Of a stretch of DNA of 57,079 nt, positions 1-57,079 are shown piece by piece. This stretch comes from Verrucomicrobiales bacterium. GTDB lineage: Bacteria; Verrucomicrobiota; Verrucomicrobiia; Limisphaerales; UBA11320. Within the stretch, counting starts at the first letter, position 1. Every line of letters begins with the position of its first letter. The stretch spans positions 1 through 57,079 of the forward strand of contig JAEUHE010000107.1 in NCBI GenBank assembly GCA_016793885.1, read 5' to 3'. Below the pieces are notes generated by a model that was not told the DNA's origin, searched no databases, and was given only the letters and a program-made list of their open reading frames with translations. The position numbers and the translations under genes are program-made.

Positions 1-150
1 GGTTCGCAACCCACGATGGGGTTGTGGATTCTATGGCGTTTTCCCCAGGGTAGCTCGTTCCTCCCAACCCTGGGCTTTGAGGCGCAATCCCGTTGGGATA
101 GGGAGGAAGCCCTCCGAACTTGTGGGTAATGCTCAGGGCACGACACCGAT
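1..150. repeat. Fragment of a palindrome-rich intergenic repeat, cut by the window edge
   Basis: No credible gene is seen here. The stretch is a string of short inverted repeats: AACCC/GGGGTT at 8-23, a stem CCCAGGGT/ACCCTGGG at 44-74 (15-nt loop), and ATCCC/GGGAT around 87-99. Such hairpin mosaics resemble dispersed non-coding repeats of Verrucomicrobiota genomes, which is an impression rather than a search result. The style matches the interior of the element at 39693-40134, which also contains short hairpins built on GAACCC/GGGTTC. The left end lies outside the window and the right boundary is approximate. Confidence 0.45.
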
Positions 151-385
151 GTTCCTTCACGCCATCTTAGCCCCACCCTCGCACCCATACACCGAAGCTC
201 CCCTGATAGGCCTCTTGACTTCGATGACTCTTTATCGCTCCTCGCCGCAGCTCATCCGACCCTTGCACTATTGGGCCTGCGCGGGCTCGACAGAGTCTCT
301 CCCAACCTTAAATCGACTAGCAGTCGCCGCATTGACCGCGTTGCTGGATCCGTTGCCTCAACCTCCAACGCCGCCCATACCCAAC
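151..385. other. Intergenic stretch without recognised features
   Basis: Between the palindromic fragment and the terminator of the next minus-strand gene I see nothing. The short open frames on the plus strand (77-397, 271-462) have low-complexity, shadow-like translations, no ribosome binding site and no family resemblance. Confidence 0.5.
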
Positions 386-419
386 AAAAACCCCTAGCCT
401 GGATGCGCCAGACTAGGGG
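386..419 (-). terminator. Rho-independent terminator of the CBM9-like gene
   Basis: On the minus strand a hairpin with arms CCCCTAG/CTAGGGG and CTGG/CCAG (391-419) is followed by a run of five T (386-390, read as A on the plus strand). It lies about 40 nt past the stop codon of the minus-strand gene that ends at 456, the expected place for an intrinsic terminator. Confidence 0.8.
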
Positions 420-455
420 TGTGAGACTCATTCAACCAACGCGAGGGCCTTTCGA

Positions 456-2138
456 TTATTGAGCGTTCACCCGATAGAATTGGGCTTTGCCCGTGGGCTT
501 CGGGAAGGTGGCGGTAAGGCTGCCGCCCGCTCCCACGCCAAACGAAACGCCTCCCACGGCACCCCATTGTGGAGCAGCGATATTTGAGGCCGTCTCGACC
601 GCATACGTTGCCCCCGCGTTCGAGGCGATAAACGTCAACTTGACGTTATTGCCCGACTGCTCAACTCCGCTGATTCGCAGTGTGCTTCCGTCCGTCCCGC
701 CCCCAAGGACGATCTGTCCATAGGTGAACTCGCTGTGCGGACGGCCATCCCAGTTGAGCTGGGACTTGCGATTGGCGCCGTCGTCGTCGTTCACGGCCAC
801 GTTGAAACCCATCACGGTGCCATCGGCCGGATCCAGCAGCGCTGTCTTCTTGACCTTGAACTCCACCTGATACCCCTTGAACGAAGGCTTGGACACTGCA
901 TACCAGTCGCCCTCCTCGCCAAACGTCGGGTTGTTCGCCTCATTGTCACGCCAGGCCCCGTTGGCCGTCAGCACATACTGGCCTTCATACAGCTTGGTGC
1001 CCCGGGCCAGATCCTTGCTGTGATCCGCATCAAAGAAGATCTCCACACTGTCATCCTCCCAGGTGCTCCCGTCCTCCGATCCCGGTGCCGCGCTCTCCGT
1101 AAAGATCTGATCATCCACCACGTCCACCGCGACATACACCGCATCCTGGTCATGTACCGCCCAGGCTCGATAGTTCAGGTCTCCGCGGGCGAATCCATCC
1201 GCCAGACCATCCAACTCGCTGTTCCCGCTCGTTCCGTCCAGGCTGATCCGTTCAGCTCCGGCATACTCCGCGGCATTGATCACCCCATCCACCACCGGCG
1301 ACTCCGTCACCTTCGGCGCCGTATACGACCGATGCCCCAGCACCAAATTGCCATAGCTGCATTCGGTGTGAGGCTTTCCTACCCAGATCACCTGCCGCTC
1401 ACCGACGCCGCTGTCGTCGTCATCGTTCACCCCCACCGTGAACCCAATGTTCTCACCCACCGCCGGATTGCCGATCGACTTCAACGCGATCCGAAACTCT
1501 GCATCATACCCGGTCGCGGTCACCGTGGTCTTCGCATACCACGCCTTATCCGCCTCTTCCCCATAACCAGGGTTGCCGGCCTCCGCCTCACGATAGGCAT
1601 TGTTGGCGGTGATCACATACTGACCTCCCGTGCCCACCACTCCAGGCGTGCTGCCCAAGGTGTCCCGCACCGGGTAGTTGCTGTTGTCCCCATCGATAAA
1701 CACCTCAACGCTGTCGTCCATCCACGTCGTCCCATTCGCACTCCCTTCGGCGGCGCTGTCGCTCACGACCGCGCTGTCCCTCACCCTTACCGCCACATAC
1801 AGGTAGTCCGCGTCATAGCCCGCGAAGATCGAGAAGCTCAAGTCCGCATCGTCCGCCGGAACCGTCCCCGCATCGCCAATGCTCCCTCCACGAATCTCCT
1901 GCACCGAGTTGCCCTCGGCATCGGTCACCGTCACAATCCGGGTCCGCCAGTTGTTGTTCGCTCCGGCCGCCCGATTCCACTCCGCTGTGTCGATCACTCC
2001 GTCAATCGTCGGCGCCGTCTCCAGTGGCAGCGCAAACTGCGTCTTCGTCTCGTCGAGCGTGGCCCGATCAGCCAGGCAAAGGCCGGCACTGAATAGGAAT
2101 AGGCTTAGGGAGGTACTAAGTAGGGGATGATTTATCAT
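456..2138 (-). CDS. Exported protein with two CBM9-like carbohydrate-binding domains
   Basis: Predicted 560-aa exported protein. The ATG at 2138 is chosen because AAGGA lies about 8 nt upstream and a signal peptide follows at once (hydrophobic stretch LSTSLSLFLFSAGLCLA). Two tandem copies of a beta-sandwich domain follow, each opening with a TIDGVID/VVDGVIN motif and containing WMDDSVEVFID / WEDDSVEIFFD, GQYV and FTVGVNDDD / FNVAVNDDD. This is the pattern of family 9 carbohydrate-binding modules and related sugar-binding domains. The last ~75 residues (YAVETASNIAAPQW to FYRVNAQ) form a module also found at the ends of the proteins at 27365-35893 and 54534-55445. There is no catalytic domain, so a role in binding polysaccharide outside the cell is inferred. 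A hairpin terminator follows the stop codon. Divergent from the next gene. Confidence 0.8.
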   Translation of the reverse strand: MINHPLLSTSLSLFLFSAGLCLADRATLDETKTQFALPLETAPTIDGVIDTAEWNRAAGANNNWRTRIVTVTDAEGNSVQEIRGGSIGDAGTVPADDADLSFSIFAGYDADYLYVAVRVRDSAVVSDSAAEGSANGTTWMDDSVEVFIDGDNSNYPVRDTLGSTPGVVGTGGQYVITANNAYREAEAGNPGYGEEADKAWYAKTTVTATGYDAEFRIALKSIGNPAVGENIGFTVGVNDDDDSGVGERQVIWVGKPHTECSYGNLVLGHRSYTAPKVTESPVVDGVINAAEYAGAERISLDGTSGNSELDGLADGFARGDLNYRAWAVHDQDAVYVAVDVVDDQIFTESAAPGSEDGSTWEDDSVEIFFDADHSKDLARGTKLYEGQYVLTANGAWRDNEANNPTFGEEGDWYAVSKPSFKGYQVEFKVKKTALLDPADGTVMGFNVAVNDDDGANRKSQLNWDGRPHSEFTYGQIVLGGGTDGSTLRISGVEQSGNNVKLTFIASNAGATYAVETASNIAAPQWGAVGGVSFGVGAGGSLTATFPKPTGKAQFYRVNAQ

Positions 2139-2265
2139 ACGTACTTTCCTTACTGTTGATTGTTCCATTTCCTTACCACCCTCGTAAAACGAGCACGCAG
2201 AATCACGAGGAGCCCAGACAAAGAATACACTTTGCTTGGGGTTTTAACTGTTTGGGGTCTGTGGA

Positions 2266-5200
2266 ATGAGAACCTATGGAGAGCTTCCGCGCGGGTCAAG
2301 CGGGAAGCGGAAAAATCCCATGAGAATCAGAAATCGATCTCGACCTTGTCTCGCGAGCCTTGCCTCCGTAGTCTGCGGCCAACCCATCTTGAACCGACTC
2401 GTGACCAGCGCAAATCGACGTGTGAGGAGCCTTCTCCGAGCATCGCCCCCAACGGCGAGCTGGCTGCTTGGCCTCTGGACCAGCACCAGTGCAATGCTGG
2501 CCGCACCCGGGTCGCTTCAAGTTGCTCCGCTGTCACCACGTAGCGGCGACGGCCAGGCCATGCAGTTCAGCCGACTGCCCTCCGCCGAAACTCGCATCCA
2601 GCTAGTCCACCGGTTTCCAGCTCATGGAGCCTTCGAGCTCCTGCAGGACCAGGGTGGCGGCGCCGGCGTTTGCGTCGGAGACATGGATGGCGATGGCTGG
2701 CCGGATCTCTTCTTCACGAACTATGACCAGGGAAACCGCCTTTATCGCAATCTCGGGAACTGGCGCTTTGAAGAAATCGGCGAGCAGGCGGGAGTGCGCG
2801 CGACGGGAAAATGGTGTGCGGGAGCGACGGCCGTGGATGTTGACAACGATGGCGACCTGGATCTCGCGGTTGCCGTATTCAACGCCCCGAACCTGATGTT
2901 CATCAACCAGGGAAAGGGCGTCTTCCAGGATGAGTCGAAGGCCCGAGGCCTGGATTTTTCCGGTGCCAGCGTGGCCTTCGCCTTTGAGGATTACGACCGA
3001 GACGGGTGGATCGATGCCCACCTGGTGACTCATCGACTGGCCGTCACCAGCGAGTCGCGGCTGCCCCGATCCTCCAAGGACAGCTTCGCCCGCGGCGTCA
3101 TCCAGGTCGGGGAGGGGCGAAAGCTGGAGGTCAACCCGGACTTCAAGGAGCTGTTCGAAATCATGTCCAAAGGGGAAGGACGATCCGAGCTGATCATCGC
3201 CGGACAACGCGATCAACTCTACCATGGGAATGGCCAGGGTGGGTTCGAAGAGGGGGCTCGAAAGGCCGGGATCATCGGCAACGAGATCGGGCTGGCGAGC
3301 CACTGGTGGGACTACAACGCCGATGGATGGCCCGACTTATATGTCAGCAATGATTACAAAGGCTCCGACCGACTTTTCGAAAACCGAAAGGATGGGACAT
3401 TTTCGGACGTCACTATCTCGGCCCTACCCTGCATCCCCTGGTCCTCGATGGGTTCAGACTCAGCCGACATCAATAATGATGGCCTTTTCGATTTCCTAGC
3501 CACCGACATGAGCGGATCCACTCATCTCCGACGCATGCAGATTTTCGTCGATGAAAAGGAGTCCTGGTTCCTTCGAGTGGCAACGCCGAAACAATACCCT
3601 CGAAACACTCTTTTCCTGGGCACAGGAGGATCCCGGCTCTTCGAGATCAGCCAGCTCGCGGGCGTCTCCGGAACGGATTGGACCTGGTCTCCCAAGTTTG
3701 GCGATTTTGACAATGATGGATGGGTGGATCTGTTCGTCGCGAACGGTATGGCGCGGGACTTCGTCAACACCGACCGGCTCAAGCGGATGAAGGATCGCGG
3801 CAACCGAAATTGGCTGTCCACTCCGGTCTTGAAGGAGCCCAATCTTGCGTTTCGAAATCAAGGAGACCTGAGGTTCACCCCAGTCGCCGAAGCCTGGGGG
3901 CTGAGCGCGCCCAGTGCGTCTTACGGAGCGGCGGTGGCGGACCTGGATCGGGATGGCGACCTCGACCTGGTGGTGATGTCGTTCGGGGAGGAACCCTTGG
4001 TTTATCGGAACGATAGTCCCAGCGGGGGGCGGTTGCTAGTCCGCCTCAAAGGAACTCGGAGCAATGCCGGGGGCATCGGCGCCACGATTCGGATCGAAAC
4101 CGGTCGCGGGCAGCAAGTGCGCCGGCTCACCCTGGCCAGTGGATTCATTTCAGCCAATGAACCACTGGCACAGTTTGGCCTAGGCGAAGAAACCCAAGCG
4201 GAAAAACTCACGGTGGAGTGGCCCAGCGGGCATACCCAGTCCTTTGCCAACATCGCGGCCAACCAATGGTTGACCATCACCGAACCATCCGAGAGTCCTC
4301 CCCCAGCCCCCGAGCCTCCGGTACGACCGTCCTGGTTCCGGCACACCTCTCGCCTAGCCCATGCCCAGCATCGGGAACAGGACTTCGATGAGTTCACCCG
4401 GGAACCACTCCTCCCCTGGGCTTTGTCCCGCTGGGGCCCCGGGCTGGCGTGTGGGGACGTCAATGGGGATGGTCGAGAGGATATGTATCTGGGCGGAGCC
4501 GCTGGTTCTGCTGGAAGCCTGTGGATCCAGGACGCCAACCACAGCTTCACCGAGCTCACCTGCCCGGCCTTCCACGCCGCGGCGCCGAGTGAGGACCTCG
4601 GAGCGTTGTTCTTCGACCTCGACAGCGATGGAGATCTGGATCTCTACGTCGTATCGGGCGGAGTTGAGTGTGCCGAGGGCGAACCGGTGTTGGCCGACCG
4701 GCTTTACGTCAATGATGGGAAGGGCGACTTCGCGTTGGCTCCACCAACCACCCTGCCCCCCGATGTCGACTCCGGAAGCACCGTCTCGGCGGCTGACTTC
4801 GATCGGGACGGCGACGTGGACCTTTTTGTGGGAGGAAGAAGCATCCCGGGCCGGTATCCCCACGCGGCTCGCAATCGGCTCCTGCGCAACGAGCGCGGTA
4901 CCTTGGCCGATGCAACCGATGGCTTGGCTCCGCAATTGCGTGAAACCGGCATGGTCACCGGATCCATGTGGTCGGATGTGGATGAGGATGGATGGCTTGA
5001 TCTGCTCGTCACTCACGAATGGGGCCAGGTCAGGCTGTTCTCGAATCGCGAGGGGACGCTGATGGAGGTTCCCTCGGCCGCGGCCGGGCTGGGTCGGACC
5101 GGATGGTGGACCAGTATCGCGGGAGGAGATTTCGATCACGACGGAGATATCGACTTCGTGGTCGGCAACCTCGGTCTGAATACACCTTACCGGGCCACCG

Positions 5201-6096
5201 CCACCGAACCCTCCGTCGCTTTTTATGGGGACTTCGACGGGAGTGGAACGCCGCAATGGATCGAGGCGTATTTCGAGGATCATCGTCTGCTGCCCCGACG
5301 CCGCTGGGAGACTTTAGGCCAGGTGATCCCTTCCCTCCTCAACCGCTACGCCGATGCAGAGTCCTACGCACGAGCCCCTCTCGCGGAGTGGCTGACCGAT
5401 TCTCTCGCGAGGAAGGGACGCCGGTTGGAGATGAACACCTTGGAGACTGGGGTCCTGAGCAATGTGCGAAAAGGCCGATTCGAATTCACCGCCTTACCAA
5501 TCCTCGCACAGGGTGCGCCCTGCTTCGGCGTCGCGGTGCGCGACTTCGATGCCGACGGGAACGAGGACATCATCCTAGCCCAGAACTTCTCCGCTTCCCA
5601 ACAGGACATCGGAGCCTTGAACGGGGGCATGGGCTTGGTGCTGCGCGGCAATGGCCGGGGGGGATTCCAGCCGGTGTCGCCGCGCGCGAGTGGACTGTTG
5701 GCAGCCGGAGATTCTCGAGCCATGGTGACCATGGACGTCAATAGCGATCAACGCCCCGATGTCCTGATCGCCCAGAACAACGCCTCCCTGTTGACACTCG
5801 AGAACCAGGCCCGTGGCACCAACGCAGCCCTCGAGATCAGCCTGAGTGGAGCGCCAGGAAATCCCACGGGTATTGGAGCCGGGCTGCGGGTGATTCGGGA
5901 CAAACAATCGGTGCAGACCTTCGAAGTTCATGCGGGTGGCGGCTATCTTTCTCAATCCTCGCCTAGGGTATACTTGGCAACCCGTTTATCGAAGAGCCCA
6001 ACCCGATTGGAAGTCCGCTGGCCGCGCGGGACGACGAACGTGTATGAGATTCCAGGGGGAGCACGAAAGTTTGAAGCTAGAGAGCCAAAGGAGTAA
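2266..6096 (+). CDS. Large FG-GAP/VCBS propeller protein with two ASPIC/UnbV domains (CRTAC1-like, duplicated)
   Basis: 1276 aa. The protein is two CRTAC1-like halves in series. Each has an FG-GAP/VCBS propeller (about residues 130-583 and 720-1175) with many calcium-loop motifs such as DMDGDGWPDLFF, DVDNDGDLDL and DFDGSG, followed by an ASPIC/UnbV domain (about 588-678 and 1187-1272; motif GIGATIRI / GIGAGLRV, with WPSGHTQ and WPRGTTN near the ends). Single-copy CRTAC1 proteins are roughly half this length; one is encoded at 11884-13740. The N-terminus is uncertain: ATG at 2266 opens the frame but the export-like hydrophobic stretch (WLLGLWTSTSAMLAAP) begins about 60 residues in, so a later start is possible. 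Probably exported, binding ligand or partner proteins through the propellers. Substrate unknown. Confidence 0.82.
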   Translation: MRTYGELPRGSSGKRKNPMRIRNRSRPCLASLASVVCGQPILNRLVTSANRRVRSLLRASPPTASWLLGLWTSTSAMLAAPGSLQVAPLSPRSGDGQAMQFSRLPSAETRIQLVHRFPAHGAFELLQDQGGGAGVCVGDMDGDGWPDLFFTNYDQGNRLYRNLGNWRFEEIGEQAGVRATGKWCAGATAVDVDNDGDLDLAVAVFNAPNLMFINQGKGVFQDESKARGLDFSGASVAFAFEDYDRDGWIDAHLVTHRLAVTSESRLPRSSKDSFARGVIQVGEGRKLEVNPDFKELFEIMSKGEGRSELIIAGQRDQLYHGNGQGGFEEGARKAGIIGNEIGLASHWWDYNADGWPDLYVSNDYKGSDRLFENRKDGTFSDVTISALPCIPWSSMGSDSADINNDGLFDFLATDMSGSTHLRRMQIFVDEKESWFLRVATPKQYPRNTLFLGTGGSRLFEISQLAGVSGTDWTWSPKFGDFDNDGWVDLFVANGMARDFVNTDRLKRMKDRGNRNWLSTPVLKEPNLAFRNQGDLRFTPVAEAWGLSAPSASYGAAVADLDRDGDLDLVVMSFGEEPLVYRNDSPSGGRLLVRLKGTRSNAGGIGATIRIETGRGQQVRRLTLASGFISANEPLAQFGLGEETQAEKLTVEWPSGHTQSFANIAANQWLTITEPSESPPPAPEPPVRPSWFRHTSRLAHAQHREQDFDEFTREPLLPWALSRWGPGLACGDVNGDGREDMYLGGAAGSAGSLWIQDANHSFTELTCPAFHAAAPSEDLGALFFDLDSDGDLDLYVVSGGVECAEGEPVLADRLYVNDGKGDFALAPPTTLPPDVDSGSTVSAADFDRDGDVDLFVGGRSIPGRYPHAARNRLLRNERGTLADATDGLAPQLRETGMVTGSMWSDVDEDGWLDLLVTHEWGQVRLFSNREGTLMEVPSAAAGLGRTGWWTSIAGGDFDHDGDIDFVVGNLGLNTPYRATATEPSVAFYGDFDGSGTPQWIEAYFEDHRLLPRRRWETLGQVIPSLLNRYADAESYARAPLAEWLTDSLARKGRRLEMNTLETGVLSNVRKGRFEFTALPILAQGAPCFGVAVRDFDADGNEDIILAQNFSASQQDIGALNGGMGLVLRGNGRGGFQPVSPRASGLLAAGDSRAMVTMDVNSDQRPDVLIAQNNASLLTLENQARGTNAALEISLSGAPGNPTGIGAGLRVIRDKQSVQTFEVHAGGGYLSQSSPRVYLATRLSKSPTRLEVRWPRGTTNVYEIPGGARKFEAREPKE

Positions 6097-6371
6097 TCGG
6101 GAAGCGATTCGATTGAGTTTAGGAGTTCTGATTGCGTCGAGCCCACAAGAGCCCTAGGACTTGCCACGTCGAAGCTGCAGTCTGCCTGCCACTTCCGATC
6201 ATACCCTCCCGTCACTCGGAAATAACCACAGCCCCAGAGCTCCCCCGCCTCGTTTTCTCGTTGCTTTCGTGGGCCTATTTGCTGAACTTTTAACGCTGTT
6301 TTTTCTGGGTCAAGTCGGGCAGTCCATCAGAGCGCGTCCGTGCGATGCCGACGCAACACTACGAAGATATA

Positions 6372-8828
6372 ATGTCCTCTCAAACCTCTCTCCCTCGCGA
6401 AACCAAGGTCGTGGTCGTCGGTGGCGGTGTCATCGGCGCGAGCGTGGCCTATCATCTCACCCAACTCGGCTGGCGGGACGTCGTCCTGCTGGAGCAGAAT
6501 CAGTTGGCCGGTGGCACTTCCTGGCACGCAGCCGGGCTGGTGGGCCGGCTGCGGACCAGCAATAGCATGACCCGCATCAACAAGTACACCGCCGAACTCT
6601 ACGCCAGTCTTGAACAGGAGACCGGACACTCGATCGGTTGGAAGCAGGTGGGCAGCCTCATCGTCGCCAAGTCGGAGGACCGGATGATCCAACTGCGGCG
6701 AACCATGGCCATGGCGGAGTTGTTCGGCGTGGAGGCGCATCTGATCAGCCCCGAAGCGGCTTTCGAGAAATGGCCGCTCATCCGTATCGATGATGTGCTG
6801 GGGGCGGCCTGGCTGCCTCTGGACGGAAAAGTCATCCCCAAAGAGATCCCCGTAGCCCTCGCCAAGGGAGCCCGCAGCCGGGGCGCGCTCGTTTTGGAAA
6901 ACGTTCGAGTGCTCGAGGTGGAGCATCGCGACGGCCGGGCAACCGGCGTCAAAACCGACCAGGGTTCCATTAAGGCCGAGTACGTGGTTCTTTGCGGCGG
7001 CATGTGGACCCGGGAGCTGGGACGCCGCTGCGGCGTGACCATTCCGCTCTACCCGGTGGAGCATCACTATGTGGTAACCGAACCCATCCCCGGTGCGTTC
7101 GATGAGTTGCCCGTGGGACGAGACCCCGACCTGTGCATCTACTTTCGCGGTGAATCCGGCGGGGTGATGTTGGGCGCTTTCCAAGACTACTCCAAAGCCT
7201 GGAATGTGGACCAGATCCCGGACCGCTTCTCGTTCCAGCTCCTGGAAGCGGACTGGGACAAGTTCGCCGTCCCCCTGGCCAACGGGCGCCACCGCATTCC
7301 CGCTCTCCAGAACTGCAAGTTTGAGAAGTTCGTCAACGGGCCCGAGAGCTTTACGCCCGACAACAATTTTATCCTGGGCGAGGCCCCCGAGCTGCGCCAC
7401 CTCTTCGTCGCCGCCGGCTTCAATTCGGTTGGAATCGCCAGCGCCGGAGGCGCTGGAAAATATCTCGCCGAGTGGATGATCGCGGGCGAAGCAACGCTAG
7501 ATCTGTGGTCGGTAGATATCCGGCGCTTTGCTCCTTGGGCCAACAACCGTCGCTTTCTGAGCGAACGGGTGACCGAGGTGCTTGGACTGCACTACCAGAT
7601 GGCCTGGCCCAATCGCGAGTTCGAATCGGCCCGCAACCTGCGAAAGACACCGCTCCACGACCGACTTGCCCAACAAGGCGCCTGTTTCGGCAGCCGGAAT
7701 GGATGGGAACGTCCTCTGTGGTTTGGATCCCCCGGCACCCAGCCGACCATGAACTACTCCTTTGGCCGGCAGAACTGGTTCGACGCACATCGCCGTGAAC
7801 ATTTGGCTTGCCGCGAGACGGTGGCCGTTTTCGATCAGAGCGGTTTTTCCAAGTACTTGGTCAGCGGAGCAGACGCTCTGGGTGTCCTCCAGAGGCTCTG
7901 CGCCGCGGATATGGATGTGCCGGTGGGGAAGTCCGTCTACACGGGCATGTTCAATCGGCGCGGGACATTCGAGAACGATCTCACGGCGGTCCGGCTGTCC
8001 GCCGACACCTTCTACTTGATCGGCAGCACGGCCCAGACGGTGCGGGATCTGGATTGGTTCCGACGGAACCTCCTGCCCGGGGAGCAAGCCCAGGCGACCG
8101 ATATTACCGAAGCCTACAGCGTGATCGGAGTGATGGGGCCTCGATCCCGCGAACTGCTGTCGCGTCTCACCGACGCCAATCTTTCCAACGAGGCTTTCCC
8201 GTTCGGCCGAGCCCAGGAGATCGCCATAGGCATGGCCACTGCGCGCGCGCTCCGCTTGACCTACGTCGGCGAACTGGGCTGGGAACTCCACGTTCCTGTC
8301 AGTCAGGCGACGCTGGTCTATGATTCCCTGATAAGCGCAGGACGCGACCTAGGCGTTGTTAACGCCGGACACTACAGCATCAACTCGCTCCGACTGGAAA
8401 AAGGCTATCGGGCCTGGGGCGCCGACCTCTCGCCCGACGACACCGCGCTCGAGGCGGGACTGGGCTTCGCCGTTGCCTGGGATAAACCCGGCGGATTTCT
8501 CGGCCGCGAGGCGCTGCTGCTTCAAAAATCCAACGGTTGGAAGCGACAATTGGTGCAATTTGTCCTTCAGGATCCCGAGCCGGTGCTGTGGGGCAGCGAG
8601 CCCATTTTACGCAACGGCTCGGCTGTGGGTTACACCTCCTCCGGTTCGTATGGCCACTCCTTGAACGCCGCCGTGGGGCTGGGCTACGTGAAGCACTCAG
8701 AGAAAGTCAGTCGCGACTTTTTGCTATCCGGGAAATATGAAATTGTGATCTCCGGCAAGCGTTACGCAGCCACCCCGCACTTGAAGACCCCGCTCGACCC
8801 TGAGCGGAAACGTGTGCTGGCGGGATGA
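6372..8828 (+). CDS. FAD-dependent oxidoreductase with GcvT domain (dimethylglycine/sarcosine dehydrogenase-like)
   Basis: 818 aa from the ATG at 6372; the frame opens 9 codons earlier. The N-terminal half is an amine-oxidising FAD domain: dinucleotide motif VVVGGGVIGASVAYHL near residue 15 and SWHAAGL, whose His (about residue 52) corresponds to the histidine that carries covalent FAD in dimethylglycine and sarcosine dehydrogenases. The C-terminal half is a folate-binding aminomethyltransferase (GcvT) domain with its C-terminal barrel. The length matches these two enzymes (about 820-870 aa). Expected reaction: oxidative N-demethylation of a methylated glycine, passing the one-carbon unit to tetrahydrofolate. 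No signal peptide, so cytoplasmic. No methylamine or betaine genes are adjacent, so the exact substrate is open. Confidence 0.85.
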   Translation: MSSQTSLPRETKVVVVGGGVIGASVAYHLTQLGWRDVVLLEQNQLAGGTSWHAAGLVGRLRTSNSMTRINKYTAELYASLEQETGHSIGWKQVGSLIVAKSEDRMIQLRRTMAMAELFGVEAHLISPEAAFEKWPLIRIDDVLGAAWLPLDGKVIPKEIPVALAKGARSRGALVLENVRVLEVEHRDGRATGVKTDQGSIKAEYVVLCGGMWTRELGRRCGVTIPLYPVEHHYVVTEPIPGAFDELPVGRDPDLCIYFRGESGGVMLGAFQDYSKAWNVDQIPDRFSFQLLEADWDKFAVPLANGRHRIPALQNCKFEKFVNGPESFTPDNNFILGEAPELRHLFVAAGFNSVGIASAGGAGKYLAEWMIAGEATLDLWSVDIRRFAPWANNRRFLSERVTEVLGLHYQMAWPNREFESARNLRKTPLHDRLAQQGACFGSRNGWERPLWFGSPGTQPTMNYSFGRQNWFDAHRREHLACRETVAVFDQSGFSKYLVSGADALGVLQRLCAADMDVPVGKSVYTGMFNRRGTFENDLTAVRLSADTFYLIGSTAQTVRDLDWFRRNLLPGEQAQATDITEAYSVIGVMGPRSRELLSRLTDANLSNEAFPFGRAQEIAIGMATARALRLTYVGELGWELHVPVSQATLVYDSLISAGRDLGVVNAGHYSINSLRLEKGYRAWGADLSPDDTALEAGLGFAVAWDKPGGFLGREALLLQKSNGWKRQLVQFVLQDPEPVLWGSEPILRNGSAVGYTSSGSYGHSLNAAVGLGYVKHSEKVSRDFLLSGKYEIVISGKRYAATPHLKTPLDPERKRVLAG

Positions 8829-9007
8829 AGCATTCGAGCATTCTTGCCCGTTCGCCCCTCAAATCAGCCGTTCTGTCCCAGCAGGCTCGCCTGAGGCCCG
8901 GCTAAAGCTCTACATTTCAATCAGCTAGCAAGATGCTTATCAAATCTGGCGGGCGACCGATACTCAACAGAGCAGGACGAGACGGCACGAAATGACATGA
9001 TCGATCC
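8829..9007. other. Intergenic spacer, no recognised element
   Basis: About 180 nt between the GcvT-family enzyme and the multihaem cytochrome. It probably holds the promoter of the cytochrome operon, but I cannot point to convincing -35/-10 boxes, nor to a hairpin with a T-run. Confidence 0.4.
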
Positions 9008-11887
9008 ATGAGCAGTGATTCCCATTCCACTCCGCCGGACGCTTCGGACCCACTCCTGCCTAAGCGCAAATATGTGAGAGCGGTTGGTCCGCGTCTGCGC
9101 CTCTTGTTAGGTGTCATCTTCGGGTTGTTCGCTCTTCTGGGCGCGAACTCCGTGTACTTGGCCAGCATCACGTTCCTGGAGTGGTTCAAAGGACTATCCT
9201 ACCAGAACTACTTCTACATGGTGATGTTCGGCGCGCATCTGGCGCTTGGGCTGCTCCTCATTGTCCCAGTGGTGATCTTCGGGATCATCCACGCTCGCAA
9301 CTCTTATGACCGCCCCAATCGCAGAGCGGTGCGGGTAGGTTACTCCCTCTTCATCTGCTCCTTGATCCTCCTGGTCTCCGGTGTGGCGCTGATGCGTTTC
9401 GATTTCTTCTCGATCAAGAACCCGAACGTCCGGAGCCCGATCTACTGGGCCCATGTCATCACCCCCCTGATCGCCATGTGGCTGTATGTGCTGCATCGAT
9501 TGGCCGGACCGCGGATCAAATGGCAGATCGGGCTCCGCTGGGCCGCCGCGGTCGGCGTATTGGTTTTGGGAAGTGTCGCGCTGCACTCGAAGCATCCCAA
9601 GAAAAGCGAAATCGGATCCAAGGAGGGGGAGAAATACTTCCAACCCTCCCAGGCGCGAACCGCGACGGGCAAGTTTATCCCCGCCGAGACACTGATGATG
9701 GATGACTATTGCAAGAAGTGCCATGAGGATGCCTACCAAGGATGGTTTCACAGCTCGCACCACTTCAGTTCGTTCAACAACCCTGCCTACCTGTTCAGCA
9801 TCAAAGAGACCCGCGAGGTGTCGATGAAGCGAACGGGGAGCATGCGGAGCTCGCGCTGGTGCGCGGGTTGCCACGATGTCGTCCCGCTGTTCAGCGGCGC
9901 ATTCGATGATCCAAATTTTGACATGCAGAATCATCCCACCGCGAACGCTGGGATCACCTGCACCTCCTGCCATAGCATCACCCACATCAACAGCACCATC
10001 GGCAACTCGGCCTACACGATCGAGGAGCCCATCCACTATCCCTTCGCTACCAGCACCAATGATGTCCTGCAGTGGGTCAATAATGTGCTGGTGAAGGCCA
10101 AGCCCGATTTCCACAAAAAGACCTTCCTGAAACCCTTCATGAAGTCGGCGGAATACTGCTCCGTCTGCCACAAGGTCAGCCTTCCGGCCGAGGTCACCCA
10201 CTACAAGGAATGGCTGCGTGGCCAAAACCACTACGATTCTCATCTGCTCAGCGGCGGATCCGGCCATGGCGCGCGCTCCTTCTACTACCCGCCCAAATCA
10301 GAGCCGAACTGCAATGGCTGCCACATGCCGCTCAAGCCATCCGAGGACTTCGCCGCCAACTTTTTCAACCCTACCAACTCCTCGCAACGCTACATCCACG
10401 ATCATCTCTTTCCCTCGGCGAACACCGCCCTGCCCTATCTGCGAGGAGATCACGACATCGTGAAGGAGCATGACGCCTTCGGAACCAATACCGTCCGCGT
10501 CGATATCTTTGCGCTGAAGGAAGGTGGCACGATCGACAGTCCTATCCTCGCCCCGCTGCGGCCCACGCTGCCTACGCTCAAACGAGGGCAAAAGTATCTG
10601 CTGGAAATCGTGCTGCGGACGACCCCGCGCCTGGCCCATCACTTCTCCCAGGGAACGGTCGATTCGAACGAAATCTGGGTGGATCTCCAGGCCACCAGCG
10701 GCGGACGCACGATCGCCCGCAGCGGCGGGCTTGGTCCGCAAGGCGAAGTCGACGAATGGTCCCACTTCGTCAATGTTTACATGCTGGACAAGGACGGAAA
10801 CCGTATCGACCGCCGCAACGCCCAGGACATCTTCACTCCGCTCTACAACAACCAGATCCCCCCCGGGTCCGGGCAGGTGGTGCACTATGAGTTCACCGTT
10901 CCTCCCGATCTTTCCGCCCCGCTGGATGTCCAGGTTCAACTCAAGTACCGGAAGTTCGACACTCTATTCGTCAACTACTTCATGGGCACCAACCACCAGG
11001 CTGGCGATCCGTTCCGGATCTCCAACAGCCTGCCCATTCGCATCATTTCCTCCGATCGCCTCAGCCTGCCCGTCGAGTCTGCACCGGCCCTGGCCTCCGC
11101 TCCTCCACCCTCGTCCATCCCCGAGTGGATGCGCTGGAACGACTATGGAATCGGGCTGCTCAACAAGGGTGACAAGGGCAGCGAAAAGGGAGAGCTGATC
11201 CAGGCCACCTACGCGTTTGAGCAGGTCGAAAGACTGGGGCGGGCGGACGGCCCGGTGAACTTGGCACGCGTCTATTTCAAGGAAGGCCGATTGGAGGATG
11301 CTGTGGAAGCACTCCAACGCGCCGGCCGAATGAACCCGCCGCCGCCCCGATGGACCGTCGCCTGGTTCAGCGGGCTGGTGAACAAGCAGAACGGCTACCT
11401 GGACAAAGCCATAACGGAATTTAAAAGCATCCTGGAAGACCGATATCCGGAGCTCGATCAGCGCGGGTTCGATTTTTCCAAAGACTACGAAGTTCTCAAC
11501 GAGCTGGGACAAACCCTGTTTGAGAGGGCCAAAATGGAACGGGGGGAGGCGCGCAAGGAACAGCGGGAAGGGTTGCTTCGCCAGGCGATGGACCGATTTC
11601 AAGCGACTCTGGCACTCGATAGCGAGAACCTCACGGCCCACTACAACCTGGCCCTGATCCATGCCCAACTCGGCAACACCGCTCAGGCGACCGAACACCG
11701 GCGGCTGCATGAGAAGTACCGACCGGACGACAATGCCCGCGACCGCGCTGTGACGATCGCCCGACGAAACAATCCAGCGGCCGACCATGCGGCACAGGCC
11801 ATAGTCATCTACCCGTCGCAGCGCCCGGGAGCTTTTGGCCTCCCCTCGAATGGTGCCGCCCCGATCAAACAACAGGCCTCCCGATGA
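9008..11887 (+). CDS. Membrane-anchored pentahaem cytochrome c with C-terminal TPR region
   Basis: 959 aa. The N-terminal ~190 residues hold about five membrane helices. Helix 2 contains FGAHLALG and helix 4 WAHVITPL...VLHRL, so membrane histidines able to bind b-type haem are present. The exported middle part has five CxxCH haem c motifs: CKKCH (235), CAGCH (285), CTSCH (318), CSVCH (384) and CNGCH (435). A beta-rich region follows (about 470-690). The last ~220 residues look like tetratricopeptide repeats (ARVYFKEGRLEDAVEAL, LTAHYNLALIHAQLGN). Likely role: moving electrons between the quinone pool and a partner outside the membrane. The downstream CRTAC1 gene starts inside this gene's stop (ATGA overlap), so the two products are probably made together. 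The electron donor and acceptor cannot be read from the sequence. Confidence 0.85.
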   Translation: MSSDSHSTPPDASDPLLPKRKYVRAVGPRLRLLLGVIFGLFALLGANSVYLASITFLEWFKGLSYQNYFYMVMFGAHLALGLLLIVPVVIFGIIHARNSYDRPNRRAVRVGYSLFICSLILLVSGVALMRFDFFSIKNPNVRSPIYWAHVITPLIAMWLYVLHRLAGPRIKWQIGLRWAAAVGVLVLGSVALHSKHPKKSEIGSKEGEKYFQPSQARTATGKFIPAETLMMDDYCKKCHEDAYQGWFHSSHHFSSFNNPAYLFSIKETREVSMKRTGSMRSSRWCAGCHDVVPLFSGAFDDPNFDMQNHPTANAGITCTSCHSITHINSTIGNSAYTIEEPIHYPFATSTNDVLQWVNNVLVKAKPDFHKKTFLKPFMKSAEYCSVCHKVSLPAEVTHYKEWLRGQNHYDSHLLSGGSGHGARSFYYPPKSEPNCNGCHMPLKPSEDFAANFFNPTNSSQRYIHDHLFPSANTALPYLRGDHDIVKEHDAFGTNTVRVDIFALKEGGTIDSPILAPLRPTLPTLKRGQKYLLEIVLRTTPRLAHHFSQGTVDSNEIWVDLQATSGGRTIARSGGLGPQGEVDEWSHFVNVYMLDKDGNRIDRRNAQDIFTPLYNNQIPPGSGQVVHYEFTVPPDLSAPLDVQVQLKYRKFDTLFVNYFMGTNHQAGDPFRISNSLPIRIISSDRLSLPVESAPALASAPPPSSIPEWMRWNDYGIGLLNKGDKGSEKGELIQATYAFEQVERLGRADGPVNLARVYFKEGRLEDAVEALQRAGRMNPPPPRWTVAWFSGLVNKQNGYLDKAITEFKSILEDRYPELDQRGFDFSKDYEVLNELGQTLFERAKMERGEARKEQREGLLRQAMDRFQATLALDSENLTAHYNLALIHAQLGNTAQATEHRRLHEKYRPDDNARDRAVTIARRNNPAADHAAQAIVIYPSQRPGAFGLPSNGAAPIKQQASR

Positions 11888-13740
11888 GCAACTCTCGCCC
11901 TCCTCAACCTGAACCCGAGGAAATTGCCCAAGTCGACGACTCGGTCATCGGCCGCGCCTTTAAAATCTCCGCAGGCGTTTTGGTGTTGATAGCGATTGGA
12001 GTCGCGGTAACGCTGGCAGTGGCTCGGCGCAAAAAGCCTCCCGGCCCCGCCCAGATAACCACCATCACCGCTCCCGCTCCCGCGCTCAAGCCCGTGGCGC
12101 CACCTCCGCGGGTCAAATTCACCGACATCACGTCCGCCGCAGGAATTCAGTTCGTCCACAACAACGGAGCCCAAGGAGAAAAGCTGCTTCCCGAAACCAT
12201 GGGGGGAGGAGTGGCCTTCCTTGATTACGACAACGATGGGGACCAGGATCTCTTTTTGGTCAACTCGACCTGGTGGGACGGCAAAGTCCCGGCTGGCAAA
12301 TCCCCCACCACCTCCGCTCTCTATCAAAACGATGGCAAGGGAAGCTTCAAGGAGGTGACGGTGGGGAGCGGGCTTGACGTCAGCTTTTTCGGTATGGGGG
12401 CCGCGGTGGGCGACTACGACAATGATGGCCAGGTCGACTTGTTTGTCACAGCGGTGGGGGCCAACCGCCTCTTTCACAATGAGGGCGGCGGGCGCTTCAA
12501 GGAGGTGGCTTCCTCCGCCGGAGTCACGGGCGATCCCCAGGCTTGGAGCACAGCCGCGGCCTGGATCGACATCGACAATGACGGGGACCTCGACTTGTAC
12601 GTGGCAAACTATGTCCGCTGGTCGCGGGAGATCGATTTCGAAGTCGGCTTCAAGATCGACGGATCCACCCGGGCCTACGGACCTCCGATGACCTTCGCCG
12701 GAACTTTCCCTTACCTCTACCGCAACGAAGGAAACGGAAAATTCACCGACATCTCGGAATGGAGTGGCGTCCAACGAAAGAACCCAGCCACGGGTGTTCC
12801 AGCCGCCAAAAGCCTCGGTATCGCTCCCGTGGATATCAACCACGACGGCCGCATCGATTTGATCCTGGCCAACGACACTACCCCCAATCTGGTCTTCACC
12901 AACGCCGGGGCGGGACGCTTCGAGGAGATCGGTCAGATCTCAGGCATTGCGTTCGACAGTTACGGCAACACGCGGGGAGCCATGGGCATCGATGCCGCGT
13001 GCTATCGGAACGACCGCAACCTAGGCATCGTGATCGGCAACTTTGCCAACGAGATGATCGCTCTCTACACCCAGCAGTCCGACCCGACGCAGTTCACCGA
13101 TGCGGCAATCAGCGAGGGGATTGGGCCCGCCAGCCGGCTCCTGCTCAAATTCGGGGTCTTCTTCTTTGATTACGATCTGGATGGGCGCCTGGACATTCTG
13201 TCGGCCAACGGACACCTCGAGGAGGAGATCAACAAAATCCAGAAGAGCCAGCACTACCGGCAGCCAGCTCAGTTGTTCTGGAACACCGGATCCGACAGCG
13301 GCTCCTGCTACGTGAATGTCACGGCCGAGAGTGCCGGAACCGACCTCTTCAGGCCGATCGTGGGACGAGGCTCGGCCTATGCCGACATCGATGGGGATGG
13401 AGACCAGGATGTCATCATCACCCAGGTGGGTGCCGCACCGATGCTCCTGAGAAATGATCAAGCCTCCAGCAACTCCTGGTTCCGACTAAAACTGGTCGGC
13501 TCCAAATCCAACCGGGATGCCATTGGAGCCTGGATTCACGTGAAAACAGAAACTTCCACCCTCTCGCGGCAGGTGATGCCCACGCGAAGCTATCTGAGTC
13601 AGTCCGAGTTGCCCGTAACCTTCGGGTTGCCGGCGAGCAGCCAGATCCAGGAGATCGAGATCATCTGGCCCGGGGGTGACATCCAGAAGTTGGCCCCTCC
13701 ACCCCTCGGCGCACTCAGTGTGGTGAAGCAGTCACCTTGA
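11884..13740 (+). CDS. Membrane-anchored CRTAC1-like protein (FG-GAP propeller + ASPIC/UnbV)
   Basis: 618 aa. The ATG at 11884 overlaps the stop of the cytochrome gene by 4 bp (ATGA), pointing to translational coupling. One membrane helix at residues 28-47 (GVLVLIAIGVAVTLAVA) is followed by a proline-rich linker and an FG-GAP/VCBS propeller (about 80-510) with repeated calcium loops such as DYDNDGDQDLFLV, DYDNDGQVDLF and DIDGDGDQDV. A single ASPIC/UnbV domain closes the protein (about 532-612; WFRLKLVG, IGAWIHV, IIWPGGDIQ). It is anchored with the propeller outside. Family function is poorly known; the constant pairing here suggests that it serves the cytochrome, as a ligand binder or docking partner. 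About half the length of the duplicated relative at 2266-6096. Confidence 0.88.
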   Translation: MSNSRPPQPEPEEIAQVDDSVIGRAFKISAGVLVLIAIGVAVTLAVARRKKPPGPAQITTITAPAPALKPVAPPPRVKFTDITSAAGIQFVHNNGAQGEKLLPETMGGGVAFLDYDNDGDQDLFLVNSTWWDGKVPAGKSPTTSALYQNDGKGSFKEVTVGSGLDVSFFGMGAAVGDYDNDGQVDLFVTAVGANRLFHNEGGGRFKEVASSAGVTGDPQAWSTAAAWIDIDNDGDLDLYVANYVRWSREIDFEVGFKIDGSTRAYGPPMTFAGTFPYLYRNEGNGKFTDISEWSGVQRKNPATGVPAAKSLGIAPVDINHDGRIDLILANDTTPNLVFTNAGAGRFEEIGQISGIAFDSYGNTRGAMGIDAACYRNDRNLGIVIGNFANEMIALYTQQSDPTQFTDAAISEGIGPASRLLLKFGVFFFDYDLDGRLDILSANGHLEEEINKIQKSQHYRQPAQLFWNTGSDSGSCYVNVTAESAGTDLFRPIVGRGSAYADIDGDGDQDVIITQVGAAPMLLRNDQASSNSWFRLKLVGSKSNRDAIGAWIHVKTETSTLSRQVMPTRSYLSQSELPVTFGLPASSQIQEIEIIWPGGDIQKLAPPPLGALSVVKQSP

Positions 13741-13856
13741 CAAGGACGTTCCGGAAACCAAGCGTGCAATGCCGCTCGGTATGGTCTTCCGTCTCGAAGT
13801 GTCAAAAGTAGTGTTGAAGCCTGCGGGCCACAGGCCCAGCAAGGGAGACTGGATTA

Positions 13857-14717
13857 ATGGGTGGTAAATCGCGGCTCCAACTGGCTCAACAAAAATCTGG
13901 AGAGTTGAGGGCGACCCAGGCTAGGTTGCGCCTCGTTATGACGATTTCTCATCGACGAGCCCAGGTCGCCAACTGGGCGTTAATGGTGGCCGTTTCCCTC
14001 CTAGGTTTCAGCCTGCGCCTACCCGCCCAGATCCCCGGCGGCCAAACAGGCTTTAACCCAGCCCTGCTCCAGCTCTTCGGCTCGCACAAGGCCTTTACAG
14101 GCACGACCGACTTGCGCATGACCGACCGCATGAACAAGGAACTCGTTCGCATGCCCATGCAGATGCAGTTCCTGGATGGAAAAGTGAGGGCCGAGGTCAA
14201 CCTGAAGCAGATCACCGCCTCGGCCATGGGGGAGGAAGGTCTCGCCATGTTCAAACAGGCCGGCATGGAACAGGTCGTGAGCATCTTGCGACCCGACCGG
14301 AAGATATCCATCGTCGCCTTCGCACCTGCGAAGGTATTCACCCAGGAACCGATGACTCCGGAGGACGTCGCCGGTTTCGCACTCAAGTATGAGGTGAAGC
14401 TCACCGAACTCGGACGGGAAACCATCAATAACCATCCTTGCATCAAGAACCAAGTCACCGTCTCCAATAGTCGCGGGGAACGGATTCAAGGCACGGTGTG
14501 GAATGCCACCGACCTCAAACAGTTTCCAGTGAAGATCCTCCTGCCGGAAGGCGATTCGATCATCGAGATGAGTTTTCGCGATGTCAAATTGCAGAAACCC
14601 GACACTACCGTGTTCGAAGCTCCCGCGGGTTTTACCCGCTTCGAAAGCATGGAAAAGCTCATCCAAAGTCGTCTCGCCAGCATTCTCGGAGCGGGCAAGC
14701 CCGGCACAACCAAGTAA
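13857..14717 (+). CDS. Exported protein of unknown function (DUF4412/LolA-like fold possible)
   Basis: 286 aa from ATG at 13857, which has a good ribosome binding site (AAGGGAG, 9-10 nt upstream). A second ATG at 13938 would start directly before the signal peptide (WALMVAVSLLGFSLRLPAQ) but has no clear binding site. The mature part is beta-rich with regularly spaced strands: TGTTDLRMTDR, KVRAEVNLKQI, MEQVVSILRPDRKISIV, INNHPCIKNQV, IQGTVWNATDLKQFPVKIL, FEAPAGFTRF. This order of 'reporter' strands, a 'last-known-value' strand and a closing FEAPAGF strand resembles DUF4412 and lipoprotein-carrier-like outer-membrane proteins. That assignment is by eye. It follows the CRTAC1 gene by 116 nt and might share its transcript. 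Confidence 0.6.
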   Translation: MGGKSRLQLAQQKSGELRATQARLRLVMTISHRRAQVANWALMVAVSLLGFSLRLPAQIPGGQTGFNPALLQLFGSHKAFTGTTDLRMTDRMNKELVRMPMQMQFLDGKVRAEVNLKQITASAMGEEGLAMFKQAGMEQVVSILRPDRKISIVAFAPAKVFTQEPMTPEDVAGFALKYEVKLTELGRETINNHPCIKNQVTVSNSRGERIQGTVWNATDLKQFPVKILLPEGDSIIEMSFRDVKLQKPDTTVFEAPAGFTRFESMEKLIQSRLASILGAGKPGTTK

Positions 14718-14935
14718 GGAGCGTGAAGATCACCGACTGGCGATTGCCCAGGTTTAGGGGATCGTCTTCGGGCCCCTCTTCAACGCCACTTCCGGCCACT
14801 AGTCGGTGATCCAGGGGCAACCGGTTCCGAGCTATCGGTGGTGGCTTGGCGACGTTGGAGTTTCGTTCCTCCCCTTCCCGCTGCTGTGGATCTCGGCCTA
14901 CGGGGCGAGGTCAACCTCAACGAGATCGACGCCCT
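14718..14935. other. Convergent intergenic region with a long inverted repeat (14728-14811)
   Basis: GATCACCGACT at 14728-14738 is repeated perfectly in inverse orientation at 14801-14811. Between them an inner stem AGGGG/CCCCT can form around the sequence ATCGTCTTCGGG. The structure lies just after the stop of the plus-strand gene and before the end of the minus-strand operon. It could be a bidirectional stop for RNA polymerase or a processing site, but no T-run is present to support an ordinary intrinsic terminator. Confidence 0.45.
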
Positions 14936-17116
14936 CTAACGGATGATCTTGAGATAGCGTCCCATCCAATAGGGCAGCAGGAACTCGTCACCGGCGAATT
15001 CCGTGCTTCCGCCGTCTCCTCCATCCAGGATGAAGGGCTGGGTGTTCCATCGCGTAATCTGTCGTTCTCCAGGAGGCAGAAGTTCCTGAAGCTCCATCTG
15101 CCGGAAATTCTTCGGTAACCGGGTCACGTCACCGCGATGGCTGTTCTGCATGCGCCAGGTGATCAAATCCAGCGGGAACTTCCGCAGGGTCCACATGGCT
15201 CCGTCGAGATCGTAGTCCCTGGCCCCGGTCGAAGCATAGATGAAGTTCCAGAGGGGATTTCGCTCAAATCGTTCTATGTCCCAATGCTCACGAACGGTGG
15301 CCGCATACTGAACCCGCAGGGACTCGGTCAAGGCGAAGCGGTTCAACACCCAGTAGGTGATAAAGGACAGCAGGTCATCGGAGTGATTCCAGGTGTCTCC
15401 CATATCAATCCCTTCATGGAGAAATCCGGCGGTCGGGGCGGTATTGGTCGCGCTGATGAGGATGTTAGTCAGATAGCCGTGCCGATCCATCAGATCGTAA
15501 ACAGACTTTTTATACTCCTCCTTGCCGGTCATTCGATGGGCCAGCTGCAGACTCGCGATGATCTCAGCGCTGTTGAGACGACGATCGCCAATGGACGCGG
15601 GATAGCGGTTGACGTACTCCGGGCTCCACCGTCCCCACAGGGTGGGCTTGCCGTCAACATCCACCAGATTCCAACGGTTAGCCATGATGTGGTCGACAAT
15701 CTTCTTGAAGAATCGCGAGATGCGATCCTTCTCGGCCTGGGTTTTCGCCACCACCTCATACATCACCGCGCAGCCGAACGTGTGTGCGGCGATCTCATCG
15801 CTGCTGGTATGTCCTTTCCACTCCCAGTTGCCATCGGCCGCATCGCGCCAACGATCCACGTCCGAGAATTTAAAGCCCTTGCGCTCGAAGGTCCGAGCCG
15901 GAAAACCGTTTCGGTTGGGCAACTGCTCCAGTCGTTCCATCGCCTGAAACGTCCTCCACGCATTGGTGCGGGCCTCACTATCACCCGTGGCGGCATACCG
16001 GAAGGCCTGGCTCGCCATGTAGTAATTGCTCCAGGTCCCATCGTTGTCAGTGTCGATCATCTCCGCGCTGGTGATGTCGCCAGGTCGCGACAGGCGCAAC
16101 TCGGCGGCAAAACCAAATCGATTGTGCCGCTGCCGCACCTTGCGGTCAAAATGGGCGGCCTTCTGCTCCAGCGTCATGGGAACGAAGTCGATCTTGCTGA
16201 GCCCGGTCTTGCTCAGCACATACACGTCACCATCCGGAGCCAGTCCCACGTCAATGACCTCGTCGTCCAACAGCCAACGGCGGCCGGCATAGTAGGAAAT
16301 CTCTCCCGAGCGCCCCACCTTGAAAACGCCCTGTGTGCTGCCGATCCAGAGCCCGGCGTTGCCTTCGGGAGTGATGGAGGTGATATGAGTGCTGGGCAGC
16401 CTGGTCTGCAAAGGGGTCATGTGCTCGGCATCACTCGCCCGCACTCCATAGTAACCTCCCGTGGTACCGATGAGCAACTCCACCCCGCGAATCGTCAGGC
16501 AGGTGATGGGGAGGTTGGTGCGAGCGAACACTTTGGACTTCGTGCCGAAGACCCGGTAAACGGCGTCATTCGAGGCCACGAAAAACTCATTCTTCCAGGG
16601 CAGGATTTGGGGCAGAGCACCCGAAGTCAGCCCCTCCACCGACTCCACTCGCTTCTGATAAATCCTCTGAAACCCCGAGGGTCCCAAGATGAGCAGTGTG
16701 TTTCCCTCGGCGATGCCAGCGGCTCGGTGAGCCCCCTTCGACAACGCCCAATACGGCTCGCCCGCCTTACCGTTGGAGAGGAGCCGGTCATCAAAGAGGT
16801 AATAGAGATCGCCTTGGTGATCGATGATGTCCAACGCCTTCAAATCGCTCAGCGGACGAAAGCTCCGGTCCAGGGCGAGCTGCTGCTCAAACAGCCGAGC
16901 CACCCCCTTGTCCGTCAGCACGAAAACCACACCGTCGCGGTCGATGCGCAGCTTTTTAAACTGGGCGCCGGCCAGTTCCGGAGCATGGCTGATCCGGACG
17001 GAAGTATCCTGAAGAAACGGAGAATCCTTGATCGCAGCGGTCGCAGTCGTCGCGGCACAACACAGCAGCAGGATCGTGTGAAGGACAGAACCCACGTGGG
17101 CAGTTTTCGTTCGCAT
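14936..17116 (-). CDS. Exported two-domain protein: beta-propeller plus helical-barrel (glycosidase-like) domain
   Basis: 726 aa from the ATG at 17116 (a TTG lies two codons upstream). Signal peptide: VLHTILLLCCAATTATAA. The first ~330 residues are a series of short beta-blade repeats resembling regulator-type propellers (LLIGTTGGYYGV, GLWIGSTQGVFKV, DVYVLSKTGLSKI). The remainder is helical with tryptophan-rich segments (GTWSNYYMASQAFRYAATGD, WEWKGHTSSDE, LWGRWSPEYVNR), in the manner of (alpha/alpha)6 barrels of glycoside hydrolases and lyases. I do not recognise the family and cannot name catalytic residues with confidence. It is the last gene of the minus-strand block, 79 nt after DUF1501-A, so a role with the DUF1501/DUF1553 proteins on the same substrate is inferred. 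Confidence 0.65.
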   Translation of the reverse strand: MRTKTAHVGSVLHTILLLCCAATTATAAIKDSPFLQDTSVRISHAPELAGAQFKKLRIDRDGVVFVLTDKGVARLFEQQLALDRSFRPLSDLKALDIIDHQGDLYYLFDDRLLSNGKAGEPYWALSKGAHRAAGIAEGNTLLILGPSGFQRIYQKRVESVEGLTSGALPQILPWKNEFFVASNDAVYRVFGTKSKVFARTNLPITCLTIRGVELLIGTTGGYYGVRASDAEHMTPLQTRLPSTHITSITPEGNAGLWIGSTQGVFKVGRSGEISYYAGRRWLLDDEVIDVGLAPDGDVYVLSKTGLSKIDFVPMTLEQKAAHFDRKVRQRHNRFGFAAELRLSRPGDITSAEMIDTDNDGTWSNYYMASQAFRYAATGDSEARTNAWRTFQAMERLEQLPNRNGFPARTFERKGFKFSDVDRWRDAADGNWEWKGHTSSDEIAAHTFGCAVMYEVVAKTQAEKDRISRFFKKIVDHIMANRWNLVDVDGKPTLWGRWSPEYVNRYPASIGDRRLNSAEIIASLQLAHRMTGKEEYKKSVYDLMDRHGYLTNILISATNTAPTAGFLHEGIDMGDTWNHSDDLLSFITYWVLNRFALTESLRVQYAATVREHWDIERFERNPLWNFIYASTGARDYDLDGAMWTLRKFPLDLITWRMQNSHRGDVTRLPKNFRQMELQELLPPGERQITRWNTQPFILDGGDGGSTEFAGDEFLLPYWMGRYLKIIR

Positions 17117-17194
17117 GGCCAATATTGGGACCAGCCTAGCGAGTGCCCCCTCCGGACCACAAGGCCTGTTTCGAGGCTGGGCCGTAAAGTTTGA

Positions 17195-18640
17195 TCAGCT
17201 GATCAGTTCGTGAACCACATGGCCGGCAACGTCCGTGAGCCGGAAGTCGCGACCGTCATAACGGTAGGTCAGACGTTCATGGTCCAATCCCAGCAAATGG
17301 AGCATCGTAGCATGCAGGTCGTGCATGTGAACCCGATCCTGAACCGCGCGATGTCCATACTCATCGGTCGCCCCCAAGGCGAAGCCAGGTTTCACGCCGC
17401 CGCCCGCCAGCCAAACCGTAAACCCGCCCGGATTGTGGTCACGGCCCGTACCGTCCTTCTCAGCATAGGGAGTTCGGCCAAACTCCGATCCCCACCACAC
17501 CAGGGTGTCCTCCAGCAGTCCGCGGCTCTCCAGATCGCTCAACAAGCCCGCGATGGGCCGGTCCACCGCCACGGCATGTTCCGCATGCTTAGGCAGGTTC
17601 TGGTGCTGATCCCACCGAGGGTTCGCCGTGTTGTCACCGTAGGTCACTTGCACAAACCGGACTCCGGACTCGCACAGCTGCCGGGCCATCAGGCATTGAC
17701 GGCCGAAATCGTCGGTGGCCGGCTGGCCAATGCCGTATAGGGACAGGGTGGCGGGACTTTCGCCGTGAAGATCCAGCACCCGAGGAACTTCGCTCTGCAT
17801 GCGCCACGCCAGTTCATAGGATCGGATCAGGGCTTCCACCTCGGGCTCGCCCGCCAGGGGAGGATGCTGTGCGGCGTTCAACGCCTCGATCAGCTCGAAC
17901 TGCCGACGTTGCGCGGAGGGTGAAATACCCGGGTTCCCCAGATTCCGAATGGCCAGATCTCGGGCTGAAACCCCCGCGAGGCCGATCGCCGCACCCTGCG
18001 AGTCGGCTGGCAAAAACGCATTGCCATAGTTCCGGACTCCGCCATTTCCCAGGGACGGACTGATGGTGACAAAACCTGGCAAGCTCCGGTTCTCAGTCCC
18101 CAGCCCGTAGCTGATCCAAGAGCCGATGCTCGGCCGCAGCGAGAGGGAGGAACCACAGTGCAGGAACAGGGTCGCCGGGCCATGGGCCACACCCTCCGTG
18201 TGCAGGGAGTGGACGAAACACAGCTTGTCCACATGCCGCGCCATCTCCGGGAACAGCTCGCTCACCCATCGCCCGCTCTGGCCATGTCGACGAAAGGCCC
18301 AGGGCGAAGCCAATACTCTCTGCTCGCTGGCATGGTTGCCGGTGTTGGCGGAAACCCGGGCATCATCAAAAACGCGCCGCTGTCCATGCTCGGCCGCCAG
18401 CCGGGGCTTGTAGTCGAAGGTATCCACCTGACTAGGCCCACCTTGCATAAACAGGAACAGAATCCGTTTTGCCCGCGGTGCCCGATGCGCGAGCAGGGGT
18501 TTCATCCCGGCCGGTGCCGCGGACAGCCTCGGCCCGGCTAATCCCGCCAACGCGAGGGAACCGAAGCCGCAGGCGACGCGTTGTAATGCCGCCCGCCGCG
18601 ACAGGCGCGGACTACAAAAGTGAGATAGGTTCGGATCCAT
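17195..18640 (-). CDS. DUF1501 protein, Tat-exported (copy A)
   Basis: 481 aa from the ATG at 18640. That start lies 5 nt beyond the stop of the preceding DUF1553 gene; an in-frame extension to 18733 would run deep into that gene. A twin-arginine signal is clear (LSRRAALQRVACGFGS, then LALAGLAG). The body matches the DUF1501 family of the alkaline-phosphatase/sulfatase-like fold: FLFMQGGPSQVDTFDYKP, CGSSLSLRPSIGSWISYGLG, FVQVTYGDNTANPRWDQHQ, VWWGSEFGRTPYAEKDG, GRDHNPGGFTVWLAGGG. Such genes are nearly always found beside DUF1549/DUF1553 genes in Planctomycetes and Verrucomicrobia, as here. The chemical reaction is not known; hydrolase-like chemistry on sulfated or phosphorylated polymers is only a guess from the fold. 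Confidence 0.9.
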   Translation of the reverse strand: MDPNLSHFCSPRLSRRAALQRVACGFGSLALAGLAGPRLSAAPAGMKPLLAHRAPRAKRILFLFMQGGPSQVDTFDYKPRLAAEHGQRRVFDDARVSANTGNHASEQRVLASPWAFRRHGQSGRWVSELFPEMARHVDKLCFVHSLHTEGVAHGPATLFLHCGSSLSLRPSIGSWISYGLGTENRSLPGFVTISPSLGNGGVRNYGNAFLPADSQGAAIGLAGVSARDLAIRNLGNPGISPSAQRRQFELIEALNAAQHPPLAGEPEVEALIRSYELAWRMQSEVPRVLDLHGESPATLSLYGIGQPATDDFGRQCLMARQLCESGVRFVQVTYGDNTANPRWDQHQNLPKHAEHAVAVDRPIAGLLSDLESRGLLEDTLVWWGSEFGRTPYAEKDGTGRDHNPGGFTVWLAGGGVKPGFALGATDEYGHRAVQDRVHMHDLHATMLHLLGLDHERLTYRYDGRDFRLTDVAGHVVHELIS

Positions 18641-18644
18641 GCGG

Positions 18645-20684
18645 TTAATCCAAGTATCTAAAATCCACACTGGCAAACAAGGCGTGGACCATCTCGGTCC
18701 ACTTGCTCTCCGGGGACCCCGGGCCACGCGCATGACCCAGCATCAGCCGAGTCTCGCTCTCGTTCGGCTCCCGCCCCAAGATCAGCCGGTAACAGCGCCG
18801 CAACCGGGTTGCGTCATCGTCGGGAACCTCCTTCAACAGCCGCTCCGCCGTCCGGGCGGCGCGGTCTCGAACGAAGGAATGATTGAGGAGAAACAAGGCC
18901 TGACTGGGCACCACACTGCTTTCTCGCCTTCCCGAAACCATCATCGGCGGAGGAAAGTCGAAACACTCGAAAATCTCGGGAAGCGCATTGCGAAAAACCG
19001 GCGCGTAGACACTCCGCAGGGTATCCTGATAGACAAATCCATAGTCCGCCGAGAGCTGGCGAGGGAAGGTGCGACCACCTCCATCCAGACAAAGCTCTCC
19101 GCTCGCCCACAGCATGGCATCGCGCATCTGCTCTGCCCTTAACCTTCGCCGATGGGCATGGGAAAGATACCGATTGTCAATGTCTCCCGGCGTCGCACTG
19201 CGGTAGGCAAGCTGATAAACCCGTGACAGCACAATCGATCGCACCAGCCGCTTCACGCTCCATCCTTCCGCTATGAACTGCAGCGCGAGGTGATCCAACA
19301 GCGCCGGATGAGAAGGCTCATCCCCCGTCGTTCCGAAATTATCGACGCTCCTCACCAAACCCTCGCCCATCAGCCAATACCACACTCGGTTCACAAACAC
19401 GCGGGCGGTCAACGGATTCGCCGGGTCGGCAATCCAAGCGGCCAACTCTTTACGACCGCTCTGGTGCGGTCCTGGCGCCGACACGCTGGGCCCCGAAATT
19501 CGGCGAAGGAAGCCACGCGGGACGACCTGCCCCAAGGAGTGCACACTTCCGCGCTGGTGAATGGCCAAATCCTTAGCCCCAGCCTGCTCCAGAACGGACA
19601 TCACCATGGCGCGCTTGGGTCCCTCTTTCTCCAGGCGCTTGTAAGCGGTCTCCAGGGCTTGAATCTCCCCTGCCATGGGGGCGTTGGAGTTCATCGGGGA
19701 GCCTTTCAGTGCTACCCGGTAGCATTGAATGAGCTCCTTGAGATCGCGAAGTTCACGTTCCTGACGAAGCACCGAGGCCTCCACTTCCGGGTCAAGCGGC
19801 AACGGTCGCTCGATCCATTCCGAAACGTTCGCATGCTTCAGAGATCGCACATTCTTAAGAATCCCCGCCATCGCATAATAGTCGCGGGTCGGGATCGGAT
19901 CATGCTTGTGGTCGTGACAGCGTGCGCAGGCGATCGTCTGTCCGAGGAACGCTTTGCCGATCGTCTCCAACTGCTCATCGACCACATCCATTTCCAGCTG
20001 CTGTTTGTCCTGTTCCTCTAGATTGGTGTTTCCCAGGGCGAGAAAGGTGGTCGCGATCATCTGACGACCTGCGTCCTGCCAGCCTTTCGCCTCCAGCAGG
20101 TCACCCGCCAACTGCTCAAGGATCAAGCGATCGAACGGGATGTCGCGGTTGAAGGAATCGATCAAGTAATCACGGTAGCGCCACGCCTCCTGAAAGACGA
20201 AGCCCCGCAACGTGACGGATTCCGCGTAGCGGGCCACATCCATCCAATGCCGGGCCCACTGCTCGCCGAACCGAGGCGAGGCCAGCAGCCGGTCGACAGT
20301 GCGTTCCCAAGAGTCAGGGGATCGGTCGTCGGCGAAGGCTCCCAGCTGTTCCTCGGTGGGTGGAAGCCCGGTCAGGTCGAAGTGGAGGCGTCGCAGGAGA
20401 GTGGACCGATCCGCTTCAGCTGCAGGAGTCAGCCCTCGCGACTCCAGACCCGCGAGCACAAACCGATCGATGCTTCCCCGCGGCCAGGAGACATGGGTCA
20501 CCCCCGGGAGCGTTGGAGGCACCATCGGGGCATAGGACCAGTGAATGGCGGTACTGCTCTCCGGACTGGAGCCTGCCCCGAGCCGGAAGCTTCCGAGCCA
20601 GACGCAAAACAAACTCATCGCCAGGCGACGAATGGATACCTGGCTTGCGCTCTTGGACACCGACGTGAACTGGAACCGAGTCAT
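18645..20684 (-). CDS. DUF1549/DUF1553 protein (copy A)
   Basis: 679 aa from the ATG at 20684; an upstream in-frame TTG at 20735 is less likely. A signal-like segment (MSLFCVWLGSFRLGAG) lies near the N-terminus. DUF1549 is recognised by TLLRRLHFDLTGLPPT, WARHWMDVARYAES, FDRLILEQLAGDLL and the haem-like CARCHDHKHDPIPTRDYY. DUF1553 follows with NPLTARVFVNRVWYWLMGEG, VKRLVRSIVLSRVYQLAYR, RRLRAEQMRDAMLWASGEL and SALFLLNHSFVRDRA-type sequence near the end. No separate N-terminal cytochrome domain of the PSCyt type is present. Family role unknown, presumably extracytoplasmic. The DUF1501 partner starts 4 nt after this gene's stop. Confidence 0.9.
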   Translation of the reverse strand: MTRFQFTSVSKSASQVSIRRLAMSLFCVWLGSFRLGAGSSPESSTAIHWSYAPMVPPTLPGVTHVSWPRGSIDRFVLAGLESRGLTPAAEADRSTLLRRLHFDLTGLPPTEEQLGAFADDRSPDSWERTVDRLLASPRFGEQWARHWMDVARYAESVTLRGFVFQEAWRYRDYLIDSFNRDIPFDRLILEQLAGDLLEAKGWQDAGRQMIATTFLALGNTNLEEQDKQQLEMDVVDEQLETIGKAFLGQTIACARCHDHKHDPIPTRDYYAMAGILKNVRSLKHANVSEWIERPLPLDPEVEASVLRQERELRDLKELIQCYRVALKGSPMNSNAPMAGEIQALETAYKRLEKEGPKRAMVMSVLEQAGAKDLAIHQRGSVHSLGQVVPRGFLRRISGPSVSAPGPHQSGRKELAAWIADPANPLTARVFVNRVWYWLMGEGLVRSVDNFGTTGDEPSHPALLDHLALQFIAEGWSVKRLVRSIVLSRVYQLAYRSATPGDIDNRYLSHAHRRRLRAEQMRDAMLWASGELCLDGGGRTFPRQLSADYGFVYQDTLRSVYAPVFRNALPEIFECFDFPPPMMVSGRRESSVVPSQALFLLNHSFVRDRAARTAERLLKEVPDDDATRLRRCYRLILGREPNESETRLMLGHARGPGSPESKWTEMVHALFASVDFRYLD

Positions 20685-20860
20685 GAAGCGGGGTGCGACG
20701 CTCCCTAGAGTCGCGTTTTTGTCCGAGGAGCGCAAGATCCCAAATCGTCACCCAGGTAGGGAGAGAGTCCGTTGAGCCCATCAGAGCCCCCGGCTCACGA
20801 TACCCCATGGGCGACTCCGTGAGGGCCGCCAGGCGATCGTCGCACCCCACTGCCCGATGG

Positions 20861-22855
20861 TCAGGGTGTCGCCGAGGCACCGCCCGACGCAGGCAGTCGA
20901 CTGTTTCGAAGGTAATAGAGATGCCCATCCTCCGCTCCGGCCAACAGATCCGGGACCCCATCGTTGTTCCAATCAACTGTGGTGGGGCTCACATCATGGC
21001 TAGCCACATTTCGTTGGGCCAGCTTGCCCAGGTCCTGAAACCTGACCGTGAGAGTGCTCTCGTCTTTCGCAATTTGCCGGAGCAGATTCGCGTTCTCGCC
21101 GTTCAGAAGCAGATCAAGTTTGCCGTCCCCATCCCAATCCACGAAGCACAGCTTGCGACGCCCACTTTTTCCTGCCGTACCCGCGTTGAGACGTAAAAGG
21201 TCGCCCCGCGCATCCTGAAAAAGACGCCGACCGGGATTCAGAGGGGCGTTTCTCCTGCCGCCGTCGCGCTCATACCAGGACAAGTATCCCTCGGTATCCA
21301 GCATGACCAGATCCATCCATCCGTCGCGGTTCCAGTCCACAACGCCAGGGGTGGTCCGCCACTGGGTTAACAGTTCAGCCCCCCGCGGACGCAGCCATCC
21401 CCAGGCGAGAAGCGGACTGGACTGGGCTTGGCCCCAATTCACCAGCAGGGGCTGCGAGGCGTCGAGGCGCGGACGCCGCGGGCTGCCCACGTTCCGGTAC
21501 CACACCACCCTTCCCCAGATCGAGTTGACGATCAGATCCAATCGGCCGTCCCGATCCCAATCCGCAACACTCAGCGTGGTGTAACCCCACTTTGCTTCGC
21601 ACGGACCCTGAATGGAGCCGTTTTCACCAGCCATAATGCGGATGGCTTTCCCTTGCGACGACAAGTAAACCGGCGCGGCAAACCTCGGTCGTTCCACCCC
21701 CGGTCCGCTCAAGTTTTCAAAGAATTGCAGGTAGCCGGCGGTGTTCCCGCACACGATATCCGTATCCCCGTCCGCATCCCAGTCCGCGCCCACCGGCGTG
21801 GCGAGGGCGCCACACTTCAGTTCATCCGCCTCTTGCTGAAAGTAGCGTGGCGCCAAAAACAGTGGCGTGCCCGATTTCAATCTGCCTGTGTTTTCCACCA
21901 GAGCCACCCGCCCATCTTCATCGCCCACGACCAAATCCAAATCACCATCCGAATCCCAGTCAAACGCCACGGGAACAATCATCTCCAGATCCATCCGCAA
22001 CGGCGCTCCCGTGGAAAGCCGCAGCCGGCGTCCGGCCGCGTATACCGGGGCGTTTCGAGTGCCGCGATTCTCAAAATAGGTGAACCCGTCGAGAAACTCA
22101 CCGCAGATCAGGTCGAGATCTCCATCAGAATCGAAATCCCCAAAATTGGGTGACGGACAGCCAAAGACATCCAACAGTTTGCCCCCGGCCTGCAGGGGTT
22201 GAGCCGGCTCGTAACGGGGGTCGCTGCTGGTGCCCGAATTGCGCAAAAGATAGACCACACCATGCAAGGGGCCATTGGTCCAGCGCCCCGAGCTGTCCCA
22301 GGCGTTGTCCCATCCATAGTGTCCCCAATCCTCAACTGCGATGGTTAGATCCAGCCGACCGTCTCCGTCGTAATCCACATATCTCCATTGGTTATGGCGG
22401 ATCTTCGAGACCTCAGAGCCCGGCTTGAAACGCAGCTGATGAATTTTCGCGGCCGAGGTAACCGGCAGGCTCTGCGATCGCTCCAGACCCGTGGCGACGA
22501 ACCCGGGATGTTCACTCCCGGGCGACAGCACTCGCAGCTCCCCATCAATGTAGGAGGGTGTCACATAGTGGACGGTCGAGCTCAACCGTCGAGCCGGCTT
22601 GAATACGGGGAACTTGACCGCACCCGAGGGGTTTTCGAAAAGCCACACGCCGTTATAGGGTTTGTCCGGACACGAGACAATGAGGTCCATGTCTCCGTCG
22701 TGATCAGCATCGACCGGAACAGGCCAGGCCCAGAGGCCAACGCCCAGGTCGACCACCAGCCCGGGATGATTGTAGCGAACGCGCTCCAACCCCTGAAGAT
22801 CTCGCGACCAGAGAAGCGCTGCGAGCACCAGAAGCCAGGTCGAGACGGATGTCAT
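20861..22855 (-). CDS. Exported FG-GAP/VCBS beta-propeller protein
   Basis: 664 aa. ATG at 22855 has GAGGA 9 nt upstream and is followed by a signal peptide (TSVSTWLLVLAALLWS). The whole mature protein is a string of propeller blades with calcium-type loops: DADHDGDMDLIVSCP, DYDGDGRLDLTIAVEDWG, DFDSDGDLDLICGEF, DWDSDGDLDLVVGDEDG, DWDADGDTDIVCGNT, DWDRDGRLDLIVNS, DWNRDGWMDLVML, DWDGDGKLDLLLNGE, DWNNDGVPDLLAGAEDG. Unlike the proteins at 2266 and 11884 it has no ASPIC/UnbV domain. It lies between the two DUF1553/DUF1501 pairs, 31 nt after DUF1501-B, so it is probably co-transcribed and serves as a binding component for the same substrate. Confidence 0.87.
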   Translation of the reverse strand: MTSVSTWLLVLAALLWSRDLQGLERVRYNHPGLVVDLGVGLWAWPVPVDADHDGDMDLIVSCPDKPYNGVWLFENPSGAVKFPVFKPARRLSSTVHYVTPSYIDGELRVLSPGSEHPGFVATGLERSQSLPVTSAAKIHQLRFKPGSEVSKIRHNQWRYVDYDGDGRLDLTIAVEDWGHYGWDNAWDSSGRWTNGPLHGVVYLLRNSGTSSDPRYEPAQPLQAGGKLLDVFGCPSPNFGDFDSDGDLDLICGEFLDGFTYFENRGTRNAPVYAAGRRLRLSTGAPLRMDLEMIVPVAFDWDSDGDLDLVVGDEDGRVALVENTGRLKSGTPLFLAPRYFQQEADELKCGALATPVGADWDADGDTDIVCGNTAGYLQFFENLSGPGVERPRFAAPVYLSSQGKAIRIMAGENGSIQGPCEAKWGYTTLSVADWDRDGRLDLIVNSIWGRVVWYRNVGSPRRPRLDASQPLLVNWGQAQSSPLLAWGWLRPRGAELLTQWRTTPGVVDWNRDGWMDLVMLDTEGYLSWYERDGGRRNAPLNPGRRLFQDARGDLLRLNAGTAGKSGRRKLCFVDWDGDGKLDLLLNGENANLLRQIAKDESTLTVRFQDLGKLAQRNVASHDVSPTTVDWNNDGVPDLLAGAEDGHLYYLRNSRLPASGGASATP

Positions 22856-22886
22856 CCGCCTAGTTCCTCAAAACACCAGGGCAGGA

Positions 22887-24386
22887 TCAAGCCAAGATCC
22901 GGCGGATGACCTCGGCATCGACAACGCCCGTCAGCTTCTGATCGAGGCCGCCATGGAAATAACTGAGCTTATGGTGATCGAAACCCATGAGGTGCAGTAA
23001 CGTGGCGTGAAGATCACGAATGTGGTGACGGTCCACCGCCGCCTCGTGGCCCAACTCATCCGTCTCCCCATAGCTCGTTCCTCCTTTGACCCCGCCTCCG
23101 GCCAGCCAGTACGTGAAACCCTTGGGGTTGTGATCCCGTCCTCCGTTCTCCCCCTGGGACACCGCCTGACGCCCGAATTCGCCACCCCAAACCACGACCG
23201 TGGAATCGAGCAATCCCTGCCGTTCTAAGTCGGTGAGGAGTGCCGTGATGGGACGGTCGATCTCGGGACAATGAATCTTCAGGTTCTCCTCGACTCCAAA
23301 ATGGGCATCCCAATTCTGCTGTTGATGTCCGCCGCCATGGTAGATCTGAACGAAACGCACGCCGCGCTCGACCAAACGGCGGGCGATCAGGCATTGGCGG
23401 CCGAATGGCGCCGGGCCAAGCGCCAGCGGATGGTCCTGAGGTTTGGGCTCGTTGATCCCGTAGAGATCCAGCGTTTCCTGGCTTTCCTGGCTCAGATCGA
23501 GCGCCTCCGGCGCACTGCGCTGCAGCTCGAACGCCAACTCGTAGCTCGCGACTCGCGCCTGCAGCTCGCTAAAGCCGGGACGCGATGCCAAATGCTCGGC
23601 GTTGAGCTGATTCAAGGTGTCCACCATGTCCCGCTGCATCGCCCGAGTGTGCCCCGCAGCGGAATCGAGATTGAGAATCGGGTTGCCGGCGGCCCGAAAC
23701 ACCGTGCCTTGATAGGCGGCCGGCATGAACCCACTTGACCAGTTCGTTGCTCCGCTGATCGGCCCCCCACGCGGATCCAGCATCACGACATACCCGGGGA
23801 GATTCCGATTGGTGGTGCCCAGTCCGTAGTTCAACCACGATCCGAGGGATGGCCAGCCTTGGAGCACTCTCCCGCTGTTCATCTGGATCATCGCCGACCC
23901 ATGGGCGAAGGAATCGGAATAGAGAGCTTTCACCACGGCCAGCTTGTCCATCTGGGACGACAGTAGCGGCAGAGCGTCCGAGCACCATTGTCCCGATTGC
24001 CCAAACTGCCGGAACGTGCGCTTCGACCCTAGCAGGGTCCCGGGTTTCACGTCCCTTCGACGCTGCTCAAGGTTGGCGGTCTGGCCGTGACGCCGATTCA
24101 ACTCAGGCTTGTAGTCGAAGAGGTCCATCTGGGACGGACCGCCATACATGAACAGAAAGATGCAGGCTTTGGCGGGAGCCGGACGATGCGGCGGGCGCGG
24201 GGCCAAAGGTTCCGACCGGAGCCCGGCGGCCACCGCTCTCGATCCGAAAAAACCATCGGCGTCGAGCAGCCCAGTCAGGGCCAACCCTCCAAAACCTGCT
24301 CCCATCTGCCAGAGAAATTCTCGCCGATTTCCGGCACAGAGCCGCCTCTTCCACGGCTGTTCGGGGTGCATCGCGTCAATCGACAT
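22887..24386 (-). CDS. DUF1501 protein, Tat-exported (copy B)
   Basis: 499 aa from the ATG at 24386, preferred because GAGGTGG lies about 6 nt upstream; it overlaps the end of the DUF1553 gene by 11 bp. The twin-arginine signal is NRREFLWQMGAGFGGLALTG. Family motifs: FLFMYGGPSQMDLFDYKPEL, GWPSLGSWLNYGLGTTNRNL, FVQIYHGGGHQQQNWDAH, VVWGGEFGRQAVSQGENGG, GRDHNPKGFTYWLAGGG. It is a divergent paralogue of copy A with the same motif order. As in copy A, it follows its DUF1553 partner directly, so the pair is a conserved unit. Biochemical function unknown. Confidence 0.9.
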   Translation of the reverse strand: MSIDAMHPEQPWKRRLCAGNRREFLWQMGAGFGGLALTGLLDADGFFGSRAVAAGLRSEPLAPRPPHRPAPAKACIFLFMYGGPSQMDLFDYKPELNRRHGQTANLEQRRRDVKPGTLLGSKRTFRQFGQSGQWCSDALPLLSSQMDKLAVVKALYSDSFAHGSAMIQMNSGRVLQGWPSLGSWLNYGLGTTNRNLPGYVVMLDPRGGPISGATNWSSGFMPAAYQGTVFRAAGNPILNLDSAAGHTRAMQRDMVDTLNQLNAEHLASRPGFSELQARVASYELAFELQRSAPEALDLSQESQETLDLYGINEPKPQDHPLALGPAPFGRQCLIARRLVERGVRFVQIYHGGGHQQQNWDAHFGVEENLKIHCPEIDRPITALLTDLERQGLLDSTVVVWGGEFGRQAVSQGENGGRDHNPKGFTYWLAGGGVKGGTSYGETDELGHEAAVDRHHIRDLHATLLHLMGFDHHKLSYFHGGLDQKLTGVVDAEVIRRILA

Positions 24387-27150
24387 AAGCCACCTCATTC
24401 AGGTTCATCAACAGGAGCGCCAAGCTTTCCAAGGCACGCCGCGTCGGGTTGGTTTCCGTGTGGGGCTCCCGCACCTCGCGGATTTCGCTCTCGGTTTTAA
24501 CCCGAACCTGGTCCAGTTCCACGCCGGCGCCCCAAACGCGAACCCCGAAGAAACCGGACCGTTTCAGAGGGTCAACATCCCGCCCCTCGAGGACAACGGC
24601 GTTTGGCCCGTCGCCGACGCGCACCGCAAACGCAGCGCCGGACCAAGCCCAGTGAAGCCGGGTGTCCTGGTCGCTGGGAAGCGCCACGGAGGCGGTCTTC
24701 AACACCACGGTCTGTCCGGGACTGACACGACGAAGCTCCACCCGATTCTCCCGGAGCAGGAACTTGAGTTCGTAGCCCGTATCCAGGCCTCCCTCCGATT
24801 TCGACCTTGTCAGCAGGCTGAAGCTCTCGCAGGCGGATTTCGGGGCAACCAGGCAATCTAGGGTCCCATCGGCAAACGACAGCGATTCCCAGAGGCCGAA
24901 GGGCCCCCGCCCCGGTTCCATGTTGCGATTTCCCTCATACTCGCGCGGCCAGCTGCCCTTCGAGTAACTCCACCCTAGCGCGGGACCCAATAGGAATTTG
25001 CTCGCCGGAAGTTTGTTGAAGTAACCAGTGGACAGCGTATCGGGGACATCCGGGCGAAAGAGCAGCCGAGCGGCACGTTCGCGATGCACTTCCTCCTGTC
25101 GCTCCAGAAATGCAAGCGAGCTAGCGCGCTCCGACCCGGTGGGCGGCCGGCCCACAACCGCGTGCCAAGCCTCTTCCACCCATCGGCCGCGGCCGCCTCG
25201 GGGGCCGGCGGCGTCCTCGCGAAGCAGCCGATTCGCCAAGGCCGTCGCCTGTTCCTGCACAAACCGATCGTTGATCATCAGCAACGCTTGAGGCGCGACC
25301 GTGGTGGTCGGGCGCTCCCCCAAGGGAGAGCTGACATTGCTGTAGTCGAAGAGTTCGAAGATCGGCGGCATGGAACTCCGCCGAATAAAGCTGTAGATGC
25401 TGCGACGCGCCAACTCGGAGTCAGAGGATACTTCCCAGTCCGTTCCCGGACGAGACCCGCCGGCCAGCACTTCTCCGCTGAGATACGGAAAAAAACCGCG
25501 TCCCCCCGGTGCCAGGTTCAGCCGGCCGCTGATTTGCAGGAGGGTATCGCGCAAGGACTCGACATCCAGCCGGCGAAGCGGATGCCGCCACCACAGCTCA
25601 TTCCCAGGATCCGCCGCCAACGCGGCCGGGTTTTCACCACGCGACGAACGACGCCAGGTCTGGGAGGTCAAAATAAGCCGATGCAGGTGCTTGATCGACC
25701 ATCCGGAGTCGATGAACTCGCAGGCCAGCCAATCCAGCAGCTCAGGATGGCTGGCTCGAAACCCGGCGCGCCCAAAATCCAGGGTGCTCTTCACCAAACC
25801 CTGGCCAAAATGATAATGCCAAATGCGGTTCACCATCACCCGGGCGGTCAACGGATTTCCGGGACTGGCGATCCATTCGGCCAACTCGAGTCGTCGCAGC
25901 GACGGCTCCGAGCTCCATCCTGGTTGCGCTTCGCACAACTGAGTAACGCGGATGGCGGCCGGGAAACTCGGGAGGACCACATCGCCCGGGCTTCTTGGAT
26001 TGCCGCGCATCAGGACCCGAACCTCAGGCCAGGCATCGTCGCGCTCGCGCGCGGCCAGGGCATGGTCAAAGGGCGGAAGCGCTTCCTCGGCTTGTTTGAG
26101 CCGCTCCTTCAGCTTCTGCCGCTCAGCATCGTCGACCGCCGAGGCAATCGATCGCTTCAACCCGGCCATGACTTTCTCCTGCCCCTGACGCCAGCTGGCA
26201 AGCTCCTCGGGTGTCGCCAGCGGTGCGTAGACAGCCGAGTCCGGAACCAACCCAGGCTTCCCCGGCGAACGCAGCCCCCGAAAGAAGGACAGCAGCGAAT
26301 AATAGTCCTTCTGCGAAAGAGGATCGAACTTGTGATCGTGACACCGGGCGCAGTTCAAAGTCAGCCCCAGGAAGGCGGCGCCGGTGGTTCCGACAATGTC
26401 ATCCAGGGCGTCATATTCGGCCAGAACCTTGTCGTCCGGCTCATCATCCATCACTCCCAAGTGCAAGAACCCGGTGGCCACCCACAGCCGCTGCCAGTCC
26501 TCCGAGGACGGCTTTCCCGACTGCGCGGCACGCCGGGCGATGACGTCGCCAGCGAGTTGCTCCCGCACGAATTGGTCATAGGGCTGGTCCTGGTTAAAAC
26601 TGCGGATGACATAATCCCGATATCGCCAGGCGAACAGCTTTTCCGGATCCCGCTCGTAACCGTTGCTCTGAGCGAAGCGAACCACGTCCAGCCAGTGCCT
26701 GGCCCACCGTTCTCCGTACTGCGGTGCCGACAGAAAGCGATCGACACTCTGTCTCCAGCGGAGGTCCGTCGGCTCTCTCTGAAAAGCCTCCAACTCCTCC
26801 ACCTTCGGGGGCAACCCCAGCAGGTCGTAGCTGAGGCGTCGCAGGAGATCGCGGGGGGTGGCGATGGAGTTGGGCTGCAGCCCGGCTTCCCGAAGCCGGG
26901 CGTCGATAAAGGCATCGATGGGATGCACGCCGGTGGAACCGGTGATCCGCGGAGGGTGCGGCCGCGTCAAGGGGCGGAAGGCCCACCAGGTCGCCTCGTT
27001 CGTCACCCCCCCGTTCCCGCGAGCCCACAATTCGCTCATCACCCCTCCCAGCAAGACCACGATGCCAAGGCAAGCCCTCAACCGCCGCCAGCTCAATTCA
27101 AGGCGGGAGGAGCCAGATCTCTTCAGAGACTTATCACCGGAATTATGCAA
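24376..27150 (-). CDS. DUF1549/DUF1553 protein with an inserted lectin-like domain (copy B)
   Basis: 924 aa; the first codon used here (27150) is a TTG and the true start may differ slightly. An export signal-like stretch is LRACLGIVVLLGGVMS. DUF1549 motifs: DLLRRLSYDLLGLPPK, WARHWLDVVRFAQSNGYERD, CARCHDHKFDPLSQKDYYSL. DUF1553 motifs: NPLTARVMVNRIWHYHFGQG, IKHLHRLILTSQTWRRSS, RRLDVESLRDTLLQISGRL. The C-terminal part is unusual: about 180 residues (roughly 700-885) lie between the family's penultimate helices and its closing helix LESLALLLMNLNEVAYVD. The insert has beta-sandwich character (WESLSFADGTLDCLVAPKS, FGVRVWGAGVELDQVRVK) like concanavalin-type or DUF1080-like domains. Copy A lacks it. 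First gene of the minus-strand block. Confidence 0.87.
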   Translation of the reverse strand: MHNSGDKSLKRSGSSRLELSWRRLRACLGIVVLLGGVMSELWARGNGGVTNEATWWAFRPLTRPHPPRITGSTGVHPIDAFIDARLREAGLQPNSIATPRDLLRRLSYDLLGLPPKVEELEAFQREPTDLRWRQSVDRFLSAPQYGERWARHWLDVVRFAQSNGYERDPEKLFAWRYRDYVIRSFNQDQPYDQFVREQLAGDVIARRAAQSGKPSSEDWQRLWVATGFLHLGVMDDEPDDKVLAEYDALDDIVGTTGAAFLGLTLNCARCHDHKFDPLSQKDYYSLLSFFRGLRSPGKPGLVPDSAVYAPLATPEELASWRQGQEKVMAGLKRSIASAVDDAERQKLKERLKQAEEALPPFDHALAARERDDAWPEVRVLMRGNPRSPGDVVLPSFPAAIRVTQLCEAQPGWSSEPSLRRLELAEWIASPGNPLTARVMVNRIWHYHFGQGLVKSTLDFGRAGFRASHPELLDWLACEFIDSGWSIKHLHRLILTSQTWRRSSRGENPAALAADPGNELWWRHPLRRLDVESLRDTLLQISGRLNLAPGGRGFFPYLSGEVLAGGSRPGTDWEVSSDSELARRSIYSFIRRSSMPPIFELFDYSNVSSPLGERPTTTVAPQALLMINDRFVQEQATALANRLLREDAAGPRGGRGRWVEEAWHAVVGRPPTGSERASSLAFLERQEEVHRERAARLLFRPDVPDTLSTGYFNKLPASKFLLGPALGWSYSKGSWPREYEGNRNMEPGRGPFGLWESLSFADGTLDCLVAPKSACESFSLLTRSKSEGGLDTGYELKFLLRENRVELRRVSPGQTVVLKTASVALPSDQDTRLHWAWSGAAFAVRVGDGPNAVVLEGRDVDPLKRSGFFGVRVWGAGVELDQVRVKTESEIREVREPHTETNPTRRALESLALLLMNLNEVAYVD

Positions 27151-27364
27151 AGGGGCAATGGAGTGACAATTCGAGGGTTAGAGTAGTGGAGAGGAAGGAA
27201 AAATCGATAAAAAAGCGCCGATATGCTTCCTTGTCTTTACCCCTGTGCTTGACTAAGGTGTGTCATAGTCATCAGTCCGGGTTTTGACTCCCTTGAATCA
27301 AAAGTCTTCGTTTCTCCTTTGCCCAGGGAGACGAGGGCAAGGGGCAGCCAGGTTCTGACGCGTT

Positions 27365-30300
27365 ATGAGAATCCATCCTGTGCACCAAACATGGCGGGCG
27401 GCTGACCCTGGGAGCCGCTGCAGCGACTGGGCCGTATTCCTTTGGTTTGCCTGCTTTTGGGCCTGGCTTTGCTGCTGCAGCTCGACCTTAGCAGCTCAGC
27501 TACCACCGAAGGCCAACGCCCAAATCGAGGCTCTTCAAGCGGAGAAAGCCAACCGCACGCTGTCTCAAAAAAAACTCGACTCACAATTCCTCTACGCCTG
27601 CCGTGAGCATCGCGGGGAGCGAATCGCCCCGGGGCTCGAAAAATTACGATCGCAAGTTCGCCACCGAAAAGGAGATCGGGTGCTGGCCGACGTGCGCGCC
27701 GAGGTTACCCCCCGCCTGCTCGAGGCGCTGCGCGCCGGCGGAGCCACGGTGCTCAACAGCTACCCCCAGCATCGAACCTTGCGGGCGTGGATCCCGCTGC
27801 CTCTCCTCGAGCCGCTGGCCGAACTGGGAGAGGTGGACAAAATTCAGCCTGGGGCCGAGGCCACCACGAACGTGGGTTCGGTGACCTCACAGGCCGACGC
27901 CACCCACCTGGTCGCCGCTGGTCGCAAGGCCTACGAACTCGACGGCCAAGGCGTCAAGATCGGCGTGCTCTCCGACGGTGTGACTTACCTGGCGGAGTCT
28001 CAGGCTCGGGGGGATTTGCCCGCGGTCACCATCCTTCCCGGCCAAGCCGGCGTCTCCGATACCGGTGAGGGAACCGCCATGCTGGAGCTGATCCACGACC
28101 TGGCCCCAGGGGCCGAACTGTACTTCGCCACCGCTTTCGCCAGCGCCGCGTCCTTCGCCGAAAACATCCGCAGTCTGCACGCTGCTGGATGTCGGATCAT
28201 TGTGGACGACGTGACCTATTTTGATGAGTCCCCCTTCCAGGATGGAATCATCTCCCAAGCCGTCAATGATGTCTCGGCCGCGGGAACTCTCTATTTCTCT
28301 TCCGCCGGAAATTCTGGAAACAAAAATGACGGCACCTCCAGCGTTTGGGAGGGGGATTTTCAGGACGGTGGGGCGGCTTCGATCGGCCGCGGCGGAAGGC
28401 TGCACAGTTTCGGGAGCAGCACGGTCAACCCTCTCCTGCCGGGAGGAGGTTTTCGCCGGGTGGATCTTCACTGGAATGATCCGCTGGGCAAATCAGGCAA
28501 CGACTACGACGTTTATGTGCTGGATCCGGCCGGCAATGTGGTGGCGAGTTCCAGCAATGTTCAGAATGGCAATGACGACCCGTACGAATCCATCGGCACG
28601 CTGGGCACCGGGGATCGTATCGTTGTGGTGAAGTTTGCCGGCGCAGCTCGGTATCTCCGGTTGTCGGCCGGACGGGCTTACCTGACCCATTCGACTCCCG
28701 GGATCACGTTCGGCCACAATGCCTCAGGCGCCAGCAATGCGTTTTCCGTCGCGGCGACGTGGGTGCGCTCCGGTGCGGCTCCTTTCGTAGGAGGATCCGT
28801 AAACCCGGTCGAAACCTTCAGCTCAGGAGGGCCGCGACGGATGTTCTACCATCCGGACGGCACGGAGCTCACGCCGGGAAATCTCACCTCGAGCGGCGGC
28901 ATCGTTCTGCAGAAGCCGGACATCACCGCGGCTGACGGGGTCTCGACTTCGGTGCCGGGCTTCGAAACCTTCTTTGGCACCTCCGCTGCCGCACCACATG
29001 CCGCTGCCATCGCCGCACTGCTGTGGTCCTACAATCCCTCCCTCAGCCCGACCGAGGTCCGAGCTGCTCTCCTGCAGACGGCCTTGGACATCGAGGCACC
29101 AGGCCCGGACGTCGATTCCGGCGCAGGCATCGTCATGCTGCCAGCCGCCATCGAGGCGGCGGCGACGCCCCCTCCCAAGCTGTTGGTGGATGGCGCCCTG
29201 GTGTCCGAGGGAAACAACAATGGACTGGTGGACGCCAACGAGTGCAATCGATTGTTCATTTCGTTACGCAACGGAATCGGAGCAAACGGGGGGACCGCCC
29301 GGGACATTCAGGTCAGCCTGAGAAGCCTCACCGCGGGAGTCACGGTGGATCCTGCTCCCGTCAGCTTCCCGGACATTCCAGCCAGCGAAAGCCGCACCAA
29401 TGGTGCCCCGTTTTCCCTCGCCAGCAGTGCATCCTTCGTTTGCGGTTCAGGGGTCGAGCTGGAACTCTCGATCAGAAGCAGCAATGCCGGGGTTGTCACC
29501 CGCACGGTGCATCTGGATTCTCCCGCTCCCGCCACGGGGCCGGCCCAAGAATTCGCCTCTCAGGAGATCCCGCGGGCGGTTCCGGACGGAGGAGTTACCG
29601 ATTCAGCGGTCAGCGTCTCGGGAATCACCGTGCCGTTGGCGCGGGTCCAGGTGTCCCTGCACCTCCAGCATGCGTACGTCTCGGATCTGATCTTGAGTCT
29701 GATCGGCCCCGATGGGACGGAGGTCGAGCTTTCCAATCGCAATGGGAATGGCGGCCAGAATTATGGAACGTCGTGTTCCGCGAGAACTGTTTTCGAGGAT
29801 ACCTCCTCGAACGAGCTGGTGTTTGGCACCGCTCCCTTTGTTGGCACCTTCCGGCCGCAGAGTCCGTTAAGCCGCTTCCAGGGCAAGAGTGGAAGCCAGG
29901 TGAACGGGACCTGGATGCTCCGAGTTCGGGATGTGGCGGAACCTGACACCGGAACCATCCAATGCTGGTCGCTCATCTTGAGTCCGATCGAGTGCTTGGA
30001 TGGTGGAGGTGCCTGTTTCGCGCCACCTGCGATCGTCAGCCAACCGCTGCCCGTCACCACCACCAACGGCTATCCAGCCAGCTTCCGAGCCACGGTCACC
30101 GGGACGGCGCCGTTGGCTTATCAGTGGTTTTACCAAGCGACCAACCCGGTCTCTGCGGCGCTCACGGACACCCTGACGTTCAGCGCGGTGAATCCAAACC
30201 TCGCTGGATTCTATTCCCTCGTGGCTACCAACCGGTACGGAGCGGCAACGAGTTCACCCGTCGCCTTGACCGTGCTGCTTCCCCCTTCCATCGTTGCCCA

Positions 30301-33300
30301 GCCTGAGTCGGTGAGTCCTACCAATGGTGGCAGTGCGACGTTTACGGTGCTCGCGACGGGCACCGCTCCGCTCGCGTATCAGTGGTTCCGCGGCGCACAG
30401 CTCCTGCCCAGTGCCACCAGCGCCACGCTGGTCATCCCTAGTGTGACGCTTGCCGATAGCGGCTCGTACACTGTGCGAATCACCAACCCCTATGGGACGG
30501 TTCTGAGCACACCGGCCAGCCTCGCGGTGGTTGCCCCCCCGGTGTTCGTGACTCAGCCCAGGGGCGCAGTGACCAATCCCGGTGCCCAGGTCACTTTAAG
30601 CGCGCTCGTGGAAGGGTCGGCCCCAATCGACTATCAATGGTTTTTCAATGAGGATACTCCGATTGCGGGTGCCACCAACGCCTCGCTCACTCTCCATAAT
30701 CTCACCTCCGTCCAAAGCGGGGCCTACTCCCTCCTGGCTACCAACCCATACGGACGAGCGGTCAGCGACCAGGCTATCCTGGAGGTGAGGATGCCCAATC
30801 AGCTACCCACGATCTCCCTGCTAAGCCCCCTCAACGGAGCGGCCTACGTCGCCTCTAACCTCCCGATCATCCTATCCGCATCGGCCAACGATGCGGATGG
30901 CACCGTCCAGAAGGTGCGCTACTCCGTCAACGGGCTCGCCTTGGCCGAATCCACCATTTCCCCGTATAGTTTCGAATGGGTGGATCCCACTCCCGGCACC
31001 CACGTCCTCGAGGCCGTGGCGGTGGACGACCGAAACCAAAGCAGCCAGCCGGCGGCGGTGCAGTTCACCGTCACCTACCCGGCCTCAGCGGCGCTTCGCC
31101 TGGTCTCCGCGGGCTCGGTCTGGCGCTACCTCGACGACGGGTCGGACCAGGGCACGAATTGGTCCGCTCTAGGGTTCAACGATCAGTCCTGGCCTGCGGG
31201 GCCGGCCGAATTGGGATACGGGGATGCTGCTCAAGGGCGTCCGGAGGCGACGCTGCTGAACTTCGGCCCCGCGGCCAATTCTAAGCACATCACCTACTAT
31301 TTCCGAAAAACGTTTACGCTCGCGGACGCAGGCGCCTATACCAACCTGCAGTTCCGACTGATGCGCGACGATGCCGCGCGGGTCTACCTAAATGGGCAGG
31401 AGATGTACCGGGTCAATCTCCCCGAGGGGGAAGTCGATTACCTCACGCTCTCGACCGCGAACGTGAACGGAAGTGCGGAATCCCAATTCTTTGCCACCAA
31501 CGCCAGCCCGGGCTTCCTGCAGGACGGCACCAATTTGGTGGCGGTCGAGATCCATCAGGAAAACCGGAACAGCTCCGACATCAGCTTTGACCTCGAGCTC
31601 AATGGGATTCGGAATCCAGCCCCTCGCCTGCTCGCCCACCCCGAGGATACCACGGTCGATGCCGGCCTGGCCGCCGAGTTTACCGTGAGCGCACGCGGGG
31701 CCACCCCGCTGAGCTACCAGTGGTACTTTCGCGGAGACACCCGACTCAACCAGGCAACCGGTTCCGTGCTGACGCTGCCCGCGGTAACCACCAATCAGTC
31801 GGGGCTTTACTCCGTCGTGGTGTCCAATGCATTCGGATCCATCACCAGCGCCCCCGCCCGCCTCGTCGTCGTACCCGTCTTTGTGAACCAGCCGCCTACC
31901 GTGACGCTGACCAGCCCGGAACCCCAGGCGAACGTGACCAGTGATCAGCTTCCGCTCCGGATTTCCGCCTCCGCTGTGGATCCAGAAGGCCAGCCTCTGC
32001 GCGTCGAGTTCTTGGCCGATGGCGCAGTACTCGCAAGCCTCACGGCGCCGCCGTATGAAATCGAATGGGTGGATCCTACTCCGCAAATCCACTCGATCTG
32101 GGCCATCGCCACCGACGAGCAAGGCCTGTCGGTAACGTCCGCCGTCGCCCAAGTGCGTGTGGACCTGGCTGCGTCAGGGTATTACCGGCTTCTGAAACTT
32201 GGCTCGGTGTGGAAATACAACGATCGAGGCCTCGACCTGGGGACCGAGTGGAGATCGCTGGATTACGATGACCGCGACTGGGCGGAGGGCCCAGCCGAGC
32301 TGGGCTACGGGGATGCGGCTGAAGGACGTCCGGAAGCCACCCTCATCCAATCGGGGAGCACCGCGACGCAGAAACATCCAACTGCCTATTTCCGCCGGGC
32401 GGTAGTGATTTCCGACGCCTCCGCCTTGAGCGAGGTTCGGCTCTCGCTGCAGCGGGATGACGGGGCTGCTGTTTACCTCAATGGACAGGAGATCCTCCGC
32501 GAGAACCTGCCTGCGGGCGACCTGAGCTTCACAAACCTCGCGGTGACCACCATCGGTGGCGCGGCCGAGACGAATCTGGTGGTAAACATCCTTCCCAGCG
32601 CTCCACTTAGAAACGGCCTCAACGTTCTGGCGGTGGAGATGCATCAGGTCAACCGAACCAGCACCGATCTCAGCTTCGATCTGCAACTCGAAGCCCTCCG
32701 CCTGCCGCTACCTCAAATCACGGAGCAACCTCGCGATCTGACTGTCACGAACGGAGCCACCGCACTCTTCAGCGTTACCGCCACCGGGAGCCAACCGCTC
32801 AGCTATCAGTGGCAGCGCGAGGAGGGTATCCCTCTCCCGGGTCAGACCGAACGAACCCTCCGACTCAATTCGGTCACCATCGCCGACTCCGGAGTCTATC
32901 GTTGCGTGGTGTCGAACGCGTTTGGCTCGGTGTCGAGCTCGAACGCGGTACTGACCGTGGTTGACCCAGCGCTGAACAAGCCGCCGGTCGTAACCCTGAA
33001 TGCCCCCGCTGACGGCGCGATCTTCGACCTGGGGCAACCCATCTCGCTGCAGGCGACCGCTACCGATCGGGACGGTCAAATCACCCGCGTCGAATTCTGG
33101 GCGGGTGGCAGTCGAATTGCGGCCGACACCGATGCCCCCTATGCGGTTTCCTGGCAACCGAACCTGCCGGGTGAGTATCAACTCGCAGCACTCGCCACGG
33201 ACAACTTTGGCAAGCTGGGAACTTCCGCCCCCGTCAGAGTCAGCGTGATCGTCCCGACGCGATTTACCACCTCGTTGGTAAGCACCGGCTCCATCTGGAG

Positions 33301-35893
33301 GTACCTGGATACCGGCGTCGACCAAGGGAATACTTGGCGCCGTGCTGACTTCAATGACCAAGGCTGGCCCTTAGGACGAGCGATTCTCGGCTACGGCAAC
33401 GCCCCGAAGGGGCGTCCCGAGTCCACGGTGCTGAGCTTCGGAGACGACCCGAACAACCGATATCCCACCTACTACTTCCGGAGAACCTTCGTGGTTACCA
33501 ATACAGCCAGCATCTCCCGGTTGGAGTATGCACTGCTTCGGGACGACGGCGCCGCCATTTACCTGAATGGAACCAGGGTGGTGCGCGACAACCTTCGCGC
33601 CGGGGGTGTGACCTTCAATCTGTTGGCTTCCACCCCCGTGGTTGACGGAGACGAAACACGCTACTTCACCAACGAGACGGCCACGGCGCAGTTGGTCAAC
33701 GGGACCAACACCCTCGCGGTCGAGGTGCATCAAGTCAGTCGCACGAGTGACGACCTGGCCTTCGACCTGGGATTGACCGCGATCTTGAACACTCCTCCCG
33801 TGATCCTGAGTCAGCCCGATTCCTTGACGGTCACGAACGGCGACCCCGCGAGCTTTAGAGTCATCGCGGTCGGAACCGGAACGCTCACCTACCAGTGGTT
33901 CTTCAATGGCGTCGCGATCAACAACGCGACCGCAGCCAGCCTCAACTTCGCCGCCGTGGGAACCAATCGTGCCGGAGTTTACTCGGTGAACGTCCGGAAC
34001 AACCTCGGCACCACGCGGAGCTCCAATGCCACGCTCCGCGTGGTCGTTCCTCCCCCGAATCTCCGACCCGAGGTCGCCCTGCTCACCCCGACGAACGGAG
34101 CGACCTTCCTCCAGACGGAAACCATTGGCCTCACGGCTTCCGCGAACGACCCCGATGGAAGCGTCGCGTTTGTCGACTTCTACGCCGGGACCACCGCTCT
34201 AGGGCGCGTGCTGCAGCCGCCCTATCTGTTCGATTGGCGCAATGCTCCGACCGGATTCGTAACCCTTCGAGCGCTGGCCGTCGACAACCGGGGAGCGACC
34301 AATCTTTCCGCACCCGCCACCATCCTTGTCCGCCCGCTGCCCGCACCCCCTACCCTGGACGTGACCCTCATCTCCACCGGAGCCGTCTGGAAATACCTAG
34401 ACACGGGAGTCGACCAAGGCACGGCTTGGAAGGAGCCGGATTTCGATGATGGCTCCTGGCCATCCGGTCCCGCGGAACTAGGATATGGAGACACCACCGA
34501 AGGGCGGCCCGAGGCGACGGTCTTGGAGTTCGGCGGCGTCGCGAATCGCAAGCATATCACCTACTATTTCCGTCAGTCATTCCTTCTGGAGAACAGCGGC
34601 GGCTTCAGCAACCTGACCGTGCATCTGATGCGAGACGACGGCGGAGTGGTATATCTCAATGGCACCGAGGTGTTCCGCAGCAATTTGCCCACCGGAGCGG
34701 TGATCTTCAGCACGCTGGCCAGCGGCGCCGTCAACAAACTCAACGAGAGCACCTTCTTCACCAATAACATCGATCCGAGCCTGCTTCGTAACGGGACTAA
34801 CTGGGTCGCGGTGGAGATACATCAGTCAGCTCCGGAATCCTCGGATATCAGTTTCGACCTGGCGCTCACCGGAATTCGGTTCAGCAGTCCCATCATCATC
34901 ACCCAACCGCGCGACCTCAGCGTGTCGGCCGGCAGCCGAGCCGAGTTTTCCGTCACCGCGGTGGGGGCTCCTCCCCTGAGCTACCAGTGGTATGCCAACC
35001 GGCTGAACCTGATCCCCGATGCCACCAATTCCAGCTTGATCATTCCCTCCGCCAACACCGCCGACGAAGGAAACTATTCCGTGGTGGTCTCCAACCCGCA
35101 GGGCCAGGTGCGTAGCAGCTCCGCCATTCTGGAGGTCCTCAGCTCTCCCACCATACTGTCCCAGCCGCGAAGCCAGACCGTCGATGTCGGCGGCACGGCA
35201 GAGTTCACGGTGGAAGCCGTCGGAACTCCCGATCTCGTCTATCAATGGTTTTACAACGGGAACACGGCGCTGAGTGGGGCCACCAATGCCACGTTGCGAC
35301 TGCAGAATGTCCAGCCCTTGAACGCGGGCAGGTATTCGGTCCGGATCTCGAACCCGGTGGGGACTACCAATAGCTCCCCTGCGACGCTCACCGTCGCGAA
35401 TGGCAACGTTCCGGTGGCCGTGGTGACGCAGCCGCAGGATGTCACTATCAACAACGGGGATTCTGCCGCGTTTACGGTAACCGCCAGCGGCACCGCACCC
35501 ATCAGATACCAATGGTTCTTCAACGCGACTACGCCCCTCGCTGGGGCAACGAATTCGACACTGACCCTAACGACACCCACCCTGGCACAAAGCGGTCTTT
35601 ACTCGGTGCGACTGACCAATGCATTCGGTTTCGCCACCAGCTCTCTGGCGGAACTGCGCATTTTGGTGAAGCCAACCATCACCTCGCTGAGCCTGTCCAA
35701 TCAGCGTGTTACCCTGACGTTCAGCAGTCTGAACCGTCTGCGCTACACGGTCGAATCGAAACCCATCCTGTCCCCGTCACCCTGGGTGCCGGTTCCCGGC
35801 GCCACTCAACTCAAGGGTACCGGTGCCGGGATTGTGGTGTCCGACCCCAACCCGGCCACCGGCATCCGATTCTATCGCATTCTCGCAGAGTGA
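27365..35893 (+). CDS. Giant exoprotein: sedolisin/subtilisin-like protease, P-domain, Ig-like and jelly-roll repeats
   Basis: 2842 aa with an N-terminal signal (DWAVFLWFACFWAWLCCCS). A pro-region is followed by a serine-peptidase domain (about 190-595): GVKIGVLSDGV with Asp204, SDTGEGTAMLELIHDLAPGA with Glu235 and Asp245, FSSAGNSG with Asn316, and FFGTSAAAPHAAAIAALL with Ser540. Glu at the usual His position suggests the S53-like group. A proprotein-convertase P-domain lies at about 727-875. Then come three Ig-like domains, with a unit of Ig-like + bacterial Ig-like (ISLLSPLNGA-type) + galactose-binding-like jelly roll repeating four times at ~363-residue intervals. Three more Ig-like domains (each with a YQWF-type motif) and the C-terminal module ending FYRILAE close the protein. 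Probably a secreted, surface-associated protease with adhesive repeats. Substrate unknown. Confidence 0.85.
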   Translation: MRIHPVHQTWRAADPGSRCSDWAVFLWFACFWAWLCCCSSTLAAQLPPKANAQIEALQAEKANRTLSQKKLDSQFLYACREHRGERIAPGLEKLRSQVRHRKGDRVLADVRAEVTPRLLEALRAGGATVLNSYPQHRTLRAWIPLPLLEPLAELGEVDKIQPGAEATTNVGSVTSQADATHLVAAGRKAYELDGQGVKIGVLSDGVTYLAESQARGDLPAVTILPGQAGVSDTGEGTAMLELIHDLAPGAELYFATAFASAASFAENIRSLHAAGCRIIVDDVTYFDESPFQDGIISQAVNDVSAAGTLYFSSAGNSGNKNDGTSSVWEGDFQDGGAASIGRGGRLHSFGSSTVNPLLPGGGFRRVDLHWNDPLGKSGNDYDVYVLDPAGNVVASSSNVQNGNDDPYESIGTLGTGDRIVVVKFAGAARYLRLSAGRAYLTHSTPGITFGHNASGASNAFSVAATWVRSGAAPFVGGSVNPVETFSSGGPRRMFYHPDGTELTPGNLTSSGGIVLQKPDITAADGVSTSVPGFETFFGTSAAAPHAAAIAALLWSYNPSLSPTEVRAALLQTALDIEAPGPDVDSGAGIVMLPAAIEAAATPPPKLLVDGALVSEGNNNGLVDANECNRLFISLRNGIGANGGTARDIQVSLRSLTAGVTVDPAPVSFPDIPASESRTNGAPFSLASSASFVCGSGVELELSIRSSNAGVVTRTVHLDSPAPATGPAQEFASQEIPRAVPDGGVTDSAVSVSGITVPLARVQVSLHLQHAYVSDLILSLIGPDGTEVELSNRNGNGGQNYGTSCSARTVFEDTSSNELVFGTAPFVGTFRPQSPLSRFQGKSGSQVNGTWMLRVRDVAEPDTGTIQCWSLILSPIECLDGGGACFAPPAIVSQPLPVTTTNGYPASFRATVTGTAPLAYQWFYQATNPVSAALTDTLTFSAVNPNLAGFYSLVATNRYGAATSSPVALTVLLPPSIVAQPESVSPTNGGSATFTVLATGTAPLAYQWFRGAQLLPSATSATLVIPSVTLADSGSYTVRITNPYGTVLSTPASLAVVAPPVFVTQPRGAVTNPGAQVTLSALVEGSAPIDYQWFFNEDTPIAGATNASLTLHNLTSVQSGAYSLLATNPYGRAVSDQAILEVRMPNQLPTISLLSPLNGAAYVASNLPIILSASANDADGTVQKVRYSVNGLALAESTISPYSFEWVDPTPGTHVLEAVAVDDRNQSSQPAAVQFTVTYPASAALRLVSAGSVWRYLDDGSDQGTNWSALGFNDQSWPAGPAELGYGDAAQGRPEATLLNFGPAANSKHITYYFRKTFTLADAGAYTNLQFRLMRDDAARVYLNGQEMYRVNLPEGEVDYLTLSTANVNGSAESQFFATNASPGFLQDGTNLVAVEIHQENRNSSDISFDLELNGIRNPAPRLLAHPEDTTVDAGLAAEFTVSARGATPLSYQWYFRGDTRLNQATGSVLTLPAVTTNQSGLYSVVVSNAFGSITSAPARLVVVPVFVNQPPTVTLTSPEPQANVTSDQLPLRISASAVDPEGQPLRVEFLADGAVLASLTAPPYEIEWVDPTPQIHSIWAIATDEQGLSVTSAVAQVRVDLAASGYYRLLKLGSVWKYNDRGLDLGTEWRSLDYDDRDWAEGPAELGYGDAAEGRPEATLIQSGSTATQKHPTAYFRRAVVISDASALSEVRLSLQRDDGAAVYLNGQEILRENLPAGDLSFTNLAVTTIGGAAETNLVVNILPSAPLRNGLNVLAVEMHQVNRTSTDLSFDLQLEALRLPLPQITEQPRDLTVTNGATALFSVTATGSQPLSYQWQREEGIPLPGQTERTLRLNSVTIADSGVYRCVVSNAFGSVSSSNAVLTVVDPALNKPPVVTLNAPADGAIFDLGQPISLQATATDRDGQITRVEFWAGGSRIAADTDAPYAVSWQPNLPGEYQLAALATDNFGKLGTSAPVRVSVIVPTRFTTSLVSTGSIWRYLDTGVDQGNTWRRADFNDQGWPLGRAILGYGNAPKGRPESTVLSFGDDPNNRYPTYYFRRTFVVTNTASISRLEYALLRDDGAAIYLNGTRVVRDNLRAGGVTFNLLASTPVVDGDETRYFTNETATAQLVNGTNTLAVEVHQVSRTSDDLAFDLGLTAILNTPPVILSQPDSLTVTNGDPASFRVIAVGTGTLTYQWFFNGVAINNATAASLNFAAVGTNRAGVYSVNVRNNLGTTRSSNATLRVVVPPPNLRPEVALLTPTNGATFLQTETIGLTASANDPDGSVAFVDFYAGTTALGRVLQPPYLFDWRNAPTGFVTLRALAVDNRGATNLSAPATILVRPLPAPPTLDVTLISTGAVWKYLDTGVDQGTAWKEPDFDDGSWPSGPAELGYGDTTEGRPEATVLEFGGVANRKHITYYFRQSFLLENSGGFSNLTVHLMRDDGGVVYLNGTEVFRSNLPTGAVIFSTLASGAVNKLNESTFFTNNIDPSLLRNGTNWVAVEIHQSAPESSDISFDLALTGIRFSSPIIITQPRDLSVSAGSRAEFSVTAVGAPPLSYQWYANRLNLIPDATNSSLIIPSANTADEGNYSVVVSNPQGQVRSSSAILEVLSSPTILSQPRSQTVDVGGTAEFTVEAVGTPDLVYQWFYNGNTALSGATNATLRLQNVQPLNAGRYSVRISNPVGTTNSSPATLTVANGNVPVAVVTQPQDVTINNGDSAAFTVTASGTAPIRYQWFFNATTPLAGATNSTLTLTTPTLAQSGLYSVRLTNAFGFATSSLAELRILVKPTITSLSLSNQRVTLTFSSLNRLRYTVESKPILSPSPWVPVPGATQLKGTGAGIVVSDPNPATGIRFYRILAE
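30535..34880 (+). repeat. Four tandem ~1.09-kb coding repeats within the giant exoprotein
   Basis: Each unit encodes an Ig-like domain, a bacterial Ig-like domain and a jelly-roll domain. The marker G-S/A-V/I-W-R/K-Y at the start of each jelly roll falls at 31112, 32201, 33287 and 34379, so the spacing is 1089, 1086 and 1092 nt, always a whole number of codons. The jelly-roll copies share AELGYGDAAQGRPEATLL, YLNGQEM-type and LVAVEIHQ-type motifs but are clearly diverged, so the duplication is not recent. Confidence 0.85.
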
Positions 35894-35971
35894 GCGCATT
35901 CTGAATTGCCTCGGGCCCAGTTCAGCGCTTAACTCCAACCAAAGTCTGCACCGTGGCAGGACCACCTATTT

Positions 35972-37300
35972 ATGAATGCATTGGATTCCACAACGGCGCC
36001 AAGATGGCACTTCACCAACTCGCTCGCCGATCTCCGCTGTGTCCTGGGGATCGCCGCCCTCTCGCTCTCGCTCGCCGGAGGACTCCAGGGTGCCGCCTCA
36101 GCGCACTGGCCGGCGTGGCGCGGGCCAGATTCCAATGGGAGCACCGCCGTGGGCAAACACCCCGTCAAGACCGGCACCAATGCCTTGGCCTGGAAAGTGG
36201 CTCTCCCCGGCAAAGGAGGCTCCTCTCCTATCGTGTGGGACGGTCGCATCTTCCTCACCACCCCGGCCGAAGGAATGGACGCGGTGCTCTGCCTCGATAC
36301 TTCGGGACAACAGCAATGGCTCACCAAGGTCGGCCCCGAAAGCCCGCCCAAGCATCGGACCCTCGGATCAAGCTGCAACTCATCGCCCGTCACGGACGGC
36401 AAAGGGATTTTCGCTTACTTCCGCAGCGGACATCTGGTGGCGCTTGAGCGCGACGGCTCCATCCGATGGAAGATCAACTTGAGTGAGAAATTTGGCACGG
36501 AGCAGCTGTTTTGGGATCAAGGCAGCTCGCCCGTGCTGAACGGTTCCCACGTCATTTTGTCCCGACTCCATCAAGGCGAGTCCTGGATCGCAGCCTTTCA
36601 TAAGGACACCGGCGTCATGGAATGGAAGGAACCCCGTAACTTCAAGGTGCCCAACGAGAATGACAATGGTTACACCACCCCGGTCCTATTCGACCATTCG
36701 GGATCGAAAGCGCTGCTCGTCTGGGGAGCCGATCATCTGACAGCTCACTCGGCGACCGATGGAAAGCTGCTCTGGTCCGCAGGTGGATTTAATCCCGACG
36801 CCACGCCTTATTGGCCGGCGATCTCCACCCCCGTCATCGCCAACGGCATCGCCGTGGTTCCGGTCGGACGTGACGATCGGCCGCGCCAAGCCCAGCTTCA
36901 GGGAATCAAGCTGGGTGGCTCCGGAGATGTCTCCGCTACTCACCGGGCGTGGAAACGGGATGACCTGGGAGTGTTCGTGACCGCGCTTGCCGAGTACGGC
37001 GGGCGAGTCTATCTCCTGCGCCATCGCGGAGAGATCGTCTGCCTGAACCCCGCCACCGGACAGACGGTCTGGAGCGAAGCTCTACCGAAGGATCGAGCCC
37101 CGTTCTATGCCTCCCCGCTCATCGCGAATGGAGTGCTCTACGCGGCCCGGGAGGACGGCGTTCTGTTCAGCGCCAAAGTAGGGGATAAGTTTGAGTTCCT
37201 GGGCGAAACACCGCTCGGCGAGCGGGTGGTTTCCTCGCCGGTGCCCGCAGGTGATACGCTGCTTGTCCGAGGTGACAAACACCTCTTCTGCCTCCGCTAA
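35972..37300 (+). CDS. Exported PQQ-type beta-propeller protein
   Basis: 442 aa. ATG at 35972 with AGGA upstream; signal peptide CVLGIAALSLSLAGGLQGAAS. The mature protein opens with HWPAWRGPDSNGST, typical of PQQ-like propeller proteins of Planctomycetes and Verrucomicrobia. It then shows repeated eight-bladed-propeller tryptophan-docking motifs: NALAWKVALPGKGGSSPIVW, VLCLDTSGQQQWLTKV, LVALERDGSIRWKINL, IAAFHKDTGVMEWKE, LTAHSATDGKLLWSAGG, IVCLNPATGQTVWSEALP. There are no calcium or quinone-binding catalytic residues of a true alcohol dehydrogenase that I can identify, so it is more likely a scaffold or binding protein (BamB-like fold) than an enzyme. Its stop overlaps the convergent downstream gene by 4 bp. 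Confidence 0.85.
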   Translation: MNALDSTTAPRWHFTNSLADLRCVLGIAALSLSLAGGLQGAASAHWPAWRGPDSNGSTAVGKHPVKTGTNALAWKVALPGKGGSSPIVWDGRIFLTTPAEGMDAVLCLDTSGQQQWLTKVGPESPPKHRTLGSSCNSSPVTDGKGIFAYFRSGHLVALERDGSIRWKINLSEKFGTEQLFWDQGSSPVLNGSHVILSRLHQGESWIAAFHKDTGVMEWKEPRNFKVPNENDNGYTTPVLFDHSGSKALLVWGADHLTAHSATDGKLLWSAGGFNPDATPYWPAISTPVIANGIAVVPVGRDDRPRQAQLQGIKLGGSGDVSATHRAWKRDDLGVFVTALAEYGGRVYLLRHRGEIVCLNPATGQTVWSEALPKDRAPFYASPLIANGVLYAAREDGVLFSAKVGDKFEFLGETPLGERVVSSPVPAGDTLLVRGDKHLFCLR

Positions 37301-37818
37301 GCGAACCACGCTCTCCAGATCAGCCAGCCCAAAAATAATCCAAGCGGAGCGCCAAGCAGCAGAACGAGCCACATCAAGTCCAAACCTTCCAACATCCGAT
37401 CCACGCCCAGCCACCAGGGCCTCAGCCCGGGCGTGACTTGGTTATAGAATTTGAGCCGTCGGGTTCGATCCCAGAGCGCGATGCTCACCCCCATCAAGAA
37501 CGCCACCAGAGCAGCCGGCCAGGCTCCCCATTGAGCCAAGATCGACACTGCGAGAGTAAGACAAACCACGGGAGTCACCTGCGTCCACGATGGCCAGGCG
37601 AATGACGGAAACCATCTCCCGGTGCGCTGGTCGTGTATATAGGCAGCATTGCAGCCCGGACACACGATTCGCGGCGGGACGGCCGGCAGGTCCAGACCGC
37701 AGCGACACTTGATGAACGCGGGAAGCTTCAACCTAAACCCGGGAATGAATTGACCACGGATCTCAGGAATGGCACGGATTAAGAAGGGTTTGTGTTGTCC
37801 TTGAGCACGAGTTCGCAC
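37297..37818 (-). CDS. Small membrane protein with zinc-ribbon-like N-terminus
   Basis: Up to 173 aa from a GTG at 37818; function unknown. The frame contains CRCG...CPGC (a possible four-cysteine zinc ribbon, residues about 38-56) followed by two hydrophobic regions: TPVVCLTLAVSILAQWGAWPAALVAFLMGV and MWLVLLLGAPLGLFLGWLIW. The start is doubtful. The first ~29 codons lie inside the dispersed element at 37726-37913, and a TTG at 37731, exactly at the element edge, would give a 144-aa protein that still contains the cysteines. The insertion may therefore have replaced the original start. The 3' end overlaps the convergent PQQ gene by 4 bp. Confidence 0.55.
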   Translation of the reverse strand: MRTRAQGQHKPFLIRAIPEIRGQFIPGFRLKLPAFIKCRCGLDLPAVPPRIVCPGCNAAYIHDQRTGRWFPSFAWPSWTQVTPVVCLTLAVSILAQWGAWPAALVAFLMGVSIALWDRTRRLKFYNQVTPGLRPWWLGVDRMLEGLDLMWLVLLLGAPLGLFLGWLIWRAWFA

Positions 37819-37913
37819 TCCGTCTCAGGGTGATGAGGGTCTTCTTTCCAAGTCTTTGCGGATCCATGTCATCCGCGAAATCCGCGGTTTCCATTCTCCT
37901 GTTTAGGTTCAAG
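37726..37913. repeat. Dispersed element, copy A, with ~50-bp imperfect terminal inverted repeats
   Basis: The left arm (from CTTCAACCTAAAC at 37726, through ACCACGGATCTC, to GGCACGGATT at 37780) pairs with the right arm (37861-37913, reverse complement CTTGAACCTAAAC ... ACCGCGGATTTCGCGGATG). The inner 28 nt match at 20 positions and the outer 22 at about 18. The core (37801-37864) contains CTTGAGCACGAGTTCGC and a 41-nt block ending TTTGCGGATCC that is identical in copy B at 46520-46701, in the same orientation. No transposase is encoded. It resembles a miniature inverted-repeat element. Its right end reaches the stop codon of the phosphodiesterase gene and its left end lies in the small zinc-ribbon gene. 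Confidence 0.8.
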
Positions 37914-39546
37914 GCTTCACGGGAGCGATCTTGCCATTCCCCTCGGTGTAGTAGGTGGCACCCTCGACTTCGTGGATGAGCAGGTACTGGTTCCACTCCA
38001 AAGCTCCGAATCGATACCGGGCCTCCATCTTCCGCTCCTTCACTTCCGGCGCGGGCCCCGCCTCGGCCACCAGGGCTTCGCGCAACACTCGACCGTTCAT
38101 GCGAACCTTGGGTTGAATTCCCAACAGGTGAAGGATCGTGGGGGCGACATCAATGTTTCCGCTGGGGATCTCGCTCACCATCCCTCGCTTGAGATCGGGA
38201 CCGCTGGCCACCAGCGTGTTGTTCATATCGAATTTGCTGAGAGATCCGTGGGTCCCGCCCCCACGACTTCCGCCGGTGGCAATCAGCATGCCCGGCGCCT
38301 CGAACTCGTTCTGATCCGACATCCACCGCATGGAAACCAGGAGATCGGGGCCATGGCCTTCCGTCGGGTAATGAACGCTCGAGAGCGGAAACGTGCCCTC
38401 CAGCTCGGTTCGCGAAAAAATGACCCCGGTAAAGTCGCAGGCCTGCAACGCTCGCGCGGTCGCCCGAACCACATCGGGCTGGCGGTCCGTGACATAGATC
38501 ATCGCCGCCCCGCCCAACCCCACGACCAAGACATCCCCAGGCTCTGGATTCTCTAGTTTCGTAGATGCATTGAGGTTGAAGCGCTTCAACGCGACGACGA
38601 TGTCGGCCGAACGGGTGATGCCCGAGAAACCGTGGTCAGACACGACGAAAATATCGGTCTTCTCATAAATTCCCTTTTCTTTGAGCGCTTTGATGACCTC
38701 GCCAAGATTCTTGTCGCTTGCATCGATCGCGGACAACGATTCCGGGGATCCCACACCCTTCGCATGCTGAGTCACATCAGGATCGCTCAGCCACAGCAGC
38801 GAGTATTTCGGCACACCCTTTTTCCAAAGTCCCCTGGTTAAGGCTTTGGTGGTCCAGCCATCCGATGCCACGTTCGGGGTGGTAAAGGTATCCGGAAAAA
38901 CCTTGTCGTCGTTGACTTTCTTGAGCGGGTCTCCGGTCACCCTCGGCATCACCAGGCCACGTCCCAGAATGACGGAGTTGCTGTGCGCCGGGGTGTCGGT
39001 ACGCCTCGGCTTTCGGTCATGCAGCAAAACCACGCTCTTTGTTCCAGCCACAAACGTGTGATGGCCGGCGTCCTGAATCAACTCGGCCAACGTGTCCGCA
39101 TCCACATATCTCCCTTGCGCCGTCAGGTCCCCGCGTCGGATCGTGTCGAGAACCTCCGACGCCACCGCCGACTGGGTGTTCAGCTCCTCCCGATAGTCAT
39201 TGTTGGCCAAAATACCGCTCGTACCCGGGTGAGTGCCCGTGGCCAGCGCGGTTCCGTTGACAATCGTGGTGCTGATGAAAACGGGGTGGTTGCGGCGAAA
39301 GAATACTCCGTTGGTAGCCAAAGAATAGAGGTTCGGCGCATACTGAGGCGTGATGAAATCAGGCCGCATCCCGTCGAACACGACCACCACGACATGCTCA
39401 GCCTTGCCGGCAGCCACGGCGCTCTCCGCACCGGCGGCCAACAGCAACCCAGCGGCAAACCCGATCCAGCGACGGCACCGCCCACTCAGAGAATCGATGA
39501 GCAGGAGGGGGACAGCGCACACAGCAACGAGAGAGCTTCGAATCAT
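37909..39546 (-). CDS. Exported type I phosphodiesterase/nucleotide pyrophosphatase (alkaline phosphatase fold)
   Basis: 545 aa with an N-terminal export signal (two hydrophobic stretches, the second RWIGFAAGLLLAAGAESAVA). The core has the alkaline phosphatase/NPP fold: VVVVFDGMRPDF supplies a metal-binding Asp, and FISTTIVNGTALATGTHPGT contains the nucleophile Thr. IFVVSDHGFSGI and YPTEGHGPDLLVSM supply the later metal ligands (Asp-His and His). Length and motif order fit secreted NPP-like phosphodiesterases; phosphonate or nucleotide-type diesters would be the usual substrates, but the window does not say which. The stop codon lies at the edge of dispersed element A and the upstream side faces the element at 39693-40134, so both flanks have been remodelled by repeats. 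Confidence 0.85.
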   Translation of the reverse strand: MIRSSLVAVCAVPLLLIDSLSGRCRRWIGFAAGLLLAAGAESAVAAGKAEHVVVVVFDGMRPDFITPQYAPNLYSLATNGVFFRRNHPVFISTTIVNGTALATGTHPGTSGILANNDYREELNTQSAVASEVLDTIRRGDLTAQGRYVDADTLAELIQDAGHHTFVAGTKSVVLLHDRKPRRTDTPAHSNSVILGRGLVMPRVTGDPLKKVNDDKVFPDTFTTPNVASDGWTTKALTRGLWKKGVPKYSLLWLSDPDVTQHAKGVGSPESLSAIDASDKNLGEVIKALKEKGIYEKTDIFVVSDHGFSGITRSADIVVALKRFNLNASTKLENPEPGDVLVVGLGGAAMIYVTDRQPDVVRATARALQACDFTGVIFSRTELEGTFPLSSVHYPTEGHGPDLLVSMRWMSDQNEFEAPGMLIATGGSRGGGTHGSLSKFDMNNTLVASGPDLKRGMVSEIPSGNIDVAPTILHLLGIQPKVRMNGRVLREALVAEAGPAPEVKERKMEARYRFGALEWNQYLLIHEVEGATYYTEGNGKIAPVKP

Positions 39547-39692
39547 AAGTTACCGACGTTTCTAAGCGGCTCCCATTCAATTTCCAACGCTTTTCAGGCG
39601 CTCCGCCGAGGTTCCCTGACGGAACCCATCACAAGATCGGTTTAGTGAAAGGCAAAAGCTACATACTACCATCCAGGGAACAAGGAAGATTG
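39547..39692. other. Upstream region of the phosphodiesterase gene
   Basis: About 145 nt, likely to hold the promoter of the minus-strand phosphodiesterase gene. No convincing promoter boxes or operator were found. Confidence 0.4.
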
Positions 39693-40134
39693 GAGCGGGA
39701 ACACGTCCCCGTCTTTACCTCCAAAAATGGGGACTAGACAAGCTGGGCAACGACGGCCTTTCTCACTTTGTCGGCAAGGCCCGAACCCGCAGGGTTCAAA
39801 GAAATTTAGCCGGGGGTGCTCGCACCCCCGGAACTGTTAAAAGTACGGAGCATCGCGTAGCGATGCCACTGGCTTCTGAGACTTGCGTCAACCGCTTCAA
39901 GGAACCTAATCACTTCGTCAGCCCATTGGCCGACGGGTGGCACGCCTTTCAGGGTGCTGTTTATTGGGGGGCCGACAGACCGGGGGTGTCGCTGCGCTCC
40001 ACGCCCCGGATCATCTCTTTGAACCCGCAGGGTTCTCGGCTTCGGCATCAGGACCTCACGCGAACACGTGAGGATCCCCTGCAACTTGTCTAGCGCCCAT
40101 TCTTGGAGGTAATGCTGAGAACACGTTCCCGCTC
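39693..40134. repeat. ~440-bp element bounded by 55-bp imperfect inverted repeats
   Basis: The left arm (39693-39747, beginning GAGCGGGAAC and containing TTACCTCCAA and CTAGACAAG) matches the reverse complement of the right arm (40079-40134) at roughly 42 of 54 positions. The interior is a chain of palindromes: GAACCCGCAGGGTTC at 39783-39797 and again at 40021-40035, CCGGGGGTGC/GCACCCCCGG at 39810-39831, GCATCGC/GCGATGC near 39850, and CCTCACG/CGTGAGG at 40053-40072. No protein is encoded that I trust; the 92-codon minus-strand frame inside is probably incidental. The right end coincides with the stop codon of the isochorismatase-fold gene. Looks like a non-autonomous mobile or structured-RNA element. 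Confidence 0.75.
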
Positions 40135-41752
40135 ACTTGATCAAGAATCCGGCCTCAGCCCAGTTCGCAAAATCCTCCCGACTGCCATCCCCGGCGTCCA
40201 TCGCGGCCAGAGTAATGATCTTGGATCCAGGCGGGATGGGAACATCGAAGCGCCACGCCAATGACAATACCCGCATCACTGGGCTGGCGGCAGCTTCCTT
40301 CCCGTCGATGAAAACCTTAAAGACCACGCTTTGATGCATCGCCAGGTTGGAGCCGTTGCTCACACGAACCAAGTTCTCGTCCCCGCCCGCCAACCCGACG
40401 AACCGCCGATACTCCGGCTTCAATTCGTACGTAAGCGCGCACGGGGCATGCACGCCCATTCCGCGCGTGTAGACTTGGCGGTTGATGCGGAGCTCCTGTC
40501 CTAGGTTGGACCTGTCCTTCTGGGGCGGCCTGGTCTGTCCTGAATAGCGAACCGTTCCCCCATAAGTATGGCCAAATCCAACACTTCGAATCGGCTGCAG
40601 ATCCCCGATCAAGACATCGGGCGCCGGAGGAAACGGCCCGAGGTGAGCAAAGCTGGCCTCCGATTCCGAGCAGACCGCCTTGCCTTGGCGAAACGCAGAA
40701 GCTCGGAGTTCGGTGCTGGAAGAAATCACGAAGGGCTTTTCGTAAAGGGTGGAGCCAGGCCCTGGCGCGCTTCCATCCAGGGTGTAACGGACCTCCGCAC
40801 CGGGTTGCAGTGGCGTGGTCAAGGTCACCGTGACAGATTGCTCGAACAGATGCGGACGATGCCGGGTTCCCCACGGGGTGACGCGCACCGGATCGAGCAC
40901 CCATCCCCGATCCCAAAGACCAAGACCCAGCAACTCCTGCTCGAAATGAATGGTGGCCGCCAGATGTTTCTCAAAGTGTTCCACGACCTGCTCGGTGTTC
41001 AAGTCAGGTGTGAAATTTCGGGTGGGGTCATAGCCTGGGTGAGCGTCCGTCATGTCGCGAGCGAGCACACATTTAAGCCCGGCCGACTTCATGGCCCGCA
41101 ATCCCATGGGCTTGCCTAGCAGGCAGACCTGGGTGTGAAAGCCGACGTAGATGAGATGGGTGATGCCCTGCTGCTGACAAATCGCATACACCTCCGCCTG
41201 CGTATCAGGCATCCAATCCGCACCGCCCAACTTCAAAGCCGGGTGCATGCCATCCCATCCGTAATTCCCGGCGCAGCGTTCTTTTCCACAAGCACACCCG
41301 CCAGCGTCCGGAACCGGAGGACAGGTCACATTCATGACATTCGGAACGACTACCTTGGGCAGCGCAAAAACGGCCTCGCGTTGCGCATATCCGGCATAGT
41401 TCTCAACCACGTCACTCGGACAGAGCATGACGGTCATCCCGAGAGACCGGGCCGCCTCCAATGCCCGGTTGATCCGCGGCACAATTGCATCCACGCGCAT
41501 GGTCGCCGTCTTGCACCAATGATAGTTCCATACGTCGACCGCGATGACCCCGATGCGCCGGCTGTCAACCCGCTCGCGCGTCAAAATAACTTTCCCAGTC
41601 TCCGGGTCCCGTGTTTGCAGCGTGAGTTCGATCTCCCGCGCCGCCCCGATTTCCGGCAGCAGCGACATCAGGCCGAGCAAAATAAACACCCAGGACCTCT
41701 GAGAGCGCGCAGCGGAAGCGATCAGGTGCAGAAATGGCATGGACGGCACCAT
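40133..41752 (-). CDS. Exported isochorismatase-fold hydrolase with chitobiase-type and NPCBM domains
   Basis: 539 aa from the ATG at 41752, chosen because a signal peptide follows (SWVFILLGLMSLLPEIGAA); the frame continues to an ATG at 41914 that would put 54 poor-looking residues ahead of it. Domain 1 is a cysteine hydrolase of the isochorismatase fold: GVIAVDVWNYHWC with the acidic residue and YVGFHTQVCLLGKP with the nucleophile Cys. Domain 2 is a chitobiase/beta-hexosaminidase C-terminal-type sandwich (VRYTLDGSAPGPGSTLY, ELRASAFRQG). Domain 3 is an NPCBM-type galactose-binding domain (YTRGMGVHAPCALTYEL, KVFIDGKEAAAS). An exported isochorismatase-like enzyme with carbohydrate-binding modules is unusual. 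Amide or ester hydrolysis on a glycan-linked substrate is inferred. Confidence 0.78.
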   Translation of the reverse strand: MVPSMPFLHLIASAARSQRSWVFILLGLMSLLPEIGAAREIELTLQTRDPETGKVILTRERVDSRRIGVIAVDVWNYHWCKTATMRVDAIVPRINRALEAARSLGMTVMLCPSDVVENYAGYAQREAVFALPKVVVPNVMNVTCPPVPDAGGCACGKERCAGNYGWDGMHPALKLGGADWMPDTQAEVYAICQQQGITHLIYVGFHTQVCLLGKPMGLRAMKSAGLKCVLARDMTDAHPGYDPTRNFTPDLNTEQVVEHFEKHLAATIHFEQELLGLGLWDRGWVLDPVRVTPWGTRHRPHLFEQSVTVTLTTPLQPGAEVRYTLDGSAPGPGSTLYEKPFVISSSTELRASAFRQGKAVCSESEASFAHLGPFPPAPDVLIGDLQPIRSVGFGHTYGGTVRYSGQTRPPQKDRSNLGQELRINRQVYTRGMGVHAPCALTYELKPEYRRFVGLAGGDENLVRVSNGSNLAMHQSVVFKVFIDGKEAAASPVMRVLSLAWRFDVPIPPGSKIITLAAMDAGDGSREDFANWAEAGFLIK

Positions 41753-42055
41753 AATCGGGGCGCACGGGTAATCGAGGAAAAAGAGAACCTGGGGGAGCGG
41801 TGGGATATCAATGACCTCCGGCGGAGCCGGAGTTATGGCGGAGGGTGAGCCGCTCAAAGCGGCTCCTTGTTGCCACCACGGCCGACTCATCGATGCTCTG
41901 CCGTGGGAAGCCATGCCCCCACTACCGCGCGCAGCGTCTCGTCACGGCGGTAGGGAGAGACTTGATCGAGGATCGATCCGACTAAGTTTATGGTTCCGTT
42001 TTCCGTCGAGCCCTATTCAAGGTCTTGGTTCCTCATCGCGTATTCGGCGACGCGA
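41753..42055. other. Intergenic stretch with two perfect hairpins
   Basis: CTCCGGC/GCCGGAG (41816-41832) and GAGCCGCT/AGCGGCTC (41847-41865) are perfect short stems, 15 nt apart, in the leader of the isochorismatase-fold gene. Nothing else is recognised. They could be part of a dispersed palindromic repeat or fold in the leader RNA. Confidence 0.45.
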
Positions 42056-43000
42056 CTAAGCCACGGCCCGGTGGCAGACCGAACGAAGCCCGTCAATGAC
42101 TGCGGAATGGCGCTCAGCTTCTCCGCCAGGCGGCCACCATTCAGTCAGTTGCTGCAGGACGGTAACTAACATCGTCTCCACATCCCAGCCACGCAGCGAA
42201 GGAGGTAAATCCAAAAGTTCCCGCACACGATCGATCTGAACCGATAGCTTGTCCTGATCGGCCTTGGGATCCGAGCTGAGGGCCGTTACTTTGAATGCGA
42301 AGTCGGTCAACCGAATGATCTCGTCCTCATAGGTGAATGGGGCCGCGGTGATGAGATAGGAAGGGCATTCGGACAGACAGCTGCTGAGGACGCGCGGAAG
42401 TCGACCGGCGATGAAGAGGTGCTGGCTCAGTTCGAGAGGAGCGAGCCCGAAAATCGCCACGTAGCGTTCGTCGTCATCCAAGGCGACGGCCAAGGATCGC
42501 GCTTCGGCAGCGTCCTCCCGAACAATTCCGGCCAGCATCAGGCGGCTGTAGTTTCGGAGGATGGCGCAGACCATTCCGAGCTCAGAATCACAAGGCGCCT
42601 GGCGCCGCGCCAGTTCGCGAACCAGCAACCCGCTCGCCAGCGCCAGCGCCTCCGCGTCCCGCTGGGCTAACGCGGAGACCTGCAATCGAAAACACCGCTC
42701 CACCATCAACGAGAGAGCCAGCCGGGAGACCCGGTCCAGGCCCACGTTCGCCACGGCGCTTTCCGGGCTATCAATCAGCGTCCCTTGCGGGTTGTACGCC
42801 ACCAGGTTGACCGTCTGCTTCATCAGGGGCCAGATGCCACCGTCGAAAATGATGTGGGCCAGGGACTCGACCGAATCAGGTCGGGAGGGCGAAATCAAGC
42901 CGAGCAACGCGCGTAGTGACTCCGCGCACTCGTCACCGCAGTGATCCAAACGCCCCCGCAGGTGCTCGAGAGCGTGAGTTGGCGTGAAGGTGGATGGCAT
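42056..43000 (-). CDS. HDOD-like signalling protein
   Basis: 314 aa, cytoplasmic, no signal peptide or membrane helix. The middle is helical with the pattern of an HDOD (HD-related output) domain: LAHIIFDGGIWPLMKQTVNLV, ESAVANVGLDRVSRLALSLM, VRELARRQAPCDSELGMVCA. The catalytic His-Asp pair of true HD hydrolases is not obvious, as expected for HDOD. Such domains bind partners or nucleotides in bacterial signalling and motility. No partner domain (GGDEF, receiver) is attached, and no signalling genes are adjacent. Family call by eye; moderate certainty. Confidence 0.6.
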   Translation of the reverse strand: MPSTFTPTHALEHLRGRLDHCGDECAESLRALLGLISPSRPDSVESLAHIIFDGGIWPLMKQTVNLVAYNPQGTLIDSPESAVANVGLDRVSRLALSLMVERCFRLQVSALAQRDAEALALASGLLVRELARRQAPCDSELGMVCAILRNYSRLMLAGIVREDAAEARSLAVALDDDERYVAIFGLAPLELSQHLFIAGRLPRVLSSCLSECPSYLITAAPFTYEDEIIRLTDFAFKVTALSSDPKADQDKLSVQIDRVRELLDLPPSLRGWDVETMLVTVLQQLTEWWPPGGEAERHSAVIDGLRSVCHRAVA

Positions 43001-43139
43001 GATGGTTCAAAGTGCGGCCGAGCTCGACAAGGAATTGGAGGAACTTTAAGTCCCCAATGCCACGAACAAGCTATCGGCACCTTCACGCGACGCTGAAGCC
43101 TTCGGCCGGATCACCGCCCTTGCTATGTAAAAAAAGAAA

Positions 43140-43165
43140 AGCGGCGCGCTGCATCACGCGCCGCT
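43140..43165 (-). terminator. Rho-independent terminator
   Basis: On the minus strand AGCGGCGCG / CGCGCCGCT forms a 9-bp stem with an 8-nt loop, followed by TTTTCTTTTTTT (43128-43139 on the plus strand as A-rich). It lies 110 nt past the stop of the 92-aa gene ending at 43277, so it should end that gene's transcript. Confidence 0.85.
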
Positions 43166-43276
43166 GGTAGGTTTCGAGGTGGATTGTTTGCTCCTGAGAA
43201 GCTGCAGGCCGGGAAAGAGTCAGCTCAATCCCAGCCCGCCACAGGAGCGCTCCTTAGAGAATCATGGATGAGCGTC

Positions 43277-43555
43277 TCAAGCGACCAGAGGTTCTGACGG
43301 CGCAACCGAGACCGCCACCTCTCGTTTCAGAACTGCCTCCAACGCCTGCTCAATTCGGGCGCGCGCCTCCTCGGACAGAGCGAAGCCGGGCTCGTTCCAG
43401 AAGAGCTCGCTCAAGGAGGCCTCCGCGGGCTCGATGGGCTGGGACGGAACCAGCTGGCAGAGGGAAGCGTGATGCCCCGACGCCGCTGCGGGCTGCATGC
43501 TGGGCTTGGGAGTAATCCAGCGCCCTTTCGGATAAGCATTGAATGAAGGATTCAT
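43277..43555 (-). CDS. Small protein of unknown function
   Basis: 92 aa. There is no recognisable family. The sequence is proline-rich in the middle (LVPSQPIEPAEASLSELFW), then helical and charged (SEEARARIEQALEAVLKREV). No signal peptide or membrane helix. No strong ribosome binding site precedes the ATG at 43555. The main argument that it is real is the strong minus-strand terminator at 43140-43165, 110 nt downstream, with no other gene in between that could use it. Confidence 0.45.
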   Translation of the reverse strand: MNPSFNAYPKGRWITPKPSMQPAAASGHHASLCQLVPSQPIEPAEASLSELFWNEPGFALSEEARARIEQALEAVLKREVAVSVAPSEPLVA

Positions 43556-43671
43556 ACCGTCGGCTCAGTTGATTTAGCTCAAGCGATCGTCATTTCGATC
43601 GTCGCGCTATCCTTAGCCCACCCTTCCCCATTCCGACAATACGACTTAAGTGGTATCTGGCCGTGCCCCGG

Positions 43672-45135
43672 TCAGGCCCCGCCCCGGGTGGCGGCATACG
43701 CGGCCAAGGCGTCAGCCCGGGCGGTGGCATGTTCCACCATCGGACGCGGGTAGGTCTTGCCCAAGACCACGCCCAGGTCGCGAAGCTCGGCGGCGGGCGC
43801 GGCCCAAGGCTGATGGATCCAGTGGGCCGGTAGCCGAGCGAGCTCGGGAACCCAAGTCCGCACGTAAGTTCCCTCAGGGTCGAATTTCTCGCCCTGGCTG
43901 ACCGGATTGAAAATGCGGAAGAATGGTGCGGCGTCCGCGCCGCAGCCAGCCGTCCACTGCCACCCCAGGGTATTGCTCGCCAGATCGGCGTCCACCAAGG
44001 TATCCCAGAACCAGCGGGCCCCCTCCTGCCAAGGCAGCAGGAGATGCTTGACCAGAAAAGAAGCCACCACCATGCGGACGCGATTATGCATCCATCCCGT
44101 CTTCCAAAGCTGACGCATGCCGGCATCCACCAAAGGATAGCCGGTTTGGCCCCGCTGCCACGCGCGTAGCGCAGCAGCATCGGGACGCCAGGGAAAGCGC
44201 GAGAACTCCGGCCGCAACGGGGCAAGGGGCGTGTCAGGAAAGTGGTACAGCAGGTGAAACGCGAATTCGCGCCAGCCCACCTCCGTCAAAAACCTCGATT
44301 CCTGCCACTGCGTCGAGGAAGTCCCCGACGCCGCTGCGATCGCCGCCGCAGCGAGCCAGATCTGTCGCGGGCTGATTTCTCCGAAGTGCAAATGTGGGGA
44401 GAGGCGCGATGTCCCCTCCCGGTCAGGGCGGTCCCGATCGTGGGCGTAGGCCCCCTCCCGTTGACTTAGGAACTGGTTCAGAAGCGCCTGTGCCCCCCGC
44501 TCGCCTGGAGACCAAACGGGGGTAAAACCTGCGGCCCAATCGATCCTGGGCTCGAGTCCCAGGTCCGTGATCGTCAGGCTTTGAACCGGCCGATCCACGG
44601 GAACTAGGGAGGCCGGAGGCCGTAGTGCCGCCGGCGGTTCCAGTTCCGACCGACATGCGCGCCAGAAGGGGGTGAAGACCTGATACGGCCCTCCGGTCTT
44701 CGTCTTGACCGTCCATGGTTCCCGAAGCAGCGACCCGTTAAAGCTTTCCGCTTCGATGCCCAAGGCCCTCAACCCTTCCTTGACCCCGCGATCGCGCGCG
44801 ATGATCGCGGGTTCATACCGTCGATTCCAAACGACCGCCGTCGCGCCCGTCTCCCGAACCAGTTGACGGAGAACTTCCAAAGCCAAGCCTCGTCGCACGA
44901 TCAAGGGGGTGCCCAAACTCACCAGGGATTGACGGAGCGAACCCAGGGACTGATGCAGCCACCATTTCGAAGCACCCCCCAGGGGCCACTCGCCTTCTTC
45001 TTCCGGACCCCAGATAAACACGGGAAGAACTGAACCGCCTCGCTGGGATGCGGCATAAATTGCCGGGTTATCCGTGAGACGAAGATCCGTCCGGAACCAA
45101 ACGATCGTTGTATTGTTTCGAGTCACCGGGTTCAT
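43672..45135 (-). CDS. phrB: Deoxyribodipyrimidine photolyase (cryptochrome/photolyase family)
   Basis: 487 aa from the ATG at 45135 (a TTG nine codons earlier is less likely). N-terminal photolyase domain: TTIVWFRTDLRLTDNPAIY, VLPVFIWGP, VVWNRRYEP. C-terminal FAD-binding domain: RLSPHLHFGEISPRQIW, WREFAFHLLYHFPDTP, GYPLVDAGMRQLWKTGWMHN, RMVVASFLVKHLLLPWQEGA, WFWDTLVDADLASNTLGWQW. These are the hallmarks of class I CPD photolyases. The enzyme repairs UV-induced pyrimidine dimers using blue light, with FAD and an antenna cofactor. Length is usual for the class. It stands alone. Confidence 0.93.
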   Translation of the reverse strand: MNPVTRNNTTIVWFRTDLRLTDNPAIYAASQRGGSVLPVFIWGPEEEGEWPLGGASKWWLHQSLGSLRQSLVSLGTPLIVRRGLALEVLRQLVRETGATAVVWNRRYEPAIIARDRGVKEGLRALGIEAESFNGSLLREPWTVKTKTGGPYQVFTPFWRACRSELEPPAALRPPASLVPVDRPVQSLTITDLGLEPRIDWAAGFTPVWSPGERGAQALLNQFLSQREGAYAHDRDRPDREGTSRLSPHLHFGEISPRQIWLAAAAIAAASGTSSTQWQESRFLTEVGWREFAFHLLYHFPDTPLAPLRPEFSRFPWRPDAAALRAWQRGQTGYPLVDAGMRQLWKTGWMHNRVRMVVASFLVKHLLLPWQEGARWFWDTLVDADLASNTLGWQWTAGCGADAAPFFRIFNPVSQGEKFDPEGTYVRTWVPELARLPAHWIHQPWAAPAAELRDLGVVLGKTYPRPMVEHATARADALAAYAATRGGA

Positions 45136-45351
45136 AGATAGCGAGGAGGTTCGGTTCGGCAACCTTTTCTAGTAGGGGGGCAAGGGGTGTGATGAGTTCC
45201 GAGATGCGATGTGCCTCCTTAAAAGCTTGGGATGAGAATTGCAAAATCGCGTCGCGGAGCCCCTGACCGGGGTCGTTACCAGACTGTCTCATTTCGCGGC
45301 GGCAGTCTATTTTCACTGGCGTCTTCCCCGGAAATCCTTTACACTTCGTCC

Positions 45352-46473
45352 ATGTTGCGCATCGGTATCTGCTTCAGATCGCCCCGAGTCCTAGGAGCAA
45401 TGGTGCTCGCCGTCTGCTTGACTGCGAGTATTAACCTGGCCGAGGGTCAAACCACCAAGGTCCCCGAAGTGCCGCCCTTGCCCTTCCTGACCGCCGGATC
45501 ACAGCCGACCACGAGTTCGGTCAGAACCAATCGCACGGCTTTGACACGTCCAGCCGCGCCCGCGCCTTCGTTAGGTAGCGGCCCGATTCCTTATCTCGGG
45601 CTCCCCGCTTCCGGTCCTACGGTTGGCCCCAAGCCTCCGCTTGCTCCGACTCCGCCGCGCACCTATAGCGCAGTGCCCGCCACTCCGCCCCCGCCGTTGC
45701 TTCCTCCGAACAGTCTCTCGTGGGATTCGGAGTCGAAGGAGCATCAGGCCAAGATCGGGGAAACCAACGCGCATTTTACGTTTTGGCTCACCAATGTCTG
45801 CGATAAAGAGGTGCTGGTGAACTCGGTGAGGACCTCCTGCGGCTGCACCGTGGCGAAACTGCCCGAGACGCCCTGGCGGATCGCTCCCGGAAGCAACGGG
45901 CCGATCATGGTCACCGTCGATCTGCGCGGCAAGCGCGGCAAGCTTACCAAGACGGTCACGGTGGACACGACCGCCGGGATCAAGTCGCTCCTGGTCGCTG
46001 CTCTCATTCCCGCAGATCCAAACATGGACCCAGCGATGAACCGGTCCCAGAACATGCAGTTGGCTTTGGCGGATCGTCAGGTCGTGTTCCGGGGCGACTG
46101 CGCCCGCTGCCACGTCGAACCCACCCGCGGCAAGATGGGCAAAGAACTGTATGCCAATGCGTGCGGAATTTGTCATGAAGCCGAACACCGCGCTTCGATG
46201 GTGACGGACCTGAAGACTCTCAAGCACCCCACGAATCTGGAGTATTGGACCCACTGGATCAAGGAAGGCAAACCGAACTCGCTCATGCCTGCGTTCGCTC
46301 CTGAACATGGGGGCCCGCTGACCCACGACCAAATCAAGTCGCTCGCGGAATGGCTGACGGAGAATTATAAGGGCAATGTCGCTGCCACCGCCGGATCGGC
46401 GTCGGCTGCGCCCGCGTCCACTCCCACACCCGCGGCAACCCCGGCGACCCCTTCGGGCCTGAAGCTTCAATAA
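45352..46473 (+). CDS. Exported DUF1573 - cytochrome c fusion protein
   Basis: 373 aa from the ATG at 45352; the frame opens 40 codons earlier but that part lacks a signal. Signal peptide: VLGAMVLAVCLTASINLAEG. A proline-rich linker (to about residue 130) is followed by a DUF1573 domain: FTFWLTNVCDKEVLVNSVRT, SCGCTVAKLPETPWRIAPG, TVDLRGKRGKLTKTV. A cytochrome c part has CARCH (residue 250), CGICH (271) and a likely axial Met in LMPAF. It ends in an alanine/proline/threonine-rich tail. The two haem motifs are only 21 residues apart, so either a dihaem domain or one real site and one vestige is present. Likely periplasmic electron carrier. It stands alone, between the photolyase and the sigma/anti-sigma pair. 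Confidence 0.83.
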   Translation: MLRIGICFRSPRVLGAMVLAVCLTASINLAEGQTTKVPEVPPLPFLTAGSQPTTSSVRTNRTALTRPAAPAPSLGSGPIPYLGLPASGPTVGPKPPLAPTPPRTYSAVPATPPPPLLPPNSLSWDSESKEHQAKIGETNAHFTFWLTNVCDKEVLVNSVRTSCGCTVAKLPETPWRIAPGSNGPIMVTVDLRGKRGKLTKTVTVDTTAGIKSLLVAALIPADPNMDPAMNRSQNMQLALADRQVVFRGDCARCHVEPTRGKMGKELYANACGICHEAEHRASMVTDLKTLKHPTNLEYWTHWIKEGKPNSLMPAFAPEHGGPLTHDQIKSLAEWLTENYKGNVAATAGSASAAPASTPTPAATPATPSGLKLQ

Positions 46474-46519
46474 GCACAATCGCTCTCCGCGAGGGCCGCC
46501 AAACCATCGTCCCCATTTA

Positions 46520-46701
46520 CCCCAAAACCGGGATTGGATTAACCACTGATTTCGCGGATGACACGGATCAAGAGGGCGTTGGTACAATCTTGAGCACGAG
46601 TTCGCGCTGCCTGTCAGGGTGATGAGGGTCTTCTTTCCAAGTCTTTGCGGATCCGTGTCATCCGCGCGATCCGTGGTTCCCATTCTCCGTTTTAGGATTC
46701 C
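46520..46701. repeat. Dispersed element, copy B, with terminal inverted repeats
   Basis: The left arm AACCACTGATTTCGCGGATG...(46541-46569) pairs with the right arm (46650-46678) at about 25 of 28 positions, and weaker pairing continues outward (CCCAAAACCGGGATTGG against CCTAAAACGGAGAATGG). The core shares CTTGAGCACGAGTTCGC and the 41-nt block TCAGGGTGATGAGGG... with copy A at 37726-37913, in the same orientation. It sits between two convergent genes, downstream of the DUF1573-cytochrome gene. No coding sequence of its own. Confidence 0.82.
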
Positions 46702-46749
46702 CAATGCTTCGCAGGACATCGAGCCTCCTTGGAAGGCTCTGGCCTTCCA

Positions 46750-47802
46750 TCACTCCATCACCAAGCTCCCCTGTCCCGGGGCCGACACCCCACCCGCCCG
46801 TTCCAGTGTGACCTTGAAGGAAGTAACCGCTTTGACTGGCTGGCTGCAGAGGTAAGTGGCGGTGACGTGTCCTTCAGCGTCGGATTTGAGTAATCCCCCG
46901 CTGACCACGCGACCATCGTCGGTGAAAAGCCACAATTGGTAATCCCGATCGGCCGGCACGGGGAGTTGCTCGACCAGCACCGTTCCCTTTTGATCGCGTG
47001 CATCCCAGGACACTGCCCCAACGGCTGAAAGTCCCGACTCGGGTCGAGATCGAAGCACCGCCAGGTAGGTGGTTTGGGTGGAGGGAAGGGTAGAAAGCCC
47101 AGTTCCTGGCAGAACGTCCGGAGTTCCGGGCGGAGTGTCCAGGCCTCCCGTCCGAGTCGGATCTTGAGGGTCGTTGCCAATCACCGTGCCGCTGTTTGAC
47201 CGTCCAGGCCCGGTCGCCGCGGCGGCCGCCTCCGTCTTTTCCCGCTGGATCTGCTTCACTCTCTCCAAATAGCGGGTCTCGGTGGCCGCCTGGTGCTTTA
47301 ACTGATCCGCCGCCTGCTGCAGGATCTTTTGAGTGAACTCGTTGCGCTGCTGGCGCGCCTCGGTCCGTTGCTCCTCGATCCGTTTTTCCGATTGCTCCAA
47401 CCGGCTCAGCTTATCCGCCAAGTCGACTTCCAGCTGATGAACACGATCGCGCTGAGCCTGATTCTTCGAAGCCAAAACCACGCAGTAAAACAGAAAGCAA
47501 GCCGCCATCGCCCAGGGAAGCATCTGAACCCAGAGAGAGGAAACTCCCGATGACGGAGCGACAGGCACAACCGCGGCGGCCCGATTCTCGACTTCCCGAA
47601 GCAGGCGGGCGCGCAAGGTCGGCGGGGGAGTGCGACGGGGCAACGCCGCCGCCAGTGCATCCACGGAAAGCCGCAGCTGCTTCACGAGCAACTGCACCTC
47701 CAGATTGGATCTCAACACCTGTTCGAACTGAGCCGCCTCAACGGCCGGCAGTGCCCCCGCCACATATAAACTGGCTTGTTCCTTGAGGTGCTCGTCAATC
47801 AT
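46750..47802 (-). CDS. RskA-like anti-sigma factor
   Basis: 350 aa from the ATG at 47802, which overlaps the stop of the sigma gene (ATGA) and has GGAG about 8 nt upstream; a TTG two codons earlier is unlikely. The N-terminal ~75 residues are the anti-sigma domain (LKEQASLYVAGALPAVEAAQ), without a zinc HxxxCxxC. One membrane helix follows (LPWAMAACFLFYCVVLAS, about 93-112). Next is a long coiled coil (about 115-190: DRVHQLEVDLADKLSRLEQS). A C-terminal RskA domain (AVGAVSWDARDQKGTVLVEQ, DYQLWLFTDDGRVVSGGLL) lies outside the membrane. It should hold the neighbouring sigma factor inactive until a cell-envelope signal. The coiled coil is longer than in RskA of actinobacteria. Confidence 0.87.
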   Translation of the reverse strand: MIDEHLKEQASLYVAGALPAVEAAQFEQVLRSNLEVQLLVKQLRLSVDALAAALPRRTPPPTLRARLLREVENRAAAVVPVAPSSGVSSLWVQMLPWAMAACFLFYCVVLASKNQAQRDRVHQLEVDLADKLSRLEQSEKRIEEQRTEARQQRNEFTQKILQQAADQLKHQAATETRYLERVKQIQREKTEAAAAATGPGRSNSGTVIGNDPQDPTRTGGLDTPPGTPDVLPGTGLSTLPSTQTTYLAVLRSRPESGLSAVGAVSWDARDQKGTVLVEQLPVPADRDYQLWLFTDDGRVVSGGLLKSDAEGHVTATYLCSQPVKAVTSFKVTLERAGGVSAPGQGSLVME

Positions 47803-48464
47803 AACCAATCTCCAAGCGTCTCCCTCAACTTGAGCATTCCTCGCCGAATGCGGGCTTTAATGGTTCCCAGCGGCTGACCCAGCTGCTCGGATATTTCATT
47901 CTGTGTCTGGCCACCCAGGAAGGCCATCTCGATGGCTTGACGCTGCTCCAGTGGTAGCTCCTCGAGGGCTTTGCGGACGAGCAAGGATCGTTCGCGCTGG
48001 TAAACCTCACGTCCGGCATCCGGAGCATAGGTGGGAGCCGACAGCGCGGTTTCAGTTGTCTCCGCGACGAACTCATACCGACGCCTCATGCTTCGCAGGC
48101 GGTCAATGGCTCGATTGCGAGTCAGCGTCAGCGCCCAATTGAAAGGCCGTCCTAACTGGCTGTCATAGGTCCCAGCTTTGTCCCAAATCTGGAGGAAAAC
48201 CTCCTGAAGCACATCTTCGGATTCCCGGCTGTCATTCAAAATTCGCATCACCGTTGAATACAGGACGCCAGACAGACGGTCGTAGAGCTCTGCGAAAGCA
48301 ACCTTGTCCCCTAAAGCGACTCGGCGCAGCAGCTCCACATCCTCATCCGATCGATTCGAATCCAGATCTGATTTCAAGTGGCGACGGGTGATACCGTCCC
48401 CGGGAGGCTTTCCAGTCCTCTCGGAAACATCATCGCCCCGGTTGTGTAGCAGACCGCATTCCAT
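47799..48464 (-). CDS. ECF-type RNA polymerase sigma factor (SigK-like)
   Basis: 221 aa. Sigma-70 region 2 is seen at about residues 60-125 (LYSTVMRILNDSRESEDVLQ, EVFLQIWDK, FNWALTLTRNRAIDRLRSMR). Region 4 follows at about 165-215 (LEELPLEQRQAIEMAFLGGQ, NEISEQLGQPLGTIKARIRR). Regions 1 and 3 are missing, as in ECF sigma factors. The anti-sigma partner of RskA type is encoded immediately downstream with a 4-bp overlap, so this is a SigK/RskA-like pair. The N-terminus (first ~45 residues) is a low-confidence extension before region 2. Target promoters are not known. Confidence 0.9.
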   Translation of the reverse strand: MECGLLHNRGDDVSERTGKPPGDGITRRHLKSDLDSNRSDEDVELLRRVALGDKVAFAELYDRLSGVLYSTVMRILNDSRESEDVLQEVFLQIWDKAGTYDSQLGRPFNWALTLTRNRAIDRLRSMRRRYEFVAETTETALSAPTYAPDAGREVYQRERSLLVRKALEELPLEQRQAIEMAFLGGQTQNEISEQLGQPLGTIKARIRRGMLKLRETLGDWL

Positions 48465-48690
48465 CTCACAAGTGGTCTCGCATTCAAGTTACTGCCCTCC
48501 GTGGGCCAATGATGCCTGAGAGACGGTTCCACGCCGTCGAACCGCTCCATCGACACTCTTTACGTTACAAAAGGCTGAATGGATGCATGCGCTGATCGCC
48601 CCCCCCGAATTAATTCTTCAATACCAGCCCGTTACATCCGTCGCGGACGAGTCCGACGGGCAGCCGGCAGGCCTCCCCGGCCCCAGGGCC

Positions 48691-48721
48691 AAAAAAAGAG
48701 GCGGCCGAAGCCGCCTCTTTT
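48691..48721 (-). terminator. Rho-independent terminator after clpC
   Basis: GAGGCGGC/GCCGCCTC with a four-base loop (CGAA/TTCG) forms a strong stem. On the minus strand it is followed by a run of seven T, and it starts about 29 nt past the clpC stop. The T-run on the plus strand is short, so it is mainly minus-strand. It marks the end of the mcsA-mcsB-clpC transcript. Confidence 0.88.
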
Positions 48722-48749
48722 GAAAACTAACTCGGTGTCGGAGCTCTAA

Positions 48750-51248
48750 TCAGCTGGAGAGGGCTCCCGAAGCCGGGGCGCTCTGTTCAAACTTCAGCTT
48801 GTCATTCTCCACGGTGACCCTGATCGGTTCAGCACCCTGGATCGTCCCTTTCAGGATCTCCTCGGCCATGGGGTCTTCCAGGTAACGCTCTACCGCGCGC
48901 CGCATCGGACGGGCACCATAGGTGGGATCAAATCCCTTCTCGACCAGGAAGTCTTTGGCTTTCTCATCCAGAACGAGCTTCAAGTTCTTCGCTTTCAACC
49001 GGTCCACCACCTTCACCACTTCCAGATCCAAGATCTGGATAAGATCCGGCTTGGTCAGCTGGCGGAAGACAATGACGTCGTCGAGACGGTTCAGGAACTC
49101 CGGGCGAAACGCCTTCTTGGCCTCGTCCAGAATCTTCTCCCGCATCTTCTCGTAATTCGCTTCGTCGCTCGTCGGAGCAAAACCCATGCTGCTCTTCTTA
49201 ATGGTCTCCGCACCCACATTGGAAGTGAGCAGGATGACGGTGTTCCGGAAGTTGACGACTCGACCGATATTGTCGGTGAGTTTGCCTTCTTCCAGGATCT
49301 GCAGCAGCATGTTCATGACATCCGGATGCGCCTTCTCGATTTCGTCGAAAAGCACCACCGAATACGGCCGTCGCCGCACTTGCTCCGTGAGCTGGCCACC
49401 TTCTTCGTAGCCGACATATCCCGGCGGTGAGCCCACCATGCGCGATGCGTTGTGCCGCTCCATGTACTCCGACATGTCCAGCTGGATCAAAGCTTTGCTA
49501 TCGCCAAACATCGACTCCGCCAACGATTTGGCCAGCAGGGTCTTGCCGACACCCGTCGGTCCCAGCAAGGCGAAGGTACCGATCGGACGCCGCGGGTCCT
49601 TCAAGTCGGCCCGGGAGCGTCGCAACGCGCGGCAGATGGCGGACACGCCCTCGCGTTGACCTATCACCACCCGCTCCATCTCCTTCTCCATATCCAGGAG
49701 ACGCTGGGCCTCGCCCTGCTCCATCCGCTTCAGGGGAACACCCGTCCATTTGGAAACAACTTGGAGGATATCCTCCTCGTCGACCTTGACCCGCTTCTCC
49801 TCGCGGCTGGCTCTCCAGGCGGCAAGAACAGACTCCTGTTTCTCCTTCGCCTGCTTTTCCTTATCCCGCATGGAGGCGGCAGCTTCGAAGTCTTGATCCT
49901 TGATCGCCTTTTCCTTGCGAACCTTGATCTCTTCGATCTCGCCTTCGATGTCTTTAAGCTCCGGAGGCCGCGTCATGGCGCCAATCCGCGCCCGTGAGCC
50001 CGCTTCGTCCATCAAATCAATGGCTTTGTCCGGCAGATAACGGTCGGTGATGTAGCGATCGGAATAGCTCACGGCTGCCTCAACGGCGGCATCCGTGATC
50101 TCCGCCTTGTGATGCTCCTCGTACTTCGGCCGCAGACCTTTAAGGATCTGCACGGCTTCCTCGATCGACGGAGCCTCCACCTTGACACTTTGGAAACGAC
50201 GTTCCAGAGCGGCATCCTTCTCGATGTATTTGCGATACTCGTTGAGGGTAGTCGCACCGATGCACTGCATCTCTCCGCGGCTCAGCGCCGGCTTGATGAT
50301 GTTCGAGGCATCCATGGTGCCTTCGGCGGATCCAGCCCCAACGATGGTATGAAGCTCATCGATGAAGAGAATGATGTTCTTGGCGCGTCGGATCTCATCC
50401 ATCACGGCCTTGATTCGCTCCTCGAATTGTCCGCGATATTTCGTCCCCGCCACCATGAGCGCCAAATCCAGGGTCACAACGCGCTTCTCGCGCAGGATCT
50501 CAGGCACGTTCCCTTTGGCGATCTCCTGCGCCAAACCTTCCACAATGGCAGTCTTGCCAACCCCAGCCTCACCAAGGAGGACCGGGTTGTTCTTGGTGCG
50601 TCGGCACAGGATCTGAATGACGCGCTCAATCTCGTTCTTGCGCCCGATGACCGGATCCATCTCGGCCTTGCGCGCAATCTCCGTAAGGTCACGGCCGAAC
50701 GCCTTCAAAGCGGGCGTCTTCACGTCGCTCTTCTTCTCGGTGCCACCTTTCTCGGGGGCAGGATCAGCTCCGCCGGGAGCCTCTTCCTGGGCAGCAAAAT
50801 TGGGGTCCAGCTCCTTGAGGATTTCCTGGCGTGTCTGCTCGATATCCACATCCAGATTCTTGAGCACTCGGGCCGCAACACCATCGCCCTCGCGCAGGAG
50901 GCCGAGCAAGATATGTTCGGTTCCGACGTAGGTATGGTTCAGCTGCTTGGCTTCCTTGGCCGCAAGGGCCAGGACCTTCTTGACCCGCGGGGTGTACGGG
51001 ATATTTCCGATCATCTTCTGATCGGTGCCGGTGCCCACTTGCTTCTCAACCTCCATCCGAACCGTCTCGAGATCCAAGCCTAGCTTCTGCAGAACGTTCA
51101 CCGCAACGCCCTGGCCCAGCTTGATCAGGCCCAGAAGAAGATGCTCAGTCCCTACAAAGTTGTGGTTGAATCGGTCCGCCTCCTTGCGCGCCAAGGCGAG
51201 CACCTGCTGGGCGCGAGGAGTGAAGTTGTTCATGGCGTCATCGCTCAT
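48750..51248 (-). CDS. clpC: ClpC, AAA+ unfoldase of the Clp protease
   Basis: 832 aa. Two N-terminal Clp repeats (about residues 8-75 and 85-150; [17 protein letters not shown] and [17 protein letters not shown]). First AAA domain with Walker A GEAGVGKT (226-233) and Walker [15 protein letters not shown] UvrB/C-type coiled motif lies in the linker (about 430-470, [20 protein letters not shown]). Second AAA domain has [25 protein letters not shown] sequence sits where ClpC and ClpA have the ClpP-docking loop, so it should work with ClpP, which is not encoded here. Length is typical. Encoded 277 nt after mcsB, consistent with arginine-phosphorylated proteins as substrates. ATG at 51248 is used; an ATG five codons later is also possible. 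Confidence 0.95.
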
Positions 51249-51525
51249 ACGTAAGGGAATAAATGCATCCGCAGAGTTTTTTGTCCAGTGAAGTCACTCT
51301 GACACTGTGACTGCGGCTTGGCTTCCGTCCGCAGACCCGGCCTCAGGAACCCCACTTATGCAGATCTAATCGTGAATTCCGTCCGAATGTTTAGCACGAA
51401 TTTAGGTCCGTGCTGTTTTTGCTGTCTTCCGAGTTCCAGCCCGGGATCCAACGCGACCACCGCGCCTCCGTCCTAGGGAGGCACAGCCAACCGGTGCCGG
51501 TGGAGGCGCTGAACGGCAGCGACAG
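51249..51525. other. mcsB-clpC intergenic region
   Basis: A 277-nt gap. A small stem AGCACG/CGTGCT (51393-51414) followed by a short T-run on the plus strand is the only structure seen; no plus-strand gene precedes it, so it is not clearly a terminator. The gap is wide enough for a separate clpC promoter, but none is obvious. No CtsR-like operator (tandem heptad repeats) was recognised. Confidence 0.4.
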
Positions 51526-52665
51526 CTACTCCCCGCCCGGGGGCTTCTCAGCTACGGGAGGGGTCGCCGGCACCAATGGACTGGGCACCGGCCTCCGCAC
51601 ATTTCGCAACCGGTCGCGAAGCATGTCCGACCGCAGCAAATCGCGTTCATCGGCCCCCAGCTTCTCGGAAAATTGCTTCTGGAGATGCGCCGGCTGAGTG
51701 ATGACGAACAGCTCATCCACCAGCGCGCGATCCAGGTCCGGGAACATGTTCAGATCCACTCCGAGACGCATCAGGGAGAGCAAATTCATCGTCTCCTTGG
51801 ACGAGATGCTGTGCGCGTTGGCCAGGATGCCGTAGGCCCGGCCGATATGGTTGAACACGACCTTGGGCTTTTTCTCGAGCAAACCGGCCCGGGCGTTTTC
51901 CTCGTGCTCGATAATCTGAGCCAAAACCTTGTTGAGACGCTCCACGATCTCCGCCTCGGTCTCCCCGAGCGTTCGTTGGTTAGAAACTTGGAACACATTG
52001 CCCAAGGCCTCCGTGCCCTCGCCGTAGAGGCCACGCACCGCCAACCCCAGCTTGTTGACCGCCTGGATAATTTGGTTGATCTGCTCGGCCAGAACCAAGC
52101 CCGGAAGATGCAACATGGCGCTCACCCGAATGCCAGTTCCCAAATTCGTGGGACAGGCAGTCAGATACCCCAGCTGCGGGCTGAAGGCATACTCCAACTT
52201 ACGCTCCAGCTTGGAGTCGACCTGATCAATCGCCATCCAGGCCTGCTTCAGCTGGAGGCCGGGCCGCAGGGCCTGCATGCGCAGGTGGTCCTCCTCGTTG
52301 ATCATCACGCAGAGGGTTTCCTCCCGATTCAACACCACTCCGCTGCCGGCGCTCTTGGCCGCATGTTCGCGGCTGATCAGATGGCGTTCCACCAGGATCT
52401 GCTTGTCCATCTGGGAAAGGTTGTCCATGGACTGGGCGAAAACGTCCGCCATTTGTGGCAGACCTTCCACCGCGGGACGAATGGTCTCTAAGGCGCGCAC
52501 TCGCTCAGCCTTCTTCGCCCAGCCTGGAAAGGCAAAGGCCTTCAAATTGCGAGCCAGCCGGACACGGCTGGACATGACGATCCGGCTGTGCGGCCCGTGC
52601 TGACGGGCGGCTTGATCGGGAGCGATTAGAAATTCGTGGAGATTCATGGCATGGAGCGTGCCCAT
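51526..52665 (-). CDS. mcsB: McsB-type protein arginine kinase
   Basis: 379 aa; the ATG at 52665 shares its A with the stop of mcsA (TGATG), and a second ATG at 52647 is possible. The ATP:guanido phosphotransferase core is clear: IVMSSRVRLARN (N-terminal catalytic arginines), LCVMINEEDHLRMQ, YLTACPTNLGTGIRVSAMLH and QVSNQRTLGETEAEIVERLN. McsB phosphorylates arginine residues on proteins and so marks them for ClpC-ClpP. The C-terminus carries a short proline-rich tail (RRPVPSPLVPATPP) beyond the usual ~360 residues. It lies between mcsA and clpC, as in the Firmicutes ctsR-mcsA-mcsB-clpC operon but without ctsR. Confidence 0.93.
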   Translation of the reverse strand: MGTLHAMNLHEFLIAPDQAARQHGPHSRIVMSSRVRLARNLKAFAFPGWAKKAERVRALETIRPAVEGLPQMADVFAQSMDNLSQMDKQILVERHLISREHAAKSAGSGVVLNREETLCVMINEEDHLRMQALRPGLQLKQAWMAIDQVDSKLERKLEYAFSPQLGYLTACPTNLGTGIRVSAMLHLPGLVLAEQINQIIQAVNKLGLAVRGLYGEGTEALGNVFQVSNQRTLGETEAEIVERLNKVLAQIIEHEENARAGLLEKKPKVVFNHIGRAYGILANAHSISSKETMNLLSLMRLGVDLNMFPDLDRALVDELFVITQPAHLQKQFSEKLGADERDLLRSDMLRDRLRNVRRPVPSPLVPATPPVAEKPPGGE

Positions 52666-53168
52666 CAAACCGTGGACAATTCAGACAACTTCTCGCGGGT
52701 CGACTTGATGTCGTCCCTGACCTGCGCCGCCAACTCGAAATTCTCCTCGGAGATCGCCTTATCTAGCTTCTTCTGCAGCTGCTTCAGCTTCTCGCCTAAC
52801 TCCCGGGATTGCTGCAGGCTGTAGGGAACCTTCCCGACATGCTTAGTGCCCTTGTGCATGGTCTCCAGCAGGCTCTCCAAGCCCTCAGCGAAGGTACGAT
52901 AACACTCCGCACAGCCGAGACGCCCGGCCTTCTTGAAGTCCGCCTGGGTGAAGCCGCACTGCGGGCAGCGCACCTCGCCACTCGCCTGCTCCATCTCCGT
53001 GGAAGCGCCCAGGCCACAGAGGAGGTCGGCCAGCGAGAAGCCAGTAGGGTCGTTGACACCCTTCTTCTTGGCGCATTCCTCGCACAGATCAACCTTCTGC
53101 ATCTTGTCCCCGGTGATCTGAGTGAGATGCACCGTCGCTTGCTTTTCTTTGCAATAGCAGCAGATCAT
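52665..53168 (-). CDS. mcsA: McsA-like zinc-finger/UVR activator of McsB
   Basis: 167 aa. Four CxxC pairs (ICCYCK at the N-terminus, CEECAKK, CPQCGF, CAECYR) suggest two zinc-binding sites. A UvrB/UvrC motif occupies the C-terminal third (LKQLQKKLDKAISEENFELA, QVRDDIKSTREKL). This matches McsA, which activates the McsB kinase. The order mcsA-mcsB with a shared stop/start base supports the call. The ATG at 53168 lacks a strong ribosome binding site. Confidence 0.92.
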   Translation of the reverse strand: MICCYCKEKQATVHLTQITGDKMQKVDLCEECAKKKGVNDPTGFSLADLLCGLGASTEMEQASGEVRCPQCGFTQADFKKAGRLGCAECYRTFAEGLESLLETMHKGTKHVGKVPYSLQQSRELGEKLKQLQKKLDKAISEENFELAAQVRDDIKSTREKLSELSTV

Positions 53169-53336
53169 AAAGCTACCCGTATATCGGCTCTGCGCCGGGA
53201 GGAGTCAAGACCCTGTTTGTGGGGAATTTCAACGGCACTCACGATCATAAGATAACCCATCCTGTGATTTCCACCAGCCCAGCTTCGGACGGAGGTTCGG
53301 GTCGGCGCTGCGACCCGTAAACGCCGCCCGGGCAAG

Positions 53337-54206
53337 TCATGCCAAGGGCTCGCCAGTCCGGTTGGCAAGTTCGTGAAAACGTTGAAGCAGCTGCCGCGTC
53401 AGAGGCCCCGGCTGGCCCTTCCCGATCACGCGACCGTCCACCTTTACAACGGGAATGACCTCGGCAGCCGTCCCGGTCAGAAAGCACTCGTCGGCGTTGT
53501 AGACATCGTACCGGGTCAAATTCGGTTCACCCACTTCCAATCCGCTCTGCCGCGCCAAGTCCATCACGACATTTCGCGTGATGCCATAAAGCGCGCCCGC
53601 AGACAACGGGGGAGTCAACAACTGACGGCCCTTGATGATGAAGATATTGTCGCCCGTGCACTCCGCCACATAGCCCTCGGAGTTAAGCATGATCGCTTCC
53701 TCCACACCCGCGTTGTTCGCCTCAATCTTCGCCAGGATGTTGTTAAGGTAGTTCAGCGACTTGATGGCCGGATTCACCGCATTGTGCAGATTGCGGGTGG
53801 TGGCCACCGTCACGATCGCCATGCCGTCGTCATACATCTCTTGGGGGTAAAGCTTGATTTTACCGGCGATGACAATGACGGAGGGACGCTCGCATCGATT
53901 GGGATTCAACCCCAGGGTGCCGACGCCCCGGGTCACCACCAACCGGATATAACCCTCGCGGAGCTTGTTGCGTCGACAGGTATCCACGACAGCCTTCATC
54001 ATCGCTTGATGAGACATCGGGATCTCCAGGAGAATCGCCTTGGCGGAACAAAAGAGGCGGTCGATGTGTTCCTTCAGTTTGAACACCCGCCCATTGTAGG
54101 CCCGAATGCCCTCAAAAATCCCGTCTCCATAGAGCAGGCCATGATCGAACACCGAGATCTTGGCGTTCTTCTCGTCGTAGAATTTGCCGTCGATAAACAC
54201 TTTCAT
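53337..54206 (-). CDS. ilvE: Branched-chain amino acid aminotransferase
   Basis: 289 aa from the ATG at 54206 (in-frame extension to 54251 not needed). Fold-type IV PLP enzyme: KISVFDHGLLYGDGIFEGIR, YIRLVVTRGVGTLGLNP, NPAIKSLNYLNNILAKIEAN with the PLP lysine, EGYVAECTGDNIFIIKG, YGITRNVVMDLARQSG and DECFLTGTAAEVIPV. Length is normal for short IlvE-type enzymes; it transfers the amino group to or from leucine, isoleucine and valine. A D-amino-acid aminotransferase of the same fold is a less likely alternative. It lies 168 nt upstream of mcsA on the same strand, so co-transcription is possible but the gap is large. Confidence 0.9.
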   Translation of the reverse strand: MKVFIDGKFYDEKNAKISVFDHGLLYGDGIFEGIRAYNGRVFKLKEHIDRLFCSAKAILLEIPMSHQAMMKAVVDTCRRNKLREGYIRLVVTRGVGTLGLNPNRCERPSVIVIAGKIKLYPQEMYDDGMAIVTVATTRNLHNAVNPAIKSLNYLNNILAKIEANNAGVEEAIMLNSEGYVAECTGDNIFIIKGRQLLTPPLSAGALYGITRNVVMDLARQSGLEVGEPNLTRYDVYNADECFLTGTAAEVIPVVKVDGRVIGKGQPGPLTRQLLQRFHELANRTGEPLA

Positions 54207-54533
54207 GCGCAAAGTGTTGCGAACGTAAGGCAATTCTGCCGAAAGGCGCAACCGATTTCCTTAAACCTACGGTGGTTCTGGGGGATGGGCTCTGGCGGAG
54301 GGCCCATGTGCGCCTGGCAGAGCTGATCGTTTTAATCTCGTTGAGCCCATGACTGCCCCAGGCGCCGCAATTTTTGGCTAGCTCGCGCGGCCCAGGAAGA
54401 GTTTAAGTAGAGAGGAAATCCGCTGGGACACGAAAACCCAGGCGGATAGTCTCGCGGCCCGGCAGTGCGTGTCGCGGGCGCAGAGAGAAAAAGCTCAGAG
54501 CACGTCCAGACACCCAATCAGAACCCCACACCC
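54207..54533. other. Divergent intergenic region between ilvE and the DNRLRE gene
   Basis: About 325 nt containing the promoters of two divergent genes. I see no convincing operator, riboswitch or leader peptide. An imperfect palindrome around ATGGGC/GGCCCAT (near 54283-54306) is the only structure. Confidence 0.4.
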
Positions 54534-55445
54534 ATGAAAACAACCCCGCTCTTCCGCCGAGTTCCCCTGGTGACAGCCCTCCTGGCCAGCGTCGCTTTCA
54601 TCTCCGAGGGAGCCACCCTCCAGCTGACCCCTTCCCGGGACACTTCGTTGATGGAGACTGTTCCCGACAACAACACCGGCGCCATGGTGAACCTGGTATC
54701 CGGGTCCGTCGCCAATGGCAAAAAGACGCGGGCTCTCATCCGCTTCGACGTTTCCGGGGCGCTTCCCGATGGAGCAGTGATCGAAAGCGCCACTCTGAAA
54801 CTGACCGTGCTCAAAGCGCCTCCCGGTACCGTCTCTCCCGCTTCCCGTTTTGGACTGCACCGGGTGCTGGTCGATTGGATCGAGGGTTCCAAAGGCGGGG
54901 GCAATACCGGAGGCCGGGGAACCGATGGGGAACCCACCTGGACCATGCGCAGCGTCGGAAGCGAACCCTGGAGTGGGCCCGGCGGCGCGCTGGATGATGT
55001 CGAGTTTGCCTCCGCTGTCAGCAGTGACATCGAGATGGATCTCCCCGGAGACTACACCATCGAGAGCACCGCTGCCCTGGTGGCGGACGTGCAGTCCTGG
55101 ATCTGCCGCCCCGACTCCAACTTCGGTTGGGTTCTGGTGAGCAACCGCGAGGAGGCCGGGGCTACCGCCCGAAGACTGGGCTCCAAGGAATCCACGCCGG
55201 ATCAGGTGCCCACCTTAACTCTCACCTACTCCATCTCCAGCCCCGAGATCCGCATCACCAAACTCGAGCTCAACGAGGGATCCTTGGTGCTGGGCTGGAC
55301 CGGCAATGCGTCGGAATACCAGCTCCAACAGCGCAGCTCGATCGACGGACCTTGGACAGACCTCGGCGCCCCCGTGGGATGCGAACGGACCACGCGAATT
55401 CCCACCTCGGAACGGGCCGCCTTTTTACGAGTCGTTAGCCGCTGA
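54534..55445 (+). CDS. Exported DNRLRE-domain protein
   Basis: 303 aa from ATG 54534 (the in-frame extension upstream has no signal peptide). Signal peptide: VTALLASVAFISEGAT. A DNRLRE-type beta-sandwich follows (SRDTSLMETVPDNNTGAMVN, RALIRFDVSGALPDGAVIES, WIEGSKGGGNTGGRGTDGEP, FGWVLVSNREEAGATARRLG). It is common in exported proteins of Planctomycetes and Verrucomicrobia and thought to be a binding domain. The last ~65 residues (IRITKLELNEG, YQLQQRSSIDGPW, FLRVVSR) form the C-terminal module shared with the proteins at 456-2138 and 27365-35893. No enzymatic domain. The stop overlaps the convergent reductase gene by 11 bp. Confidence 0.8.
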   Translation: MKTTPLFRRVPLVTALLASVAFISEGATLQLTPSRDTSLMETVPDNNTGAMVNLVSGSVANGKKTRALIRFDVSGALPDGAVIESATLKLTVLKAPPGTVSPASRFGLHRVLVDWIEGSKGGGNTGGRGTDGEPTWTMRSVGSEPWSGPGGALDDVEFASAVSSDIEMDLPGDYTIESTAALVADVQSWICRPDSNFGWVLVSNREEAGATARRLGSKESTPDQVPTLTLTYSISSPEIRITKLELNEGSLVLGWTGNASEYQLQQRSSIDGPWTDLGAPVGCERTTRIPTSERAAFLRVVSR

Positions 55446-56823
55446 TTTGGCTGGCGAGGTCTTCCGACGGATAGGTCCAGATCTCTGCGAGTGTCGGATG
55501 GTAGTGCGGCACGGCTGCCAGCTGCTGCACTGTCATTCGGGCCGCCATGGCCACCACAATCTCGTGGATCAAATCACCGCCGCCCGGACCGACACAGGCA
55601 CCGCCCAGGATTTCACCGGTCTTGGGATCCGCCAGCAATTTCACGTGCCCGTCCAACGCCTCCATGATCAAGGACTTTCCGTGATCATTGAACGGATAGC
55701 TCGCCGCCAGATAGGCGATACCACTTCGGCGGGCCTCCTCCTCTGTCAACCCGACGGTCGCCACCTGCGGATCTGAAAACACCACGAATGTCAGGAGCCG
55801 ATAGTCCATTCGTTTCGTCGGTGCCGGGGCCAGCAGGTTGGCTCCGGCCACCTCTCCCTGGGTCACCGCGAGATGCACCAGCTCGTAGGGCCCGGTGCAA
55901 TCGCCGGCCGCAAAGATGTGCGGAGCCGAGGTCTGCATGGTGTCGTTGGTCACGATGCGCCCGCGTTCCAGTTTCACACCGGCGGCTTCCAGGTTGAGGT
56001 GAGCCGTGTTGGGCGCACGCCCCAGACCGTTGAAGATCTCCTCGGCTTGAATCCGACGACGCTGGCCCTCGTGCTCAAACTCCACATACTTCCCCTGCCC
56101 GTCCTGACCAGCGTCCAACAGCCGAGTTCCGGTATAAACCTGGATGCCTTCCTTACGGAAAACCGACTCGACCACGGCTCCCGCATCGGGGTCAAAATCC
56201 TTGAGCAAGCGACTGGAACGCTGGACCACGCTCACTTGCACTCCGAATCGACCAAAGAACTGGGCAAACTCGATGGCGACCGCTCCCCCCCCTAACACCA
56301 CCATCGACTTGGGTAACTGCTTAAGCTCGAGTGCCGCATCGCTGTTAAGGCAATCGGCCTGGTCCAGTGCCGGCAAGGGAGCCGGAGCCTGAACAGAGCC
56401 GGTGGCTATCACAAACGCTCGAGCGCGCAGGGTGCCCGCCGGTCCCAAGTCCAGCGTGTGCGGGTCCAGAAAACGAGCGGGCGCCCGCAGCAGCCGGAAC
56501 TTCCCCTCCGTCAATTGTTGTTGGCGATAGGCAGCGAAGTCGCCGATCAGGCGATTTTTCCGCTCCATTACCCGCGCAAAATCGTAGCCTACCTCCCCCG
56601 CGCGCAGTCCCCATACCTGGCTACGCTGCATTTGGTGATAGACCTCCGCGGCATGAAGCAGCGCTTTGGTGGGCATGCAGCCCCGAAGAATGCAGAGCCC
56701 GCCAAGCTGAGCGGCACCGTCTACCACTGCGGTGGTGAGACCTCGGCTCACCGCCGTCCGAGCCGCCGCGTAACCTCCGCTGCCGCCGCCGATAATCGCC
56801 ACATCCACTTCAATTGCTGCCAT
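55435..56823 (-). CDS. FAD-dependent pyridine nucleotide-disulphide oxidoreductase
   Basis: 462 aa from the ATG at 56823. FAD motif VDVAIIGGGSGGYAAARTAV; active-site disulphide GGLCILRGCMPTK; NAD(P) motif SMVVLGGGAVAIEFAQFFGR; FAD-binding IFAAGDCTGPYELVHLA; dimerisation domain with the catalytic HYHPTLAEIW. These are the features of the dihydrolipoamide dehydrogenase/mercuric reductase/glutathione reductase family. No lipoyl-dependent complex or mer genes are close, so the substrate is uncertain. The sequence IRGCMPTK-type is commoner in the mercuric-reductase-like and soluble transhydrogenase-like members than in E3 enzymes (VGCIPSK). The 3' end overlaps the DNRLRE gene. Confidence 0.88.
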   Translation of the reverse strand: MAAIEVDVAIIGGGSGGYAAARTAVSRGLTTAVVDGAAQLGGLCILRGCMPTKALLHAAEVYHQMQRSQVWGLRAGEVGYDFARVMERKNRLIGDFAAYRQQQLTEGKFRLLRAPARFLDPHTLDLGPAGTLRARAFVIATGSVQAPAPLPALDQADCLNSDAALELKQLPKSMVVLGGGAVAIEFAQFFGRFGVQVSVVQRSSRLLKDFDPDAGAVVESVFRKEGIQVYTGTRLLDAGQDGQGKYVEFEHEGQRRRIQAEEIFNGLGRAPNTAHLNLEAAGVKLERGRIVTNDTMQTSAPHIFAAGDCTGPYELVHLAVTQGEVAGANLLAPAPTKRMDYRLLTFVVFSDPQVATVGLTEEEARRSGIAYLAASYPFNDHGKSLIMEALDGHVKLLADPKTGEILGGACVGPGGGDLIHEIVVAMAARMTVQQLAAVPHYHPTLAEIWTYPSEDLASQISG

Positions 56824-57079
56824 AAGCCACAGCCTGAAAAGAAGCGGACCGAGGAGCAATCCGAAAAGTCGTCGCGGGATGCGGAGAGGTGTGCTTTTTC
56901 CGAGTGAGGCTTGGTCTTCTGTACGGAGTTCCGCCTTTAGCCCAATCCATGCAGTCGTTCAGCACGCGTTTGCTTGATTTTTTTGCGAAATCCTTCGTTG
57001 TTCGTCGCTTACGTATTTCGCTCAATACGCTCGCTCCTCACGCCTCGGTTTTCGCAAAAACCTGCTGCGCAACCGCATG
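56824..57079. other. Right-edge region with a nested palindrome, no gene recognised
   Basis: TTTTTGCGAAATCC (56980-56993) and GGTTTTCGCAAAAA (57047-57060) are inverted copies (13 of 14 matching), and an inner stem CGTATT/AATACG lies at 57012-57029. The open frames here look incidental. The palindrome may be part of a repeat or of a structure beyond the window edge. Confidence 0.45.

Follow-up and report, generated by a model that had tools for sequence, protein, structure and literature searches.

Serine proteases of the subtilisin fold have been divided into two groups, S8 and S53 (Denesyuk et al. 2024; PMC11593635). In S8, the catalytic acid is located on a segment of its own, whereas in S53 the Glu and the Asp share one helix at positions i and i+4, and the oxyanion hole contains an Asp; the position of subtilisin Ser125 is designated CHO3 by the same authors (PMC11593635). 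In the S53 enzyme kumamolisin, Asp164 acts as a protonated donor in QM/MM calculations and the wild-type optimum is at pH 2-4, in line with the need of the S53 oxyanion Asp for protonation (PMC5935664). The protease family described here fits neither group, as it combines the base of S53 with the Asn of S8, has no acid at either of the two known places and carries an invariant Asp at CHO3. We read the protease head of the protein as an active, autoprocessed carboxyl-serine protease with a subtilisin fold, a Ser540-Glu235-Asp282 triad and Asn316 in the oxyanion hole, and we assign this reading a probability of roughly 0.6.

The gene occupies positions 27365 to 35893 on the plus strand of the window, i.e. 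the whole stretch of 57,079 nucleotides that was analysed, and its open reading frame and Pfam matches define a secreted protein of 2842 amino acids; all features given below are on the same strand. Residues 1 to 44 (27365-27496) contain a hydrophobic stretch, recognized by eye, which is a probable signal peptide. An AlphaFold model of residues 43 to 617 (pLDDT 93.9) revealed a subtilisin fold for the catalytic part (Z about 33), preceded by a prodomain at approximately residues 104 to 167 (27674-27865) that aligns with the propeptide of pro-subtilisin E. The model also contains a low-confidence link at residues 172 to 174, beyond the prodomain, which represents the probable processing region. 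Based on the model and on hhalign, the first half of the catalytic domain spans residues 168 to 320 (27866-28324), while the model and Pfam place the second half at residues 453 to 600 (28721-29164). In between, the model and the alignment delimit a β-rich domain of approximately residues 321 to 452 (28325-28720), in which Trp370 is invariant and an NDYD motif nearly so, and which perhaps provides a metal or substrate site. The Pfam match to Peptidase_S8 (PF00082) covers residues 237 to 587 (E 3.5e-15) and begins after the Asp and His blocks. No Pfam match to the Pro-kumamolisin activation domain (PF09286) was found in the protein or elsewhere in its own genome.

Homologues of the protease are distributed over many bacterial phyla. 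When one genome per species was scanned, 285 relatives were identified, 80 of which were kept, and three more were found on plasmids. Conservation was assessed on 102 sequences, which correspond to 94 distinct ones at 95% identity and represent more than ten named phyla, including Verrucomicrobiota, Acidobacteriota, Pseudomonadota, Bacteroidota, Thermodesulfobacteriota, Cyanobacteriota, Nitrospirota and Bacillota; many of these sequences come from metagenome bins and individual phylum placements may therefore be wrong. Within the same genus, a copy is present in all four genomes searched, and the family occurs in 10 of 58 related genomes when the own one is counted, while it is patchy in the wider phylum sample (11/288). 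The own genome encodes a paralogue (L002, G000:C179:208393-209709) with 66% identity in an open frame of 3132 residues, and contains 13 Peptidase_S8 matches at E 1e-25. Viral contigs yielded a single partial relative. The plasmid pB of Chroococcidiopsis carries the N-terminal part of the protease family alone, annotated as a short 'hypothetical protein', which is probably a truncated remnant. Several relatives of approximately 600 residues stop directly after the protease, and this stand-alone form indicates that the enzyme is independent of the Ig-like tail.

The relationship of the family to S8 and S53 was analysed by profile comparison and by a phylogenetic tree. The family scores 138 against the S8 profile and 72 against the S53 profile. 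In a maximum-likelihood tree based on 274 columns, S8 (35 sequences), S53 (14) and the family (28) form three clades with SH-aLRT values of 95, 100 and 99, respectively, and one branch with a support of 95 places the family together with S53 on one side and S8 on the other; this branching order is tentative in view of the long branches and of an S8 sample drawn largely from related genomes. Thus, the domain belongs to neither S8 nor S53 but represents a separate, third clade within the subtilisin fold. This agrees with the first-pass annotation in so far as it had assigned the domain to an S53-like group between the two families, while the S53 analogies that it attached to this assignment, a partner Asp245 and an acid pH optimum, were not supported. 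The absence of S53 chains among the best 50 structural matches of the full model is not evidence against kinship. At NCBI, the domain would probably be assigned to the CDD entry cd05562 (Peptidases_S53_like), to which the first-pass annotation alludes.

The residues of the putative active site were located in the window at the places given by the first-pass annotation. Glu235 (28067-28069), Asn316 (28310-28312) and Ser540 (28982-28984), the latter within an FGTSAAAPH motif, are each present in 102/102 relatives, and since these relatives share roughly 34-75% identity, the conserved pattern is not a matter of chance. Other side chains identical throughout the set include Ser203, Asp281, Asp282 and Trp370. 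The earlier proposal that a Glu replaces the catalytic His is borne out, because Glu235 corresponds to subtilisin position 64. A joint MAFFT alignment of the family (28 sequences) with S8 (35) and S53 (14) misaligned the base helices of the two known groups against that of the family, and the equivalence of Glu235 and His64 therefore rests on hhalign, on the correspondence between the EGT and HGT motifs, and on the start of the helix: Glu235 begins helix 193-204 of the model, the place that subtilisin His64 and kumamolisin Glu78 take in their own helices. The oxyanion column of the joint alignment contains Asp in all 14 S53 sequences, but Asn in all 102 family members, and Asn316 is thus a residue of the S8 type.

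The loss of His64 raises the question of whether another histidine serves as base or whether catalysis has been lost altogether. His181, His451 and His545 are all frequent in the family, yet the domain has no invariant histidine, as these three are found in 91, 97 and 97 of the 102 relatives, respectively; an alternative base histidine was accordingly rejected, and we consider this the least probable of all readings. An inactive pseudoprotease or binding module would be in line with the missing His64 and with the presence of the inactive CspC among the top Foldseek matches. Pseudoproteases, however, normally drift at Ser540, the oxyanion Asn316, Glu235 and Asp282, which are invariant here across many phyla, and the prodomain with its flexible junction has been retained; a loss of catalysis is therefore improbable. 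From the sequences, the protease domain is probably catalytic, although invariant residues are not in themselves proof of catalysis, and a carboxyl-serine chemistry of Glu, Asp and Ser, as suggested in the first-pass annotation, is the best reading of its conserved residues.

Identifying the acid that would complete the triad depends on the mapping of the surrounding segments. When the family was aligned with the S8 profile by hhalign, GVKIGVLSDG was placed un-gapped opposite GVKVAVLDTG, and GCRIIVDDVT opposite GMHVANLSLG, which equates Ser203 with position 32, Glu235 with 64 and Asp282 with 125. In the joint MAFFT alignment, the Ser203 column contains Asp in 33/35 S8 sequences, and the Asp282 column contains Ser in 35/35 S8 and 14/14 S53 sequences. 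An AlphaFold fragment of residues 196 to 285 (pLDDT 96.8) aligns over its full length (1..90) with residues 25..128 of subtilisin BPN' and 25..131 of kumamolisin-As, and the offsets at the fragment ends again match Ser203 with position 32 and Asp282 with subtilisin 125 and kumamolisin 128, presuming that the last few residues at both ends are free of gaps. The three methods thus give concordant results. That this fragment ranks kumamolisin-As (Z 8.2) above the subtilisins (Z up to 6.2) is not robust, as other kumamolisin chains score only about 4.9-5.3.

Ser203 (27971-27973), which takes the position of Asp32 in subtilisin and of Glu32 in kumamolisin, is conserved in 102/102 relatives. The subtilisin-type Asp landmark had been assigned to Asp204 (27974-27976), but in all alignments this residue falls on position 33, shifted by one from Asp32, and its equivalence to Asp32 was rejected. 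Asp204 could still bend into the active site and act as the acid for Glu235 in the order Asp-Glu-Ser, for it is an Asp in 99/102 relatives and the model places it where the appropriate strand ends; three otherwise normal relatives, however, have Asn instead. In furin, the Asp at position 33 lines the S2 pocket, and this counterpart speaks against a catalytic function as well. A catalytic Asp204 is hence unlikely, and the residue probably has an S2-pocket or structural role. The three relatives with Asn (L039, L041 and L057) are acidobacterial, and two of them also contain Gln in place of His545.

The first-pass annotation had combined Glu235 with a nearby Asp245 (28097-28099) in a sedolisin-like manner, a reading in which the two would pair on one helix. 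The acid of S53 indeed shares a helix with the base, and Asp245 is an Asp in 95/102 relatives. Yet the S53 acid is located at base+4, where the protein has Met239 (28079-28081) and all 102 relatives have Met, Ile or Leu, whereas Asp245 is at base+10, and seven relatives carry Ala, Thr, Asn, Lys or Glu in its place. Due to this lack of conservation, Asp245 was rejected as the partner, and such a pair has hardly any likelihood. The earlier annotation was therefore right about the base and the nucleophile but wrong about the acid, and it missed a better candidate, Asp282.

Asp282 is part of an Asp281-Asp282 pair (28205-28210) in which both residues are invariant (102/102), and it immediately follows strand 278-281 of the model, at the position of subtilisin Ser125 and kumamolisin Ser128. 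In PCSK9, position 125 is a Pro, the CG of which is 3.0 A away from the carboxylate of the catalytic Asp (PMC11593635, Table 4), indicating that the side chain of residue 125 can reach the acid site. With this geometry and the small Ser at position 32, a carboxylate at position 125 could replace the acid, and by this analogy Asp282 may have taken over its place. The equal invariance of Asp281 counts against a choice of Asp282. Asp281 (28205-28207) maps to subtilisin residue 124, where a side chain is expected to face away from the active site.

For the preferred Ser540-Glu235-Asp282 triad, the following mechanism can be proposed. Ser540 would act as nucleophile and Glu235 as general base, while Asp282, provided by the strand that bears Ser125 in subtilisin, would serve as the acid partner of Glu235; Ser203 in place of the former Asp32 would leave room for it. 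The oxyanion hole would be formed by Asn316 and the amide of Ser540 in the subtilisin fashion, and the prodomain would be cut by the enzyme itself. We infer the contact between Asp282 and Glu235, the enzymatic activity and the self-cleavage of the prodomain from the combination of fold, residue positions and conservation. The acid pH optimum that had been predicted by analogy to S53 is not implied, since the family has the S8-type Asn in its oxyanion hole, where S53 has Asp. The low pI of the catalytic domain, about 4.6, is not decisive for the pH dependence. A broader reading, to which we give somewhat less than even odds, is that the family represents a third working triad, in which the acid and Ser125 are swapped (Ser for Asp32 and Asp for Ser125) and combined with a Glu base and an Asn oxyanion hole, yielding a carboxyl-serine protease that is capable of working at neutral pH and is present in many bacterial phyla.

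The family shares with S8 the fold, a subtilisin-like propeptide, the GTSAAAPH nucleophile motif, the Asn oxyanion residue and the best profile score. Different from S8, it lacks Asp32, His64 and Ser125, having Ser at position 32 and Glu at position 64 in 102/102 sequences, and it falls outside the S8 clade in the tree, within the limits of a small sample and high divergence. With sedolisin and kumamolisin, it shares the Glu base at the start of a short helix, the absence of Asp at position 32 and an AP motif equally far after the Glu. In contrast to S53, it lacks both an Asp at Glu+4 and a match to the Pro-kumamolisin propeptide, its oxyanion hole contains Asn where S53 has Asp, and its Ser125 position is occupied by an Asp.

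In 2007, Siezen, Renckens and Boekhorst reportedly predicted a subset of subtilases that resembles the sedolisins and has a Glu base and a catalytic Asp on a β-strand in a topologically similar place. The family resembles this subset in that Glu235 and Asp282 are invariant and the Asp is not on the base helix but at strand 278-281. The family is likely to be identical with this subset, and we therefore regard the protein as a well-supported representative of a known class that has been little studied, not of a new one. The more specific assignment of the acid to subtilisin position 125, together with a Ser at position 32, may already be part of the 2007 work. Sequence searches found no family member among solved structures, and no biochemical study of a member was found. 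One relative is automatically annotated as 'S8 family serine peptidase', a label that hides the chemistry in databases. If the reading of Asp282 is true, the catalytic carboxylate of a single fold would be found on any of three segments, i.e. on a strand of its own in S8, on the base helix in S53 and on the Ser125 strand here, and the shift from His-based to Glu-based serine catalysis would become directly testable.

Downstream of the catalytic domain, Pfam identified a proprotein-convertase P-domain (PF01483) at residues 759 to 871 (29639-29977). It is followed by nine Ig-like domains, four Big_7 domains and four WRYLDxGxDxG modules (30032-35674; Pfam and motif search). The fusion of the protease to repeats is thus confirmed by Pfam, while the term 'adhesive', which the first-pass annotation used for them, is derived from the Ig-like domains alone. 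The four modules, with the consensus W[RK]Y[LN]DxGxDxG, are located at residues 1253, 1616, 1978 and 2342 (about 31121-34391), and their period of approximately 363 residues forms, together with the Ig-like domains, a long higher-order repeat. The neighbouring genes are located at positions 18645-27150 and 35972-37300 of the window. Upstream of the protease gene, the other strand encodes two PSCyt2/PSD1 (DUF1549/DUF1553) proteins, a DUF1501 protein and an FG-GAP protein, and a PQQ-propeller gene in the same orientation as the protease gene starts 78 nucleotides downstream of it.
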